A stretch of DNA of 64,000 nucleotides from Leptolyngbya sp. SIOISBB. GTDB lineage: Bacteria; Cyanobacteriota; Cyanobacteriia; Phormidesmidales; Phormidesmidaceae. Positions 1 to 64,000 of the stretch are shown here, piece by piece. A model generated the notes under the pieces. That model saw only the letters and a program-made list of their open reading frames with translations. It did not search any database and was not told the DNA's origin. The stretch is taken from assembly GCA_010671905.1 (NCBI GenBank), contig JAAHII010000001.1, positions 1,426,001 to 1,490,000 on the forward strand, read 5' to 3'. The position numbers were made by a program, and so were the translations under genes. How positions within the stretch are numbered: position 1 is the stretch's first letter; the number at the start of each line of letters is the position of its first letter.

Positions 1-1690
1 CGGTCGAAATGTGGTCCAGGGTGCGTTCCATGCGGGCGGTGAAACCGACATCTACCAAGTCCGGAAAATGGCTAGAGAGCAGGTCGGTAACCGCAAAGGC
101 GGTAAACGTTGGCGTCAGACTGTTGCCATTAGCTGTGACATAACCGCGATCGATAATGGTGCCAATCACACTAGCGTAGGTACTCGGACGGCCAATACCT
201 TCGCTTTCGAGGGTTTTGACGAGGGTTGCTTCGGTGTAGCGAGCCGGGGGCTGAGTTTCGTGACCCACCGCTTCCAGCTCATTGCAGTTAACGGCATCCC
301 CAACAGCTAGCCGCGGCAACAACACTTCCTGATTTTCGATCGCCGCATCAGGATCATCTGATCCTTCGACATAGGCGCGGAAGAAGCCGGGAAAATCAAT
401 GCGCTTACCCGTCGCGCGGAAAATCGCGTTGTCCACCTCAATCTGCACCGTGATGTTGGTTTGCCGCGCTTCCGCCATTTGGGTCGCGACGGTGCGCTTC
501 CAGATCAGGTCATATAGCGATAATTCGCGACCACTCAAACCCGTTTCCTGCGGGGTGCGAAAAGCCTGACCGGCAGGTCGAATGGCTTCGTGTGCTTCTT
601 GGGCTGACTTACTTTTCGTCGCGTACTGACGAGGTTTAGGGCTGAGGTAGTCACTGCCGTACTTGGTCTCGACGCAGCTGCGAGCTGCCGCGATCGCCTG
701 CTGCGACAAGTGCACCGAGTCGGTACGCATATAAGTAATGTAGCCCTGCTCGTAGAGGCTCTGAGCGACTCGCATGGTGTCTCGCGCCGAGAGCCGCAGC
801 TTGCGGTTTGATTCCTGCTGCAGGGTAGATGTTGTGAAGGGTGGTGACGGTTTACGAGTTGAAGGACGCTCCTCCAGGTTCGCGATTGTCCAAGCGCCTG
901 CTTGCAACCGTTCCTGCAGCGTATTAGCCTCAGTCTCATTCAACAGAACAACATCGCGACCCGCCGCAATCTGTCCGGTATTTTCATCAAAATCACTGCC
1001 CGTAGCGAGACGCTTGCCATCGAGCGTAATGAGCTTAGCCTCAAAGGATTCACTATCCTTCAACAGTTGCGCCTTGAGATCCCAATAAGAACCTCGGCGG
1101 AAGGCGCGGCGGGCTCGCTCACGTTCGACCAATAACTTGACGGCAACGGACTGCACCCGTCCCGCCGAGAGACCCCACGCAATTTTTTTCCACAGTAGCG
1201 GCGACAGGGTATACCCCACTAAGCGATCAAGGATACGCCGGGTCTCCTGCGCTCGGACTAACTGGTCATCGATGTCACGGCAATTATCTAAAGCCGCTTG
1301 AATCGCCTCTTCCGTGATTTCGTGAAACACCATGCGCTTAATCGGCACTTTGGGTTTCAGGACCTGCAATAGATGCCAGCTAATGCTTTCACCTTCGCGG
1401 TCTTCGTCAGTGGCCAGTACCAGTTCGTCAACGTTTTTTAGAGCGTCTTTGAGGGTTTTAACAACTTTCTTTTTGTCGGAAGGAACGACATAGAGAGGTT
1501 CAAAATCCGCTTCTGGGTTTACCCCCAGCTGTGCCCATTTTTCGCCTTTAACCGAGGCGGGAATCTCACTCGCCGATCGCGGCAAATCTCTCACATGCCC
1601 CATCGATGCCTCAACTCGATATCCGGCGGGCAAATAGTTCCGAATAGTCTTGGCTTTAGTGGGTGACTCAACAATGACGAGGGTGGACAT
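1..1690 (-). CDS. topA: DNA topoisomerase I, C-terminal part cut off by window edge
   Basis: Type IA topoisomerase, which relaxes negatively supercoiled DNA by single-strand passage. Read leftward from ATG at 1690, the protein opens [15 protein letters not shown], the N-terminal TOPRIM strand of TopA. The active-site block [11 protein letters not shown] lies near 700-735 and is in frame with the start; its Tyr is residue 320, matching Tyr319 of E. coli TopA. The frame stays open to base 1, giving about 563 residues. Cyanobacterial TopA is usually longer, so the C-terminal domains lie outside the window. The gene is divergent from ndhB with about 500 bp between the starts. The identification is firm. 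Confidence 0.96.
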
Positions 1691-2196
1691 AGATTGATCG
1701 TTATAAGATTCCTAGATTCCGTGACGTTAGCGGATAAGTTGTACAAACAGAAAGGATTGTTAACTAAGATTTCAGATTTTGCTCATCACCCTTAGTGCTG
1801 CAGGCTGCTTCCTGTTCACTCCTAACACATCATCTCTGCAATATCTAAATCGAACTTAGCGCATTTGTCCCGGAGAGTACCCAGATTGGTTTTAAGGGCA
1901 TCAGACATCGATAGGCACGTTTGAGCCATCGAGTTGCCCCATGACGTAGGTTCAGGGAGTTCTGGTTGGCAAGCGGTTTAGACAGGAACACAAGATGTCA
2001 ATGATTTCGTGATTTGGGCTCACTAATGAAGCTCATAGGTAGAATTCATAGCCTGAAAGGTATCCCTAAACGGGGTTGCACGGGGTAAGATGCCAATGGA
2101 AAGCTTAAGACTAGTGGTCGCTCATTGCCTGCCAAGGCACGAGTGGAGCGCTCCCACTTGAGAGCAGACGTAACTATTGTTGGAGCAGTCAGCCGG
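1691..2196. other. Divergent intergenic region topA/ndhB
   Basis: About 500 bp separate the divergent starts of topA and ndhB. I see no convincing reading frame. The region must hold both promoters, but I could not place -35/-10 boxes with confidence. The frame of ndhB stays open upstream to 2125, but family comparison places the ndhB start at 2197, so 2125-2196 is treated as leader. Confidence 0.5.
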
Positions 2197-3795
2197 ATGG
2201 ACGTTGCGAATCTTGCCTCCCAACTGAATGTGGGCATCATTCTGCCAGAAGGAATCGTGGTCGCCACTTTGCTAGCCGTCTTGGTTAGCGATCTCATTGC
2301 TGGACGGGCCTCGACTCGCTGGACCCCATACCTAACCATGTTGGGCCTTGTGTTGGCGATCGTAGCGTTGGTTTACCAGTGGGATACCGCGACTCCACTG
2401 AGTTTCTTGGGCAGCTACATGGGTGATGACCTCAGCATCATCTTCCGGGGAATCATCGCGCTATCCGCGATCGCGACAGTGCCGATGTCGATTCGCTATA
2501 TCGAGCAATCAGGTACTTCCCTGGCCGAATTCCTCGTTATTTTGATGACGGCAACGCTAGGAGGCATGTTCTTATCCGGGGCCAACGATTTGGCCACCAT
2601 TTTTGTAGCTTTAGAAACCCTCAGTATCTCTTCCTACTTGCTGACCGGCTATATGAAGCGGGATCCTCGTTCTAACGAGGCAGCGCTGAAGTATCTCCTC
2701 ATCGGTGCCGCAAGTTCAGCCATTTTCCTGTACGGAATGTCGCTGCTCTATGGTTTGTCCGGCGGCAAAATGCAGCTTACCGAAATTGCTCAGAGTTTGG
2801 TCGCCACAGATAGCGACGCGCCCATTGGTTTAATCGTCGCCCTGGTATTTGTGATTGCGGGTATTGCCTTCAAAATTGCTGCTGTGCCTTTTCACCAATG
2901 GACCCCCGACGTTTATGAAGGCTCGCCGACTCCGGTTGTGGCTTTCTTGTCTGTCGGGTCTAAAGCCGCTGGATTTGCGTTGGCGATTCGTTTGCTGGTA
3001 GCCGTTTTTCCTTTAGTTTCCGAGCAGTGGCACTTTGTTTTCACCGCCCTCGCCATTCTTAGCATGGTGTTAGGAAATGTCGTTGCTCTCGCTCAGACCA
3101 GCATGAAGCGGTTGTTGGCCTATTCTTCGATCGCTCAAGCGGGCTTTTTGATGATTGGTTTGGTCATCGGGACTGAGGCTGGCTACTCCAGCATGGTGTT
3201 TTACCTACTGGTTTACCTATTCATGAACCTGGGCGGTTTTACCTGCGTTATTCTCTTCTCTTTGAGAACTGGAACTGATCAAATCAGCGAATACAGCGGC
3301 TTGTACCAAAAGGATCCTTTGTTGACCTTAGGCTTAAGCATTTGTCTCCTTTCTCTGGGTGGGATTCCCCCATTAGCAGGCTTCTTTGGTAAGCTCTACA
3401 TTTTTTGGGCGGGTTGGCAGGCTGGTGCTTATGGACTGGTGTTAGTCGGTTTAGTCACGAGCGTGATTTCTATCTATTACTACATTCGTGTAGTCAAGAT
3501 GATGGTAGTCAAAGAGCCTCAAGAAATGTCTGATTCCATCAAAGCCTATCCTGAGGTCCGTTGGGATTTGCCCGGATTACGGCCTCTGCAAGTGAGCTTG
3601 ATTTTGGCTGTGGTGGCGACTTCATTGGCGGGCATCCTCTCCAATCCCTTGTTTACCTTGGCAAACAATTCCATTAGTCATACCCCTTTGCTGCAGGCTT
3701 CGATTGAGCAGAGCACTGAGCAAAAGGCCCAGGTAACAACAGATTCTATTGCTATGGCAACTTTCATCAGTGCAGATTCGGTAACCCAACGTTAA
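2197..3795 (+). CDS. ndhB: NAD(P)H-quinone oxidoreductase subunit 2 (NdhB)
   Basis: Membrane-arm subunit of the thylakoid NDH-1 complex, used in respiration, cyclic electron flow and CO2 uptake. The protein is about 532 residues with 14 or so hydrophobic segments, and it is homologous to the antiporter-like NuoN/NdhB family. Diagnostic stretches are [33 protein letters not shown] and [12 protein letters not shown]. The Lys and Glu of the proton channel fall in these helices. I chose ATG 2197 because the protein then begins [11 protein letters not shown], like other cyanobacterial NdhB proteins; an upstream ATG-type start in the same frame would add 24 atypical residues. The gene stands alone and is followed by a strong hairpin. 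Confidence 0.96.
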
Positions 3796-3850
3796 GTCTT
3801 GCAATACCTCTGAGTTTTTGCATCAAGATTCTTTTGTGCAACTATTTAAC

Positions 3851-3893
3851 TGATAAGCCTTGTAGCTCTACTTTCTAGCTGCAAGGCTTATCA
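3851..3893 (+). terminator. Hairpin terminator downstream of ndhB
   Basis: Inverted repeat with 17-bp arms at 3851-3867 and 3877-3893, containing one G-T wobble, and a 9-base loop. The arms start TGATAAGCC and end GGCTTATCA. No T-run follows directly, so it may stabilise the 3' end rather than be a canonical intrinsic terminator. Confidence 0.6.
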
Positions 3894-4148
3894 CGCTATT
3901 AGCTCGCCAGAATTTCATCGCATCATACTTGATGTTTGGGTTGGTGTATCTGATGAGATGAGAATTGTGGCAAAAAGAACTGCCATTTCTTCAGTGCATG
4001 ACAAATAATGATCAGACTTCCGCACTTTCTCAGTCGTGTCCAGGAGAATCAAGCGCAGATAGTCGAAGCTACAACGAAACAAAACTTGTGGCGCGTCGAT
4101 CATGAGCTGGGATTTTCAGGGGCTGCCGTTAATGTTCGTTCGACGGGG

Positions 4149-4440
4149 TCAGCAGATAGCCGAGGGCAGAGCAGTCAGCCCTTTGCCCTCAAGCTGTAAG
4201 ACGGGTGTCTTCTCTTGGTAGGTGTAAGCCACCAAGGCTGCCAGGATGATAACGAGGAAATTGAAGGGACTGCGATAGCGTGTATGCTCAATCTGGAAGA
4301 TGTTCTTAACCAGCATCACCTTTTGCATCAGCCTCACCAGTTTGTTTTTTACCTTTTTCTGATCATTGTTGACCCGTTCTAGCCCTCGCTGATAGAGCCC
4401 CTCGAAAGGTTTCTGGCAAAGGTAATCGCGTTCGTGTAGC
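4149..4440 (-). pseudogene. IS982-family transposase, C-terminal remnant
   Basis: Read on the minus strand, this stretch encodes a fragment with NIFQIEHTRYRSPFNFLV followed by LVAYTYQEKTPVLQL. This resembles the C-terminal end of IS982-family transposases (IEHTRHRSxxNF...AYxxQxKKPSL) as I remember them. The open frame runs in from about 4440 to a stop at 4149. I do not see the N-terminal two thirds or the terminal repeats. It is a truncated relic next to another transposase relic, and it is unlikely to be functional. Confidence 0.6.
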
Positions 4441-4561
4441 GTCGCCTTGGCGAATCGCCAAAGCGCTCAGAGTAAAAGACCTCAGAAGTGAGACCAAAAC
4501 GTCCCGAGTATCAGTGCGCTGGGATTTCAGAGAGTGGTGACTCCAGTCGGTCTTCTCCGAA

Positions 4562-4920
4562 ACCATTGATAGCCTGACCTTTGAAGCCTTTCTTGCTCGT
4601 AAGTTACCGCTTAATCTTGGGCTTGGAGCTTGTGTGATACTTGACAATTACTCCATTCATTTAGATGAAACGATTGAGGAATTGATTCTGCAAGCAGGCG
4701 CAAAGCTAATTTGCTTGCCGCCCTACTCACCAGATTTATCAACCATTGAAAACTGCTTCTCAAAGACAAAGTCGCTCCTATGAGCAATTGAGGCGAGACA
4801 CTTATCCAGGCTTAGCAAAAGCGATTGGGGAGGCATTTAGTCAGGTTTCTTTGGACGATGTCAAAGGCATGGTTTACTCATTGCTGCTACTGCACCTCAG
4901 AAGACCAAGAAAGCTTGTAA
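4562..4920 (+). pseudogene. IS630-family transposase, decayed C-terminal remnant
   Basis: The conserved C-terminal DDE part of an IS630/Tc1-like transposase is legible but broken. Frame 4562 gives SLTFEAFLARK, VILDNYSIHLDE (second catalytic Asp) and LPPYSPDLSTIENCFSK (third catalytic residue, Glu). A TGA then interrupts the frame where Arg is expected. After a one-base shift near 4793 the reading resumes as TYPGLAKAIGEAFSQVSLDD. After a second shift near 4870 it ends WFTHCCYCTSED, with a stop at 4918-4920. The N-terminal helix-turn-helix part is absent. The palindrome GTGAATTCAC at 4950-4959 may mark an old right end. The gene is dead. Confidence 0.8.
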
Positions 4921-5091
4921 GTTACCAGCCTAGATGCTTTCCCTGAAAAGTGAATTCACTAGAATCAGGGATACATCCAAATCCGAACTTTTGCATTTTT
5001 TTAATATTCGAAGCCAGCAAATTGACGAAGTTTCCTGGAAAAACAGACTTTATCTCCAGTGATTCTTAAGATTTAATGTTGAGTAGTTTCA

Positions 5092-5138
5092 CTAGTTCTA
5101 TTAGTTCTATTAGTTCTATTAGTTCTATTAGTTCTATT
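5092..5138. repeat. Tandem 9-bp repeat (TTAGTTCTA, five units)
   Basis: Five head-to-tail copies of TTAGTTCTA; the first begins with C instead of T. They sit in AT-rich intergenic DNA between the IS630 remnant and the sugar transferase gene. The rest of 4921-5463 contains no gene that I can see and presumably holds the transferase promoter. Short tandem repeats of this kind are common in cyanobacteria and vary in copy number between strains. Confidence 0.85.
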
Positions 5139-5463
5139 CGAACTTTACAGAGTCCCTGAAACTCATGAGGTAGCAATGATGGTCTGACCCCTTAATGTTC
5201 CAAAATCAGCACGCCTCACTAGATGCATAAGTCCTGTGTAGCACAGATCACCATAGATTAAAATCAATATCGAATATTGATTAGCTCTCAATCATCTTTA
5301 TGGAAAATTCATGTTGACATCAAGTTTCTGCGAATTTCTCAAAATGGCATTTTAAAGAACTGAGGAAATCAAGGAAGTCGACTACATTTGGCTAAACTGC
5401 CTGTTTGGGTATATTCACGTAATTTTTAAGGTGACTGACTGAAGGTCAATAATTATAAGGTTT

Positions 5464-6135
5464 ATGACAACTACGACATCTACCCCCAAATCTCTAGCCG
5501 CCTTTGCTAGCCCGGCATTAGGTGTGGCTCATCCCTCCGTTTCTTGCCTGATCAAACGCAGCCTTGATATCTTGGGCAGCTGTGTTGGACTATTTGTCCT
5601 CGCGATTATGCTAGTGCCGATCGCAATTGCAATTAAAATTGAGAGCCCTGGCCCCGTTTTTTATTCCCAACTGCGTCACGGTTTGCATGGCCAGCAGTTC
5701 CGGATTTGGAAATTCCGTTCAATGGTGCAGAATGCCGATGAGCTCAAAACCTTGGTCAAAAACGAAGTTCAAGGTCAAATCTTTAAAAATGAAAACGACC
5801 CACGAATCACTCGCGTGGGACAATTTTTGCGGCGCACTAGCTTAGATGAGTTTCCTCAGTTTTGGAATGTTTTAAGAGGAGATATGAGCCTAGTTGGGAC
5901 TCGACCGCCAACGCCTGATGAGGTAGCTAAATATGAGGAGCACCATTGGGAACGTCTGAACGTCAAGCCCGGTATCACGGGGCAGTGGCAGGTCAGCGGC
6001 CGCTCTTCGATCAAAGATTTTGAAGAAGTTGTCAAGTTGGATTTGCTATATCAGGAGCGTTGGCATCCCTTTTATGATGTGCAACTGCTGTTTAAGACAG
6101 TGCTACATCTGCTGTCTCGGTCTGACGCTTACTAG
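5464..6135 (+). CDS. Bacterial sugar transferase (initiating glycosylphosphotransferase), small form
   Basis: Likely transfers a sugar-1-phosphate from a UDP-sugar to undecaprenyl phosphate, starting a polysaccharide repeat unit at the inner membrane. The 223-residue protein is only the catalytic PglC/WbaP-type domain (PF02397). It has one hydrophobic segment at about residues 28-56, then the family blocks IWKFRSM, PRITRVGQFLRRTSLDEF (catalytic Asp-Glu), NVLRGDMSLVGTRPP and PGITGQWQVSGR. The larger multi-spanning N-terminal domain seen in the gene at 39837 is absent. A TAAGG ribosome site precedes ATG 5464. The gene is monocistronic, between a transposon graveyard and a hairpin. Its substrate sugar cannot be told from sequence. 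Confidence 0.9.
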   Translation: MTTTTSTPKSLAAFASPALGVAHPSVSCLIKRSLDILGSCVGLFVLAIMLVPIAIAIKIESPGPVFYSQLRHGLHGQQFRIWKFRSMVQNADELKTLVKNEVQGQIFKNENDPRITRVGQFLRRTSLDEFPQFWNVLRGDMSLVGTRPPTPDEVAKYEEHHWERLNVKPGITGQWQVSGRSSIKDFEEVVKLDLLYQERWHPFYDVQLLFKTVLHLLSRSDAY

Positions 6136-6147
6136 GAGCCTTCCTCG

Positions 6148-6182
6148 TTCCCTTGCCTGCAGTCGGTTAGTAGGCAGGGAAG
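6148..6182 (+). terminator. Hairpin downstream of the sugar transferase gene
   Basis: Imperfect stem pairing TTCCCTTGCCTGC with GTAGGCAGGGAA, with one bulged T and a loop of about 9 bases, 12 bp after the stop codon. A classical T-run is missing. It lies between convergent genes and could serve both. Confidence 0.5.
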
Positions 6183-6262
6183 GTCATCTATAAGGATGTA
6201 GCTGAGGCAGACTTAATAAAATCAAAAATTATTCGTAGCCTCCAGGCTCTTTTGGGGGCTCG

Positions 6263-6661
6263 TTAAGGGGTCACTAGGGGACTAACACGAAGCACTTTGC
6301 TGCAGTGGCCACCGCCTTGGTCATCAATTTCGCAACGGGCGATCGCCGTCATGGCTTTACTGTTTTCAGTTTCGGCAATTTCAATAGTGGCATGGGTCCA
6401 AATATAGCGATCTTCAGGCACCTTAACGACGGCGGTGAATTCTCCCTGTTCGTTAGTGTGAACTCTTGCCCACCGCTCGGTTGTATATTCGTGAATGCCC
6501 ATTTCATGCCCGTGAAAGGTTACCGTGATGCGGGCATCTTCGACTGGGGTTGCTGATGTCAGCGCCACGCGCCCATTGAGGCTGAGCCTGGCGGCTTCGG
6601 CAACCAATGGTGTGATCAGAACCCATCCCAAGGCTGTGCATACGCTTACCAGTGTCTTCAC
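6263..6661 (-). CDS. Secreted hypothetical protein with Ig-like/carboxypeptidase-regulatory fold
   Basis: A 132-residue protein with a clear signal peptide: MKT, a hydrophobic core, and a likely cut after VAEA at residue 23. The mature part has the pattern of a small beta-sandwich of the carboxypeptidase-regulatory/CNA-B type. It opens RLSLNGRVALTSATPVEDARI and continues TVTFHGHE and GEFTAVVKVPED. Two Cys near the C-terminus (CEIDD and GGHCSK) could form a disulfide in the periplasm. No enzyme motif is seen. The start is about 235 bp from the divergent leuA start. The function is unknown. Confidence 0.72.
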   Translation of the reverse strand: MKTLVSVCTALGWVLITPLVAEAARLSLNGRVALTSATPVEDARITVTFHGHEMGIHEYTTERWARVHTNEQGEFTAVVKVPEDRYIWTHATIEIAETENSKAMTAIARCEIDDQGGGHCSKVLRVSPLVTP

Positions 6662-6895
6662 GAAAATTCCTAAATATCAATTACAACTAGTAAGCATTTC
6701 AATTTCTGTTGGCCTTGTCGGTCATGTAAAGCACATTTTTCGTGGGCAAATTGGTCGAGCAAAAACAGTAAACGTGCGTCTCGAAGTCAACAAATCGCCA
6801 AATTGTTGACTCAGCGATCGCCCATACTCGGGAAGAAGGAGACTAGAATAGTGCGTGTCGATACAAATTTTGTCGTTTATTGATTGTGAATTCCG

Positions 6896-8527
6896 ATGAG
6901 CAACCACCCGCAGTCTGATCGCATCTTGATTTTTGACACCACATTGCGTGATGGAGAGCAATCTCCTGGAGCGACGCTGAATGTGGATGAAAAACTGACG
7001 ATTGCGCGTCAACTGGCACGACTGGGTGTGGACATCATCGAAGCGGGGTTTCCCTTTGCGAGCCCGGGTGATTTTGAGGCAGTCAACAAAATTGCGGAAC
7101 AGGTGGGGACTCCAGAGGGGCCGACAATCTGCGGTTTGGCGAGAGCAACGAAACAAGATATCGAAGCCGCTGGACGGGCGATCGCCCCAGCGGCTAAAGG
7201 GCGCATTCATACCTTTATCGCGACCTCCGACATCCATATGCAGTACAAGCTGCGCAAAAGTCGGGAAGAGGTTTTAGCCATTACCGCAGAAATGGTGACC
7301 TATGCCAAAACCTTTACCGATGATGTGGAATTTTCGCCGGAGGACGCGGGTCGGTCAGAACCAGCATTTTTGTATCAGGTGTTAGAAACCGCGATCGCTG
7401 CTGGCGCGACCACTATTAACATTCCCGATACCGTTGGCTATTTGACTCCGTCAGAGTTTGGCAACTTGATTCGCGGTATCAGTGAGAATGTACCGAATGT
7501 CGAGCAAGCGGTCATTTCCGTCCACGGTCATAATGACTTGGGCTTGGCTGTCGCCAACTTCTTAGAAGCGGTGAAAAACGGTGCTCGTCAGCTTGAATGC
7601 ACCATCAATGGCATTGGAGAACGGGCTGGTAATGCGGCTCTAGAAGAGCTGGTGATGGCTCTACATGTGCGCCGGAGTTTCTACAATCCGTTCTTCGGTC
7701 GTCCTGCTGAGTCCGAGGCACCTCTGACCAACATTGATACGACGGAGATTTATCAAACCTCACGCTTGGTATCTAACTTGACGGGCATGTTTGTGCAGCC
7801 CAATAAGGCGATTGTTGGAGCCAACGCCTTTGCCCACGAATCCGGTATTCACCAGGATGGGGTACTGAAAAACAAGCTCACCTACGAAATCATGGATGCT
7901 GAGTCCATCGGTCTCAACAAGAACCAAATCGTATTGGGCAAACACTCCGGGCGTAATGCCTTCCGGACTCGATTGAAAGAGTTAGGACATGAACTTAGTG
8001 ATCAAGACCTGAACCGTGCCTTTCTCCGCTTTAAGGATTTGGCGGATAAGAAAAAGGTCGTCACCGATTGGGACATCGTGGCCCTTGTCCATGACGAAAC
8101 CCAACAAGCGCCCGAACATTTCCATCTGGAGTTGGTGCAGGTGTCTTGTGGTGATCATGCCTGTCCCACCGCGACAGTCACCATGCGCACCCCCGATGGA
8201 CAGGAACTGACTGATGCCGCGACGGGCACTGGCCCCGTGGATGCCGTCTATCGGGCGATCAACCGGGTGGTGAATATCCCGAACGAACTGATTGAATTCT
8301 CCGTGCAATCAGTAACTGCGGGCATCGATGCAATTGGGGAAGTGACCATTCGCATTCGCCATGAGGAGCGGGTTTTTTCGGGGCACGCGGCGAATACCGA
8401 TATTGTCGTGGCCTCTACCCAAGCCTACTTGAATGCGTTGAATCGCTTGTACGCAGACATTCAGAGTGGCAAAACCATCCATCCCCAAAAGGATGAAATG
8501 GCCACTGCTGCGGCTGCTCGCGTCTAG
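6896..8527 (+). CDS. leuA: 2-isopropylmalate synthase
   Basis: Catalyses the first committed step of leucine biosynthesis, acetyl-CoA + 2-oxoisovalerate to 2-isopropylmalate. The protein is 543 residues. The N-terminal TIM barrel has [14 protein letters not shown] (metal Asp and catalytic Arg), [14 protein letters not shown] (metal-binding HxH-type motif) and [17 protein letters not shown]-terminal LeuA regulatory domain from about residue 395 carries the region for leucine feedback. This full-length C-terminal domain separates it from the shorter nifV at 32182. It is preceded by a GC-poor leader and followed by a perfect 13-bp hairpin, so it is probably monocistronic. Confidence 0.97.
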
Positions 8528-8553
8528 CCATCAGTATTAGTTGTCCGCAGAAC

Positions 8554-8605
8554 ACAACTGGCTCAGAAAGAACTCCTTTGAAGGATGCCTTCCTGAGCCA
8601 GTTGT
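8554..8605 (+). terminator. Perfect 13-bp inverted repeat after leuA
   Basis: ACAACTGGCTCAG at 8554-8566 pairs perfectly with CTGAGCCAGTTGT at 8593-8605. The 26-base loop contains its own small CCTT/AAGG hairpin. It lies 27 bp after the leuA stop and probably ends that transcript. The right arm runs into TTTG, which is weak as a T-run. Confidence 0.65.
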
Positions 8606-8784
8606 TTGCGTGGCTAATGAGGCATGTCGATTCTCCATGGCAAATCGCAGCTTTTCGGGCGGTGTTTGGTCGCGATCGCAGTCAGTCATATCCGCCATTG
8701 ACTTCATATTTCTTACATTGAGTGCTGCAGAGTAAAGGTCAAGCAGGCCTTAGAGTAAGGTCGTGGCTTTTGTCTAGAACTCCT

Positions 8785-9330
8785 ATGAACTCCCCGTCTA
8801 ATAATCGTCTCAAAGAGTTCACCCAAGGCATTTTGTTGGCGGGTGTGTTACTTGTATTGCTGGGAATTGCGGCAATTGTGGCGGCTATACAACGCCCTAG
8901 CTTTATCGGCATTCTGTTGTCTAGTTTATTTTTGGTCGCCGGGGGAGCTCGATTAGTCTATAGCTGGCAAACCCGTTCCGAAAAAGGATTTCGTCTCAAA
9001 GTTAGTACGGGAGTCTTGTATTTGATGGCGAGCTTTTTGCTATTTACAGCCATCCTGCAGCGCTATATAGAACTATCGACACTGGTTGGTGTGGTCATGC
9101 TGTTGCAGGGGGGGTTGGAACTCTTGCTGGCTCGCCAACTACAACCAGGTAAGACCCGACAATGGTTTTGGGCAATGGGTTTAGGCGCTTTGCTGCTGGG
9201 CGGTTTTTTTGTCAGCAGTCTTAGAATTACCTTGGCATGGCTATTAGGCTTGATTGCAGCTTTGAGTCTGATTTTGCCCGGTGGGTGGTTAATCTTTCTC
9301 GCCTCCAGTATGCAAGCTGAAGATGCTTGA
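8785..9330 (+). CDS. HdeD/DUF308-like membrane protein
   Basis: A 181-residue integral membrane protein with about six hydrophobic segments in three repeated hairpins, as in the HdeD/DUF308 family. Blocks include GILLAGVLLVLLGIAAIVAA, a second turn ending ARLVYSW, and RITLAWLLGLIAALSLIL. HdeD is linked to acid resistance in enterobacteria, but the role in cyanobacteria is not known. I chose ATG 8785 because the upstream in-frame extension to 8722 is not membrane-like and looks like leader DNA. No obvious partner gene. Confidence 0.7.
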   Translation: MNSPSNNRLKEFTQGILLAGVLLVLLGIAAIVAAIQRPSFIGILLSSLFLVAGGARLVYSWQTRSEKGFRLKVSTGVLYLMASFLLFTAILQRYIELSTLVGVVMLLQGGLELLLARQLQPGKTRQWFWAMGLGALLLGGFFVSSLRITLAWLLGLIAALSLILPGGWLIFLASSMQAEDA

Positions 9331-9670
9331 AATCCATGATCACGGCAGTAAAACCGAGTATTATTGATGCATCAAACTCAAACAGCTCTTTCAGTCGATG
9401 TATCTTGATCTTCGACCTCAATTTCATTCAATAGCTACTCAGTATTAAAAGCTACCTTCTCGATCCTGTGTAGGCTGTGATGCATAATGCAGTTATGCTC
9501 TCCAGCTAACCAGGCTAATCAATAGATAGTATGGGCTCTCTGGTTAAATGAACACAGTTGGGATACTGTTGAGCCGTAGCACGGTGAGTACTTTAAAGAT
9601 AATTAGGGCGTATTAGTAAGCATTTCTTCTTAACTCTTAGACCAGGAAAACGATTACACAATAAAGCTTG
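9331..9670. other. Intergenic region, 340 bp
   Basis: AT-rich stretch between the HdeD-like gene and the outer-membrane-like gene. I find no credible reading frame or strong repeat. It presumably contains the promoter of the downstream gene. Confidence 0.4.
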
Positions 9671-10669
9671 ATGTCTACAAGATTTTTTTTGGGTGGGCCT
9701 TCCCACGGAGGCCTCTCTCTCCTCGTGGCTATTCTCGCGCCATTCACTTTGGCCAAAGGAGCACTAGCACAAGTCCAACGCCTAGATTTAGAGACTCAGG
9801 AGTTCAATAACCAGTCTTTCGTGACAGAAGCGGCTGATTTGCAATCTCTATCCCAGCCAGAAAGTTCTTCTCTACGATTTGGCAGTTCCCCTCTTGCTTT
9901 AGAAGCTACTGTGCCCCTATCAGCTGTTCGTATCGACGATTGGCAGTTAGCTCCCATGGAGTTTGCAACATTAGAAGCAACCGAAGAAGCAACCGACATG
10001 GCTAGTGCCGCCGACCCTGCGATCGCGACCGCCAATTTTGCTGATAATGAGATACGCCCTGCACCGATTGGGCTTGGTCAGACAGCTCAGGCTGTGCTCT
10101 CTGATTTAGAAGACTACAATCTGGAACCCGATCCTGCAGCGTTGGCTCAGGTAAATATCGCAGCTGACACGCCTGCCGATGACTCTCCCCAATGGCGAGT
10201 CACCCTATGGGGGGGCATCATGACAGATAACGATTTCGAAGAGAGCCTGATTTTTCAAGGTATCGAGTTTGAGGATTCCGGGCTGATTGGCGCTGGCATC
10301 AGTCGGACCTTAACTGGCGGCAATTCAATCACCGTCGAAGGCGAACTACAGCTGCTGCAACACTTTGGGCGTCAAGATCATCTCGAAGGAACAGCCGCTT
10401 TGGCGCTACGTTGGGAACTTTCTCCTAGCTTTAGTGTGGCGGTCATTGAGGGCGTGTCTTACGCCACGGATATTCCTGAGATTGAAGATGACAACAACAC
10501 GGATGAATCTCAATTTCTCAATTATCTGAGCCTAGAGATTGAGTATCTACACACGCCAAAATGGGGAGTTGCTGGCAGAGTACATCATCGTAGTGGCGCT
10601 TTCGGTTTGTTCGGTGGGGCAATTGGTGGCAGCAACGCTTATCTACTGGGCTTGCGCCATCGCTTTTAA
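9671..10669 (+). CDS. Putative outer-membrane beta-barrel protein
   Basis: A 332-residue protein with an N-terminal signal peptide (basic start, hydrophobic LSLLVAILAPFTLA, then GALAQ as the likely cleavage site). A low-complexity acidic linker of about 130 residues rich in Ala, Glu and Asp follows. The last 140 residues alternate polar and hydrophobic side chains in beta-strand fashion (WRVTLWGGIM, AALALRWELSPSFSVAVIEG) and end in LRHRF. A terminal Phe is the usual signature for BAM-dependent outer-membrane insertion. I do not recognise the family. ATG 9671 is preferred over the adjacent TTG at 9668. A perfect hairpin follows immediately. Confidence 0.65.
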   Translation: MSTRFFLGGPSHGGLSLLVAILAPFTLAKGALAQVQRLDLETQEFNNQSFVTEAADLQSLSQPESSSLRFGSSPLALEATVPLSAVRIDDWQLAPMEFATLEATEEATDMASAADPAIATANFADNEIRPAPIGLGQTAQAVLSDLEDYNLEPDPAALAQVNIAADTPADDSPQWRVTLWGGIMTDNDFEESLIFQGIEFEDSGLIGAGISRTLTGGNSITVEGELQLLQHFGRQDHLEGTAALALRWELSPSFSVAVIEGVSYATDIPEIEDDNNTDESQFLNYLSLEIEYLHTPKWGVAGRVHHRSGAFGLFGGAIGGSNAYLLGLRHRF

Positions 10670-10670
10670 A

Positions 10671-10696
10671 TAAGGGCGCACAGCCGTGCGCCCTTA
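10671..10696. terminator. Perfect 11-bp hairpin, probably bidirectional
   Basis: TAAGGGCGCAC pairs perfectly with GTGCGCCCTTA around the tetraloop AGCC, directly after the stop codon of the preceding gene. Each arm ends in A/T-containing sequence. It lies between convergent genes. Confidence 0.75.
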
Positions 10697-10859
10697 CGAA
10701 ATATCGACAGTCTGGAATATCCTCTACCGACCATGAAACAGCCCTGCTTTCGATTTAGGGCGCTGGGGGAGGTTAGACGCATTTCCCTAAAAAGCTTCAG
10801 GGAGAAATTTCCGACTCTGGAGATTGTTATCCAAGGCCATCTCGAATTGTGGGATGCGA

Positions 10860-13800
10860 TTAGAGATCGGTTTTGGTAGCGCGCCTGATCTTTGGGATGC
10901 TGATGCCAAAATCGGTGGGGGCAATGGGTTCAATGTCGGGATCATGGCCCCCAATTTGATAGGCCTGGGTGACCCAAACCGTCGCCCCCAATTGTAGAAA
11001 GATCAGGGTAATGATGTCGTTGGCTAAGCGTGGCAGGAGCGATCGCCAACTGGCCAAGGCTTTCATCACGGTTTTACCGGGCGTTTCACCCGCGAAGCGA
11101 CCGAGAGTGAGCTCACCAGTGCGCCAGTCGGCGCGGGCAAACCCCAGTGGTTGCAGGGCGGCTTCCAAGGATTGCAGCAGATCAAAGAGGAGCCGTATCC
11201 GCTGGGTTTGTTCATGGTCAGGATGTTCTCGCAGCCATTTCATCATCAGCGGATTGAGCTGAAATTCTGCCACTAAGCGATTGAGCGCAGTGATGAGGGC
11301 TTGAGTAGAGTCTTGTACACAGGAATTAATCGGGCTGACCATGGTAGTGCCGGTACCATCGCCAATGCGGTACCGAGCGGCCATCACATCTAGTTCTCGG
11401 ATCAAGTGCTTCATCGGCGAGAACGTGACCCCGTCAAAGTTATAGTCTTCGGTAAAGGGCGGAAACTTGATGATGACGTCGGCGACGGGACGAAACCCGA
11501 CACGGCCATATTGGCGATCGCCCATAAAACGAGTCCAATGGTTAGATCCAGCAATCACGGCTTCTGGACTGTGGGTAAAAATTTGGCGATATTCGATGTC
11601 AAAGCGTAGGGCATCGGTCAACGGTTCCTGGATCACCGTCGCGATACCAAAGGAAAAATGTCCAAAATAAACGCCACCGGGGGCAAACTCCTTTTTATTG
11701 CCGCCAATGCCGCCATAGACTTCCATGACTAATGCGCGATCGGCAACCTGCCAAAGCTCCTGAATGAGCGTTTCGGCCGCTGCCGAGTCACCTGATCGCG
11801 GCAGTAAGAGTGAGTTAACCACCTGACCTTTATGCAAGTGGGTGTTTTTCCAATAGTCTTTGTGGATATAGTGCAGGGTGGCCTTTTTTTCGGTGAGGAC
11901 AATATCAGAGGTCAGGTCAAAGAGGTGAAACGGCGCGATCGCCTGCACGACAAACTCATCTTCATGATTCATTGCTCCATAGATGTACCAGCCTGCTGGA
12001 TTGAGGGGTGATCGCTCAATATCGCGGTTAGTCGATTGATAAAGGTCATTGCGATTAGGCAGGACAGAGGGAATGTAGACGATCTCCTCCGGCCCCTTAA
12101 ATTGCTTGGTCGCTTTGTGATAATGACGCACCCGAAAGCGATCGTCGCCCATCGCCTCAACAATTTGCACCAGCCCGTAAAATCGCCCCGTGATCTGTAC
12201 CGGATCACTTTGAATCAGCAGATTAATTAATTGCTCAGGTGCTTCCACCACCTGCACCGGATCAGGTAACAGCACCGTCACATCATCAATGGGGTGAGCC
12301 CCCGCGATGGATTCCAGCGGGTCGACCTTGGACCAGTGATTGATGCGATCGGGATGCACGGTGCCCTGACGACTGCTCACCGCGACCTGCTCGGCAAAAT
12401 GCACATCCATCGTCACCAATTGCACATAGGCTTGGGTGTCTGGATCGTGGCTCCACTGCAAGGCTACGGTTTGTCCGATGAGATGGGTATAAGGGGCAGG
12501 GGCTTGCCAAATCTCAAACCCGATTTGTCGAATTGGTTGCCGGGCTGTCGCCTTGGGGAGAATGAGTTTGCCCAGCCAATCCCCGAGTGGTTGGTAAAGT
12601 TCCCGATTGGGTACCCTTTCCAGCGGGTAATAGTCCAGGCGATTAAACGGCGCTGCTTGATACAGTTCGTAATTGCTGGGACGCACAAAATCAGCTTTCT
12701 TGAGTCCCGATCGCACCCAGTCCTTGAGCAAAATCCCGGTCACAATATCAATCGTTTGTTGCAAGGGCGTCCGCCCATCCGGTAACTGCAGTTCTTTGCT
12801 CATGGGGCCTTGATGGCCACTATGACCGATGTCGCCTAGAGAAATGAAGACGATGCGCCCCCGTCGTTTGGCCTTATTCCAATTGGATACGATGGCGATC
12901 GGCCAGCGGGCGGGAAACAGTTTTACTCCGAGCTTTTCGACTGGATCAAGGTTGCCGGCGAGGTGATATAGCTTGTCGATCGCCATGGCTCCGGTATTGC
13001 CACTAATCACTCCGGCAATAGAAATGACCTCAATGGGGGCTCCGGTAACGTGTTGCAAATACCGCACACAGCCCATCGACATTTGCCCCCCGCCACTAAA
13101 GCCAATCAGGCTGATCGGAATACCACTGCCTGGTTGATAGCCGTGATAAATCAAACTGTCATATAACACTTGCGCTAAGCCGCGATTTTGAATCGGGCCA
13201 TAGCGGGCATCTGCCGACATCATGACGGCAAAAATATTGCGAATATTCACCACAAAGCCAATCGGGACGACGGGCACGGTGGCCTTAAAGGCATCCACCC
13301 AGCGCCAAACCCAAGCAAAGAAGTTATCTTCGGTGAGCTGGGTATTACTGACGGAATAAGGAATGATGCCTTTGACAACCAAAATGTTGGGGGGCAACGC
13401 CGCCACAAGTTGGTCTAAAAACCGCTCGACTTCTGGCAGATAGCCGTAGGTGCCTTGGTTAATGCCATCCAGGTAGGTAACATAGCGCGCTACCGCTACA
13501 GTCTGTTCGGGTTGTCTGACTGCGACTCCTGGGTTGAGGGGGCGATCGCCCTGCCAACCGGCCCACCAACTCAACGACTCTAAGGGGGTCATCAAGATGG
13601 CCACAATTACGGCCAACAAGCCCAAAATGACCAGATCAACAACCAGTTGAACGGTGTCATCTAAGGCCTGAAACCATAGCCTAAATCCCTGCTGTGAGGT
13701 GGTGAAAATACCAATGAGGAGGAAACTGATAAATGCGATCGCTAAATAACGGTAGAGACGCCGAGTCGTGGGTGACTGCCCAGGTGCCATTTGGGTGACC

Positions 13801-14477
13801 CCTTCATCAATCACATCGGGATTGCGAGGAAGCGGATCTTGACGATCTTGTTGTTCTAATAATGCCTCTAAGTCGGCTGGCCGAATCGTGACTTGATGGC
13901 CCGCTGATAAGCTCGTCAACCACTGCTCTAATCGGGCCAAGGGTTGGCCGATTGTGCGTTGCCCCAACTGCAAAAGCAACCATCCTAAGCCCACGACAAT
14001 CATGGACTGCCAGGAAGCCAACGTCGTCGTCGATTCAATGGCGACTAACAGCCCTAAAAGAGACCAAATGGTTAACATCACCGCAATGGGCATCCCAAAA
14101 TAGGGCAAAGCGATGAGAAAACCAAAGAGTTGCGGTACATAACTAACGGCTAAGGCGCGAAAGATGTTCTCAACCGTAAATCCATTGCGCCAAAAGAGCT
14201 GAATCGTAAGCCAAATACACAGCACCCAGACAATGAAGGTAGCAGCATAAATCAGCGCCGACACCCCCAGACTCAACACAAATCGTAGGGGCCTAATCCG
14301 ATTGGCAAATAACACAATGCTTTGGCCGATCGCTTGTGAGAAGCCCGCTAACAAGACCACGGTGGCTGTCACCCAGCGGTCTTGAACACTGTCTCCAACT
14401 TTGATAAAGACATCGGGGTCAAGGCTTAAACTGCCAACCACGATCGCCCAAAACTGCTGCCAAAAATTTGCGTCCAT
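10860..14477 (-). CDS. Large membrane protein: Yip1-like N-terminus fused to an alpha/beta-hydrolase-like domain
   Basis: A 1205-residue protein. The first 300 residues hold about eight hydrophobic segments of a Yip1-like type (around 35-60, 70-95, 110-150, 160-190, 245-265, 275-300). A soluble part follows with GFSGGGQMSMG near residue 458, a nucleophile-elbow-like G-x-S-x-G after a beta-strand (ISLIGFSGGG). Nearby are HxGHQGPM-type loops that could supply a His. Residues 640-900 look like beta-rich adaptor domains. The C-terminal part has GGIGGNKKEFAPGG and FGHFSFGIA blocks plus a final hydrophobic helix. I know of long cyanobacterial proteins of this type but no assigned function. The gene stands alone and converges on the barrel gene. 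Domain calls are by eye. Confidence 0.7.
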   Translation of the reverse strand: MDANFWQQFWAIVVGSLSLDPDVFIKVGDSVQDRWVTATVVLLAGFSQAIGQSIVLFANRIRPLRFVLSLGVSALIYAATFIVWVLCIWLTIQLFWRNGFTVENIFRALAVSYVPQLFGFLIALPYFGMPIAVMLTIWSLLGLLVAIESTTTLASWQSMIVVGLGWLLLQLGQRTIGQPLARLEQWLTSLSAGHQVTIRPADLEALLEQQDRQDPLPRNPDVIDEGVTQMAPGQSPTTRRLYRYLAIAFISFLLIGIFTTSQQGFRLWFQALDDTVQLVVDLVILGLLAVIVAILMTPLESLSWWAGWQGDRPLNPGVAVRQPEQTVAVARYVTYLDGINQGTYGYLPEVERFLDQLVAALPPNILVVKGIIPYSVSNTQLTEDNFFAWVWRWVDAFKATVPVVPIGFVVNIRNIFAVMMSADARYGPIQNRGLAQVLYDSLIYHGYQPGSGIPISLIGFSGGGQMSMGCVRYLQHVTGAPIEVISIAGVISGNTGAMAIDKLYHLAGNLDPVEKLGVKLFPARWPIAIVSNWNKAKRRGRIVFISLGDIGHSGHQGPMSKELQLPDGRTPLQQTIDIVTGILLKDWVRSGLKKADFVRPSNYELYQAAPFNRLDYYPLERVPNRELYQPLGDWLGKLILPKATARQPIRQIGFEIWQAPAPYTHLIGQTVALQWSHDPDTQAYVQLVTMDVHFAEQVAVSSRQGTVHPDRINHWSKVDPLESIAGAHPIDDVTVLLPDPVQVVEAPEQLINLLIQSDPVQITGRFYGLVQIVEAMGDDRFRVRHYHKATKQFKGPEEIVYIPSVLPNRNDLYQSTNRDIERSPLNPAGWYIYGAMNHEDEFVVQAIAPFHLFDLTSDIVLTEKKATLHYIHKDYWKNTHLHKGQVVNSLLLPRSGDSAAAETLIQELWQVADRALVMEVYGGIGGNKKEFAPGGVYFGHFSFGIATVIQEPLTDALRFDIEYRQIFTHSPEAVIAGSNHWTRFMGDRQYGRVGFRPVADVIIKFPPFTEDYNFDGVTFSPMKHLIRELDVMAARYRIGDGTGTTMVSPINSCVQDSTQALITALNRLVAEFQLNPLMMKWLREHPDHEQTQRIRLLFDLLQSLEAALQPLGFARADWRTGELTLGRFAGETPGKTVMKALASWRSLLPRLANDIITLIFLQLGATVWVTQAYQIGGHDPDIEPIAPTDFGISIPKIRRATKTDL

Positions 14478-14820
14478 ACTCTCTTTCGACGGTGCCTGGT
14501 CACCCTATCGCTCTGCTCAACCCATCAAGGCAACCCAAGGCCTCAGCCTGCAGACTATCTCACCCATTCAACTGAAGAAAGCCTATAGCCCCGTTCCAGA
14601 CAAGAGCCATGAAGTCAGCCTTGGGAAATGCTTGCCATCGTATTGTATGGGGTCATTTCCTCAATCCGGTTCCCGTTAATTCCTTTAGCCTGGCTGCCGG
14701 AACCGCGATCGCGAGCATCAATATTCCTTAATTCAGTGAAAAATCTTCCGCGCTAAACTCAGATGGTTCACGAGCAGCATCCTGATCAACCGTTATCCGT
14801 CTTAGAGGAGATTAGTCACG
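14478..14820. other. Divergent intergenic region
   Basis: About 340 bp between the start of the 1205-residue membrane protein and the SRPBCC gene. It should carry both promoters. A ribosome-site-like GAGGAGATTAGTCACG lies just before ATG 14821. No gene or strong repeat is seen. Confidence 0.4.
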
Positions 14821-15375
14821 ATGTCATTAGTGATGAAATTCATTGGGGGTTTGGTTGGCCTATTCGTAATTATCTTCGCGCTTGGCTTCGTGCTGCCAAG
14901 TGGCGTTCATGTGGAACGGGATACTATCATTAATGCCCCACCGGCTGCCGTGTTTCCCTGGGTTAGTGACTTCGAGCGTTGGGAGGCTTGGTCTCCCTGG
15001 GCCGCCAAAGATCCTGACGCGGTTATGCAGATTGCTGGGTCGGGACTAGGCCAAACAATGACTTGGCAAAGTGATAATCCTGAAGTTGGGTCAGGGTCGC
15101 AAACTGTTGTCGAGCTATTAGAGGACAGATTGCTGAAAACGCATTTGGAGTTTGGCGATCGCGGGCGCGCTGATGCCACCATTAGGCGGCAACCCCAAGC
15201 CGATAAAACCCTGATCACCTGGTCGCTGGATACAGATATGCGAGACGGCGTACCAGCCCTGCAGCAACCCATCAGCACCTATATGGGATTTTTTATGGAT
15301 GCCATGATGGGCCCAGAATACGAGGCCGGTCTACAACAACTCCAAGCGATCGTAGAAGAGTCCAACAAAGCGTGA
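14821..15375 (+). CDS. SRPBCC (polyketide cyclase-like) family protein with membrane anchor
   Basis: A 184-residue protein. Residues 5-26 form one hydrophobic segment (FIGGLVGLFVIIFALGF) that anchors or exports it. The remainder fits the START/SRPBCC lipid-binding fold: ERDTIINAPPAAVFPWVSDF, then WEAWSPWAAKDPDAVM, and a final long helix from about residue 145. The family binds hydrophobic ligands and many members have no known reaction. A strong GAGGAG site supports the start. It is probably monocistronic. Confidence 0.75.
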   Translation: MSLVMKFIGGLVGLFVIIFALGFVLPSGVHVERDTIINAPPAAVFPWVSDFERWEAWSPWAAKDPDAVMQIAGSGLGQTMTWQSDNPEVGSGSQTVVELLEDRLLKTHLEFGDRGRADATIRRQPQADKTLITWSLDTDMRDGVPALQQPISTYMGFFMDAMMGPEYEAGLQQLQAIVEESNKA

Positions 15376-15857
15376 GACAGCAGACGCCCAGTTGCCTTTC
15401 TCACTTGATGATTGATCAATCATACTGCTCAAGAACTTAGAAGCCTGAGATGGCAACATGAGTGCCAGACCAGGAAGAACTCCAGTTTTGGTTTTCTCTT
15501 CAAATATCTCTAGCCATAAGGCGGCGGAACTGGAAACGCTGTTTCGCCTTCGCCATTTTGGGAATCGGGGAAAATCACCTCAGAATTTATGAGCCTTGGC
15601 ATATCGGCCGAGAACTTCAGCTGCCATAAAAGGAATTTAGCGCGCTACTTATCAACACATCGCTGCCTCCTCTCTAGTTGCGAGCTTGAGCATAAGTGTT
15701 TTTACTTAAATTTTAAGATTCAATGTTTTTCGGAAAGTGAATAGACCTAAGAGAATATACTGGTGTCACGGATGACGTCGAGCCACTCGATGTGAAGTCG
15801 ACACGGGGATCTCTGCTGATAGTTTCCGCTCGTATTGCTAATTAGATAGGTCCAGTT
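15376..15857. other. Intergenic region, 480 bp
   Basis: No reading frame with coding character is visible between the SRPBCC gene and the ComFB gene. The 3' part is AT-rich and likely holds the comFB promoter. I see no strong repeat. Confidence 0.4.
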
Positions 15858-16493
15858 ATGTCCAGTAAGCCGCAACTAACTCAGCCGACTACTCATTTCA
15901 ACGTCATGGAGTTGTTGGTCGCTGACGAGGTTGATCGTCAGCTAAAAGGCTTGCCAGCACGTTTGGCTAAATATCTCAAACGCAATGAAATCGAGACCTT
16001 TGCCCTAAATCGTTTGCCAGCCCTCTACGCGACGAGTGAAAAAGGTTTGGAGTATCAGCGTGTGAAAGCGTACCAAGAGTTACCAGCGCAAGTGACTCAA
16101 GCCGTGCAGCAAGCTCTAGCGGCAGTGCAGGGAGACCCTTTACGGGCATCTCAGCCACTGCAAATTTCGGCTCCTCAACAACAAGCAGATACTGCTCTTA
16201 GCCTTTTAAGGCAGTGGATGGAAACTCCTGATTTGACGTGGGCTCAGGCTCTCCAAGCGTTAGCCGAGTGTCAACGTCAGAGAAGCTTGGATGGTGATAG
16301 TGCTCCACCAGCATCGGCCAAATCTGCTCCCCCGATACCTCGTTCATCCACTAATCATGGGCAGAAATATGCCCAAAAAGCTAGTGAGTTGAACAGCACA
16401 GCATTGCGTCCCGGAGTTTATGGTTGTCGCACCGCTTGGATTCCCAAGCAGCGCCAAGCGCAATCATGGCAGCGAGATCGTTCGACCACCTAA
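15858..16493 (+). CDS. comFB: ComFB (late competence/cyclic-nucleotide receptor) family protein
   Basis: A 211-residue protein. Residues 14-105 match the ComFB family: NVMELLVADEVDRQL, LNRLPALYATSEKG and RVKAYQELPAQVTQAV. Cyanobacterial ComFB/CdgR proteins have been reported as cyclic dinucleotide receptors that affect competence, motility or cell size; that is family knowledge, not read here. The C-terminal 75 residues are Ser/Pro/Gln-rich and then basic, beyond the usual core length. The gene stands alone and its stop lies inside a terminator hairpin. Confidence 0.82.
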   Translation: MSSKPQLTQPTTHFNVMELLVADEVDRQLKGLPARLAKYLKRNEIETFALNRLPALYATSEKGLEYQRVKAYQELPAQVTQAVQQALAAVQGDPLRASQPLQISAPQQQADTALSLLRQWMETPDLTWAQALQALAECQRQRSLDGDSAPPASAKSAPPIPRSSTNHGQKYAQKASELNSTALRPGVYGCRTAWIPKQRQAQSWQRDRSTT

Positions 16494-16518
16494 ACATCGG
16501 CTCGCTGGCGATGTTTAG
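16490..16518 (+). terminator. Hairpin overlapping the comFB stop codon
   Basis: CTAAACATCG at 16490-16499 pairs perfectly with CGATGTTTAG at 16509-16518 over a 9-base loop. The TAA stop of the preceding gene is inside the left arm. Confidence 0.65.
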
Positions 16519-16700
16519 ATATTGCAACCTATCTACCCGCTAAGCTGTTGGCAAAGAAAGGATGAAGGACTCAGTCAGTTAGGTCTTCTTCATCTGCCTG
16601 GCATCTATAGAAGCGACTCTACCCTTCGAGAACGCTTTCAACAAGCGAGCAACCGCTGCGCGTCAGTCTTGCGTAGGAGGTCCAGATTGCTGAACTCCGT

Positions 16701-18389
16701 TTATTTCAGAGACTCAATCAGAGTTGCGGGCACGTCTCGAACAAGATGAAAGTTGAAGGGTTCTTCACTCGTCGTCTCGACGTAGGCAGCGCTCAAAAAA
16801 GGCTCAAACTCACTCATGCCTTTGAGGTAGACGTTACCAAATGCGACCAGCAAGGCCTTATTTAAATCGCGACTCACCCCAAGTCCCTCTTCAATACCCT
16901 GTTCAAACTGCTGTTCAAGGTTAAACAAACGGCTGGTCAGGCCAGTGAATCCGGGGCTGTGGGAGGTATTTTCAGCCAGGTAAAAGTATTTTTCGGGAGA
17001 CTGGAGCCAGCTAAAGGCTAACGTCTGCTGAGGGACCACCGGGGCCAAAATATCGAAAGCCCCGCCTTCGATCATCACCGGCTGCTGAATTTGGCTAATC
17101 CCTCGCTCACCAAAGAGATTACTGACGGGAGAAAAGGCCATCACGAGTTGCACGCGCTCATCGCCGACGCCCGCTTCACCGATCTGTTGCACCACCTCAG
17201 GTTGATTCAGCAGCTCTAGCGCTCGGCATTCCAGTACCATCGCGCCATCCAACACAATGTTGGCATTGGGGTCGCAGCGTTCCACCAGTCGGGCAAAATC
17301 GATGGTGGCGCCCCCGACAGCCAAGGCGGTATATCCCCCGAAAGAATGACCCGCGATCGCCACTTGATCAAAATTCAATTTGCCTTGATATTGGGTCAGA
17401 TTCGCCCGCTCTAGTTCATCCAATAAGAAGGAAACGTCTAGGGGGCGATCCAAAAAATCGGCGGCGGCAAAATAGTCACTGGTTAATCCGGCAAACAGGG
17501 CTTCTCGGTAATCGCGATTGCTACCGATATGATCGGGCAACGCCACCGCAAACCCATAGGAGGCCACATGGCTAGCCATGTCGAAAAAACTGCTGCGGCT
17601 GTCGCCCAATCCATGGGACATCACGATCACCGGTAATGTACCAGCGATCGCGGTTAAATCTGCTGGCACAAAAACGGTGGCGGGATAGTGGCGCGGCCCG
17701 CCCAAAATGGGGTCTTCGCGGGTGTCATCTTGCAGCACCAGCTCAATCTGACGGACGGGGTAAGGGCCTAGTTGAGTCGGGTCTGGTAAGGCGGATAGAT
17801 CGGGCAAGGGATTTTGCGCAGCGGCAGCTTCGGATATCTGTTTCGCAACTTCTACGGTTGCTAAGGTGCGATCGGCCTCGTCGATCACCTGGCGAGCACT
17901 GCGCAGCATGAGGCCCATATCTACCCGCATAATTTCTGTCGGATAGTGGCGCAGAATCCCGAGTAGTGAAGTCTGACCATCTTCCGCTGCGGCCTCAATC
18001 AGCGCAGCGCGAATGGCCTTTTGACCGTTGAGTCGCGCCGCAGTGGGGAACAAGTCACCCAAAAAGAGTAAGGTTCGTTCGCCCATGGGGGCGTAATACC
18101 ACTGCGAAAGGTTGAAGACGTCAGTTTCTCGACCGGTGGTCAGCACAGTCGTGACAGCATCTTGTTGTTCGGGGCGCAATCGCCCCAGGTAGTATGCCAG
18201 ATCGTCGTCAACGGTACCGTCCTGTACGTAGGCTTCAATCGAGTCAACCGCTAGGGAGCGACTAAAGGGACCTAAGTCCAGCACCACTTCCTCAGCAGTG
18301 CGCCCCGGTGGTGCCGTCAGCGCGATCGCCGCGACGGCGAAACTCGCTGCAGACCAGAAACCGGAGAAAGGGAAAGAGTAAGTCGCCAT
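16701..18389 (-). CDS. Secreted alpha/beta hydrolase (DUF1400 / PAF-acetylhydrolase-like)
   Basis: A 562-residue exported protein. The first 32 residues form a signal peptide ending near PPGRTAEE. Residues 33-170 are a DUF1400-type helical domain that precedes the hydrolase in cyanobacterial members. The hydrolase begins at about 235 with VIVMSHGLGDSRSSF (oxyanion HG), followed by VAIAGHSFGGYTAL (Ser nucleophile in G-H-S-F-G). A late His in ENTSHSPGF may complete the triad. The family resembles platelet-activating-factor acetylhydrolase and dienelactone hydrolase; the substrate is unknown. ATG 18389 is preferred over the adjacent GTG 18392. The gene is followed by comFB in convergent orientation. 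Confidence 0.85.
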   Translation of the reverse strand: MATYSFPFSGFWSAASFAVAAIALTAPPGRTAEEVVLDLGPFSRSLAVDSIEAYVQDGTVDDDLAYYLGRLRPEQQDAVTTVLTTGRETDVFNLSQWYYAPMGERTLLFLGDLFPTAARLNGQKAIRAALIEAAAEDGQTSLLGILRHYPTEIMRVDMGLMLRSARQVIDEADRTLATVEVAKQISEAAAAQNPLPDLSALPDPTQLGPYPVRQIELVLQDDTREDPILGGPRHYPATVFVPADLTAIAGTLPVIVMSHGLGDSRSSFFDMASHVASYGFAVALPDHIGSNRDYREALFAGLTSDYFAAADFLDRPLDVSFLLDELERANLTQYQGKLNFDQVAIAGHSFGGYTALAVGGATIDFARLVERCDPNANIVLDGAMVLECRALELLNQPEVVQQIGEAGVGDERVQLVMAFSPVSNLFGERGISQIQQPVMIEGGAFDILAPVVPQQTLAFSWLQSPEKYFYLAENTSHSPGFTGLTSRLFNLEQQFEQGIEEGLGVSRDLNKALLVAFGNVYLKGMSEFEPFLSAAYVETTSEEPFNFHLVRDVPATLIESLK

Positions 18390-18570
18390 CACTAAGACAG
18401 GAGAAGACTGATGAAGTTACTTACACCCATCCTATGGCAAGCAATGTCTCGCAAGGGATTAAGGCCCCTGCGGCTCACGGATTCGTTCAGGGCAAAAATT
18501 GCCAGATCAAACGAAATTGGGTATCTGCACCATACCTCTAATCGATCAAGCTTGGATTAAGCACCAATTG

Positions 18571-18702
18571 CTAGGGCCTATCATCATTTAACGGTCAAAT
18601 CCTTACAGTGAGCGGGCTACAGCCCCTAGCCTATAGAGTGAATGCGGGCGCGATAATGCTGATTCCTAAAGGTTTCTGGGATTAATTGATGACGCACCCT
18701 AG
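18571..18702 (-). mobile_element. 132-bp MITE-like element, copy A
   Basis: Same sequence family as the copies at 49518-49649 and 59171-59302, in reverse orientation. All three are exactly 132 bp. Both ends are CTAG. The inverted ends share CTAGGG, four variable bases, then TCATCA-TTAA. Copy A is the most symmetrical. The size, lack of coding capacity and CTAG boundaries fit a non-autonomous IS630-type element. It lies between the divergent alpha/beta hydrolase start and the glgB 3' end. The rest of 18390-18859 shows no gene. Confidence 0.8.
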
Positions 18703-18859
18703 CCCCATAACTTTGGCAGAGTCGCCAACGCCTCATCATCAAGGAACCGTCCCGCCGCGATCGCGACGAGGAGTGAAATCGTAGCTATCTGGTCAATCAT
18801 CAACGGCGACGATTTCATCCGGGACGGCACCACTCAGCAACATGAATGCGGGTGAGGAC

Positions 18860-21162
18860 TTAAGGCATCAGTTTGCCAGAACGGATGCCTTCGGTGTATT
18901 CGCGATCGATTTTGAACACCACGACCGCCAGTGGGGGTAGGGTCACATCAATAGAGTAGGATTGGCCGTGAAAAGCCCAATCATCGGTCCATTTACCGCC
19001 GAGGTTGCCCATATTGCTGCCGCCAAATTCGCGCGCGTCACTATTGAAGATTTCTCGGTAATAACCACTTTCCGACACTCCGACGCGGTAATGGCTATGG
19101 GGCTGAGGCGTAAAGTTGCAGATCGTCACCACAAAATCGTTGCTGTCGCGATCGCGGCGAATAAACGACACGACACTGTGCCGATTATCGTTACAGTCAA
19201 TCCACTCAAACCCGTCTTGCGAAAAGTCTTGGGTGTAGAGCGCAGGCTCGCTCTTATAGAGCTCATTCAACTTGGTCATAAAGCTGTGATGCTTTTGGTG
19301 CGGCTCATATTGCAACAGATGCCATTCCAAGTCGCCCCAGACGTTCCACTCGCTCCACTGGCCAAACTCCATGCTCATGAACAAGGTCTTTTTGCCGGGG
19401 TGGGTAAACATGTACGTAAATAAACACCGCATGTTGGCAAACTTTTGCCATTCGTCGCCCGGCATTTTGCCCAGCATGTTGCTCTTGCCGTGGACAACCT
19501 CATCGTGGGAGAGCGCCAGCATGAAGTTTTCGCTGAAGGCATACCATATGCTGAAGGTCACATTGTTTTGGTGGAACTGTCGGAACCACGGATCCATGTT
19601 GAAATAGTCCAGCATGTCATGCATCCAGCCCATGTTCCACTTCAGGTTGAAGCCGAGGCCACCGACATAAGTCGGCCAAGACACCATGGGCCAAGACGTG
19701 GATTCTTCCGCAATGGAGAGAATGCCAGGGAAATAGCTAAAGATGACGTGGTTCACCTGCCGCAAAAAGTCAGCCGCTTCAATATTTTCGCGACCGCCAT
19801 AGTCATTGGCGACCCACGCGCCATCTTCTCTTAAATAGTCGAGGTACAACATGGAAGCGACGGCGTCTACCCGCATACCATCGATGTGGTATTTGTCGAA
19901 CCAAAATAGGGCATTGGCCACGAGGAAGTTGCGCACCTCGTTGCGGCCATAGTTAAAGACCAGGGTGCCCCATTGCTTATGCTCCCCTTGGCGAGGGTCA
20001 GCATGTTCGTACAGGTGGGTGCCGTCAAAAAGGCCAGTCCATGGCCATCTTTGGGGAAGTGGCCTGGTACCCAGTCAATCAACACGCCAATGCCCGCTTG
20101 GTGGCACTGGTCTACGAAATACATGAAATCTTCTGGGGTGCCATAGCGCGAGGTAGCGGCGTAATACCCTGTCACCTGATACCCCCAGGAACCATCAAAC
20201 GGATGCTCCGCGATCGGCAACAGTTCGATGTGGGTAAAGCCCAGCTGCTTGACGTAAGGAATCAGCTTGGCTGCTAGTTCTCGATAGGTCAGAAACCGCG
20301 CCCCGGGTTTGAGGTCTGCCACTTGCACCGCCGGTTCAATCGTGCCATCGGGGCGCGTAGCGGGTTCCGCCGATGAGGCATGCAGCCAAGATCCTAAGTG
20401 AACTTCGTACACCGACACCGGTTGAGACGTGGGCTCAGAGTGCCGCCGTTGTTCCATCCAGTCAGCATCTTGCCATTCATAGGCATCGAGATCGGTGACA
20501 ATGGACGCCGTCTTGGGTCGCACCTCTTGTTGAAAGCCATAGGGATCAGATTTTTCGTAGATATGACCGTGATGGTTTTTGATTTCAAATTTGTAGTGTT
20601 CACCGTAGCCAATTTCGGGAATAAACAGTTCCCAGATGCCGTTGCCGGTGCGGCGCATCTGGTGCTTGCGGCCATCCCAGTAGTTAAAGTCACCGAGAAT
20701 CGAGACATTGCGAGCACCCGGTGCCCAAACCGCGAAGTAAACGCCAGCCACCCCGTCGATTTCCGTGACGTGGGCACCCAATTTTTCGTAGATGCGGTGG
20801 TGGTTGCCCTCAGCAAATAAATGAATGTCGAGGTCGGTGATGCGGCGGGTTTTAAAGGCGTAGGGGTCGTAAACGAACCGTTCGTGTTCCCCTTCTGTGT
20901 ACTTAAGCTGATAGTTACTCAGCTCCTGAGTCGTCAGCACACATTCAAAAAAGTGGTGATTGTGCGACTTTTCCATGGGGTGTTCGCTGCGGTTTTCTGG
21001 CAGAACGACCCAGGCTTGCTCAGCGGTCGGCAAGTAGGCTCTGATCGCCCAAACCGTTTGACCATCCTGCTGGATCATGTGGGGGCCTAGCACCTCAAAC
21101 GGATCGTGATGCTGGTTCCAGATAATGCTATCAATCTGCTCTGGGGAAACCGTAACAGCCAT
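18860..21162 (-). pseudogene. glgB: 1,4-alpha-glucan branching enzyme GlgB, interrupted by a 1-bp frameshift
   Basis: Glycogen branching enzyme (GH13), forming alpha-1,6 links in glycogen. Two overlapping frames (21162-19867 and 19936-18860) together encode a normal protein of about 766 residues. Seen in order: an N-terminal CBM48-type domain (NQHHDPFEVLGPHM), [28 protein letters not shown], then after the break [15 protein letters not shown] (catalytic Asp), [11 protein letters not shown] (catalytic Glu) and [10 protein letters not shown]. The break is at 20027-20031: five A on the plus strand where six would restore Phe-Phe-Asp-Gly-Thr-His. The frame is otherwise intact on both sides, so this is a recent mutation or a sequencing error. 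The gene is monocistronic. Confidence 0.93.
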
Positions 21163-21318
21163 AAGTACCTTGTATTAAAACGGATTGCAGGTGTGGTTTA
21201 AGGGTCAGTTTCCTGACGGAATTCGATTTATGAAAGTCTGTCGTCTATGCGAAACAGATTAACAAAACTTCGTAACGAATTTTGGTTTTTGCGATATATA
21301 AGGTGGACTTTTTCGGCA

Positions 21319-21618
21319 CTAGGGTAGGAAGGGCACGATCGGCCGCAAGACGCGTCGTAATTGTAGAAGAAAGACAATCTCGCGGATTTGTGAATCCAGC
21401 ACGGGAGCTGGATAGTCCACGAGTTGAGCCTGCAACTCTTCGTATTCAGCGGGTGAGAGCGGTTCGCCATTGAGGGGCGATCGCGCTTCCAAGATAATTT
21501 CTGTGCGTAAGCGTTCCTCTGGCATGTCTTCCGGCGGCGGTAGTGCCCGCCCAACGGCCTGTCCGTAAAACAGTCCGAAACTCGTCAATAGCGGCAATAA
21601 CAGCTGATTAGACTTCAT
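21319..21618 (-). CDS. Conserved cyanobacterial small secreted or membrane protein
   Basis: A 99-residue protein beginning MKSNQLLLPLLTSFGLFYGQ, a signal-like hydrophobic start. The core is LPPPEDMPEERLRTEIILEA, then RSPLNGEPLSPAEYEEL and a C-terminal helix LLQLRRVLRPIVPFLP. I recognise the general pattern from cyanobacterial genomes but no function. A longer frame to 21660 exists, but the start at 21618 fits the conserved N-terminus. It lies upstream of glgB on the same strand with 157 bp between. Confidence 0.72.
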   Translation of the reverse strand: MKSNQLLLPLLTSFGLFYGQAVGRALPPPEDMPEERLRTEIILEARSPLNGEPLSPAEYEELQAQLVDYPAPVLDSQIREIVFLLQLRRVLRPIVPFLP

Positions 21619-21980
21619 GCTGGGAAAAGTAATGACGTTGCTAAAACTGCTACACACCATACTTGGTTGAGCCGAATCTGTAACCTTATTAAGAAGGGCA
21701 TCAAGTTAGCCCCATCTATACCCAAGCTGACTTAAACGAGCACCGTGAACCAGGACCGACAGGCATTGAATCGATAGTCAAAGTATCTGCGCCCCTCGAT
21801 GGAGCGGGAACTGATGCGTTGCTCCAGTCGTCACAGCGTTGATGGATCGCAGTTTTTCTGGGTTGACCAAGACCGGCGATCGCCGCCCCTCGCCTGTGCA
21901 ACGGCAACAAGCGGCATAATGGTGGGGTCTGTTTGCACAATACTCGATACCCTGACGGTGGTAAGACAAGGATTTTCAAG

Positions 21981-22757
21981 ATGAAGTATGTATTTTCAAG
22001 GACTTTAGGGCTGTTGGCAACGATAGCAACTCTTTCCGGAGGCTTTTGGTTAGGTGCCACTCTAACCGCTAGCGCCCAGAGCATTCTTGAAGAGCAGGGA
22101 AACATTGAGCCCGCCTTAGAAGAGTATCCGATCACCATTGAGGCTGGAGACGTCATCGCCATCATTATGACCAGTGAAGATTTTGACACGGTGTTGTCGC
22201 TCATTGGCCCCGATGGTGAAGAGGTCGCCTTTAATGATGATTACGGCGGCACCTTGAATTCACGCATTGTGTATGAGGCTGAAGCCAGTGGTGACTACAT
22301 CATCCAAAGTATGGCTTTTGACGGCCAGCAAGGGGGCGACTTTGACCTGGAGGTCCGCCTCGCGACGGCCTACGAAATGGCGTTTAATCAAGCTCAGTTA
22401 AGTCTAGAAGCGCAAGACTTAGAGGGCGCGATCGCCGCTTACAGCGAAGCGATTGAGCTCGATGCGAGCAATCCGGAAGTGTTTTTAGGCCGGGCCGACG
22501 CCTACTTTGGTCAAGCGCTTTCCGAGTGGGAAGCTGCAGGCAACTTTGATGAAGATGAGGCCGCCTCCTTTGAGGAGCAGTTTTTAGAAGACTTAGATCC
22601 GGAAATCCGTGACATCATCGTGGCTGATTTTGAGACTGCGGCTGATTTATACGAGGCCGAAGGCGATCCGTTCACCGCACAATCGCTCCGAGAGCAGGTT
22701 CAGTACATTGAAACTGGTGAATTTCCGGACGCGACGGGTGCTCCACCGCTTGAGTGA
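21981..22757 (+). CDS. Secreted PPC-domain and TPR-repeat protein
   Basis: A 258-residue protein. A signal peptide covers about residues 1-32 (LGLLATIATLSGGFWLGATL, then TASAQ). Residues 38-120 fit a bacterial pre-peptidase C-terminal (PPC) beta-domain: YPITIEAGDVIAIIM, DFDTVLSLIGPDGEEVAFNDD, and a YIIQSMAF strand. A TPR unit follows (AQLSLEAQDLEGAIAAYSEA, then IELDASNPEVFLGRADAYF). The protein is very acidic. It is likely periplasmic or surface-bound, with a binding rather than catalytic role. ATG 21981 starts the signal peptide; the longer frame upstream is leader. Confidence 0.78.
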   Translation: MKYVFSRTLGLLATIATLSGGFWLGATLTASAQSILEEQGNIEPALEEYPITIEAGDVIAIIMTSEDFDTVLSLIGPDGEEVAFNDDYGGTLNSRIVYEAEASGDYIIQSMAFDGQQGGDFDLEVRLATAYEMAFNQAQLSLEAQDLEGAIAAYSEAIELDASNPEVFLGRADAYFGQALSEWEAAGNFDEDEAASFEEQFLEDLDPEIRDIIVADFETAADLYEAEGDPFTAQSLREQVQYIETGEFPDATGAPPLE

Positions 22758-22880
22758 TCACCAGGCTAGGCTTGGGTCTCGGCTCCAGCGATGGTAATCG
22801 GGCCAGTTAATTGGCAATTTTGTCCGGATGCGATCTCCCCCTGTCGTAGATAAGAGTGGTAGATGCACCCTGATTTCTAA

Positions 22881-22908
22881 CCCTCGGCCTCACGGTCGGG
22901 GGTTTTTT
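22881..22908 (+). terminator. Intrinsic terminator: 9-bp stem, tetraloop, six T
   Basis: CCCTCGGCC pairs with GGTCGGGGG (two G-T wobbles) over the loop TCAC, followed directly by TTTTTT at 22903-22908. This is the best canonical rho-independent terminator in the window. It lies 120 bp after the PPC-TPR gene and could end that mRNA or a short non-coding RNA starting after 22757. The remaining intergenic DNA to 23291 has no gene I can support. Confidence 0.8.
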
Positions 22909-23291
22909 GTTGCCATTTTTTCCCCCAAGAAAAGCCTTGGGTTAGACGCTGCGGCATCGCTAGATTGGTTAGACCACGACTGCGGCAAACCGCTACACAT
23001 CCTCATAATCTCATGAACCAACAGCACTGCCGCCTTAGGGAACTGGATTTGAGAAGAGCGCCCGCAACACCGTCACCTGGGGGGAATGAGTATTAGAGGA
23101 GCGACCCAAACGGCCCTTAGATTGTTCAAAAGCGATAAACTGACCAGGTCAGGGCTTCATCGTCACCGGCTGCCGCAGCAGTTCGAGGCCATCTTTTCCG
23201 TATGGGCTGAGAAGCGCAAGTTTACCCTTTAGCTGCTTGTCAGTTTGCCGATGCTGACCCTGCCAAGTTGAATTTTCAAGTTTTCAAGCGC

Positions 23292-24654
23292 ATGTCATCC
23301 ACCCCGCCAATTCCCATTTTGCTGGTTACTGCTGACCAATTACAGACCGATTTCAAAGCGGAAAGAAATTGGATCGAAGCCATGGGATTTAAGGCCGAAC
23401 CAGGGACCTTTTGTCTGCTGCCAGGGGCTCAGCATAGCTTGTCTAAAGTCCTGGTGGGTCGACCAGAAACCCTTGACATGTGGTTGCTCGGACTCTTATC
23501 ACAGTCTTTGCCCGCGAATCGGTATGAGCTGATCAGTGACCTGACGCCACAAGAAGCGACGGCGCTAACGCTAGGCTGGCGTCTTGGCCAATATACTTTT
23601 AGCCGTTACAAGCAACAGAAACCTGGTGCGATCGCCGAGTTGGTCACTCTGGAGACGGCTGATATTGACTACATCGAAGCGGCGATCGAAGCGACCTGTC
23701 TTGCCCGCGATTTAATCAACACCCCAGCCAACGACATGGGGCCAGACGATCTGGAAGAAGCGGCCCGGACTTTGTCCGTGACCTACGATGCCGATCTGAC
23801 CGTCATCAAAGGCAAACAACTCGAAGCCGAAAACTACCCCATGATCTATGCCGTGGGGCAGGCTAGCGTCTCGGCGCCCCGACTGCTTGATCTACGTTGG
23901 GGGGATGTTGATGCGCCGAAAGTCACCTTAGTGGGTAAGGGGGTTTGCTTCGACTCGGGCGGCTTGAATCTTAAGCCGGGCAAAAGCATGGCCATGATGA
24001 AAAAAAGATATGGGGGGCGCGGCTCATGTTTTAGGGCTCGCTACCATGATCATGAAGCTCCGATTGCCAGTCTGCCTGCGCGTCCTGATTCCGGCGGTTG
24101 AAAATAGCGTGGCGGGCAATGCCATGCGCCCTTCAGATGTGATTGATACGCGTAAAGGCATCACGGTGGAAGTGGGCAATACGGACGCCGAAGGCCGATT
24201 GGTGCTCGCTGACGCGTTATGGGAAGCCAGCAGCGAACAGCCAGAACTCCTCCTGGATTTTGCTACCCTCACTGGGGCGGCCCGGGTAGCGTTGGGAACT
24301 GAGCTACCGGCGTTTTTCTGTAATCAACCCGAGTTATTGGAACCGTTAGAAACGGCCATGCAGGTGGCGACCGATCCGCTGTGGAATTTGCCTCTGCATG
24401 AACCGTATCGCGATCTGCTCAAAAGCAAAGTCGCTGACGTGTCGAATATTTCCAGTGGGTCCTACGGCGGCGCGATTACGGCGGCGCTCTTTTTGCAGGA
24501 GTTTGTGAAGTCAGAGATTCCCTGGATACACGTGGACGTGATGGCCTGGAATCTGCGCAATCTGCCGGGTCGTCCCGAAGGGGGAGAAGTGATGGGCATG
24601 CGGGCAATGTTTGAGTTGATTAATCAGTATGTGGCGGCTTCTGGTCAAGCTTAA
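23292..24654 (+). pseudogene. Leucyl aminopeptidase family protein (M17), interrupted by a 1-bp frameshift
   Basis: A dinuclear-metal M17 aminopeptidase of about 454 residues if the frame is repaired. The first part (23292 to about 24000) gives the N-terminal domain, LARDLINTPANDMGP, and VGKGVCFDSGGLNLKPGK (metal and catalytic Lys). The second part gives MGGAAHVLGLA, then NTDAEGRLVLADALW (the M17 signature) and TLTGAARVALG. The break is a run of seven A at 24000-24006. Six would read MMKKDMGGAAH as in the family; seven shifts the frame and stops translation at 24101. All catalytic residues are otherwise kept. It may be a true mutation, a sequencing error, or be rescued by slippage on the A7 run. 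Confidence 0.9.
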
Positions 24655-24934
24655 TTAAGGAAGTCGATTAGGCAGTTCCCACGTACTCAAAGGCAAGCCT
24701 AATTCCAAATAGGTACCTTGGAGAATTATGACGATACTTGATTCTTGATAATGGACTAAGTCCTCTCGACAAATACAGCGTTGTCGTATTAGGACTATCT
24801 CTGCTTGTTCTGGCATGGGAAGAACTGATATTCTATTGGGCAAAATATCGCATAGCTAACGGCAACTTCCCAAAACTCATACAAGCGATCTTCGTCAGAC
24901 CATTGGATCAGCATCTGGTATTTCAACTGACTTA

Positions 24935-25549
24935 TCATTGCCCTTGGAAGATTTGCTGAGCGGTTACTTGAAGTAAGGGAAATAGGTCCGACTGAACCTG
25001 CTCGCTGCCGCGAAACTGTTCTGGGGTGTTGTATTCACCTGTTGTCAGGGCACCTTGGTTCAACTGGTAGACAGAAATTGTCGGTTGCTTGGGGGTGCCA
25101 ATATACCGAGCGGCTCCCAAAGCTAGCGGATCAACAATCCAGTATTCGGCAATCCCTTTAGCTTCGTATTCCGCCAGTTTATGTAAATAATCATCGGCGA
25201 CAGAACTCGGGCTAACGATTTCGACGACGAGGCACGCTGCATCTTGCAGAACAGCCGTTTCTTCCGCACTATCTTGAAAACTTTGGATCGGAGCGACCAT
25301 CACATCGGGGAGTCGAGCCGTCTCAGCGTCTACGCGCTGACCAGCTCCTTGGAGGGCCATCCAGTCTAGTTTCGATCGCTGGATTTCGGCCTCAAATAGT
25401 CGCTCTAAATATCGAGCAATGAGCAAATGCTGCCAAGTTGGCGGCGTCATTTCAACTAACTGCCCCTTGACCAATTCATAACGGACATCGGTGTCATCGC
25501 CATAGGCCAGATAGTCTGAGAAGGTGACTCGCTTAGAGGTTGCAACCAT
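24935..25549 (-). CDS. Uma2 family endonuclease (DUF820)
   Basis: A 204-residue protein of the Uma2/DUF820 family, which has a PD-(D/E)XK nuclease fold and is hugely expanded in cyanobacteria. Family blocks seen: YLAYGDDTDVRYELVKGQLVEM, RLPDVMVAP (catalytic Asp), CLVVEIVSPSS (Glu), YEAKGIAEYWIVDP (Lys and strand). The native role is unclear and the family is often mobile. It starts at ATG 25549, just downstream of a pair of 38-bp direct repeats. No neighbour suggests a specific partner. Confidence 0.88.
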   Translation of the reverse strand: MVATSKRVTFSDYLAYGDDTDVRYELVKGQLVEMTPPTWQHLLIARYLERLFEAEIQRSKLDWMALQGAGQRVDAETARLPDVMVAPIQSFQDSAEETAVLQDAACLVVEIVSPSSVADDYLHKLAEYEAKGIAEYWIVDPLALGAARYIGTPKQPTISVYQLNQGALTTGEYNTPEQFRGSEQVQSDLFPLLQVTAQQIFQGQ

Positions 25550-25561
25550 AACATAACCCTC

Positions 25562-25671
25562 AGCACTAAAGGCGCTAGTTTGCTTGAGATGAGACTGTAT
25601 CTGACATAGCTAATTGTATCTGATACTAATTTGAGCACTAAAGACGCTAGTTTGCTTGAGATGAGACTGTA
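25562..25671. repeat. Pair of 38-bp direct repeats upstream of the Uma2 gene
   Basis: Two copies at 25562-25599 and 25634-25671, differing at one base, each containing GCTAGTTTGCTTGAGATGAG. They are offset by 72 bp and lie 13-122 bp before the Uma2 start. The spacer also repeats GTATCTGA-like words. They are probably a local duplication covering the promoter. Confidence 0.85.
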
Positions 25672-25857
25672 ATGCTCAGCGTACTGTATCCAAAAGATCT
25701 TCAGCAAACAGGGCATTTGGAATCGGCCCCTAATCGGTTGCACTATCCCCTCTGGGCTAAGTGACTGGTGAATGAGCTACCGTGCAGTTATCCTGAGTGG
25801 GCAATCTGATCCTGCTCTATTAACTACTGCGGCGTACATCATAAATAAGTTCCTGCT

Positions 25858-26217
25858 ATGCGCTCTCGTTCTTCTGATCCTGAAACTAAGTTAGAAACGC
25901 TGAAACTCGTCATCTACTTAGTTCCCATCTTTGGGTTCTTTCCCGCGTTGTGGAGTCTTTATCTCCAGCAGGGGACGCCACGCGAACAAACCGTTAGCAA
26001 GACAGCGGTGACGCTGGCGTTGGCCTGGGTAGCCGTGTACGTACTCACCGCAGCGGGGAGCCAAGCCTCTGATTTGGCTTCTACTCGCCTCTTAGTCACC
26101 AGCCTCTTAGCCACAACTGGGTATTTTGTCACTAATCTTTGGCTCATGGTGCGGTTGCTACAAGGAGGGTCGGCACGGCTGCCGGGCATTAGTAAATTGG
26201 GCGATCGCCTACCCTAG
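25858..26217 (+). CDS. Conserved small membrane protein
   Basis: A 119-residue protein with three to four hydrophobic segments: LVIYLVPIFGFFPALWSLYL, TAVTLALAWVAVYVLTAA, LLVTSLLATTGYFVTNLWLM. The N-terminus is charged and the C-terminus carries Gly/Arg. It lies before the LCP gene on the same strand, about 290 bp away. I believe it is conserved in cyanobacteria but cannot name it or give a function. Confidence 0.68.
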   Translation: MRSRSSDPETKLETLKLVIYLVPIFGFFPALWSLYLQQGTPREQTVSKTAVTLALAWVAVYVLTAAGSQASDLASTRLLVTSLLATTGYFVTNLWLMVRLLQGGSARLPGISKLGDRLP

Positions 26218-26505
26218 AAAACTGACAACTTTTTCAGTGATGGCAGCAATACGGATGAATTTCCGCAAACCCTGGGCAAAATCGGTGTCATAGTTTCAAA
26301 AACCTGTTACTATTTCAGCCATTTGAATGCCGCTTAATGACTACTGTAGCTGTTGTTCTGAAGGGGCAGCCGTAGCAACTACCAACATCAAAACAGTTGT
26401 ACTATCTTATAGCGATCGCAGTTCGTAAGTGGGTATTTCCCCCTCCGTCATGGCACTCTGCCAGGCTTCGTGAATTTGGCTCACCCCTGTGGTTTGAGGT
26501 TCCTT

Positions 26506-27909
26506 GTGTCTAGTAAAAAATCCTATCGTCCTATCCGTCACTACCAGCCCCATCCTTCCGCCCAAAAGACACGGCGGTTTCGCATTCCCAAATGGCTGGG
26601 GGTGAGCGTTGCGCTACTCAGCGTAGGCACGATTTCTGCCGTTGGCGGGGCCTTTATGGCGGTTTCGCTAAACAGCACGCCGTTATTGCATGACAGCCTC
26701 ACAGAAGAAGAGTCTGCCGTGTTTAATCAGGATGACCCGATTACGGCCAGCAACAGTTTGCAAGTCCCGAAGTTGACGCGCCCGGTCAACATTTTGGTGC
26801 TGGGCATGAAGGTCTTGACCACCGACGTCAATGACTTGCCCCCAGAGGCTCGCAACCTGGGCTATCACGCCTTGGTCAATTCCTTTGATGGTCTCTCAGA
26901 CACGATGCTGCTGGTGCGCTTTAACCCGCATACCGACCAACTCATCGTCTTATCGTTGCCGCGCGATACCCGCACCCTGGTTCAGGGACGGATGACCAAG
27001 CTAAATGAGGCCAACCAACTGGGTGGCCCCGCGTTATCCGCTCGCTCAACCAGCGATTTACTCGGTGGGGTCGAGATTGATCGCTACGTCCGCATCAATG
27101 TCCAAGGGGTAGAAAAGCTGATTGATGCCCTCGGTGGCGTCACAGTCGACGTCCCCAAGGATTTGAAATACCAGGACGACAGTCAGCATCTTTACATCAA
27201 TCTCAAAGCCGGAGAGCAACAGTTAGATGGCGACAAAGCTCTGCAGTTTCTGCGCTTTCGCTATGACGATTATGGCGATATTGGTCGCATTCAGCGGCAG
27301 CAGATGTTGATGCGGGCCATGATTGAGCAGGCGCTCAGTCCCAAAACTGTGGCGCGCTTACCGAAGATCCTCTCGGTCATTCAGTCGCATGTCGATACCA
27401 ACCTGAGTGTCGAGGAGTTACTAGCGCTGGCGGGCTACGCTGCCAAAACGGATGCTTACAACACGCAAATGCTGATGTTGCCTGGTGATTTCAGCAGTAG
27501 TAATGACTTTGATCTAAGCTACTGGTTGCCCAACCTCGGTGAAATCGACAGCTTAGTGTCAGAATACTTTGGCTACGGTACCCGCCAAGTGGCAGCGTCA
27601 GCCGATCCACAGTCCTTACGCATTGCCATTCAAGACAGTACTGGGGACGCGATCGCGGTGGATAGCCTGGTGCAGACTCTGTATGACAGCGGATACTACA
27701 ACGTCTATATCGAGGAGTCTTGGCCTGCCGAATTGCCCTTCACAAAGGTGGTGGCACAAAATGGCGATTTGGCGAGTGCTGAGACGCTACAGCGGTTCTT
27801 AGGCATCGGCGACGTTCGGGTTGAGAGCACCGGTATTTTAGACTCCGATATCACGATTCAACTCGGTCGCGATTGGCTGGATGAGTATGGCACGAGCTCT
27901 AGCTTATAG
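26506..27909 (+). CDS. LytR-CpsA-Psr (LCP) family protein
   Basis: LCP enzymes transfer lipid-linked glycopolymers onto peptidoglycan on the outer face of the cytoplasmic membrane. The 467-residue protein has a basic cytoplasmic start and a signal-anchor (LGVSVALLSVGTISAVGGAF). The LCP domain has NILVLGMK, MLLVRFNPHTDQLIVLSLPRD, a lipid-contact Arg set and FLRFRYDDYGDIGRIQRQQM. A LytR_C domain covers the last 110 residues (IAIQDSTGDAIAVDSLVQTL). GTG 26506 has a GAGG site 7 bp upstream; GTG 26470 in the same frame is an alternative. The stop is just before the start of the next gene, so the two may be co-transcribed. Confidence 0.9.
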   Translation: MSSKKSYRPIRHYQPHPSAQKTRRFRIPKWLGVSVALLSVGTISAVGGAFMAVSLNSTPLLHDSLTEEESAVFNQDDPITASNSLQVPKLTRPVNILVLGMKVLTTDVNDLPPEARNLGYHALVNSFDGLSDTMLLVRFNPHTDQLIVLSLPRDTRTLVQGRMTKLNEANQLGGPALSARSTSDLLGGVEIDRYVRINVQGVEKLIDALGGVTVDVPKDLKYQDDSQHLYINLKAGEQQLDGDKALQFLRFRYDDYGDIGRIQRQQMLMRAMIEQALSPKTVARLPKILSVIQSHVDTNLSVEELLALAGYAAKTDAYNTQMLMLPGDFSSSNDFDLSYWLPNLGEIDSLVSEYFGYGTRQVAASADPQSLRIAIQDSTGDAIAVDSLVQTLYDSGYYNVYIEESWPAELPFTKVVAQNGDLASAETLQRFLGIGDVRVESTGILDSDITIQLGRDWLDEYGTSSSL

Positions 27910-27918
27910 GTGACTAAC

Positions 27919-28467
27919 ATGGCGACACCTCAGATTATGCAGTGTCATGTGTGGCTGCTGGACAGTGAGCCCGCGATTTGGCGCAGTTTCGAAGTGAGTG
28001 ACCAAATTTCCTTAGATGATTTGCACGGCGTGCTGCAGGTCGTCATGGGATGGGAATTTAGCCACCTGTACGACTTTAAGATCGGCAGTGATCGCTACGC
28101 GGCCCAATTTCCGATGCCTCTGGAAGGCACCTTAGACGCGGCTACTGTATCGTTGGCCAGTTGCCAGTTAAAGAAGGGCGACAAGTTTACCTACACCTAT
28201 GACTTTGGTGATGGCTGGTTGCATCGGATTACGGTTGCCGATCTTTCACCCTGGAGCGATGACGCTGAACTACCGCGCTGTATAGAAGGCGATCGCGCCT
28301 GTCCGCCCGAAGATTCTGGCGGGGTTTGGGGCTACGAAGGGTTGATGGAACGATTAGCTGATCCAGACGATCCAGAGTATGAAGAACTATTGGATTGGAT
28401 TGGGTTAGATTTTGACCCTGATCGCTTTGATGTCGCTGCGGTCAATGCCCGACTACAGCAAAGCTAG
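27919..28467 (+). CDS. Plasmid pRiA4b ORF-3 family protein
   Basis: A 182-residue protein of the PRiA4_ORF3 family (PF07929), found on plasmids, near transposons and on many chromosomes. Family features: QCHVWLLDSEPAIWRSFEV, LDDLHGVLQVVMGWEFSHLY, FTYTYDFGDGWLHRI and CIEGDRACPPEDSGGVWGYE. The conserved acidic and His residues hint at metal binding, but the biochemical role is not known. ATG 27919 or the in-frame GTG 27910 may start it; 27910 directly abuts the LCP stop. Confidence 0.9.
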   Translation: MATPQIMQCHVWLLDSEPAIWRSFEVSDQISLDDLHGVLQVVMGWEFSHLYDFKIGSDRYAAQFPMPLEGTLDAATVSLASCQLKKGDKFTYTYDFGDGWLHRITVADLSPWSDDAELPRCIEGDRACPPEDSGGVWGYEGLMERLADPDDPEYEELLDWIGLDFDPDRFDVAAVNARLQQS

Positions 28468-28633
28468 CCATCTTGCCCCAGCAGATATAGCAGAAGGCGG
28501 AATGTGGAGGTCGGAATGCGGAATTGCAATGCCTACCAAAAAGCTGCTTTAACCATCTAGGGCGCCCTGATCAAACTGCGGCTTGCCATACCCACGGGTC
28601 AGGGCAGACATCCAACCTTCGCTGGGTAGACAT

Positions 28634-29359
28634 CTACTTGCGTCCACCCAATAGCGCCAACTCAAAGGTTTTGAAAAAGCAATCCACATCGCGGTAGCCG
28701 ATCGCGCGCAGCCACTGACATTGACTTTCCACCGGGGCGAGAATGTTCTCCACTTTGTCGGGGCGGTTGTAATATTTTTGGGCGATCGCGTCCCGTTTGA
28801 CGTGCGGATCGGCCTTAACGTGATGGGCATGTAGATGATCGACAAAAAAATCGTCGAATAGTGCCTCTCCCGCCGCTGTTGCCGAGGCCACATGCTCTAA
28901 ATTGAGAAAAATGCCGCCAGGAGCCAGCAAGTCGTAGATTTCGGCATAGATAGCTTGTTTGCGATCATCAGGCTGATGATGAATTGCAAAGCCTGAAACC
29001 ACTACATCAATTGGACCATGAGTAGCTACGGATGCGCCCCAATCGGGCTGTCCGAAATCAGCCGTGACAACAGTTGCTTGGGGGATGTCGCTCACTTTCT
29101 GGCGCACCGCCGCCAGCATCGGCTCGGAAAAGTCAGCAAAGATCCCTTGGGCAGTGGGAAAGCGGTTGAGCAAATACCGACCTAAAATGCCGTCACCGCA
29201 CCCCAAATCCACTAGAGTATGAGGCGACGGGCACCACTGCTCGATGATTTTACCCATAACAGCCAGTTGTAAATCGGCTCCAGGAATCGCACTGCGGACC
29301 CCTTCGAGGAAAGCGTTCGCAACTTCTGAGGTTTGCCAGCGACTGGTAGTGGGAGACAT
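28634..29359 (-). CDS. Class I SAM-dependent methyltransferase
   Basis: A 241-residue methyltransferase of unknown substrate. Motif I is LVDLGCGDGILGRYLL (SAM-binding Gly loop), followed by GIFADFSEPML (acidic residue for the ribose), DVVVSGFAIHHQPD (motif IV) and LLAPGGIFLNLEH (motif V). ATG 29359 gives a typical start about 55 residues before motif I. The open frame continues to 29584 but that part is not family-like and overlaps the HAD gene. Same strand as, and probably downstream of, the HAD gene. Confidence 0.85.
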   Translation of the reverse strand: MSPTTSRWQTSEVANAFLEGVRSAIPGADLQLAVMGKIIEQWCPSPHTLVDLGCGDGILGRYLLNRFPTAQGIFADFSEPMLAAVRQKVSDIPQATVVTADFGQPDWGASVATHGPIDVVVSGFAIHHQPDDRKQAIYAEIYDLLAPGGIFLNLEHVASATAAGEALFDDFFVDHLHAHHVKADPHVKRDAIAQKYYNRPDKVENILAPVESQCQWLRAIGYRDVDCFFKTFELALLGGRK

Positions 29360-29552
29360 GAGTGTGAAGGTATGTGAGTGGATGGGTGTGTTGGTGCAGC
29401 CTGTCCAAAGGGCTTGGGTGATGGATTTTGGCACCGCCTGATTGTCGGGCTCAATGTAGTCACAAGTAGACAATAGACAAGCTATAAGACAGTGGAAGTG
29501 GCCATTTATGAGTGCATGCGCAGTCTCAATTCGCTGATGGCTGGTATGCATC

Positions 29553-30350
29553 TCAGCTTGCCGGTAACCATGCGGTAAACTCATCCGTCATTTGGGGTAA
29601 CGATAACAGATGAATCCGTGGGTCATGGGCAACGCGATCGCGTTCCGCAGCGGTGTTATAGCCCCAGTCCACTAAGAATAAGGTGACGTCATCCAATGCC
29701 GGAACGGCTTTGACCTGATCTAAGGTTTTCAGGCGATCTTCTAAAAACCAGATGGGTTGAGCAGCAGTGGCAGCGGCGGGGGGCGATGCTTGGATTTGCT
29801 GCAGGGTGGCTGTTTTGGGTTGCTTGATTTCCTTACCAATGATTTGGTCGCGAGGCAAATCGACGCCGGCTTGCGCCAATAGTGCTTGAATGAAGCGCCC
29901 TTCTTTGGTGGAAATAATGATGGGAAAAACGCCCGCCGCGATCGCTCCCTGTAGCCGTTCGATGACGCCCGGATAAAAGCGGTGCAAGTCGAGCCAGCCC
30001 TCCAAGTCCGTCTGAATCCAGCGATCGCGGCCGCCATCGACTGCGGCCATGGCGACATCTGGCAACACCTGGGTCTCTTGCAAAATTTCTTGCACCAAGG
30101 TAGGCCAGTGGTCTAACACCGCCGCGTCTGCCACACCCTGCTGTAAGGCATGTAGCAAGAGCGGCATTTCCCATCCCGTTTCAATGACTGGACGTAATGG
30201 ATAAAACCGTTCGGCTAAACCAGACGGTGGCTCCGTCTTGGAGATGTCAAAGAGTTGGCAATAGGCCCGCCAAGCCGTTTGAAAATACTCAATCAGGCCA
30301 TCACAGAGAACACCGTCAAAATCTAGCGCAAGGATTGCAGGAGCCAGCAT
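29553..30350 (-). CDS. HAD family hydrolase
   Basis: A 265-residue haloacid-dehalogenase-fold phosphatase-like protein. Motif I is LALDFDGVLCDGL, with the nucleophile and acid/base Asp. Residues 15-130 form the helical cap. Motif II is PIIISTKEGRF, motif III the Lys of DQIIGKEIKQPK, and motif IV the acidic WFLEDRLKTL. The substrate is unknown. ATG 30350 is used; a GTG 12 bp upstream is possible. It is followed by the methyltransferase gene about 190 bp away on the same strand. Confidence 0.85.
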   Translation of the reverse strand: MLAPAILALDFDGVLCDGLIEYFQTAWRAYCQLFDISKTEPPSGLAERFYPLRPVIETGWEMPLLLHALQQGVADAAVLDHWPTLVQEILQETQVLPDVAMAAVDGGRDRWIQTDLEGWLDLHRFYPGVIERLQGAIAAGVFPIIISTKEGRFIQALLAQAGVDLPRDQIIGKEIKQPKTATLQQIQASPPAAATAAQPIWFLEDRLKTLDQVKAVPALDDVTLFLVDWGYNTAAERDRVAHDPRIHLLSLPQMTDEFTAWLPAS

Positions 30351-30642
30351 AGGGCGTACCAATTTAGTGAGGATAGTTGAGGCAGGAGGCCATATCGTCT
30401 GCCATACAGCCTTGCCTGGTCAGATCAGAACCTGCCGCAGTCTCGACACTAAGTACTCAGGACTATTTCTAGCCCTTGGGTGCGTCAGCAATGCCATATA
30501 ACAGATTGTTCCGTCCACACTATATTCTTTAAGGGGACAATAACTTTGTTAAGGCATGCTGAAAAAGCGCAATTTCGCTTTGCATAATTGGCTACTTTTT
30601 AAATGAAGGCAACGCTGCAGCCGTTACTAAACTGAGCTTTTT

Positions 30643-30837
30643 GAGTACAGATCCGGCCTCACTTCATACTTGAGCTAAAACCCCTCAAAGCCTTTGATTT
30701 AGCATTATTTTACCGAGTACACAATACCTGTACCAGGGAAGCAAAATACCTGTACTCAGGCCTAGAAATACTCGTCCCTGCCCCCTCAATAAAGTCTCAA
30801 ACCCTGATTGACCAAGGCTTAGCTCCGTTGAGTACAG
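30643..30837. promoter_or_regulatory. Cluster of GAGTACAG/CTGTACTC motifs upstream of the nif-type cysE operon
   Basis: Four related sites: GAGTACAG at 30643-30650; GAGTACA at 30715-30721; CCTGTACTCAGG at 30749-30760 (reverse); GAGTACAG at 30830-30837. In addition AATACCTGTAC occurs at 30723-30733 and again at 30745-30755, exactly 22 bp (two helical turns) apart. A weak AAGTACTCAGG lies at 30449-30459. A TATAAG at 30900-30905 may be the -10 box, with the nearest site about 70 bp upstream of it. The cluster fits operators for an activator. CnfR, encoded 5 kb downstream, is the obvious candidate; the match to CnfR is inference. Confidence 0.55.
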
Positions 30838-30934
30838 CGCTAATATTCTTAGTAAATTTGGACGACGGCAGTCCCGTGATTGTTGGATCAGGCGATTGGT
30901 ATAAGCAAGGAAACCAAGCCCCCCTTGCTGCGCC

Positions 30935-31669
30935 ATGTCCCTTTCTTCTCCCTCCATCATCACCCGCCGTTGGTGGCCGATTGGGCCTCGTTGGCACCAA
31001 CGGCTGCCGCTAGTGAATGACTTTCAAGCGATTTTTGAGCGGGACCCGGCAGCCACCAACTGGTTTGAGGTGTTGTTCTGCTCAGCGGGGTTCCACGCGA
31101 TCGCGCTACACCGTTTAGCCCACGCCCTGCATCAACAGCAGCTGCCATTAGTGCCTCGCTTGATTAGTCACCTCAGCCGCCTGCTAACAGGCATTGAGAT
31201 TCACCCAGGAGCACAACTGGGCCAAGGGGTGGTAATCGACCACGGCATGGGGGTGGTGATTGGCGAAACCGCCATTGTGGGTGACAACGTTTTGATTTAC
31301 CAGGGAGTCACCCTCGGCGGCACAGGTAAAGAACTTGGCAAGCGGCACCCCACTGTGGGCAACCACGTCGTGATCGGTGCCGGGGCTAAGGTGCTCGGCA
31401 ACATCCATATTGGCGATGCGGCTCGGGTGGGGGCGGGGTCGATTGTCTTAACCGCAGTCCCGGCTAACTGCACTGCCGTGGGAGTGCCGAATCGCATTGT
31501 CGGATGCTGCAACATTGCTGACGCCCCCCTGAACCATGCTCAACTCCCGGATACTGAGGCGGCCACGGTGCGGCAATTACTCAATCGCATTGAAACTCTG
31601 GAAGCCCAAGTTCAACAGCTCTCATCACAACGCTCTCTCATTCCTATGGAGGTTTCGCGCCATGCATAG
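30935..31669 (+). CDS. cysE: Serine O-acetyltransferase, nif-associated (NifP/CysE)
   Basis: Makes O-acetylserine from serine and acetyl-CoA for cysteine synthesis. In nif clusters this copy (nifP) boosts cysteine for Fe-S cluster assembly. The 244-residue protein has an N-terminal helical part (DFQAIFERDPAATNWFEVLF) and a left-handed beta-helix of hexapeptide repeats: GIEIHPGAQLGQGVVIDHG, VIGETAIVGDNVLIYQGV, then TLGGTGKELGKRHPTV and GAGAKVLGNI. It is first in a plus-strand run with two small genes, nifV and nifT. Its last 8 bp overlap the next start. The 27 residues before MNDFQ are an atypical extension, so an internal start at 31016 is possible. Confidence 0.93.
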   Translation: MSLSSPSIITRRWWPIGPRWHQRLPLVNDFQAIFERDPAATNWFEVLFCSAGFHAIALHRLAHALHQQQLPLVPRLISHLSRLLTGIEIHPGAQLGQGVVIDHGMGVVIGETAIVGDNVLIYQGVTLGGTGKELGKRHPTVGNHVVIGAGAKVLGNIHIGDAARVGAGSIVLTAVPANCTAVGVPNRIVGCCNIADAPLNHAQLPDTEAATVRQLLNRIETLEAQVQQLSSQRSLIPMEVSRHA

Positions 31670-31931
31670 TTTTCCTTCTCTAGCTCCTGTAAGTTTTGCG
31701 GTGGGGTCGATCCAACGATGCGATCGCTGGTCGATTCACCACCGATTACAAGAACTCAACATTACCTGTGCCTGTCCTGCAGATGGCACCTTGCGCGTTG
31801 AAGTTAACCATGTGCTTGATCTTGTCCTGACTCGCAGCGCGGTTCGACAATTCACCACCTCTCGCCAAGACAATATCGACTGGCTTGACCGCTGCTGGTA
31901 CACCCAAGTGTTGAGTACTACCAATCACTAA
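31662..31931 (+). CDS. Asr1405/Asl0597 family protein
   Basis: An 89-residue protein resembling the small product that follows nif-linked cysE in Anabaena (Asr1405). Recognisable parts are RCDRWSIHHRLQELNITCAC and VRQFTTSRQDNIDWLDRCW, a helix with conserved Trp and Arg. The function is unknown, but the position between cysE and nifV is conserved. ATG 31662 overlaps the cysE stop (ATGCATAG), which points to translational coupling. Confidence 0.8.
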   Translation: MHSFPSLAPVSFAVGSIQRCDRWSIHHRLQELNITCACPADGTLRVEVNHVLDLVLTRSAVRQFTTSRQDNIDWLDRCWYTQVLSTTNH

Positions 31932-31969
31932 AAACGTCTCCTCACGTTCTCTCACCCCTGAGTCACACC

Positions 31970-32134
31970 ATGCTTACTTCACTCATCATCGTCAGTTTCT
32001 TTTTTGCCTTTGCCTGGGCTCAACAAATCTTTCTGAATCAACTGATTCAGGCGGATCTGAAAGCACTGCAGCAATCTCGTTCCGGGGCTGCTCCAGCCGG
32101 GGTCACCCCACCGCTGCATCCCGCTGACTCTTAA
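31970..32134 (+). CDS. Small nif-cluster membrane protein (Asr1406 position)
   Basis: A 54-residue protein with one hydrophobic N-terminal segment (LTSLIIVSFFFAFAWAQQI), then a short amphipathic helix (LNQLIQADLKAL) and a Pro/Ala-rich tail. It sits between the Asr1405-like gene and nifV, where Anabaena has asr1406. I rely on gene order more than sequence for this link. No function is known. Confidence 0.65.
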   Translation: MLTSLIIVSFFFAFAWAQQIFLNQLIQADLKALQQSRSGAAPAGVTPPLHPADS

Positions 32135-32181
32135 CCTGCACCGAGCTGGTATTCCGCCCTTTCCCTCCACCACAGGTCACT

Positions 32182-33333
32182 ATGACTACACCTTCAGCAA
32201 TTGTCATTAACGATACGACCCTGCGCGACGGCGAACAGGCGGCAGGCGTTGCTTTTGGTCTCGAAGAAAAAGTGGCGATCGCCAAATTTCTCGATGCCAT
32301 TGGGGTCCCCGAATTAGAGGTCGGCATTCCGGCTATGGGTCAAGAAGAGGCCCAAGCCATTCGGGCGATCGCCGATCTCGATCTCAACGCTCATCTACTG
32401 GGTTGGAACCGGGCCGTCATCGCCGACATCGAGGCCTCCCTGCACTGCGGCCTCAAACGAGTTCACATTTCGATTCCGGTTTCTGACATCCAAATCCAGG
32501 TCAAATTTCAAGGGCGCTGGGCTCGGATGTTAGAACAGCTCCGCGATGCCATTGCCTACGCTCGGGATCATGGCCTGGAAGTGAGTGTCGGTGGCGAAGA
32601 TAGCTCCCGCGCCGACGAAACTTTCTTAATCGATGCCGCTCAATATGCCCAGGAATGGGGGGCCTTTCGCTTCCGTTTTTGTGACACTGTGGGGATTCTC
32701 GACCCGTTCACCACCTTTGACAAAGTCCAAAAACTGGTGACGGCCCTGGATATCCCCGTTGAGATGCACACCCACAATGATTTGGGCCTTGCTACGGCCA
32801 ATGCCCTTGCCGGTATCCGCGCGGGTGCCGCCTCGGTCAACACGACCGTCAATGGCCTGGGAGAACGGGCCGGTAACGCCGCGCTAGAAGAAGTCGTCAT
32901 GACGCTGAAACAAATTTACGGCCTGAAGCTGGGCATTCAGACTCAACATTTTTTGGAACTGTCGCGGTTCGTCGCCAAGGCGGTGAACTGCCCAGTGCCC
33001 CCTTGGAAAGCGATCGTCGGTCAAAATACCTTCGCCCATGAGTCGGGCATTCACGCCCACGGCATTTTGCAAAACCCCACCACTTACGAGCCCTTCGACC
33101 CCAAAGAGGTCGGCTGCCAACGCAGTCTGGTGGTCGGCAAGCATTCTGGTCGCAGCTTGCTGAATCAGGTTTTGCAAACCTATGGCATCCAGCTAGACGC
33201 GCAACATGGCCAGTCCGTCTTGCAAGCTGTGCGCGATCGCTCCACTCAGCTCAAGCGCAGTCTCACCGCCGATGAGCTGCTGACGCTCGTTGCGGGGGCA
33301 ACGGGGCAAGTCGCTCTGGGGACCTCATCCTAA
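32182..33333 (+). CDS. nifV: Homocitrate synthase
   Basis: Condenses acetyl-CoA and 2-oxoglutarate to homocitrate, the organic ligand of the nitrogenase FeMo-cofactor. The 383-residue TIM-barrel protein has [37 protein letters not shown] and [20 protein letters not shown]. It is homologous to LeuA at 6896 but lacks the long C-terminal regulatory domain, as expected for NifV. nifT starts 81 bp after its stop; nifZ, which sits between nifV and nifT in Anabaena, is absent here. Confidence 0.93.
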   Translation: MTTPSAIVINDTTLRDGEQAAGVAFGLEEKVAIAKFLDAIGVPELEVGIPAMGQEEAQAIRAIADLDLNAHLLGWNRAVIADIEASLHCGLKRVHISIPVSDIQIQVKFQGRWARMLEQLRDAIAYARDHGLEVSVGGEDSSRADETFLIDAAQYAQEWGAFRFRFCDTVGILDPFTTFDKVQKLVTALDIPVEMHTHNDLGLATANALAGIRAGAASVNTTVNGLGERAGNAALEEVVMTLKQIYGLKLGIQTQHFLELSRFVAKAVNCPVPPWKAIVGQNTFAHESGIHAHGILQNPTTYEPFDPKEVGCQRSLVVGKHSGRSLLNQVLQTYGIQLDAQHGQSVLQAVRDRSTQLKRSLTADELLTLVAGATGQVALGTSS

Positions 33334-33414
33334 ACCCCTAACGGCTCCCTGCTCCAGCTTTTTCCTGCCCCGATCAATGCCCCGTTCTCAATCCCATCTC
33401 CTTGAGGAAACGAC

Positions 33415-33618
33415 ATGAAAGTAATGCTGCACAACGGTGAAAACGGCCAACTGATGGTCTACGTCGCCAAAAAAGATCTGGAGGAAGAAGTGGTGAGCCA
33501 AACGACCGAAGGCGACGCCACCTTGGTCACCCTCTCTAACGGCTGGGAACTCTCCATTAATGGCCTCAGCGACCCGCTAAAACTGCCTAAAACCGTCAAT
33601 GCCAAACGGCTGAATTGA
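33415..33618 (+). CDS. nifT: Nitrogen fixation protein NifT/FixU
   Basis: A 67-residue NifT/FixU protein: MKVMLHNGENGQLMVYVAKK, then WELSINGLSDPLKLP and TVNAKRLN. The precise role is unresolved; it is usually near nifZ and not essential. A GAGG ribosome site is 8 bp before the ATG. It is the last gene of the cysE-nifV-nifT run. The following 291 bp to 33909 show no gene. Confidence 0.93.
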   Translation: MKVMLHNGENGQLMVYVAKKDLEEEVVSQTTEGDATLVTLSNGWELSINGLSDPLKLPKTVNAKRLN

Positions 33619-33909
33619 GCTTTTGCACCGCCGCCAGGTGAATTAGGACAGATTGCCCAAAGATATCGCCAAGAGCAGACTTCAGAGTCCAGACTGCAGA
33701 CCGGAAAAGCTCACATGTTAGGGATTTCAGCCATCTAAGTTATTCACCGATCAGTGTTTGCTGCGTTGAACAACTCAAGGGCTGAGCCAGTAACCACGCC
33801 ATCCATCAACTCTCTGTCCTAAACATAGCTGCCAACGCCTAACGCCGACCCCGCCTTCACCCGATTCCCTGATACGCTCCCCGCTTTTAACCCTTACCCT
33901 CCCAGTGCC

Positions 33910-34518
33910 ATGTTGAATGCCCCACACCTCCCCTCCCGACATTTCAACCTTGAAGGTACGCTCATCGGCTTCTTGGGAGGCAAAGCCAGCAAGCCTAAGT
34001 CCCTCATCTTAGAAGTTGAGCAAGAAGAACTGGCGATTCAACTGCCCAAGGAATTGCGATCGCACGTTCAGCATTATCTCCACCCCGGCGATCGCGTTGC
34101 CTGCGTCGGCGCGACCGAGGTGGACTATAAAGCTGGCATCATCAAACTCAAAGCTGCACAAGTATTTTGCCTCTCTCGACCCACGATCACGACGGCCCCA
34201 TCGCCTCCCCGCGAGACCGGCCCCTGTCCGACTCGAGAGCAGTGTTCCAGCAGTTCTGATAAGGCCTCCGCCAAGATTTTGGTGTGTCGCAAATCTGGGT
34301 GTCAAAAGCGGGCCGGTAGAGCGGTTGTCACCGCCGTTGAACAAGCGCTGCAAGACTATCAACTCGAAGGTCAGGTCAAAATTCAATATACCGGTTGCCA
34401 AAAGCGATGTTCCAAGTCGCCTAGCCTCACAATCATGCCGGGCAAGCATCGCTACAGCAGCCTTAAACCGCAACATGTTCCGGCCTTAATTGCCGAACAC
34501 TTCTGCTCTGCCGAGTGA
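33910..34518 (+). CDS. (2Fe-2S) ferredoxin-domain protein with N-terminal OB-like domain
   Basis: A 202-residue protein. Residues 12-90 look like a small beta-barrel of OB type (LEGTLIGFLGGKASKPKSLI, then HPGDRVACVGATEVD). A Pro/Ser-rich linker follows. Residues 120-195 form a thioredoxin-like [2Fe-2S] ferredoxin: ILVCRKSGCQKRAGRAV and YTGCQKRCSKSPSL supply the four Cys in C-x4-C and C-x3-C pairs. Such proteins sit near nif genes in cyanobacteria and may donate electrons or act in cofactor work; this is inference. It ends 28 bp before the cyclotransferase start. Confidence 0.82.
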   Translation: MLNAPHLPSRHFNLEGTLIGFLGGKASKPKSLILEVEQEELAIQLPKELRSHVQHYLHPGDRVACVGATEVDYKAGIIKLKAAQVFCLSRPTITTAPSPPRETGPCPTREQCSSSSDKASAKILVCRKSGCQKRAGRAVVTAVEQALQDYQLEGQVKIQYTGCQKRCSKSPSLTIMPGKHRYSSLKPQHVPALIAEHFCSAE

Positions 34519-34546
34519 CGCTCCCTCTTCACCGTCTTTTCTTCCC

Positions 34547-35134
34547 ATGCCTAAACTTCCTGCGTTGTTCACAGCATCCCCAACGGCCCGCCCGCTTTCT
34601 CGGCGGCACCAGGTGCGAGAGACGTTATCGCCCCCCTCATCAACGGCCGCTGAAAGTTGGTTTTACTACTTTGCCTACGGGTCATGTATGTGTCCAGTTG
34701 ATCTGAAGCGATCGCTGGGGGAGAGCACTCATCAATACGTTATTGGCCCAGCGACGCTCAAGGGCTACCGTTTAGGCTTTCACTATTACTCAGCCCAACG
34801 CAACTGCGGGGCGTTAGATATCTTGCCGGATGCTCACAGTGAGGTTCACGGTGTTTTATATGCTCTGCCCTGGCGCCTCAGCGATCGCTTGGATCAACGG
34901 GAAGGCGTGCAACAGGGTCACTATCGCTATGAATCTGTGGTCGTAGCCGATACTCATCAACGATATATTGGCGTCCGCACCTACACAGTGGTGCAAAAAA
35001 GCCCAGTCGAAATTGCGCCCAACGACTGGTATTTCGGGGTCGTATTGCGTGGCGCCATCACCTGTCAGCTCCCAGAGTCTTACTGCTGGGAGCTTTTTAA
35101 TCACATGCACGGTCTACAAACAGCCTGCGCTTAA
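34547..35134 (+). CDS. Gamma-glutamylcyclotransferase-like (AIG2/GGCT) protein
   Basis: A 195-residue protein with the GGCT fold. FYYFAYGSCMCP gives the substrate-binding loop; the usual motif is YFAYGSN, so Cys replaces Asn. DQREGVQQGHYRYE contains the likely catalytic Glu. GPATLKGYRLGFHYYS and GVLYALPWRLS are further family blocks. Members cleave gamma-glutamyl amines or glutathione-type peptides; the substrate here is unknown. It follows the ferredoxin gene closely and is probably part of the same transcript. Confidence 0.82.
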   Translation: MPKLPALFTASPTARPLSRRHQVRETLSPPSSTAAESWFYYFAYGSCMCPVDLKRSLGESTHQYVIGPATLKGYRLGFHYYSAQRNCGALDILPDAHSEVHGVLYALPWRLSDRLDQREGVQQGHYRYESVVVADTHQRYIGVRTYTVVQKSPVEIAPNDWYFGVVLRGAITCQLPESYCWELFNHMHGLQTACA

Positions 35135-35156
35135 TTCGTCCCCGAGGGATGCTGCC

Positions 35157-35333
35157 ATGTCCATCAAATTTCGCGTTTTCTTGTGTGAATTGGGCTTTTG
35201 GCTGACGGCTGAGGTCATGTTGGGTTTCTTAGGATTTGATGACTTAGCTGACTACACCGAATATTTGAAGCAACGTGACGCGATCGCATTACTCCAAACC
35301 AGTCAAAACACCCCATTGACCAGTATTGCCTAG
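35157..35333 (+). CDS. Small protein of the nif satellite locus
   Basis: A 58-residue protein starting MSIKFRVFLCELGFWLTAEV, then LGFLGFDDLADYTEYLKQ and a polar tail. It is aromatic and hydrophobic at the N-terminus with an acidic middle helix. It lies 22 bp after the cyclotransferase stop on the same strand, with GAGG 10 bp before the ATG. I do not know the family for certain; gene context ties it to nif. Confidence 0.65.
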   Translation: MSIKFRVFLCELGFWLTAEVMLGFLGFDDLADYTEYLKQRDAIALLQTSQNTPLTSIA

Positions 35334-35977
35334 CCCCCATGAAACCTCTCAAGCCTTTACACAGCCATCACTTCCCTAGCATCCTTTACCTGAGCCCCGT
35401 GTTCGACTCGCCTCTGTCACCGCCAAAACCCTCAAGCACATCAATAAAATGTTGCACCACATTACGTAACATCCAGAGATACAAAATGTATGGGCAATTC
35501 ATTATTTCTCTTTTCAGAAAGGTCTTCTTGATCACACAAAAGAGTTCTTGAATGTCCATTCTGAACTTACTTTTAGAAAATATCTAAATAATTCCTTAAA
35601 CGGTATCAGCGGTTATCTATTCAGCGGTTATCTATTGCTATTTCTATGAACGAGTTAAGTATGATTTTCATTGAGACCAATTTACAAATTGGAATAAATT
35701 GCCCGACTTTGCTGACTTGAATTCTGGTTTTCATAATTTGAATGAAAACAAAATTTTTCAATCATTACATAATACTTAAAGGGAGCGATCGCTCCTCAAG
35801 ATATTGTCATTGGCAGGTATGTGAGAATAGTTTGAACTGTTGAAAGCTATAGCTAGCAGACCTTTCATTTCTGAACTCGAAAGTTCGCTTTTTGCGATCG
35901 CGCCGACAAAATCTCGGAATCCTGTCAGCCAACTACCTAGCCCGCTGCTCAACTGCAATCAAGGGAGGAAAAATTTA
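35334..35977 (+). promoter_or_regulatory. AT-rich leader of cnfR with tandem repeat and palindrome
   Basis: About 640 bp with no gene that I can support. CAGCGGTTATCTATT is duplicated head to tail at 35607-35621 and 35622-35636. CCAATTTACAAATTGG at 35677-35692 is a perfect 7-bp inverted repeat. Both sit 285-370 bp before the cnfR start and are candidate regulator sites. A very strong ribosome site, AAGGGAGGAA, at 35961-35970 sets the cnfR start. The in-frame extension back to 35840 is judged untranslated. Confidence 0.6.
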
Positions 35978-37603
35978 ATGACTCAAACGGTTGACAATGA
36001 TAGTTGCACCCTGTGCAATGCTTGCCAGTCAATTTGTCCGCAGGGAGCAATTAAGGAGAATGATGAGACTGACGGCTTTTGGATTGACCCCACCCTATGC
36101 AATGACTGCGTAGACCAACCCACCCGACTCTGTGCCGAGTTTTGCCAAGCCAATGCGGTAGCGCCCCTGCAGCCCAAAAAGGGGCGCTGTAAGAGTACGC
36201 TGCTGCCTGCTGCTATTCCCGATATCTTTCTCAACGACAAAACCAACCCCTTTGCCTCTTCTATTGTGATTTGGGAAAGTTGCAATATTTTGGCTCAGCG
36301 CTCTGCCGCTGCTTGGCATCCGGATGAAGAGGGCAAGTGGTGCTATCAGCGATCGGTTAATCGAGGTCGAGGCAGTCTCCAGTTTCGCCTTTTAGAAGAC
36401 CCGACTGCCGAGATCTTGGCGCCGCTCTCAGCGTCAGGGACGGAGAAAATTTTTGCCGATTTTGACATTCGAGCCGCCTGTATTCATTTAATCTTGGCTG
36501 CCCACACCACAACTTTAAACAAGCCGTGGGAAGAGACCTTTGTGATCAATGATCAGCACTTTGAGCAGTATCTGGGCCTCGACAAGCGCCGCGATTTGAC
36601 CAAACTCGAAAAACTGACGCTAATTAAGTCCCTGGTATATCAGTGTTGTCAGCTTTTAGTCGCGTTGGAATGGCCGCGGCAAGGTCAGGTGCCGGCCTTC
36701 TCAGTACCAGAACATCCGGTCTGGCACCTAATCGATACCCACTATTACTGGGAAGCCGACGCCGCCGACCAAAATCACTTGATCGGCCTCAGTTTTACCA
36801 TCCGAGCCGGGAGCTGGGCTAAGCACTTTTTAAATAAACAAGACTATCGCCGCCATCGAGCTTTTTATCAATACGGGACGTTACCCAAATCCTTACTCAC
36901 AGAAGTCATGAGCAACTGGCAGCAACACGAGGGCGCGGTTCGGTTGCTGCTGTGGTTGCTGTTCAAACTGCGGTTAGGTGGCGAACACCGCATGACCGTT
37001 CGGACTCTGCTCAAAATCGCCTATGGCGAGGATCGCCTGACCGAAGCCACGACCGTGCGCGGTGCTCACAAACGATTACTCAAAACGTTTGAAGGAGATT
37101 TAGAGGCGATCTACTACTATGGCCTCCAACCCATTTTTGATCCAGAAACCTATCCCCCCGAAATTCAACCCCTGTGGATGCGGGCCAACCAAATTCCTGA
37201 TTCGGCTGATGACGCGCTAGATTTTTGGACGCGAGACGCCAATCATCATCTCAGCCTTACTGATGCGGCCCCCCGCGATAAGTGGCAGCGTCTACTTAAC
37301 GGCCGCCTTTGCGGATTTGAACTCTCAGCAGAATGGCAGCAAACGATCAAGAAAACGCCTGCTAAACGCCGACAAAAACCCAAATCATCCAGTCAGCACT
37401 TGGTTGATATGCTCTCCAGCAGCCGTATCAAATCGGCCCGCCAAGAACAAAATCTGTCGCAAAGGGCTTTAGCCGATCGCATTGGCAAAAGCCAAAGTTG
37501 GGTGCGCGACGTCGAAAACGGCCGGTTTGGGATTAATGCCAAAGATCAGTCCCTTTTACGAACCGCCCTCAATCTGCCACTCGCGCTAAAAGCCAAGACC
37601 TAA
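35978..37603 (+). CDS. cnfR: CnfR/PatB-type Fe-S and HTH transcriptional activator of nif genes
   Basis: CnfR (PatB in Anabaena) activates nif genes under micro-oxic conditions; its clusters are thought to sense oxygen. The 541-residue protein has an N-terminal ferredoxin-like domain with two Cys sets: C10, C13, C16, C20 (SCTLCNACQSICP) and C41, C44, C52, C56. A long central region is typical of this family. Residues 480-540 form an XRE-type helix-turn-helix (IKSARQEQNLSQRALADRIG, then SQSWVRDVENGRFG). The ATG at 35978 has an excellent ribosome site. It is transcribed in the same direction as the cysE-nifV-nifT run, 2.4 kb downstream. The architecture is diagnostic. Confidence 0.93.
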   Translation: MTQTVDNDSCTLCNACQSICPQGAIKENDETDGFWIDPTLCNDCVDQPTRLCAEFCQANAVAPLQPKKGRCKSTLLPAAIPDIFLNDKTNPFASSIVIWESCNILAQRSAAAWHPDEEGKWCYQRSVNRGRGSLQFRLLEDPTAEILAPLSASGTEKIFADFDIRAACIHLILAAHTTTLNKPWEETFVINDQHFEQYLGLDKRRDLTKLEKLTLIKSLVYQCCQLLVALEWPRQGQVPAFSVPEHPVWHLIDTHYYWEADAADQNHLIGLSFTIRAGSWAKHFLNKQDYRRHRAFYQYGTLPKSLLTEVMSNWQQHEGAVRLLLWLLFKLRLGGEHRMTVRTLLKIAYGEDRLTEATTVRGAHKRLLKTFEGDLEAIYYYGLQPIFDPETYPPEIQPLWMRANQIPDSADDALDFWTRDANHHLSLTDAAPRDKWQRLLNGRLCGFELSAEWQQTIKKTPAKRRQKPKSSSQHLVDMLSSSRIKSARQEQNLSQRALADRIGKSQSWVRDVENGRFGINAKDQSLLRTALNLPLALKAKT

Positions 37604-37891
37604 TCGCCTGCGGAAGACTCATGGCATTTTTAGGGCTGTGACATTTTGATGAATCTGGGCGGTTCTACTTTGAGAATGAATCAGCTGTTGCTAGCGACAA
37701 TATGAAGCAAAGACCCTACGGTGCCTCAATAACATCATTGTGACTTTGAGAGTGCCCAGCCCCTGCTAAGAGGTGGTGAACATGGCGAGCATTTCCTTTA
37801 TCGAAGAATTGGGGGCGTTGCTGATTTTAGATATGAATTGAATCGCTAAAAATAAGAACGACACGAGTTAACTCACCATCAATAGCGTAGA

Positions 37892-37908
37892 GCGGGCATC
37901 TTGCCCGC
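37892..37908. repeat. REP-like hairpin GCGGGC-ATCTT-GCCCGC
   Basis: A 6-bp perfect stem with the loop ATCTT, in the gene-poor 37604-38053 interval after cnfR. Words of this form are common dispersed palindromes in cyanobacterial genomes. The interval also has ACTCACT/AGTGAGT at 38040-38059, just before the next gene. No other gene is seen there. Confidence 0.55.
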
Positions 37909-38074
37909 GGCCTCAAACACCGGATTCATACTTCGATTCAGCAATGCCGAATTGGGCAAAGCCCCGTATAAGGTGCTGTAAAGATTTTTCTGGGTTGCTG
38001 ATAGAGGTAGTCTTAGCAAGATTGCATTGACTATGCTGAACTCACTTGACTGAGTGAGTGATGGGTATCGAGCC

Positions 38075-38341
38075 ATGATGTCGGCGTCTGACGACGATGT
38101 AAGAAAAGAAGCGCTATTGACACTGACGACGGAGTTGATCAAGCAGGGGCATCCGGCTGAATATGCCAAATACATGGCTATGGCAGCCATTTTTCAAGCT
38201 GACTTAGACCTGCGCAATGCCCAACTCAGTGGCCTACTACAATCGCTCCAGAGTCAGGACAATGCTATTTATTCCCAAGCCATCAAAGTGGTTGAGGATA
38301 TCCGTCAAGCGTTTGAGCATCGCACTCAACAGAAATCGTAG
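38075..38341 (+). CDS. Hypothetical small helical protein
   Basis: An 88-residue protein from ATG 38075; a GTG at 38054 in frame would add seven residues. It is mostly helical and charged: SASDDDVRKEALLTLTTELI, then HPAEYAKYMAMAAIFQADLD and a final helix IKVVEDIRQAFEH. No signal peptide or known motif. It lies 128 bp before petL on the same strand. Codon use looks like its neighbours. The function is unknown. Confidence 0.6.
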   Translation: MMSASDDDVRKEALLTLTTELIKQGHPAEYAKYMAMAAIFQADLDLRNAQLSGLLQSLQSQDNAIYSQAIKVVEDIRQAFEHRTQQKS

Positions 38342-38468
38342 ATTGCCCCGTCTATCCAGGGATATTGACTGATCGTTAGACAGCGCTTCCCCTTGCAGCT
38401 GACTTTCCCATCAAGTCGGGCGTTCGTGGTTGAATATAAGGACTGTTGTTAAGTTAGGAGAGATCTCC

Positions 38469-38570
38469 ATGAGTGTTGGTGGAGCGATCGCGTTTATCGG
38501 GTTACTCGGCGGCGGGTTTGCCACAGCTATGGTGCTCTATTTTGGGTTGAGAGCCGTCAAGCTGATTTAA
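38469..38570 (+). CDS. petL: Cytochrome b6-f complex subunit PetL
   Basis: A 33-residue single-helix protein: MSVGGAIAFIGLLGGGFA, then TAMVLYFGLRAVKLI. The length, the one membrane span and the C-terminal FGLRAVKLI ending fit PetL, which stabilises the cytochrome b6-f complex in thylakoids. A TAGGAGAG ribosome site lies just upstream. Its TAA shares 4 bp with the stop end of the convergent O-antigen ligase gene. Confidence 0.78.
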   Translation: MSVGGAIAFIGLLGGGFATAMVLYFGLRAVKLI

Positions 38571-39856
38571 GATCTCGACTGAATTCGTTGGCTGAGCACT
38601 GGGCTTGCAGCAATTACGCTTAGGCTCAGCCATGTCACGATATTTACTCGCGCCTCAAAATAAGTGATATCCAACAGCGAAAAGAGTGTAATACCTAAAA
38701 AAGCGAGAAAATAACCAGCCAGCAGCGCTTGATGGCTACCTGTCTGCGGCAGCGATTGCCAGGCTCGATAGCCGCGATAACAGATCAGCCCAACAGCAAG
38801 CGTAAACAGCAGCATGACAGGTAATCCCGCTTCAGAAGCCATCGTCAGCCAAAAATTATGGGCATGGGCAATGTAGGTGTATTGGGGAATTTCACCGTTG
38901 TAGAGCAGTTTGTAATTACCTAACCCTTGGCCCAATATGGGTTGTTCGCGAATCATTTGCATCGCGAGGCTCCACACTTGGACACGAGGATCATCAGTCA
39001 CCCAGGCCCAAGAGATGCTGCGGCCCGCCACCCCAAAACTCAAACTTGTCACAATGACGAGGGCAACCCCTGCCAGGCCCAACGATCGCACCCAACGCTT
39101 GGTCCGGATGCCAAACAGACTCACCAGGATCAGGGCAATCGCGGCAAGTAAACCATTTCGGGAACCAGAACAAAACAGGCAGGCCAGGGTTAGCAGAATA
39201 TTCATGCCAATGAGCCCCCGACAAAGCGCCGAGCGATTCCCCCAAGGCGGCTGATGACCTTCCAAAAAGAGTAGACCCAGATTGAGTCCCAAAATCAATA
39301 CCAGATAGCTTGCTAAGGTATTGGGATAGTCAAACAAGGAATAGGCTCGGGGCACGTGCCAATCGCCTAAATACAGCCAGTCAATTAAGGGGAAATAGGG
39401 TAAAAGATTGGCCGTCGGGGTGAACTTCAACACATATTCGACAATCCCGACCAAGTTCAGCGGCACTGAGGCCAAAACCAAAACGACGGCCCAGCGATAA
39501 ATTTGGAACCAAGGATCGCGAGTTTGCTGAAGATAAACTGTTAGACAGGCCCAAAACCAGAAGAAGGGTAAAAAATGGGTCAGTTGCAGATACGCTTCGC
39601 CGGGGAAAACGGCCTGACTGCAGCTAATCACCATGAGCACAGCAATCGCTAAAAAACCGCTATTAAACAGCTTTGAAACCACTGCTTTCGGACTATGAAT
39701 GTTTTGCCATACGCCGAGACCCAAGAGGCCAAACAACCCTAAAAACATGGCATAGGGATAAGACAATAACCCTAAGCAAACAGGCACTACCCGCTGCCAG
39801 TGAGGAAGCCCCTGCATCACCCCCGGAGATCGTGCGTCAGTATGCGCCATCGCCAA
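38567..39856 (-). CDS. O-antigen ligase/polymerase family membrane protein (Wzy_C)
   Basis: A 429-residue polytopic protein with about 11 membrane segments and the Wzy_C (PF04932) region: FCSGSRNGLLAAIALILVS, then a periplasmic loop with QPILGQGLGNYKLL and IAHAHNFWLTMASEAGLPV. The GSR and HAHN residues are typical of the O-antigen ligase family. It either polymerises or attaches exported polysaccharide. Its start overlaps the 3' end of the WbaP-like gene by 20 bp, so the two form an operon for exopolysaccharide. Confidence 0.86.
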   Translation of the reverse strand: MAMAHTDARSPGVMQGLPHWQRVVPVCLGLLSYPYAMFLGLFGLLGLGVWQNIHSPKAVVSKLFNSGFLAIAVLMVISCSQAVFPGEAYLQLTHFLPFFWFWACLTVYLQQTRDPWFQIYRWAVVLVLASVPLNLVGIVEYVLKFTPTANLLPYFPLIDWLYLGDWHVPRAYSLFDYPNTLASYLVLILGLNLGLLFLEGHQPPWGNRSALCRGLIGMNILLTLACLFCSGSRNGLLAAIALILVSLFGIRTKRWVRSLGLAGVALVIVTSLSFGVAGRSISWAWVTDDPRVQVWSLAMQMIREQPILGQGLGNYKLLYNGEIPQYTYIAHAHNFWLTMASEAGLPVMLLFTLAVGLICYRGYRAWQSLPQTGSHQALLAGYFLAFLGITLFSLLDITYFEARVNIVTWLSLSVIAASPVLSQRIQSRS

Positions 39857-41510
39857 TGAGTACCACCCAAATAGTTCTTAACAGAATATATATATCTAAC
39901 CAGACAGACCAGTTGCGCACATAATACGCATCCAAATTAACCCGTTCAGCATAAGTGACATCATTCCGCCCCGACACTTGCCACAAGCCCGTAATGCCTG
40001 GATGCACTCGTTTATACAACTCATACTTATCGGCGTAATGGCCAATCTCTTCATCCACAATGGGGCGAGGGCCAACTAAGCTCATTTCACCGCGCAAGAC
40101 GTTCCATAATTGAGGCAATTCATCTAGGCTCGTTCGCCGCAAGAAGCGCCCCACTCGCGTAATTCGAGGATCACTTTTCAGCTTACGTTCCTGCTCCCAT
40201 TCTTCCCGCAACAGGTGATTGGCGACCAGATGCTGCTGCAACACCGTATCTGCATTCACCACCATGGAGCGAAATTTCCAAGCAGTAAAGGGCCTGCCAC
40301 GACGCCCTAGTCGATAGTGACCGTAAAAAATCGGCCCTGGCGAGTCTAGCTTCACCGCCACCATAATGATCAAAAAAAGCGGTAAGGCGAATAGTCCTAA
40401 GAGGAGCGTCAACGCACAATCGAGAATCATTTTGGTGAGCCGCGGCCCATACAGTAGCAGGCGCTGACGAATTTCTAAACCTAAAATGCCTCCCATGTCA
40501 GTCGCCCCCACCCACAAGCTCGATAATCCAAACAAGTCGGGAATCACCAGCAAGTGAGGAAACGTGTGCCCGTAGCGTTCTAATATGGCCAGCAGTTTAG
40601 CCCTTGGGACCCCAGGCATCGCGACGATCGCATAGCTGATCTGGCGATCGCGGGCGACAAAGGGCGCGATCGCCAGATTGCCGACCACCGGCACCGATTC
40701 TAAGCTGCCTTGTTTTTTCGGATCATCGTCTAAGACCGCAACGGGTTTGAGCCCCAACCCTGGTTGGCGTTTGAGGGTGCGAATCACTAATGCTCCAGTG
40801 CGCCCCGCCCCCATAATGACGACCGGAAACCCCCACCAGTTGCAAGGCGAGACTATCCGTCTGATGACGATGCGAGATAACCAAACCCCAGCTAATGACA
40901 GCGGCCAAGCCATTAAAAAGATGCCACGGGAGTAGGTAGTACCTTCACGAAATAGAAAAATTACGGCGGCCAAAGCAAAGTAAAAGAGCGTTGTGGTTAA
41001 AACCAGGCGTCTCAACTCTTCTACTGGACTCAACCCGACGGCTGGATATAGCTGGGCAAGCCCGTACAAAAAGACCACCATCCCCAACAGCGGCCACAAA
41101 CTCCAATACAAAGCTGGCTCAAACTGCCCCCCAAAAAGATGTCGAAGCGTCACGCTAATGTAAGCAGCAGTGATAAAACCAATGATGTCAGCAGCCACCA
41201 ACGGAGCTGCGGTAGAAACCGATCGCAGTGAAAAGGTTAAAGGCCCATAAGCCGGTTTAAGCAACTGAGTTAAGGGGGTCATAAACACAGAAGGAGCCCA
41301 CACCACGGCAATGCACATCAGGCACCAAGGTACCCCCAATCCTACAAGGGCGATTGCACAATTACCGGATAAATTATGCCGGTTTTTGGTCGATCCGCAT
41401 AGATACTTAACGGCCTGACAGATCTGGACCACAATGATTTCCGCGCCGCTATTGAGACCGATTGCGTTTAATGATCTAGCCCTCATCAGTGAATTGACGA
41501 AAAATTCCAT
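39837..41510 (-). CDS. Undecaprenyl-phosphate sugar phosphotransferase, WbaP type
   Basis: Starts synthesis of a lipid-linked repeat unit, most likely with galactose-1-phosphate. The N-terminal half has about four to five membrane helices, then a CoA/NAD-binding-like module (PVVIMGAGRTGALVIRTLKR). The C-terminal half is the PF02397 catalytic domain: AWKFRSMVVNAD, DPRITRVGRFLRRTSLDEL, NVLRGEMSLVGPRP, HPGITGLWQVSGRND, and the usual end IGDGAY. The first 76 residues from ATG 41510 are atypical; ATG 41282 (MTPLTQLLKPAYG) may be the true start. It heads an operon with the Wzy-like gene. Confidence 0.9.
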   Translation of the reverse strand: MEFFVNSLMRARSLNAIGLNSGAEIIVVQICQAVKYLCGSTKNRHNLSGNCAIALVGLGVPWCLMCIAVVWAPSVFMTPLTQLLKPAYGPLTFSLRSVSTAAPLVAADIIGFITAAYISVTLRHLFGGQFEPALYWSLWPLLGMVVFLYGLAQLYPAVGLSPVEELRRLVLTTTLFYFALAAVIFLFREGTTYSRGIFLMAWPLSLAGVWLSRIVIRRIVSPCNWWGFPVVIMGAGRTGALVIRTLKRQPGLGLKPVAVLDDDPKKQGSLESVPVVGNLAIAPFVARDRQISYAIVAMPGVPRAKLLAILERYGHTFPHLLVIPDLFGLSSLWVGATDMGGILGLEIRQRLLLYGPRLTKMILDCALTLLLGLFALPLFLIIMVAVKLDSPGPIFYGHYRLGRRGRPFTAWKFRSMVVNADTVLQQHLVANHLLREEWEQERKLKSDPRITRVGRFLRRTSLDELPQLWNVLRGEMSLVGPRPIVDEEIGHYADKYELYKRVHPGITGLWQVSGRNDVTYAERVNLDAYYVRNWSVWLDIYILLRTIWVVLIGDGAY

Positions 41511-41727
41511 GGCTTTAGCGCCCGTCAAGGCGATCGCTCAGCACAAATACATGAAGTCTCAATGGGATTCCCATTGCTGTGGGAGTTTGGCTACTGCAAT
41601 ATAGAGATTCTGCCGGATTGAGTAGCCTCTTTATCGGCGGCGATACAAGGTAGCTAAGTGCTACGGTTTGGGGTGGCAGTTTGAGATCGATACGCTGTAT
41701 TTAAAGAAGGAAGTTGAGCTTGTCAGC

Positions 41728-42312
41728 ATGAATTTCAGCAATTATTTTTCACGCTATGCGTGGTCTGAGTTACCCCTCATTTCCGGCCTAGTGATGACGC
41801 TCGGGTTGATAATGACGCCGGGCACAGGCGCTCTTGCCCAGTCTGAAGAGGAGATGAGTGAATGCAATCAATTTGCTGCCAGTGTCAATCGCAACCAAGC
41901 CATAATGGCGACTTTTGAGCGAGAGATTGAGACCTTTTCCACCAATGCCTCACTGGCGGGAACTTTAGCAGAAATTACTACAGCCGCCTCGCAATATGTT
42001 GAGGCCGTTGACGAAGTCACCACCAACCTGGACAACTTGGCCAATGATTTAGCATCGCGCGACTTTGTCGATAGCCAACTAACGACCTATCGTGATGGTT
42101 ACGTGACGGTCGTAGTCGGTTTTAACAATGCGCTTGGCGTAGTGAGCGAAGCGATGGCCATGGTCGCGGCTGCCGCCACCGAAGATGAATTGTCAGACAG
42201 CTTAGAGTCAGTTGCCAGCAATGCTTCTGCTGCTATTGAACAAATTGAAACCCTCGCAGTTGATGAATCGAACCTGATTGATGAGGTGAATCTTTACTGC
42301 GGTGTGGAGTAA
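41728..42312 (+). CDS. Secreted hypothetical helical protein
   Basis: A 194-residue protein with a signal peptide (LISGLVMTLGLIMTPGTGAL, cut after ALAQ). The mature part is almost all alpha-helix and acidic, with heptad-like patterns (YVEAVDEVTTNLDNLANDLA, then VASNASAAIEQIETL). Cys occurs once near each end of the mature part (MSECNQ and LYCGVE) and the two could bridge. No family is recognised. ATG 41728 begins the signal peptide. It is divergent from the exopolysaccharide operon and followed by a hairpin. Confidence 0.72.
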   Translation: MNFSNYFSRYAWSELPLISGLVMTLGLIMTPGTGALAQSEEEMSECNQFAASVNRNQAIMATFEREIETFSTNASLAGTLAEITTAASQYVEAVDEVTTNLDNLANDLASRDFVDSQLTTYRDGYVTVVVGFNNALGVVSEAMAMVAAAATEDELSDSLESVASNASAAIEQIETLAVDESNLIDEVNLYCGVE

Positions 42313-42314
42313 TC

Positions 42315-42352
42315 CTGTCAGTCGCCGTTCAATCACCGACTGCACCTGACAG
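42315..42352 (+). terminator. Hairpin downstream of the secreted helical protein
   Basis: Outer pairing CTGTC with GACAG and inner pairing AGTCG with CGACT form a broken stem just after the stop codon. It lies between convergent genes. No T-run. Confidence 0.45.
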
Positions 42353-42383
42353 CCTAACGACGAGCCATCGATTGGTCACCCAG

Positions 42384-44954
42384 TTACTCAGACTCATTCA
42401 GTAGAGCGATCGCCTGCTGCCCGGTCTGCCATGCCCCCCAAACGTTCCCCTGCATCAACGATGCGACGGCACTCAACCCTTGGATTTCCGGGGACTCAGG
42501 AGCCATTTCTAAGGCTGGGGCCAGAGCTGATTGAGCGGCTCTAGGGCGAAAGGCGTATAGATTAACGAAGCCCAAATAGGCATGGACATAGGGATTATCG
42601 GCGTCTTGCTGGGCTAGGAATTCAAGAGACGTGATCGCCGCTTGGACCTTTAATTGCAAGACCTGTGACAACACCAAACCGTAGCCATAGGTCACTGCGT
42701 CATCGGGACTTTCCCATCGTCGTTGCAAACTCTGCTCCGCTTGCACCAAATAGTTTTGAATCGGGTCATACAGGTTGAGACGACCAATCGGGTCAAAGAC
42801 TTCGTCCAAATAGTCGGGGCCAAGGGGGAGCAATTGGCTGACTTCACGGAGTTGTGTCACCCAGTCCAAATCGGGAGCCGCGACGTTAGTGGCCTGGGTC
42901 GTGAGTTCAACCGTCGTTTCCGCTAGCCCTAAAGAGTCAGAGTCTCCGGTCACGGTGTCAACATAGCGGCCCACCAAACGATAAGTGCCTGTTGCCGTAG
43001 TCTCGGGGGGGAGGGTCGCCGTCCGTTCAGTAATCTGAAAACAACCATTGGGATTAATGTCAGCAGCACTCAGAGTCGTTTGCTGTGCCTGGATGGGATG
43101 GGGTCTCAGGGTGCCTAACCCAATGCCGTGATCATGAATCCAAGCCCGGTCTATATTCGTGTCCGAAGGGGCAGTCGGTTCCCAGGTCAGGAGCGCGAGC
43201 CCGGTTCTAAGGGCTGACCAGCGGCCAATCCACTCATAGGTGACGGGCAGGGGTTGACCGGGGAGCGCCTGGGGTGGTACTTCAACCCGTTGGAGTTGGG
43301 GAATTTCAGGACTGCAAGCGCTATCGGGTAACGCGGTCACCGTTACTGGCAATTGTTGCCGACGGTAGAGATAGAGTCGCGTATTGTTGGGCAAGTCCCA
43401 AGTGCGGTCAACCGCAAATTCGGGATTGGTTTCTAGCAAATTCGCCAGTTGGGCCTGCTCATCTTCAGGAGTTGGGGGGGGTGGCCAAGGCGCGTCGATC
43501 GCTCCCTGGGCATAAAACCACGACAGCGATCGCAGGTCTTGCTCATGTTTGCTGGGGCGACTGCCGACCTGGCGACCATAAACCTGATAGTCGGCCAGTT
43601 TGCCGTAATAGCTGACATTGTGTTGATTAAACGCGGCGGTGGACTGCAGCCCCCCGACAGTTGAGAGTTGGTAAGGCTGAGTCTGGGCAACGTGCTCAAT
43701 GACTTCATCGTGAGAATATGAAGTGCCCATGTAAGGATAAAACGTGGCATTGGGAGCCAATGCCTGAGTCAACCAGTTCAAGGGCGTTGCACCAGTCGGA
43801 AACATCACTAGCAGAGCCGTCAGTAACCCGACTAGATACGTTGCTGTCGTTACCCAAGGCCACTTGCGCCACCAGCAGGCTAACCCCCAGGCCAGGAGAA
43901 CTGCGATCGCTGGCAGCACCGGGACAATATACCGTAAATCTTTATTCACAATGGCCGACCACAGCACATACCCACCAACGATGTAGGCCAGCAACCACAG
44001 TCGTCCTGTGGGAGTGCCGTCTAGCTGCAGCGTCGACTTCCGACCAGGCAATAGCCCCACTGCCCAGAGCGCCATCCCAACCAGCGGTACGATTAGCAGC
44101 CCCCAAGATACCGCCGTTGGTAAATCTTGCCAGTAATAGGTCCAGGCGGCCAGGGTATTGAGCATGGGGTCACCTTCAGCCTGGGCTGAGGCGACGTTCG
44201 TATTGCCGATAATGCTGAACTGAAAGAGCCAGTTAACCGACAGCCAGGGCAGCATGACAGCGACTGTCACCAATCCACCGACCAAAAGCTGCAGTAATCG
44301 GCCCCAACGGCGGCGCCAAAGCGTCGTGAGAATTACCCAGACCAGCGGCACCAGTAAAAACAACAGTGCCGATTGTTTGGTCATCAGAGCGAGGCCGTAG
44401 CTCAGGCCAAAGGCAACCATCCAGAGCCATTGCCGCAGCAACGAGTGGGCGTCGCGCCAAACGGTGAGACACCAGAAACTCACAATAACCAATGCGGTCA
44501 GGGCATAGTCCAGCTGAAAGTCCAACGCAGTCCGTAGTAAACGCGGCATCAATAAGGTCAGACCTACCGCGAGCAGCCCAATTTGCGGGCTGAATAGATG
44601 TCGTCCTGACCCATAGGTGGCGATGAGTAATATCAAGCCAAAGACGGCATTAGCCAAGATCGCGATGTCTGGCCCTGGCCCTAGCAAGGTATGCATGCCC
44701 GCCGTGACGAGATACAGTACCGGGGGATATTTCGGCGAGAGCATCCACAGATGACGCAGGCCATCGGCAGTCCACCATTGGCTGTGGGTCAGCGTCCACC
44801 AAAAGTTCATCGAGAGGGAAAGGTGCTCTGCTTGATCCCACGCAGGAGGAAGCCGATCCAGGATGAGCCAAATGGCCGCGATCGCGATCGCGCAGCCCCA
44901 GAGCACCCCAATCCGCACCACATCTTCTACCCAGCTAGCAGGCGCTTTCGCCAT
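42384..44954 (-). CDS. GT-C glycosyltransferase (GT39/PMT-like) with C-terminal TPR domain
   Basis: An 856-residue protein. Residues 1-400 form about ten membrane helices with the family start (RLPPAWDQAEHLSLSMNFWW, acidic residue after the first helix) and SPKYPPVLYLVTAG. RYIVPVLPAIAVLLAWG is the usual ArnT/PMT_2 ending block. Residues 420-700 are a beta-rich soluble domain. The last 130 residues are TPR-like (TSLEFLAQQDADNPYVHAYL). It probably transfers a sugar from a polyprenyl-phosphate donor on the periplasmic face. ATG 44954 is preferred over TTG 44972. It stands alone near the exopolysaccharide genes. Confidence 0.78.
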   Translation of the reverse strand: MAKAPASWVEDVVRIGVLWGCAIAIAAIWLILDRLPPAWDQAEHLSLSMNFWWTLTHSQWWTADGLRHLWMLSPKYPPVLYLVTAGMHTLLGPGPDIAILANAVFGLILLIATYGSGRHLFSPQIGLLAVGLTLLMPRLLRTALDFQLDYALTALVIVSFWCLTVWRDAHSLLRQWLWMVAFGLSYGLALMTKQSALLFLLVPLVWVILTTLWRRRWGRLLQLLVGGLVTVAVMLPWLSVNWLFQFSIIGNTNVASAQAEGDPMLNTLAAWTYYWQDLPTAVSWGLLIVPLVGMALWAVGLLPGRKSTLQLDGTPTGRLWLLAYIVGGYVLWSAIVNKDLRYIVPVLPAIAVLLAWGLACWWRKWPWVTTATYLVGLLTALLVMFPTGATPLNWLTQALAPNATFYPYMGTSYSHDEVIEHVAQTQPYQLSTVGGLQSTAAFNQHNVSYYGKLADYQVYGRQVGSRPSKHEQDLRSLSWFYAQGAIDAPWPPPPTPEDEQAQLANLLETNPEFAVDRTWDLPNNTRLYLYRRQQLPVTVTALPDSACSPEIPQLQRVEVPPQALPGQPLPVTYEWIGRWSALRTGLALLTWEPTAPSDTNIDRAWIHDHGIGLGTLRPHPIQAQQTTLSAADINPNGCFQITERTATLPPETTATGTYRLVGRYVDTVTGDSDSLGLAETTVELTTQATNVAAPDLDWVTQLREVSQLLPLGPDYLDEVFDPIGRLNLYDPIQNYLVQAEQSLQRRWESPDDAVTYGYGLVLSQVLQLKVQAAITSLEFLAQQDADNPYVHAYLGFVNLYAFRPRAAQSALAPALEMAPESPEIQGLSAVASLMQGNVWGAWQTGQQAIALLNESE

Positions 44955-45117
44955 AGTGGATGGCTGCCTCAATTCCTCACCGCCCGTATTGTAAGGCGTG
45001 AGGGCACATCCCCTGACCTCGGCCCGTTCCTCAGATTGAACAACAGTTGCCGCTTAAAAAGAGCTGATTAAAGAACGATTCGCAATCTGTCACCGTAACC
45101 ATTTCGACAACAGATCG

Positions 45118-45456
45118 CTAATCCGAGCGCCAATTGCGATAAAGCGCTACACCAAACAGCCCCATACCCCACAGGACGAAATTGGCGACCACCCAAGCCA
45201 TCCAAGTCACCAAATGCCCCAATAGAGCCCAAGAGCCCACGGTCATGCGCATCAGGTATTGCCCGAGGGAGCAAGGGTGAGCCGGAATGTCAGGGGGCGC
45301 GGGCGGACACATGCCCGTTTGGATGACCGTCAGGGCACCGGGAAAAATCCACGACAGGCTCATCAGCAAAGGCGGCACAATCATAGACAGCAGAAATAGG
45401 CCAATCCACCGTTGCAAATGAGGCGATCGCTGACGTGACTGAAAGTTTGAAGCCAT
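45118..45456 (-). CDS. Hypothetical membrane protein
   Basis: A 112-residue protein with two clear hydrophobic segments (LFLLSMIVPPLLMSLSWIF and LVTWMAWVVANFVLWGMGLF) joined by a Pro/Cys-rich loop (CPPAPPDIPAHPC) that could carry a disulfide outside. The start follows the DUF4330 gene by 31 bp on the same strand, so they are probably co-transcribed. The family is not recognised. Confidence 0.65.
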   Translation of the reverse strand: MASNFQSRQRSPHLQRWIGLFLLSMIVPPLLMSLSWIFPGALTVIQTGMCPPAPPDIPAHPCSLGQYLMRMTVGSWALLGHLVTWMAWVVANFVLWGMGLFGVALYRNWRSD

Positions 45457-45487
45457 GCCCGTGGGTTCCGACGTTAACGGCTCTAGC

Positions 45488-46030
45488 CTAACTGTCGGAG
45501 TCTAAAATGCGCACCCCCACGGTGCTGGTATAAAAGCTGTAAAGATCACCCTCAATCTGGATTTGGGTACCGATTTTCACGGGGCTGTTGCCGACTACTG
45601 GACCATTAGCGGTAATCAGAGCGTCATCGGCAAGGGTGATGAGCATATCGATGGTGTAATTCAGCTCAGGACGTGGATCTGGAAAAGATTTGACCGTGCC
45701 ATCGGGCTGCGGTACAGCCTGACTGCGGGGCAGCTTTTGTACATCCTTGATGCGGACTTCGCCGTGGGGCTGGTTGCGAATGATGACGTTAGTCGTTTCC
45801 GACTCTTTGAGTGTTTGAAATAAATCTTCGGGGTCAGACACCGTCAAGCCGCGCACCATCACATCCACTTCGACGGGCTTAGTGTCGCCACCCCCCACCT
45901 GAGCGACTGAGCCCCCCGTGCCCGGAAAAATGAAGATACCCACCAACACCATCAAAATGACAAGGGCGGCACCAATGTCCAGCAGACTAACCTTGCCAAA
46001 CAGCCGACCTTTTGCATCTAAAATTTGCAT
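45488..46030 (-). CDS. DUF4330 domain-containing protein
   Basis: A 180-residue protein typical of cyanobacteria. It has MQILDAKGRLFGKVSLLDIG, then one membrane anchor (ALVILMVLVGIFIFPGTG), then a soluble part with VEVDVMVRGLTVSDPEDLF, a PELNYTIDMLI strand and VKIGTQIQIEGDLYSF near the end. The function is unknown. It heads a short unit with the membrane protein gene at 45118 and is divergent from the M48 protease. Confidence 0.85.
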   Translation of the reverse strand: MQILDAKGRLFGKVSLLDIGAALVILMVLVGIFIFPGTGGSVAQVGGGDTKPVEVDVMVRGLTVSDPEDLFQTLKESETTNVIIRNQPHGEVRIKDVQKLPRSQAVPQPDGTVKSFPDPRPELNYTIDMLITLADDALITANGPVVGNSPVKIGTQIQIEGDLYSFYTSTVGVRILDSDS

Positions 46031-46320
46031 ATCTTCATTCCCTTAAGTTAGAGCAGCAGCTCAAAAGTGCCTGCCAACCATCTCTGCAACCGTTATCTAG
46101 CCAGACTTTAAAACTTCACTCGCTAGCATAGAGTGACTAGTCACTGGGCCTGACACTGTGGAGATTGACTTGATGTCACCAAAGAGATATTTAATCACCC
46201 CACGGGCAACCTAGACGCAAATTTTAACGTCATTGAGAGTTAGGTAGTCAATTTAGGCACTCTACACGTGGGTAAAGGCGTGTGGAAACTCAGCACACCG
46301 CTAGGGGCAGGAATAAAATT

Positions 46321-47166
46321 ATGGATTATCTCAAGCAATCAATACGTCGGTTGGGTAAGCGCTGTCTGTATGGGGCGATCGCACTCATCGTCGCGACCGG
46401 ATTGGTCGCCACAACACCACAGCCCTCCAAGGCTGACATCAATCTTTTTGATCTGATTTTCAATGGCATTCAATATATTCAATTATCGAACCTCAGCAAT
46501 GAGCAGGAAGTTGATTTAGGTCAACAAACTGATCGCGCCCTCAAACGTCAAGGTGTTCGCATTTACAATCGCAACCCCGAAGTGGTGAACTACGTGAATG
46601 AAATCGGCCAGCGATTGGCCGCAACCAGCGATCGCACTAACATTCCTTACACGTTTCAAATCGTGCAGGATGATAGCATCAACGCCTTTGCCACCTCGGG
46701 CGGATTCGTCTACCTCCACACGGGATTGATTCGCGCCGCTGACACTGAAGCAGAACTGGCTGGCGTCATTGCCCACGAAATTGGCCATATTGTCGGTCGG
46801 CACTCAGTCAACCGCATGCGAGAAATCACCTTAGCTAATGGCATCGTCGGGGCACTTGGGGTGTCGCAAGACGATTTGGTCAACATTGGCGTGCAGTTGG
46901 CTTTATTTTTGCCCAATAGCCGGACAGCTGAGTATGAGGCGGATGAATTGGGCTACTTCAACATGGGCCGAGCCGGTTATGACCAGCGAGGCTTGATTTC
47001 CTTTATGGAAAATCTGAGTGGTGGCACCCCAGAATTCTTTAGTACTCACCCTGATCCAGGCAACCGAGTCAATCGCCTAAGGGAAATGTACGCCGAATCG
47101 CATCAGGCTGGAGCAACCTACGGCAATAATCCGGAAATCTATCGCTCTAAAATGAGCAGTCTGTAG
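46321..47166 (+). CDS. M48 family metalloprotease
   Basis: A 281-residue exported zinc protease. The signal peptide is residues 1-38 (ALIVATGLVATTPQPSKAD). Zinc motif VIAHEIGHIVGRHS gives HExxH with the catalytic Glu; the third ligand is the Glu in TAEYEADELG. STHPDPGNRVNRL is the usual M48 tail. It is related to BepA/LoiP-type envelope quality-control proteases, which is the likely role. ATG 46321 starts the signal peptide. Its last 20 bp overlap the 3' end of the convergent coaX gene. Confidence 0.9.
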   Translation: MDYLKQSIRRLGKRCLYGAIALIVATGLVATTPQPSKADINLFDLIFNGIQYIQLSNLSNEQEVDLGQQTDRALKRQGVRIYNRNPEVVNYVNEIGQRLAATSDRTNIPYTFQIVQDDSINAFATSGGFVYLHTGLIRAADTEAELAGVIAHEIGHIVGRHSVNRMREITLANGIVGALGVSQDDLVNIGVQLALFLPNSRTAEYEADELGYFNMGRAGYDQRGLISFMENLSGGTPEFFSTHPDPGNRVNRLREMYAESHQAGATYGNNPEIYRSKMSSL

Positions 47167-48001
47167 TCAACCGATACCGCCGCCAGCAACCGAGTCCTAA
47201 AAACGTTAAATCAGGTTCTAGGGTAATGTCAGCGAGCAATTGGCGCTGTTGAGACCACTGGCAAAGTTGGGCGCCGTCACCACCGGTCAGCACAACTTTG
47301 CCGTTCTTATACTCCTGCCGCCAAGCCTGCACATATTCCGTGATGGTCGCTAAGGTGCCATAGACAATGCCACTCCGCAGGGCATCGGCAGTGTTCACCG
47401 CCCAGCGCGGCGGCAGGGTGTCCTCAGGATAGGTAGCGGGCAGCGTTGCCGTTTGGTGAGCCAGGGTAGAGAACTGGGTGGTCAGCCCCGGCAAAATTGC
47501 GCCACCAATGAAGCGTCCGGTGCTACCCGCTGTGAACGTCAGGGCCGTACCGGCATCGATTACCAGCACGGGCCAGCCGATGAAATCACCGGCCCCCAGC
47601 AAATTCAAAGCTCGATCAATGCCCAGGGTGGGATACAGATTCGCGAGGGGAACTTCACTTAGGGTGACCTCTCGCAAGTCTGAATAGGTCCGCCACAGAG
47701 CCGTCTGCGTCGGTACAACGGAGGCACAGTACAGCGGCAACGGGGCGGAGGCAGCAGCGATCTCGCCGAAAGCAGCGGACATCTCGCTAGCCCCAGGTTG
47801 ATCATCCATGAGCGATCGCCAAGCGGAGGTATCAAAGTTCTGCGGCATCAACGCTGTCGCTTGTGCCGCTGTCACATGATTTGTATGCCAGACTCCTTGC
47901 AATCGCTGCTGGTGAAACAAACCCCAATGGAGTCGGGTATTACCCACCACCAGCCCCAGCCAGGGGGCATCCAACTTAGCAGCCAGTGGTGATTTAGGCA
48001 T
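47147..48001 (-). CDS. coaX: Type III pantothenate kinase
   Basis: Phosphorylates pantothenate in the first step of CoA synthesis. The 284-residue protein has the ASKHA-fold signatures WLGLVVGNTRLHWG (P-loop-like; the usual D-x-GN is V-x-GN here), VLVIDAGTALTFT, RFIGGAILPGL and VLTGGDGAQL. Length and motifs fit CoaX. ATG 48001 overlaps the glycerate kinase stop by 8 bp, so translation is coupled. An ATG at 48025 in frame is possible. The gene converges on the M48 gene with a 20-bp overlap. Confidence 0.9.
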   Translation of the reverse strand: MPKSPLAAKLDAPWLGLVVGNTRLHWGLFHQQRLQGVWHTNHVTAAQATALMPQNFDTSAWRSLMDDQPGASEMSAAFGEIAAASAPLPLYCASVVPTQTALWRTYSDLREVTLSEVPLANLYPTLGIDRALNLLGAGDFIGWPVLVIDAGTALTFTAGSTGRFIGGAILPGLTTQFSTLAHQTATLPATYPEDTLPPRWAVNTADALRSGIVYGTLATITEYVQAWRQEYKNGKVVLTGGDGAQLCQWSQQRQLLADITLEPDLTFLGLGCWRRYRLTTDCSF

Positions 48002-49262
48002 CGATAAGAATGGCGCGAAAATCATTCACATTGGTCAGGGTCGGCCCCGTTTCCACCAGCGCATCCAACTGCTGGAAAAAGGAGTAGCTGTCGTGGGCGG
48101 CCAGAAAGTCACTGGCATTGAGACCGCGATCGCGTCCCTGCTGCAAAATCTCTGGCCCAATGATGGCCCCCGCATTGTCTTCACTGCCGTCAATGCCGTC
48201 AGTATCACAGGCGATCGCCCAGACCTTTTTCTGGCCTTTGAGGGCCACTGCCAGAGACAGCAAAAATTCGCTATTGCGCCCGCCCTTACCAGCCTTCCCC
48301 GTCACCGTCACCGTCGTTTCGCCCCCTGAGAGAATGATGCAGGGCGGCGCGATCGGTTGCCCATACTGTGTGGCTTGCTGCGCAATTCCCGCGTGAACAA
48401 TTCCCACTTGTCGCGCTTCACCTTCAATCGCACTGCCGAGAATCAGCGGCGTGTAACCCAGCTCCTGCGACCGTTTAGCGACGGCAACTAACGACTGCTG
48501 AGGGGCCGCAATCAGGTGATTGGTGGTGGTACTCAGACGCTTATCGCCTGGCTGCAACACCGGGTTGGAATTTTTCTGTAGGTAATTCATCACGGCCGCT
48601 GGCACCGGCAAATTGTATTTCTGCAGGATGCGGAGGGCATCTTGCGCCGTCGCCGTGTCACCAACCGTGGGTCCAGAGGCGATCGCTCGCAAATCATCCC
48701 CCGGCACATCCGAAATCAGCAGCGATACGACTTGGGCCGGATACGCCGCCGCCGCCAACCGCCCCCCGCTAGAGCGCGAAAGAGTCTTGCGCACTGCATT
48801 CATTTCGCCAATATCTGCGCCCGATCGCAGGAGCTGGCGATTAAGCTCCGCCAGCACATCTAGCCCGATGCCCTCAGGGGGCAATGTCAATAGCGCTGAG
48901 CCCCCACCGGAAATTAAGCAGATCACCAAATCTTCTGCCCCTAGCGGCGCTACCGTGGCTAAAATGCGCTCGGCAGCAGCCATGCCCTTCGCATCCGGGA
49001 CCGGGTGGGCCGCTTCTAGCACTTCCACGACCTGCGTTGTGGCACCGTGACCATAGCGAGTCACGACGACTCCTGATAGCGGTTTCGGCCAGGCTTGCTC
49101 AACTACTCGCGCCATCGCTGCCGCCGATTTACCAGCCCCGACGACCACCGTTTTACCCTTGGGGGGAGCCGGTAAAAATGCCGGGATCCGACGATCAGGC
49201 TGGGCGGCGGCCACCGCTGTGTCAAATAGTTGGCGCAAAATCTCGTTAGGAGACATAGGCAT
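47994..49262 (-). CDS. Glycerate kinase, GckA/TtuD type (DUF4147-MOFRL)
   Basis: Phosphorylates D-glycerate, probably to 2-phosphoglycerate; in cyanobacteria this can serve photorespiratory glycolate salvage. The 422-residue protein has VVVGAGKSAAAMARV, CLISGGGSALLTLPPEG, LLISDVPGDDLRAIASGPT and, in the C-terminal MOFRL domain, IILSGGETTVTV and CDTDGIDGSEDNAGAII. ATG 49262 and ATG 49256 are both possible. It heads a two-gene unit with coaX. Confidence 0.88.
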   Translation of the reverse strand: MPMSPNEILRQLFDTAVAAAQPDRRIPAFLPAPPKGKTVVVGAGKSAAAMARVVEQAWPKPLSGVVVTRYGHGATTQVVEVLEAAHPVPDAKGMAAAERILATVAPLGAEDLVICLISGGGSALLTLPPEGIGLDVLAELNRQLLRSGADIGEMNAVRKTLSRSSGGRLAAAAYPAQVVSLLISDVPGDDLRAIASGPTVGDTATAQDALRILQKYNLPVPAAVMNYLQKNSNPVLQPGDKRLSTTTNHLIAAPQQSLVAVAKRSQELGYTPLILGSAIEGEARQVGIVHAGIAQQATQYGQPIAPPCIILSGGETTVTVTGKAGKGGRNSEFLLSLAVALKGQKKVWAIACDTDGIDGSEDNAGAIIGPEILQQGRDRGLNASDFLAAHDSYSFFQQLDALVETGPTLTNVNDFRAILIDA

Positions 49263-49477
49263 CCCGACTCAGTGACCGCATTATGCCAAATTCAGATACA
49301 GCCGTCGGAAATAGACGCTACCGCCCCAAGACAGTCCCGACTAACGTTACAGACATGGTGCCACCCAAATAACCTATCCTCAATGCCTCAGCGCCCGTTG
49401 CTTGAGGCCATCACCCATCATCCTCAAAAGCCTTGAGCGGCCAGCATCAACGCGCGCAAAAGCGAAAGCTGCTGACC

Positions 49478-49520
49478 GCTTATGGAAAGGAATTTAACCG
49501 CTCAATGATGACAACTTCTA
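49478..49520 (+). mobile_element. Right-end fragment of the 132-bp element (copy D)
   Basis: This stretch aligns with the right end of the 132-bp element, including AATTTAACCG and ATGATGACAA before a terminal CTAG. Its CTAG (49517-49520) is also the left CTAG of the full copy at 49518. The left part is not recognisable. It suggests that copy C landed in the end of an older, decayed copy. Confidence 0.6.
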
Positions 49521-49649
49521 GGGCGCATCATCAATTAAGCCCAGAAAGCTTGAGGAATGAGCACTACAGCGCCCTCATTTATTCAACAGGCTAGGGGCTG
49601 TAACCCCTTCATAATAAGGATTTGACCGCCAAATAATAACAACCCCTAG
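49518..49649 (+). mobile_element. 132-bp MITE-like element, copy C
   Basis: Full-length copy, same orientation as copy B and reverse to copy A, with CTAG at both ends. The right-hand CTAG supplies the TAG stop codon (49646-49648, minus strand) of the coiled-coil gene. Internal words shared with the other copies include AACAGGCTAGGGGCT and AAGGATTT. No coding capacity. Confidence 0.8.
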
Positions 49650-49984
49650 TAGTCCAGCGTCACCGTTTTATAAGGGTCAGTTGTTCCTGGTGTGGCCGGT
49701 GGATACACGATGCTATTGGGCTCTGACAGTGATAACTGAGGGGTGGCTGAGGTTTCGCCCAAGGCCTGTGCTTGACCGTTAAGAGCGATCATCTCTTGCT
49801 CTAAAGCTGCCAAGCGGTTTTGGAGGAGAGTACGGCGCTTGGCCAGACTGTCGAGTTCTTGCTGCAGGCGTTTTTTCTCAACGGTGAGCTTGTAGATACT
49901 CAGATAATGAGATGACTCCGACTGCTGCCGAGGCATCGTACTGATTTTGGGGTTGATGCGGCTAGGAGGGCGAGAAAATGACAT
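49646..49984 (-). CDS. Hypothetical coiled-coil protein
   Basis: A 112-residue protein. A basic, Pro/Ser-rich start (MSFSRPPSRINPKISTMPRQ) leads into a strong coiled coil over residues 30-75 (YKLTVEKKRLQQELDSLAKR, then LLQNRLAALEQEM). A disordered tail ends in Tyr. I recall similar cyanobacterial proteins, some annotated as gas-vesicle associated, but there are no gvp genes here and I would not assign that role. The frame continues upstream to 50101, but ATG 49984 gives the family-like start. The stop codon lies within the right end of the MITE-like element. Confidence 0.7.
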   Translation of the reverse strand: MSFSRPPSRINPKISTMPRQQSESSHYLSIYKLTVEKKRLQQELDSLAKRRTLLQNRLAALEQEMIALNGQAQALGETSATPQLSLSEPNSIVYPPATPGTTDPYKTVTLDY

Positions 49985-51080
49985 GAATTTATTTAGTGGG
50001 GCGATCAAGCAACAGCCTATGGAAACGGTGGCAAATTCAGCCTGCCACAATCTACGACCAGCTGTGCTCAGAGCATACCCATTTCTGCCTGCTCGCCCCA
50101 CAATCCATTGTATTTTTGCGCGTTTGATGGGTTACTGAAATTCACCCTTACAAACGGAGAAACTTCACGTTTTTCCCTGAGCCCTGGCCCAAGTAAAGGC
50201 ACTCATTTTTAGAAATTCAACAGCCAATCTCCATGACGGCTTTAAGACTTGCTCAATCAAGCTACTTTCTGCCCCCGTCACCCTCGAAGAGTTGAGCGCG
50301 AGTCTCCACAAAAACGATCTCAGCTCAGTGCCAACCTTTTTGCTACCAATAGAGTAACAGATCAACTCATTCATCCAAATAAAAATACTCATCACTAATT
50401 TTTAAAATTTGAAATCTCCAGCCCCTTTCCCTGGCTCCTGTACCAAGATCTTTTGGCACAACGGTTTTCAATCATTAAGGTGTCAAGAGAGTTATCTGAG
50501 GTGCTGCCCATGGCGAACCCAGGCTGTTTAACAGGACTCTCTCCGCAATCTTAATCCCATCTTTCAGGCGCAGCCGTGGATGGCCCTTACGCTGGATACT
50601 AGATGGACGACACCACCTGCAGACATTTTTGTTTAACAGCAAGTTTCAAAATATTTCAGTCTCACGGAGGAAAAGCGATCGCAAACAAAAGCCGGTTATT
50701 GTATAAGCAATATATTCAATGAATTCGAATCCATATCGGGCACCGAATTCTGAAATAGCCTCATGAGATTTCCTCTCTAGAAAAGAGAAAATACTTCTCA
50801 GGCACTATCTTGAGCATGGATAAAACTGTTCAAAAAAACGGAGTCTATTGATTGGCGAGAGTTATCTAACTCGGTCTGATAGACGATCTCTAGACATCCT
50901 CAATCACAGAGAGCTTGCACGGTATTAATGTGCTAGTTCTGCAGTAATTTATCGCTCCTATGAGGATAACTCCGGCAAAGCCTTAAGGCCCCCTTGATGA
51001 TTTTGAGCCCTGAATTAAAAGTACTGATTGGATTTGAAAGTTCTTTAAAGCCCTATATCCATTAACTCTAAGGAGTCGCT
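49985..51080. other. Long gene-poor region, 1.1 kb
   Basis: No gene with coding character is visible on either strand. GAGAGTTATCT occurs at 50487-50497 and 50857-50867. Short AT-rich inverted repeats lie near 50700-50740. A regulatory RNA is possible but I cannot support one. The 3' end carries the ribosome site of the next gene. Confidence 0.4.
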
Positions 51081-51299
51081 ATGGGCAAGATTGATACCCT
51101 CCACAAGGACCAACAACACCTTCAAGCAGAGCCCAAAGATCTCCTGCAGGTGCTAACGCTGGTGCCGCAGTCCTTCATTGACTTGGCCCAAGAATATGGC
51201 TTTGAGCGGCATCAACGGATTTATGCTTGCCCGGTAAATTTTGTCGATAATGCCCGTCCCTGCCCCAGCTTTTTAGAAGCCTGGTTAGGAGATGGTTAA
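51081..51299 (+). CDS. Small hypothetical protein with strong ribosome site
   Basis: A 72-residue soluble protein: MGKIDTLHKDQQHLQAEPKD, then LLQVLTLVPQSFIDLAQEYG and RIYACPVNFVDNARPCPSFL. Two Cys in its last third. An AAGGAG site lies 7 bp before the ATG, which is the main reason to trust it. It is isolated between two gene-poor stretches of about 1.1 and 0.9 kb. I do not recognise a family. Confidence 0.6.
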   Translation: MGKIDTLHKDQQHLQAEPKDLLQVLTLVPQSFIDLAQEYGFERHQRIYACPVNFVDNARPCPSFLEAWLGDG

Positions 51300-52172
51300 T
51301 TTAGGGCGACGAAAAGAGCTCAGTTCTGAATCATTCGGATATTGCATTTGCCAATAGGTACGTGCTGGAATCACTTGCTAGCAAGACTTCTATCCTGTCC
51401 TGATCACTCTGCCTTCGCGGCTGGATGACCAATGATCGCCTTTGGGCATGATCTAGATTTCTCAGCGTTGATAGGGCTGGCAAATAGTTAATCAGGCTTG
51501 TAACTCTAGAAGTTCTAGAGTCGCATTATTGTGCGGGTCTAGGGATAATGGCTATCTACCAAGTGTGGCCTTCATCCCAAGAATCGGCAGTGACACCCGT
51601 TCCAAAACCTTGTTGCCCACTCTCACTCCTCTATGCCTTCACTCATTGCCCTAATGGCAGGGGCTGCTGCAATACCGTTAACAGGCATTGATGCCCAGAA
51701 ATGTAAACTTTCATGGCTTACGCCCATCAGCAGCTAAATGAGACGGTGGCGATGTCAAGATCTTTGCACATCGTCACAGAAGTAGCCTGATGACGGCAGT
51801 TCGCCGTGATTAGAGCTAATATTGACGGGATTCCGGGGCTCTTCAAAACTTTGCTGAAGAGAATTTTCTACAAAGTTTTGCTCAGACCTTCAGGGTGATT
51901 CCCCTCACGCTATGTAAGGAGAAATAAGTTAGATCAGCTTAAGAGGATCATGCTCCTTCCCTTGATCTACTGCTGTTGTTGGGCTGGGGATTACTGACGG
52001 AGCGGCTAGCGTCCGAGGTTTCTGAATAGACTCACTCGATAGCTGAATTCCAACCGCTAGCAAACTCATGACTGTCGGCATTGAGCTGCAGTTAAGGGAT
52101 GTTGTTAGCAGTAATCTGATGCATCGATTTTCTGAATTTTGTGGTTTGCAGTCGAGAGAGTGAGTCGTGCAG
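51300..52172. other. Gene-poor region with structured repeats, 0.87 kb
   Basis: No credible gene. ACTCTAGAA-G-TTCTAGAGT at 51503-51521 is a perfect 9-bp inverted repeat around one base. At 51839-51880 two stems interlock: CTCTTC with GAAGAG, and CAAAACTTTG with CAAAGTTTTG. The MuiA-like gene follows and its promoter should lie here. Confidence 0.5.
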
Positions 52173-53768
52173 ATGCCTGATATTGGTTCCGTGGGGGAAA
52201 TCATTGCGGTTGATACGGAGATTGTGGCGGTCACTGTCTATCCTGAACAAGCGCGGGTGACGCGTCAGGGACAGCTAGAGGTGCAACAACCCCAAGTAAC
52301 TTTAGATATTGGGCCATTGCCTGCGACGCTAGCGCCTCCTAGTATTCAGGCTTATGCCCGGGGCACCGCTCAGGTCACAGTTCAAAAACCGACGCTGAAA
52401 CCTCTATTCCGCAATGACGAATGGCGGCATCAAGAACGCGAATTGAGCGATCGCTTTCACCAAGCAGAAACCGATTTTCACCTCTCTAAAGACACCATCG
52501 CCGGGCTGCAACAGCAACAGACATTTTTGCAATCGCTAGCAGACAACTCTGCGCTTACCTTTGCCCAGGGGTTAGCCCAACAAACCACTGATTTGACTCA
52601 CGTCTCAGATTTTACGAGCTTTTTAGAACAAACTCATCAGCGCATCGGTGAAGCGATCGCGGTTCAAGAGCGCCGCAAGCAGAACCTGGATCAGCAACTG
52701 CAACAGGCTCGCCAAGTCTTGCAACTGTTTAAGGCGAGTGGCAAAACGCCGAAATACCACATCCTATTGCCCCTGGTTGTGCAGCAGCCGGGCGTGGTTG
52801 AGCTCAGCATTGTTTATGACGTCACCGAGGCAAAGTGGCAACCGGCCTACGATGTCCGTCTCCAGGCCGGTCATCCAAGTTTGCAGATTGACTGCATTGC
52901 TGAAGTCCAACAAAATACCGGTGAAGATTGGCGGAAAGTTAATCTCAAGGTCTCAACCGCTCTGCCTGATAAGACACCTGCCATTCCCGATGCGAGTCTG
53001 CCTAGCCGCCCGGCCGCCATTGAGGCTAAAACAGTGAAGTCCTCGGGAGCGAGTCGACTTCAGGGTAAGTCGGGCAAAGCGGTGCTAGATGAAGCCTACC
53101 GTATGCTGGGCGCTCTACCTGGGAGTGAGATTCCACCACAAAAGGAAGAAGACAGCCTGGGCGAAGCCATGCTGCAACCGGCCAACGCCATTATTTGTTT
53201 CGTGGCTCCGGTGGTGGGGCAAGTACTCAGTGGTGGCGAAGTGCATCGAGTGCCGGTCGGGCAATTGCAACTAGAGAGTCGACTGACTTATGTCGCGCTG
53301 CCCCAGCGTTGTAGCTCGGCATATCTCTGTGCTGCGCTAACCAATCCGCCGGATAAGTGGCCCCTTCTGCCAGGGACAGCTCATCTCTTCCGTGATGGGG
53401 GGTATGTGGGGGCGGAAACCTTTGATTATGTAGGGCCTGGGGCGTCCTTCCAACTCAGTCTCGGACTGGATGAGCGAGTGCCCATTCAACGAGAACTCGT
53501 GACTCAAAAAACGGAGTCTGATACAACGGGTCGCGATCTCAGGGCATATCGTTTGACGATTCACAATCCGTTTGACCATGCCATTGATGTCACCGTAGTT
53601 GAGCAAATTCCCATTAGTCGCTCTGAAGACGTAGTTGTGCAAATTACCCGTGCCCAACCATCAGCCAACCTGGGAGAAAAAGGCCAATGTCAGTGGTTGG
53701 TTCAACTGGCACCGCAGACATCGGAACACATTTTTTATGAGTATGAGGTCAAGTCTGCTCCTATGTGA
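52173..53768 (+). CDS. MuiA family protein (DUF4139)
   Basis: A 531-residue protein similar to mucoidy inhibitor A. It begins with the DUF4140 part (IVAVTVYPEQARVTRQGQLE, then LDIGPLPATL), then a coiled coil at about 85-190 and the DUF4139 beta-domain (VVELSIVYDVTEAKWQPAYD, then QNTGEDWRKVNLKVSTALP). An insertion of about 90 residues separates the DUF4139 halves, and the end is HIFYEYEVKSAPM. No signal peptide is evident. The biochemical function is unknown. ATG 52173 is preferred over GTG 52167. Stands alone. Confidence 0.82.
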   Translation: MPDIGSVGEIIAVDTEIVAVTVYPEQARVTRQGQLEVQQPQVTLDIGPLPATLAPPSIQAYARGTAQVTVQKPTLKPLFRNDEWRHQERELSDRFHQAETDFHLSKDTIAGLQQQQTFLQSLADNSALTFAQGLAQQTTDLTHVSDFTSFLEQTHQRIGEAIAVQERRKQNLDQQLQQARQVLQLFKASGKTPKYHILLPLVVQQPGVVELSIVYDVTEAKWQPAYDVRLQAGHPSLQIDCIAEVQQNTGEDWRKVNLKVSTALPDKTPAIPDASLPSRPAAIEAKTVKSSGASRLQGKSGKAVLDEAYRMLGALPGSEIPPQKEEDSLGEAMLQPANAIICFVAPVVGQVLSGGEVHRVPVGQLQLESRLTYVALPQRCSSAYLCAALTNPPDKWPLLPGTAHLFRDGGYVGAETFDYVGPGASFQLSLGLDERVPIQRELVTQKTESDTTGRDLRAYRLTIHNPFDHAIDVTVVEQIPISRSEDVVVQITRAQPSANLGEKGQCQWLVQLAPQTSEHIFYEYEVKSAPM

Positions 53769-54030
53769 CATTCTCGAATTTGCGCCCTTGTTCCCACAAC
53801 TAGAACTGTGTGGTGGATGGAGTGAACAGAAGAAATCGCCAAGAATGCTCTTGTAGATTGGTCGCCACCTTGACTGTTCTCCAGCTTGAGTAATCAGATA
53901 GGGTAAGCGATCGTTGAACTTAAAACTTTCAGAGCACGGAAACGTCTACTCAGTCAGGACTTGATTGCTGAATTCGGCACATGACTTTCGTGATGGCGGG
54001 GCTGAGGCTAACAGTCGTCAGGGCAACCAG

Positions 54031-55215
54031 TTATCTGATTTCTGGGTCTAATGCCTGAATTAGGGTATTCGTCATGATTGAATCGTCCCAAGTGTCGGGC
54101 CGCTCGCCCATGCGGACGATCACTAACTCGTAAGTGGGCAACACAAACACGCGTTGCAGCCCCCGCCCGTCGAGATGAAAGGCAAGCGGATCAAAATAGG
54201 GCAGAGTGGCGGTGGTTTCGATGTTGGGATGATCGGCCGTGCGGGCTTTGACCCAGATGTGTTTACCAAAAGTTGATTCCAGCGGTGAGGGAGTCAGCAT
54301 GGCCGTCAGCCAATCAGCGGGAATGACTGGTTGACCGTCCCATTGCCCTTGATTGAGCAGCAGTTGCCCCAGCCGCGCCCAATCCCTCAAGGTGGCAAAC
54401 AAGCAACAAAACGCTTTGGGAAAACCGTTAGGGCGATCGAGCCACACACTACTAGATTGAGCCCCGATAGGTTGCCATAATCGGGTCGCCAGGTAATCAG
54501 CATAGTTGATGCCAGTGGCTCGTTGCAGCACGATCGCGAGGACCTGAGTATTCACATTGTTGTAGTCAAAAACCTCTCCCGATGGCCGTTCACTCGGAAT
54601 GGTGAGGGCAGTTTTCTCAACATCAGAGCCGATATAAAGATGGACCAAATCCGACGTTGGACTCGTGGTGCTGCGTTCATTGCGCAGGCCCGACTGCATA
54701 TAGAGCAGATCGCGAAGGGTGATTTGGTCGCGGTTGTCCCCTTGCCATTCGGGTAAGTAATTAACTGCTGGCTCGTCTAAAGATGCGATCGCCCCCTCTG
54801 CGAGGGCTTGCCCGATCAAGAGCCCCACCAAACTTTTTGACATGGACATGGCGTTGAATGGGGAAGTTTCGTCGTAGGCCTGCCAGTACTGCTCCAGCAC
54901 AATTTCGCCTTGGTACATCACCAACAGCCCGGTAGAATTTCGTTCCGCAGCATAGTCCGCCACTGTTTTGAGGGCGGTAGCTAAGTCTGATGAAGGGGGC
55001 TGGGTCGCAACGGGCAATGGGGCACTATCAACGCCAGCGACCACCGCTTGAGGACGATACCAATCCACGGCCATAATCGGTTGCTCAGGGTACGTCAAAG
55101 CGCGACGAATGAACCGCCAGTCGGGAAAGATGAGCGCCGCCGCAAGGGCGATCGCGGCAACTAGCAAAACCAGACGGCGTTGACGTTGGCGGACAGGCAT
55201 GGGGAAAGGGGACAA
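54031..55215 (-). CDS. Serine hydrolase, class C beta-lactamase family
   Basis: A 394-residue protein anchored or exported by an N-terminal hydrophobic segment (LVLLVAAIALAAALIF). The beta-lactamase/PBP-like fold has AMSMSKSLVGLLIG (SxxK nucleophile), FDYNNVNTQVLAI (YxN) and a late FHLDGRGLQRVFVLP strand where KTG is replaced by HLDGRG, common in esterase-like members. It is more likely an esterase or peptidase than a true lactamase. It converges on the MuiA gene. Confidence 0.85.
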   Translation of the reverse strand: MSPFPMPVRQRQRRLVLLVAAIALAAALIFPDWRFIRRALTYPEQPIMAVDWYRPQAVVAGVDSAPLPVATQPPSSDLATALKTVADYAAERNSTGLLVMYQGEIVLEQYWQAYDETSPFNAMSMSKSLVGLLIGQALAEGAIASLDEPAVNYLPEWQGDNRDQITLRDLLYMQSGLRNERSTTSPTSDLVHLYIGSDVEKTALTIPSERPSGEVFDYNNVNTQVLAIVLQRATGINYADYLATRLWQPIGAQSSSVWLDRPNGFPKAFCCLFATLRDWARLGQLLLNQGQWDGQPVIPADWLTAMLTPSPLESTFGKHIWVKARTADHPNIETTATLPYFDPLAFHLDGRGLQRVFVLPTYELVIVRMGERPDTWDDSIMTNTLIQALDPEIR

Positions 55216-55393
55216 AGGATGAGGGTGGAGGAGATGAGGATGTTAAGGCGTAAGCGTACTGACGGAATAGATCGGGCAATGGGTATGAGTCGTCAATCAT
55301 TGCCAAGAATACGGCTGCGGACTCTGCACTCTGAATGCTGAACTCTTAACTCTTTGCTAAAGCTAGATTGAGCGCGGCATTTTGAGATTAAAA

Positions 55394-55405
55394 CTCTAAT
55401 TAGAG
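55394..55405. promoter_or_regulatory. Palindrome CTCTAATTAGAG upstream of the CoA-disulfide reductase-like gene
   Basis: A perfect 12-bp palindrome 110 bp before the start codon, followed by AGATATG. Its size and position suggest a repressor or activator site for the downstream gene. No regulator gene is adjacent. Confidence 0.4.
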
Positions 55406-55515
55406 AGATATGTCTCACCAGGAATATAACGAGGATGGGCCAGACGTGTCGAACCTATCTGGGGTGATGTCATTAACCAGTTCACTCGGCAGCCAGTAAG
55501 GGAGCAGCAGTCCTC

Positions 55516-57243
55516 ATGAAGATTGTAATTGTGGGTGGAGTCGCCGGGGGCGCTTCGACAGCAGCCCGGGCTAGACGTCTGGATGAGTTGGCAGAAATCA
55601 TTGTGCTGGAAAAGGATCAGTACGTTTCTTATGCCAATTGTGGCCTGCCTTATCACATTGGCAACGTGATCAAAGAGCGCCAAAAGCTGCTGGTGCAAAC
55701 ACCAGAACGATTGAAACAAAGCCTGAATTTGGATGTGCGAGTAGGGCACGAGGTGATGGCGATCGATCGCCATCAGAAAACGCTCACAGTGCGAGCCCTC
55801 GCCACTGGTGAGACCTATCAGGAGTCTTATGACAACCTAGTGCTTTCGTTAGGGGCAACGCCCATTAGACCCCCACTGCCGGGCATCGATCATCCCCAGA
55901 TTCATGTCTTGCGGAATATTCCTGATATGGATGCCATTTTAGCCACACTGGACGCTGGGGCGAGTCGGGCCATGGTCGTGGGCGGCGGCTACATTGGCAT
56001 CGAAGTTGCCGAAAACCTCATTCATCGCGGTTTGCAGGTCGACCTGGTAGAGATGATGGGGCAGATCATGGCTACTTTAGATCCTGAGATGGCGCGTGAT
56101 TTGCAGTATCACCTAGAAGCTCAAGGCGTTAAGGTACATCTCAAAACGGCTGCACGTTCGTTTGCCCCTGTCGCAGGACGCCTGCAAGCTGACTTATCCA
56201 ATGGGGAAGTGATCACCGCAGACCTGGTGATTATGGCGGTAGGGGTGCGGCCCAACACGGCTCTGGCCCAGGCCTGTGGATTGCCCATTGGCCCCCGCGG
56301 CGGCTTGCAAACCGATAAACACATGCGGACGATTGACCCCAATATCTATGCCGTAGGTGACATGGTCGAAACGGAAAGTGTCGTGACGGGAGAACTCATG
56401 TTAGCCGCCCTGGCAGGACCAGCAAATCGCCAGGGGCGGATTGCAGCGGACAATATCTTTGGTCGGGGTAGCCAATATCGCGATACCCAGGGCACGGCGA
56501 TTGTCAAGGTGTTTGACATGGTGGGGGGCAGTACCGGTGCCTCGGAGCGATCGCTACAGCGAGCCAATATTCCTTATCGCAAGGTGTACTTGCATCCCGC
56601 TTCCCACGCCAGCTATTACCCGGCATCCTCAACTCTGCACCTCAAGGTACTCTTTTCGCCCGACGGGGGTAAATTGCTGGGGGCACAGGCCATCGGCTTT
56701 GATGGTGTCGACAAGCGGATTGACGTACTGGCAACCGCACTGCGGGCAGGTATGACCGTCTTTGATCTAGAACATTTAGAGCTGAGTTATGCCCCGCCCT
56801 TTGGCTCGGCCAAAGCCCCTGTAAATATGGCCGGATTTTTAGGGGCGAATCTGCTGCGGGGCGACCACAATTTCTGGTATGCCGAAGAGTACCCAGAGAA
56901 GACGAATCTGGGCTGTCTTATCGATGTGCGGACCCCGGCTGAATATGAAGAATGGCACATTCCGGGAGCGATCAATATCCCGCTGAATACGTTGCGCGAT
57001 CGCACAGTCGAAATTCCGACCGCTCAGCCCCTCTTTGTCTATTGCCGAGTGGGCTTTCGTGGTTATTTGGCTTATCGCATTTTGGTACAGTTAGGCTTCG
57101 AGCATACGTTCAACCTGGCGGGCGGTATGCTTACTTTCAGTAGCTTTTACCGCACTGCTTATTCAACCGGACAAGCCAATTATCCGGCGATCGCTCACGC
57201 TGAAGACCAAGTCGCAGAAGCGATCATCGCACAATCCTCTTAG
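55516..57243 (+). CDS. FAD-dependent CoA-disulfide reductase-like protein with C-terminal rhodanese domain
   Basis: A 575-residue fusion. Residues 1-445 form a pyridine nucleotide-disulfide reductase of the CoADR/NADH-oxidase type: VIVGGVAGGASTAARARRL (FAD), SYANCGLPYHIG (active Cys43), MVVGGGYIGIEVAENL (NADPH), IYAVGDMVE and the dimerisation domain. Residues 465-555 form a rhodanese domain with LIDVRTPAEYEEWHIPGAIN and VYCRVGFRGYLAY (active Cys). Such fusions reduce CoA-disulfides, persulfides or polysulfides. Expected to be cytosolic and to act in thiol or sulfane-sulfur redox. ATG 55516 is the clear start. Monocistronic. Confidence 0.9.
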   Translation: MKIVIVGGVAGGASTAARARRLDELAEIIVLEKDQYVSYANCGLPYHIGNVIKERQKLLVQTPERLKQSLNLDVRVGHEVMAIDRHQKTLTVRALATGETYQESYDNLVLSLGATPIRPPLPGIDHPQIHVLRNIPDMDAILATLDAGASRAMVVGGGYIGIEVAENLIHRGLQVDLVEMMGQIMATLDPEMARDLQYHLEAQGVKVHLKTAARSFAPVAGRLQADLSNGEVITADLVIMAVGVRPNTALAQACGLPIGPRGGLQTDKHMRTIDPNIYAVGDMVETESVVTGELMLAALAGPANRQGRIAADNIFGRGSQYRDTQGTAIVKVFDMVGGSTGASERSLQRANIPYRKVYLHPASHASYYPASSTLHLKVLFSPDGGKLLGAQAIGFDGVDKRIDVLATALRAGMTVFDLEHLELSYAPPFGSAKAPVNMAGFLGANLLRGDHNFWYAEEYPEKTNLGCLIDVRTPAEYEEWHIPGAINIPLNTLRDRTVEIPTAQPLFVYCRVGFRGYLAYRILVQLGFEHTFNLAGGMLTFSSFYRTAYSTGQANYPAIAHAEDQVAEAIIAQSS

Positions 57244-57492
57244 GAGATTTTCAGTCAGAACAATATCCACTGGGGTGGGTTTGGTAGAGACTTGGTAGCG
57301 ATGGCATCAGGACTTCCTGCTAAACCCATCCCGAACATACCGACAGATTCTTTCTGGGAAATCTCCTGAGACCACGAAGTTGCAACCACGTTTTTGGCGC
57401 ACTCCAGAGACAGTATTCCGCAAACCGCCACAGCAACTTTATTGCCGCCACCCTACACTAAAGGCTGTGCAGATCGTCCCGAGACCGAGACC

Positions 57493-58728
57493 ATGACTCA
57501 TCTCCATCCCTCCCCTTCACAGAGCTGGATTGCACGCTGGTGGCAGTCACTTGGGCCATTTGCCCGGACCTTGATGATTTTGCTCGCAGCCCCGCTAATG
57601 GTGCTGAATGTTTGGGCCTTTGTACAGATTTTTGATTATTTTCGCGAAATCCTGGTCGCCGTCATTATCGCGTCACTGCTGGCATTTTTACTCGCTTATC
57701 CCGTTCGGTGGCTACGGCAGTTGGGGATTCGGCAGGGCATCGCCTCCATCCTGGTACTGCTGAGTGCCATCATCATCTTCACCACCGTTGGCATTACCAT
57801 TTTGCCGCTGGTGATCGAGCAAGCGCAGCAGTTGGTGAACAAGCTGCCAGATTGGTTTGACTCTGGCAAGGGGCAACTCTTGATGCTCGATAACCGCTTT
57901 GAAACTTGGGGGTTGCCGTTCAATCTGGATGGGTTGATCAGCCAAATTAACGATCGCCTCAAGACGCGATTTGAGGCGATCGCGGGAGAAGCCCTCAACC
58001 TCACCTTTGGGGTGGCCATCTTCACCGCGAATAAACTGCTCGATGTCGTACTGGCAATCGTGCTGACCTTTTATCTGCTGCTGCATGGTGATGATGTCTG
58101 GGGCAGCATTGTCAATTGGCTCCCGAGCAAAATTCAACATTTGTTTTCCGAAACCCTGCGCCTGAGCTTTCGCAACTACTTCTTGGGACAATTTGTCGTG
58201 GCCTCGCTCATGGGCACCACACTGACCATCATTTATGTGTTGCTGCAAGTGCCCTTTGGGCTGTTGTTTGGTATCACCATTGGGTTGGCTGCGTTGATTC
58301 CCTTTGGGGGTACAGTCAGCATTATTGTGGTCACATTGTTGGTGGGGCTGAGCGACATTAGCATTGCCATCAAGGTGCTGCTGGTTTCGGCATTAGTGCA
58401 ACAACTGGTTGAAAGTGTGTTGGCCCCACGGGTGTTAGGCAGCTTTACCGGCTTGAATCCCTTTTGGGTGTTTATTGCGCTGCTATCAGGGGCGCGGGTC
58501 GGCGGCTTGCTCGGGGTCATTGTGGCTGTGCCGATCGCCGTCGTCATCAAAGAAGCGTTGATCGCTATTCGCCTCGCCCGTCAAGAACATGAGGGCGAGA
58601 CTGAAGTACCCTCATCACCGAAGATGTCCCCTAACGGTAACGGGCTGGACGCCGCAAAACCAGACAGTTCTCCCGTCATACCAGCACCAGAAGAATCCGG
58701 TGAGGCCACCATCGGGAGCATAGAGTAA
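57493..58728 (+). CDS. AI-2E family transporter
   Basis: A 411-residue membrane protein of the AI-2E/PerM family with about eight helices: [58 protein letters not shown], and a late [19 protein letters not shown] block. A Ser/Pro-rich cytoplasmic tail follows. Family members export or take up small solutes; the substrate is not known. ATG 57493 follows a long in-frame lead that does not look coding. The stop and next start overlap as TAATG. Confidence 0.88.
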
Positions 58729-59174
58729 TGCAGATCTGGGTCGATGCCGATGCCTGTCCTCGGGTGATCAAAGAAATTATTTTTCGAGCGGCGCGGCGAG
58801 TCAGCGTAGCGACCACCCTCGTTGCGAATCAAGAACTGCAAATTCCCGCGTCGGATTTTATTGATGCAGTGCAAGTTAAAGCTGGCTTAGACGTCGCGGA
58901 TGGCTACATCGTGCAGCATCTCAATGCGGGGGATCTCGTCATTACGGCCGATATTCCCCTGGCGGCAGAAGCGATCGCGAAAGCGGCCTATGCCCTCACC
59001 CCCAGAGGGGAATTGTTAGATCGGGGAGTCATTCGACAGCGACTCTCGATGCGGAACTTTTTGGACGAGTTGCGCAATAGCGGCGTCGAAACGGGCGGCC
59101 CCCCACCTTTTCACACCCGCGATCGCGAAGCTTTTGCCAATCAGCTCGATCGGTTCCTTGTTAAACATGCCTAG
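58728..59174 (+). CDS. YaiI/YqxD family protein (DUF188)
   Basis: A 148-residue protein of the DUF188 family with a PIN-like nuclease fold: [20 protein letters not shown] (two Asp), [20 protein letters not shown] (acidic pair) and [19 protein letters not shown]. RNase activity is suspected for the family, not shown here. The start overlaps the transporter stop by one base. Its TAG stop (59172-59174) is the first CTAG of MITE copy B. Confidence 0.9.
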
Positions 59175-59302
59175 GGTGCGTCATCAATTAATCCCAGAAA
59201 CCTTTTGGGCTCAGCACACCCGCGCCCGCATTCACTCAACAGGCTAGGGGCTATCGTTCCTTTGCTGCAAGGATTTAACCGCGACCGGATGACAGGCCAT
59301 AG
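59171..59302 (+). mobile_element. 132-bp MITE-like element, copy B
   Basis: Full-length copy beginning CTAGGG at 59171 and ending CATAG at 59302; the right end has one change from CTAG. The left CTAG contains the stop codon of the YaiI gene. About 80% alike to copy A by eye, with the same 132-bp length. The rest of 59303-59459 has no gene. Confidence 0.8.
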
Positions 59303-59459
59303 CTATTGCCATTAGCCGGATGCAGAACTCAGAGACCAGCCATTGTGAAGCTAGCCTCACGAATACTTGAAATCTCTCTATACTCCGCGCAAATACCGAG
59401 ACGAGTCCTGGTTACCTCGGGCAAACTGAAAAAGTATTTCTGGGAAATCAGTTGGCGCT

Positions 59460-59657
59460 ATGACCTCTCAAAACCTGACCCTTGCTCTAGCTGAGTTACA
59501 TGCCCGCATGGTCTCTACTGGCACGATCAGCGACAGTCATCGTCGAGTGCTCTCGCAAGCACTCGGCTCACCAAATCTAGAAGAATCTGAACGGTTGGCT
59601 ATCGACCGTTTACTGTGGGGTGGGCATCAGGATCGCTGCCCCTACCCCCACCCATAA
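59460..59657 (+). CDS. Small conserved hypothetical protein
   Basis: A 65-residue soluble protein: MTSQNLTLALAELHARMVST, then ISDSHRRVLSQALGSPNLEE and ERLAIDRLLWG. The pattern of two helices with (T)GTIS and L-x-EEER-x-AIDRLL resembles a family of small cyanobacterial proteins that I recall without a function. It lies alone between the MITE copy and purB. Confidence 0.62.
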   Translation: MTSQNLTLALAELHARMVSTGTISDSHRRVLSQALGSPNLEESERLAIDRLLWGGHQDRCPYPHP

Positions 59658-59754
59658 GCAAGCTCACCACTCATTACTGAGGGCATCGCATCGCAGGGTA
59701 ATCTTCGTTGCCATCAAAGCGCTTTCGCCTTTGTTCAACCGGCTGAACTGCGCC

Positions 59755-61050
59755 TCAAATGCCCAAACGCTGGTAAACCTCATCCAGGTTACGCAAGTGA
59801 TGATTGGGGTCAAAGCAGGCGTCAATGTCATCCGCAGACAAATAGGCCTGCACGCGATCGCTGTCAGTCACCAAAGCTCGAAAATCGCCGCCCTCAGTAT
59901 TCCAGGCCTGATGCGCTAAGGATTGGACAATTTCGTACGCTTCCTCACGCTTTAAACCTTTGTCCACCAGAGTCAGCAACACCCGCTGGCTAAACACGAC
60001 GCCGCCGTACATGTTCATATTGCGCTGCATATTTTCGGGATAGACGAGCAGCTTTTTGATCAGATTGGTGGTCTCTACCAGCATGAAGTGAGTCAAAATA
60101 CAGGAGTCTGGGAGAATCACCCGCTCCACCGAACTGTGGGAAATATCTCGTTCGTGCCACAGAGCCACGTTTTCCAATGCCGCCATCGCATTGCCGCGAA
60201 TAATGCGGGCGCAGCCAGTCAATCGCTCAGAGCGAATCGGGTTGCGCTTATGGGGCATAGCGGAAGATCCCTTTTGCCCTTTCGAGAAAAACTCCTCGAC
60301 TTCCAGGACGTCGGTGCGCTGCAGGTTGCGAATCTCGACGGCAAATCGCTCGATAGAAGCGGCTAATAGCGCCAGGGCGTTCATAAACTCGGCATGGATA
60401 TCGCGAGAAATGACTTGAGTGGATGCCGTGTCAGGACGGAGCCCCATTTTTTGACAGGCCAAAGACTCAATGCGCGGATCGACGTTGGCGTAGGTGCCCA
60501 CTGCCCCAGAAATTTTGCCCACAGCAATCTTGTCTTCCAAGTGAGAAAGGCGATCGCGGTGGCGCAGCATTTCGGCTAACCAGCCTGCCAGTTTAAAGCC
60601 AAACGTCATCGGCTCCGCATGAATGCCATGGGAACGACCAATCATCACGGTATCGCGATGCTCTTGGGCGCGATACCGAATCGCCTGAATCAAGTTTTCG
60701 ACATGGGTTTTGATCACCTTCAGGCTTTCGACCATTTGCAGTGATAAGGCCGTATCTAGCATGTCAGAACTGGTCATGCCGAGGTGAATGTAGCGCCCAG
60801 CATCCCCGACGTACTCATTGACATTGGTCAGGAAGGCGATCACATCGTGGCGCACTTCTGCTTCAATTTCTAAAATGCGCGCCGGATCAAAATCTGCTTT
60901 AGCTTTGATCTCGTCGACGGCCTCTGAGGGAATGTAGCCGAGTTCTGCTTGCGCTTCGCAGACGGCGATCTCAACCTGTAACCAGGTTTTGTATTTGTAA
61001 AGGTCGTTCCAGAGTTCGCCCATCTCGGGCAGAGTATAACGTTCTATCAA
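59755..61050 (-). CDS. purB: Adenylosuccinate lyase
   Basis: Cleaves SAICAR and adenylosuccinate in purine synthesis. The 431-residue fumarase-superfamily protein has ERYTLPEMGELW at the start, HLGMTSSDMLDTALSL, IGRSHGIHAEPMTFGFKLA (catalytic His region), and the signature GSSAMPHKRNP (flexible loop with catalytic Ser). Length fits the family. It is transcribed leftward, about 85 bp after the GAF gene end on the same strand. Confidence 0.96.
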   Translation of the reverse strand: MIERYTLPEMGELWNDLYKYKTWLQVEIAVCEAQAELGYIPSEAVDEIKAKADFDPARILEIEAEVRHDVIAFLTNVNEYVGDAGRYIHLGMTSSDMLDTALSLQMVESLKVIKTHVENLIQAIRYRAQEHRDTVMIGRSHGIHAEPMTFGFKLAGWLAEMLRHRDRLSHLEDKIAVGKISGAVGTYANVDPRIESLACQKMGLRPDTASTQVISRDIHAEFMNALALLAASIERFAVEIRNLQRTDVLEVEEFFSKGQKGSSAMPHKRNPIRSERLTGCARIIRGNAMAALENVALWHERDISHSSVERVILPDSCILTHFMLVETTNLIKKLLVYPENMQRNMNMYGGVVFSQRVLLTLVDKGLKREEAYEIVQSLAHQAWNTEGGDFRALVTDSDRVQAYLSADDIDACFDPNHHLRNLDEVYQRLGI

Positions 61051-61135
61051 GACGACAAGCAGAAAACAACCGATCTATTCTACAGACCCATGGTCCCTAC
61101 GGTGATTTTTTCTCACAGACCGGGCGGCTCAAGGC

Positions 61136-64000
61136 TCACTGCTGCCATGAGTCTTGAGCGGCTCCATCAAGGGAGTCCCATGAATTCTGGATGCTCTCTT
61201 CCTGGTGCTGCAGGGTCGCGAGTAATTCTGCACTTTGCAAAATGCTCCCCACCTGATTGTTGAAAATTTGCAGGCACTTGCGATCGCTCTCATCAAAACT
61301 GGCGTAAAGATGAGGTGGGTGCCGTTCTACGTTGACCACTGTGCTCTCAAGATGCGTCGATGATCGTTTATTGACTAGCTGCGTGACGCCAATCAAGTCG
61401 CCATCCGCATTCAAAATCGGCAAGCATAGCAAACTATAGGTGCGATAACCGCTTTGGCGATCGGTGGCGCGGGCTCTAGCAGCATCGGGGTGATCATACA
61501 AATCGCAGGGAATGTTCACCCCTTTTCCAGTGGCGGCGACTTGCCCCGCGAACCCCTGCCCCAGTGCCAAGCGGATTTCCTGAAACTGACCGTGAGCCGT
61601 GAGGACTTTTGTCCAAAGTATTTGTTGCTTGGCATCCAGTAACCACAGCGTGCCGCGATCGGCATTGAGCAAATCCTTTGCGGCCTCAATCATTCGCTGC
61701 AGCAACTCTGAGGGATTCATGCGTCCTTTTTCGGTCGCGCGAGTCGCCGTCATGAGCGCCGCCGCGACCCGTTGTCCGCGTGCAGTCTTGTGATAAGCGC
61801 AGAAGCTCTCCAGCACGATTTGAACCGCTGGCATATCGGCTGTGATTTTGGCCATGTCAGCATCGGTAAAACCGGTGCGATCGAGTCGGTCGAGCAAGGG
61901 CAAAGTGGGATCAACCGAGGGCTTCAGCTTGTTTAAGACCTGCACGATGGCCACCAGCTTGTGGCGAGGATTGATCAGTGGTAAAGCGAGCAGAGTATAG
62001 GTCCGGTAATTATTTTTGGCATCCTCCTGCTGGGCAAACCCTGATCGCGGATCGTCATAAAAATCAAAAGGAATATTGATGGGGACCTTGCGGGCCGCAA
62101 CTTCGCCCAAAATTCCCTGGTGCATCGGCAACCGAATTTCTAACTTTTGCTTCTCATCTCCTGATTCGGCGATGATTGACCAGAATTCTTGATGGTCTTG
62201 GTCTATTAGAAAAATAGTCGTTCGCTCTGCATTAACTGCCTGTCCTAATTTGAGCGTGATGGAACGCAGCGTGACATCCAGAACCTCGTCAAACCCCTTC
62301 GAGTCAACAACTCGATTTAGAAGTGCTAATGTTTCGCTAACAATGTTAGGCAAGGTTTGCTTGGTTCTATTCTGTGGTTCGACACTTTGTTGTGCATTTT
62401 TAATCGCGACGCCGACCTGAGCATTGAATGCCTCCATATATTGTTGACTACCAGGATCAAAGCTAGCTTGGAAACATTCGGGTGCCGTTGGCCACTGAGC
62501 AGGATCATAGTCGGGGAAATTTCCCAACCGGCGTTTATTCACCAATTGAGTGACGCCTAATAGTTGCCCTTCAGGACTGAATACGGGCATACAGAGCAGA
62601 CTACAGGTGCGATATCCGGTTTCTTGATCGGTTTGGTAGACTGTCATCGAGTTAGGATTCTCGTAAAGGTCAAACGGAATGTTGAGGGGTTGCTGAGTGG
62701 CCGCGACCTGCCCGGCATACCCTTGTCCCACCGATAGACGGATTTTTCTAGATTCCCCAGAAGCCAATATTATCCGGGTCCAAAGTTCTTGCCGCTCAGG
62801 GTCTAACAACCAGAGGGTGATGCGATCGGCGTTCATGAGTTTTTTCGCCGCATCCATCACCCGCTGAATGATTTCATCCGAATCCAGGCTGTGCTGTGAA
62901 ATTGTATTGGCGGCTTCGTTTAAAGCTTCTGAAGCCTGCAGTCGCTGCGTTAATTGGTAGCAGTACTGGCACCGTTCTAATACCCGTCGAATCGGGGGTA
63001 CATACTCCTGCAATTGTTGTTTATCCGTCGGCGTCAAGCCCAGGGGGTTGAGGCGATCTTCGAGCGATCGCTCTCCTGCCAACGAGGGCTGAATCTTATT
63101 CGCCACATGCACAAAGGCGACCGGCATTTGATTTTGCGTCATGACCGGCAGAAAAAACTCGTGGTAAATCGGGTAGGTGTCCTCGTCGTTGGCAGCATTG
63201 GCTACCCCGGTCTGGAACTCGGTAATACGTCCTTGCGATTGTTTGTTGCTGAGAATCTCAATTTCGGGATATTGCAAGTAGCCGCTGCGGGCCACGATGG
63301 ACCACATTTCATTCTTTTCTTGGTCGATGAAGCGAATGGTGACGCAGTCAACGCTGAGCATCTCTTCCAGCTTCACCACGATGGACCCCAAAATCTCATT
63401 GAGAATGTAGTCAAAGCCCTGCCCTTCCATCACACTGAGCATTGACAATAGTTTTTGCTCTTGCCGCGCTACCATCTCAATAAAGTCCGCTTGCAGACTC
63501 GATAAAATGCCCTGTACCCAATCCAGGTTAAAAACGACGCGGTACAGTTGGTTATAGAGTTGTAACTTGCCTTCTCGGCGCACTACAATACCCGCCATTT
63601 GCAGCTTGAGCTGATCCTGACTGTTGTCAGCAGGAACGGCTCCCTGTTCCAGAATCTTTTTGTAGAGCTGCAAAATGGGGCCAGTTCGTACTTCAAAATG
63701 CAATAGGCGATCGCGAATCACCTTGAGATGTGGCGGCTCGTCCTTGGATTCCCAATTGTCGATTAGATGATGATGCACCAACTCGGCAATCAGTCCATCG
63801 GGAGCTCGATCCCAAATCGTCGGGGATTGACTCACCACAAGTTGGCACAGTTTTTGGGTGAGAAACGGTTGTCCCCCCGTCCAATCTAGAATGCTGGCGA
63901 GTACCGCTTTGGGATGCTGCACGATGCCCTGTAATCCCTGTATGAGCGGTTGCGCTTCGGCTAGTTGGAACCCCTGTAGGTCAACGGGGCGTCCCAAATT
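61136..64000 (-). CDS. AAA-like domain and triple-GAF protein, N-terminal part outside window
   Basis: At least 955 residues; the frame is open at the right edge. The visible N-terminal 170 residues match the end of the AAA-like (AAA_35) domain seen in cyanobacterial signalling proteins (GRPVDLQGFQLAEAQPLIQG, then WTGGQPFLTQKLCQLV). Three GAF domains follow at about residues 195-345, 370-540 and 565-740, with a fourth repeat-like unit at 770-925. Repeated motifs are (AD)RxTLWLLDP and GQGYAGQVAATQ, with NIPFDLYENP and YRTxSLLCxP. No kinase or cyclase domain is seen at the C-terminus. No Cys is at the usual bilin positions that I can place, so a chromophore is uncertain. Likely a cytosolic sensor. 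Confidence 0.85.
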   Translation of the reverse strand, partial: NLGRPVDLQGFQLAEAQPLIQGLQGIVQHPKAVLASILDWTGGQPFLTQKLCQLVVSQSPTIWDRAPDGLIAELVHHHLIDNWESKDEPPHLKVIRDRLLHFEVRTGPILQLYKKILEQGAVPADNSQDQLKLQMAGIVVRREGKLQLYNQLYRVVFNLDWVQGILSSLQADFIEMVARQEQKLLSMLSVMEGQGFDYILNEILGSIVVKLEEMLSVDCVTIRFIDQEKNEMWSIVARSGYLQYPEIEILSNKQSQGRITEFQTGVANAANDEDTYPIYHEFFLPVMTQNQMPVAFVHVANKIQPSLAGERSLEDRLNPLGLTPTDKQQLQEYVPPIRRVLERCQYCYQLTQRLQASEALNEAANTISQHSLDSDEIIQRVMDAAKKLMNADRITLWLLDPERQELWTRIILASGESRKIRLSVGQGYAGQVAATQQPLNIPFDLYENPNSMTVYQTDQETGYRTCSLLCMPVFSPEGQLLGVTQLVNKRRLGNFPDYDPAQWPTAPECFQASFDPGSQQYMEAFNAQVGVAIKNAQQSVEPQNRTKQTLPNIVSETLALLNRVVDSKGFDEVLDVTLRSITLKLGQAVNAERTTIFLIDQDHQEFWSIIAESGDEKQKLEIRLPMHQGILGEVAARKVPINIPFDFYDDPRSGFAQQEDAKNNYRTYTLLALPLINPRHKLVAIVQVLNKLKPSVDPTLPLLDRLDRTGFTDADMAKITADMPAVQIVLESFCAYHKTARGQRVAAALMTATRATEKGRMNPSELLQRMIEAAKDLLNADRGTLWLLDAKQQILWTKVLTAHGQFQEIRLALGQGFAGQVAATGKGVNIPCDLYDHPDAARARATDRQSGYRTYSLLCLPILNADGDLIGVTQLVNKRSSTHLESTVVNVERHPPHLYASFDESDRKCLQIFNNQVGSILQSAELLATLQHQEESIQNSWDSLDGAAQDSWQQ

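Follow-up and report, generated by a model that had tools for sequence, protein, structure and literature searches.

A putative CnfR-responsive promoter element upstream of the nifP-nifV-nifT operon in Leptolyngbya sp. SIOISBB, and a candidate compact version outside the nif clusters

We identified an ordered array of short sites followed by a promoter at positions 30641-30904 of the window, the whole 64,000-nucleotide stretch of Leptolyngbya sp. SIOISBB DNA analysed here. Judged from sequence comparisons, this region is very probably both the promoter of the nifP-nifV-nifT operon and the element through which that operon responds to CnfR (Table 1). CnfR is the master activator of cyanobacterial nitrogenase genes and a tool in efforts at moving nitrogen fixation into new hosts. 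Because a matching CnfR cis-element has been reported for nif promoters of Leptolyngbya and Anabaena, we consider the array to be a further example of a known element, for which a description from about 90 promoters now gives precise and testable rules on how many boxes there are, on the 22-bp phasing and on promoter distance. The full element type is already known, and a compact class of the element is the more novel lead.

Table 1. Sites, promoter and genes of the nifP region (window coordinates)
Feature	Position	Strand	Basis or remark
Distal GAGTACA box (TTGAGTACAG)	30641..30650	+	sequence; 187 bp before proximal box
Profile match to nifB/nifP element	30711..30905	+	nhmmer E 4.2e-31; model positions 6-201 of 202
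Middle GAGTACA box	30715..30721	+	sequence; 115 bp before proximal box
AATACNNGTNC repeat 1 (AATACCTGTACC)	30723..30734	+	sequence and comparison with related promoters
AATACNNGTNC repeat 2 (AATACCTGTACTC)	30745..30757	+	22 bp after repeat 1; contains minus-strand GTACTC
AATACNNGTNC repeat 3 (AATACTCGTCCC)	30767..30778	+	22 bp after repeat 2
Proximal box TTGAGTACAGCGCTAATATTCTTAGTAAAT	30828..30857	+	nifB-derived pattern, 4 mismatches; form as in nifP promoters of near relatives
Extended -10 (TGGTATAA)	30897..30904	+	TATAA starts 70 bp after proximal GAGTACA
nifP (serine acetyltransferase, cysE type)	30935..31669	+	TIGR01172, 240 bits (cut-off 211); neighbourhood as for nifP of relatives
Asr1405/Asl0597-family small protein	31662..31931	+	NF045598, 98 bits
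nifV (homocitrate synthase)	32182..33333	+	TIGR02660, 537 bits
nifT	33415..33618	+	TIGR02934, 71 bits
cnfR	35978..37603	+	Pfam Fer4 (N-terminal) and HTH_3 (C-terminal)

The word GAGTACA occurs on the plus strand at 30643, 30715 and 30830, and TGTACTC is found at 30751. The middle box reads CGAGTACA and the proximal GAGTACA is followed by an A/T-rich box, giving three boxes of the TGAGTAYA type together with three 22-bp repeats, at spacings of 22, 22, 115 and 70 bp. The start of nifP, the first gene after the array, lies 108 bp downstream of the start of the proximal box. The putative promoter consists of an extended -10, 70 bp from the box to TATAA as against 68-71 bp in relatives, with no TTGACA-like -35 at the nifP promoter. 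An initial annotation had proposed four sites in both orientations within 195 bp, including two AATACCTGTAC words 22 bp apart. The pair is indeed found at 30723 and 30745 and all four words are present, but the two orientations do not stand, as the word on the minus strand forms the last part of repeat 2. The reading as an inverted operator of four sites was rejected because that word ends a direct repeat which reads GTACC in relatives. Specifically, related promoters carry their GAGTACA boxes on the coding strand and their repeats usually contain GTACC. The palindrome GAGTACA-N9-TGTACTC has no match across the whole genome. On its sequence, the nifP array is best described as a phased array of direct sites. 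The earlier inventory also overlooked repeat 3 (30767), the A/T-rich part of the proximal box and the extended -10 (30897-30904); thus the unit extends from about 30641 to 30904, rather than over 30643-30837 as first delimited.

The same layout is found at nif promoters throughout the cyanobacteria. We compared 54 cyanobacterial and 26 proteobacterial nifB loci, as well as the cnfR regions of relatives, locating nifP and nifB in them by tblastn. The resulting set holds 92 promoters (90 distinct), 57 of nifB and 35 of nifP. Their proximal box resembles TTTGAGTACAN4TAATNNNTNNAATAA, and an extended -10, TGNTATAA, follows it at 68-71 bp. Promoters were admitted only if they had a -10 within a 20-bp range, which partly accounts for all of them having one; the narrow spacing was no selection criterion, and every one of the 90 promoters in the spacing set has 68-71 bp between proximal box and TATAA. 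The promoters of L043, L047, L051, L054, L055 and L056 were missed by the simple pattern and matched by the later profile. Of 148 repeat spacings measured, 109 are exactly 22 bp. Distances from the middle to the proximal box fall mostly into two classes, 114-117 and 126-128 bp, about one helical turn apart, and those from the distal to the proximal box are mostly 186-191 or 196-199 bp. Proteobacterial nifB loci have at least seven mismatches to the box pattern and no such -10. Almost all the diazotrophic cyanobacteria examined carry the element in front of nitrogen-fixation genes. The enrichment at related nif promoters on which the initial annotation had made its proposal depend is seen at nearly every nifB and nifP gene examined in cyanobacteria and at none of the proteobacterial nifB loci.

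We trained a profile on 69 promoters of nifB or nifP from other cyanobacteria, leaving out both promoters of the SIOISBB genome; it matched the window array (Table 1) and also recovered the genome's own nifB promoter (L005:14392-14588, E 6.8e-27). The same search returned nothing below E 4 in the 26 proteobacterial nifB loci (465 kb), and a plasmid collection searched with the array gave no match. In a scan of the whole 8.34-Mb genome with a sequence-only covariance model, full elements were detected at nifP (E 8.2e-25) and nifB only, plus one clearly weaker partial match.

The initial annotation had placed cysE, nifV and nifT after the array, and TIGR01172, TIGR02660 and TIGR02934 all match there. 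Two small genes lie between nifP and nifV (31662-31931 and 31970-32134), and no family match was found for the second, a 54-amino-acid open reading frame. The cnfR gene is likewise present downstream as proposed, at 5.1 kb from the array instead of the suggested 4-5 kb. Its product has a ferredoxin-like N terminus and an XRE-type helix-turn-helix C terminus, and is 60-80% identical to homologues of near relatives. Neither an array nor a GTAN8TAC box was found upstream of cnfR, in 35134-35975.

CnfR is presumed to be the activator of the array, although conservation by itself does not tell which protein binds. Across 145 genomes, the element is accompanied by a strong cnfR match in 49; 2 have cnfR only, 7 the element only and 87 neither (Fisher p about 2e-28, a statistic that ignores shared ancestry). 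Among the element-only genomes, three of family f16 and G115 carry only divergent cnfR homologues (about 37-41% identity), G073 has a truncated cnfR match, the G027 assembly is 73% complete and that of G067 is in 1150 contigs. As summarized in PMC5943405, citing Tsujimoto 2016, CnfR activates nifB and nifP of Leptolyngbya boryana, with conserved motifs I-IX involved. PMC8510180 treats three conserved cis elements in front of nifB as presumed CnfR sites and reports that losing sites lowers nifB1 expression in Anabaena variabilis; PMC4284476 describes a TGAGTATA motif that the upstream regions of Anabaena nifB1 and nifB2 have in common. The interpretation as a CnfR element, which the initial annotation had advanced, thus gains support from nif-promoter conservation, cnfR co-occurrence and the published nifB/nifP motifs, and we regard it as highly probable.

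Another nif-associated regulator, NtcA or some other protein, could instead recognize the array, with CnfR acting only indirectly. The support for CnfR in PMC8510180 and PMC5943405 is genetic and reporter-based, and no footprint was found there, which leaves some room for such a protein. However, when nif genes were placed in the non-nitrogen-fixing Synechocystis, they were expressed from nifB/nifP promoters with cnfR and not without it (PMC5943405). In addition, the region 30363-30935 contains no NtcA box (GTAN8TAC) and no NifA/sigma-54 sites (TGT-N10-ACA or TGGCAC-N5-TTGC), and so resembles neither an NtcA-activated nor a NifA/sigma-54 promoter. We therefore consider a regulator other than CnfR improbable. 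It is far less probable still that the array is a chance cluster of words without regulatory role. GTACTC is only mildly enriched over the whole window (22 occurrences against 13.8 expected, a count reached in 2 of 100 shuffles), as chance clustering would have it, yet four GAGTAC words on either strand fall within 195 bp in only 1 of 400 first-order Markov versions of the window. The independent profile match, at E 4e-31 with conserved spacing, speaks against chance as well, and cross-genome conservation already refutes it. A few GTACTC words elsewhere are isolated, as noted earlier, at the exact positions 47042 and 48529, close to the approximate 47041 and 48531 first given. An extra GTACTC at 30453-30458, 190 bp upstream of the distal box and outside the conserved layout, is probably due to chance.

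We propose that CnfR, whose gene lies 5 kb downstream, would bind the three GAGTACA boxes and the three AATACNNGTNC repeats, presumably in response to low oxygen and low combined nitrogen. The 22-bp phasing would put the repeats on one face of the helix, and CnfR may then recruit RNA polymerase to the extended -10 without a -35, 70 bp from the proximal box. CnfR contact with these bases in SIOISBB, the boxes involved and the number of protomers are features that we infer.

The array shares with the CnfR cis-element described for L. boryana (Tsujimoto, Kamiya and Fujita 2016, as cited in PMC5943405) its location upstream of nifB/nifP and the presence of several conserved motifs, I-IX in that organism, where they serve recognition by CnfR. 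The cnfR gene lies in the same nif neighbourhood in both organisms. In L. boryana the nifB and nifP operons diverge from one intergenic region, whereas the two arms are 4.4 Mb apart in SIOISBB. The nifB1/nifB2 sites of A. variabilis (PMC4284476, PMC8510180) have in common with the array three TGAGTATA-type boxes and an extended -10 without a -35; those sites were published for nifB, whereas the array described here is at nifP. Promoters of the Nostoc type have both their middle and their distal box about 11-12 bp further away from the proximal one than in SIOISBB.

Close relatives have nifP and nifB diverging from a single region of about 1.1-1.7 kb, with one array each. The SIOISBB contig that holds both has nifB at 5.855 Mb and the nifP array at 1.457 Mb. 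Thus, the nif cluster has been split in this genome, and each arm has kept a complete array, which indicates that each array is self-sufficient. The nifP-nifV-nifT-cnfR arm occupies 30935-37603 of the window and the nifB arm L005:14876-16381.

The weaker partial match of the genome scan (C1:3165857-3165961, E 7.8e-4) recurs in relatives and defines a compact version of the element, which in the SIOISBB genome (G000) spans C1:3165857-3165981 (L187). It has one AATACNNGTNC repeat and a proximal GAGTACA-TAAT box, and its -10 lies 44-46 bp away; compared with the 68-71 bp of the full element this is about 25 bp closer, near one 22-bp repeat unit. The SIOISBB site has a poor -10 (TACCAT). A model built from 18 compact sites, with the SIOISBB genome held out, recovers the SIOISBB site (E 7.7e-15), and its only other matches there are the nifP and nifB elements. 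Downstream of the site is a gene for a 125-amino-acid protein (C1:3166071-3166445; L174:1501-1875). Its orthologues occur in 12 of the 145 genomes, all of which have the full element (p 5e-6), and the compact site precedes all 11 orthologues with enough upstream DNA. The protein has a sub-threshold match to PF02579 (E 0.27), a weak similarity to FeMo-cofactor-binding proteins, and a weak profile match to 1p90 (E 1.3); its low-confidence structure model (pLDDT 59) gave no meaningful PDB match. We found no mention of the compact version in the papers searched, and it may have been described before.

On balance, we lean towards the view that CnfR also controls genes outside the nif clusters through this second, compact promoter type, the target in SIOISBB being the 125-amino-acid orphan. 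If so, the CnfR regulon would reach beyond the nif clusters, and the compact version would flag an uncharacterized candidate nitrogenase accessory gene. In relatives, compact sites were located at L165 (5302-5432), L155 (4510-4640), L157 (4990-5120), L159 (4079-4209) and L164 (4353-4483), and relatives' sites precede molbindin (mop), cupin and ArsC-family genes.
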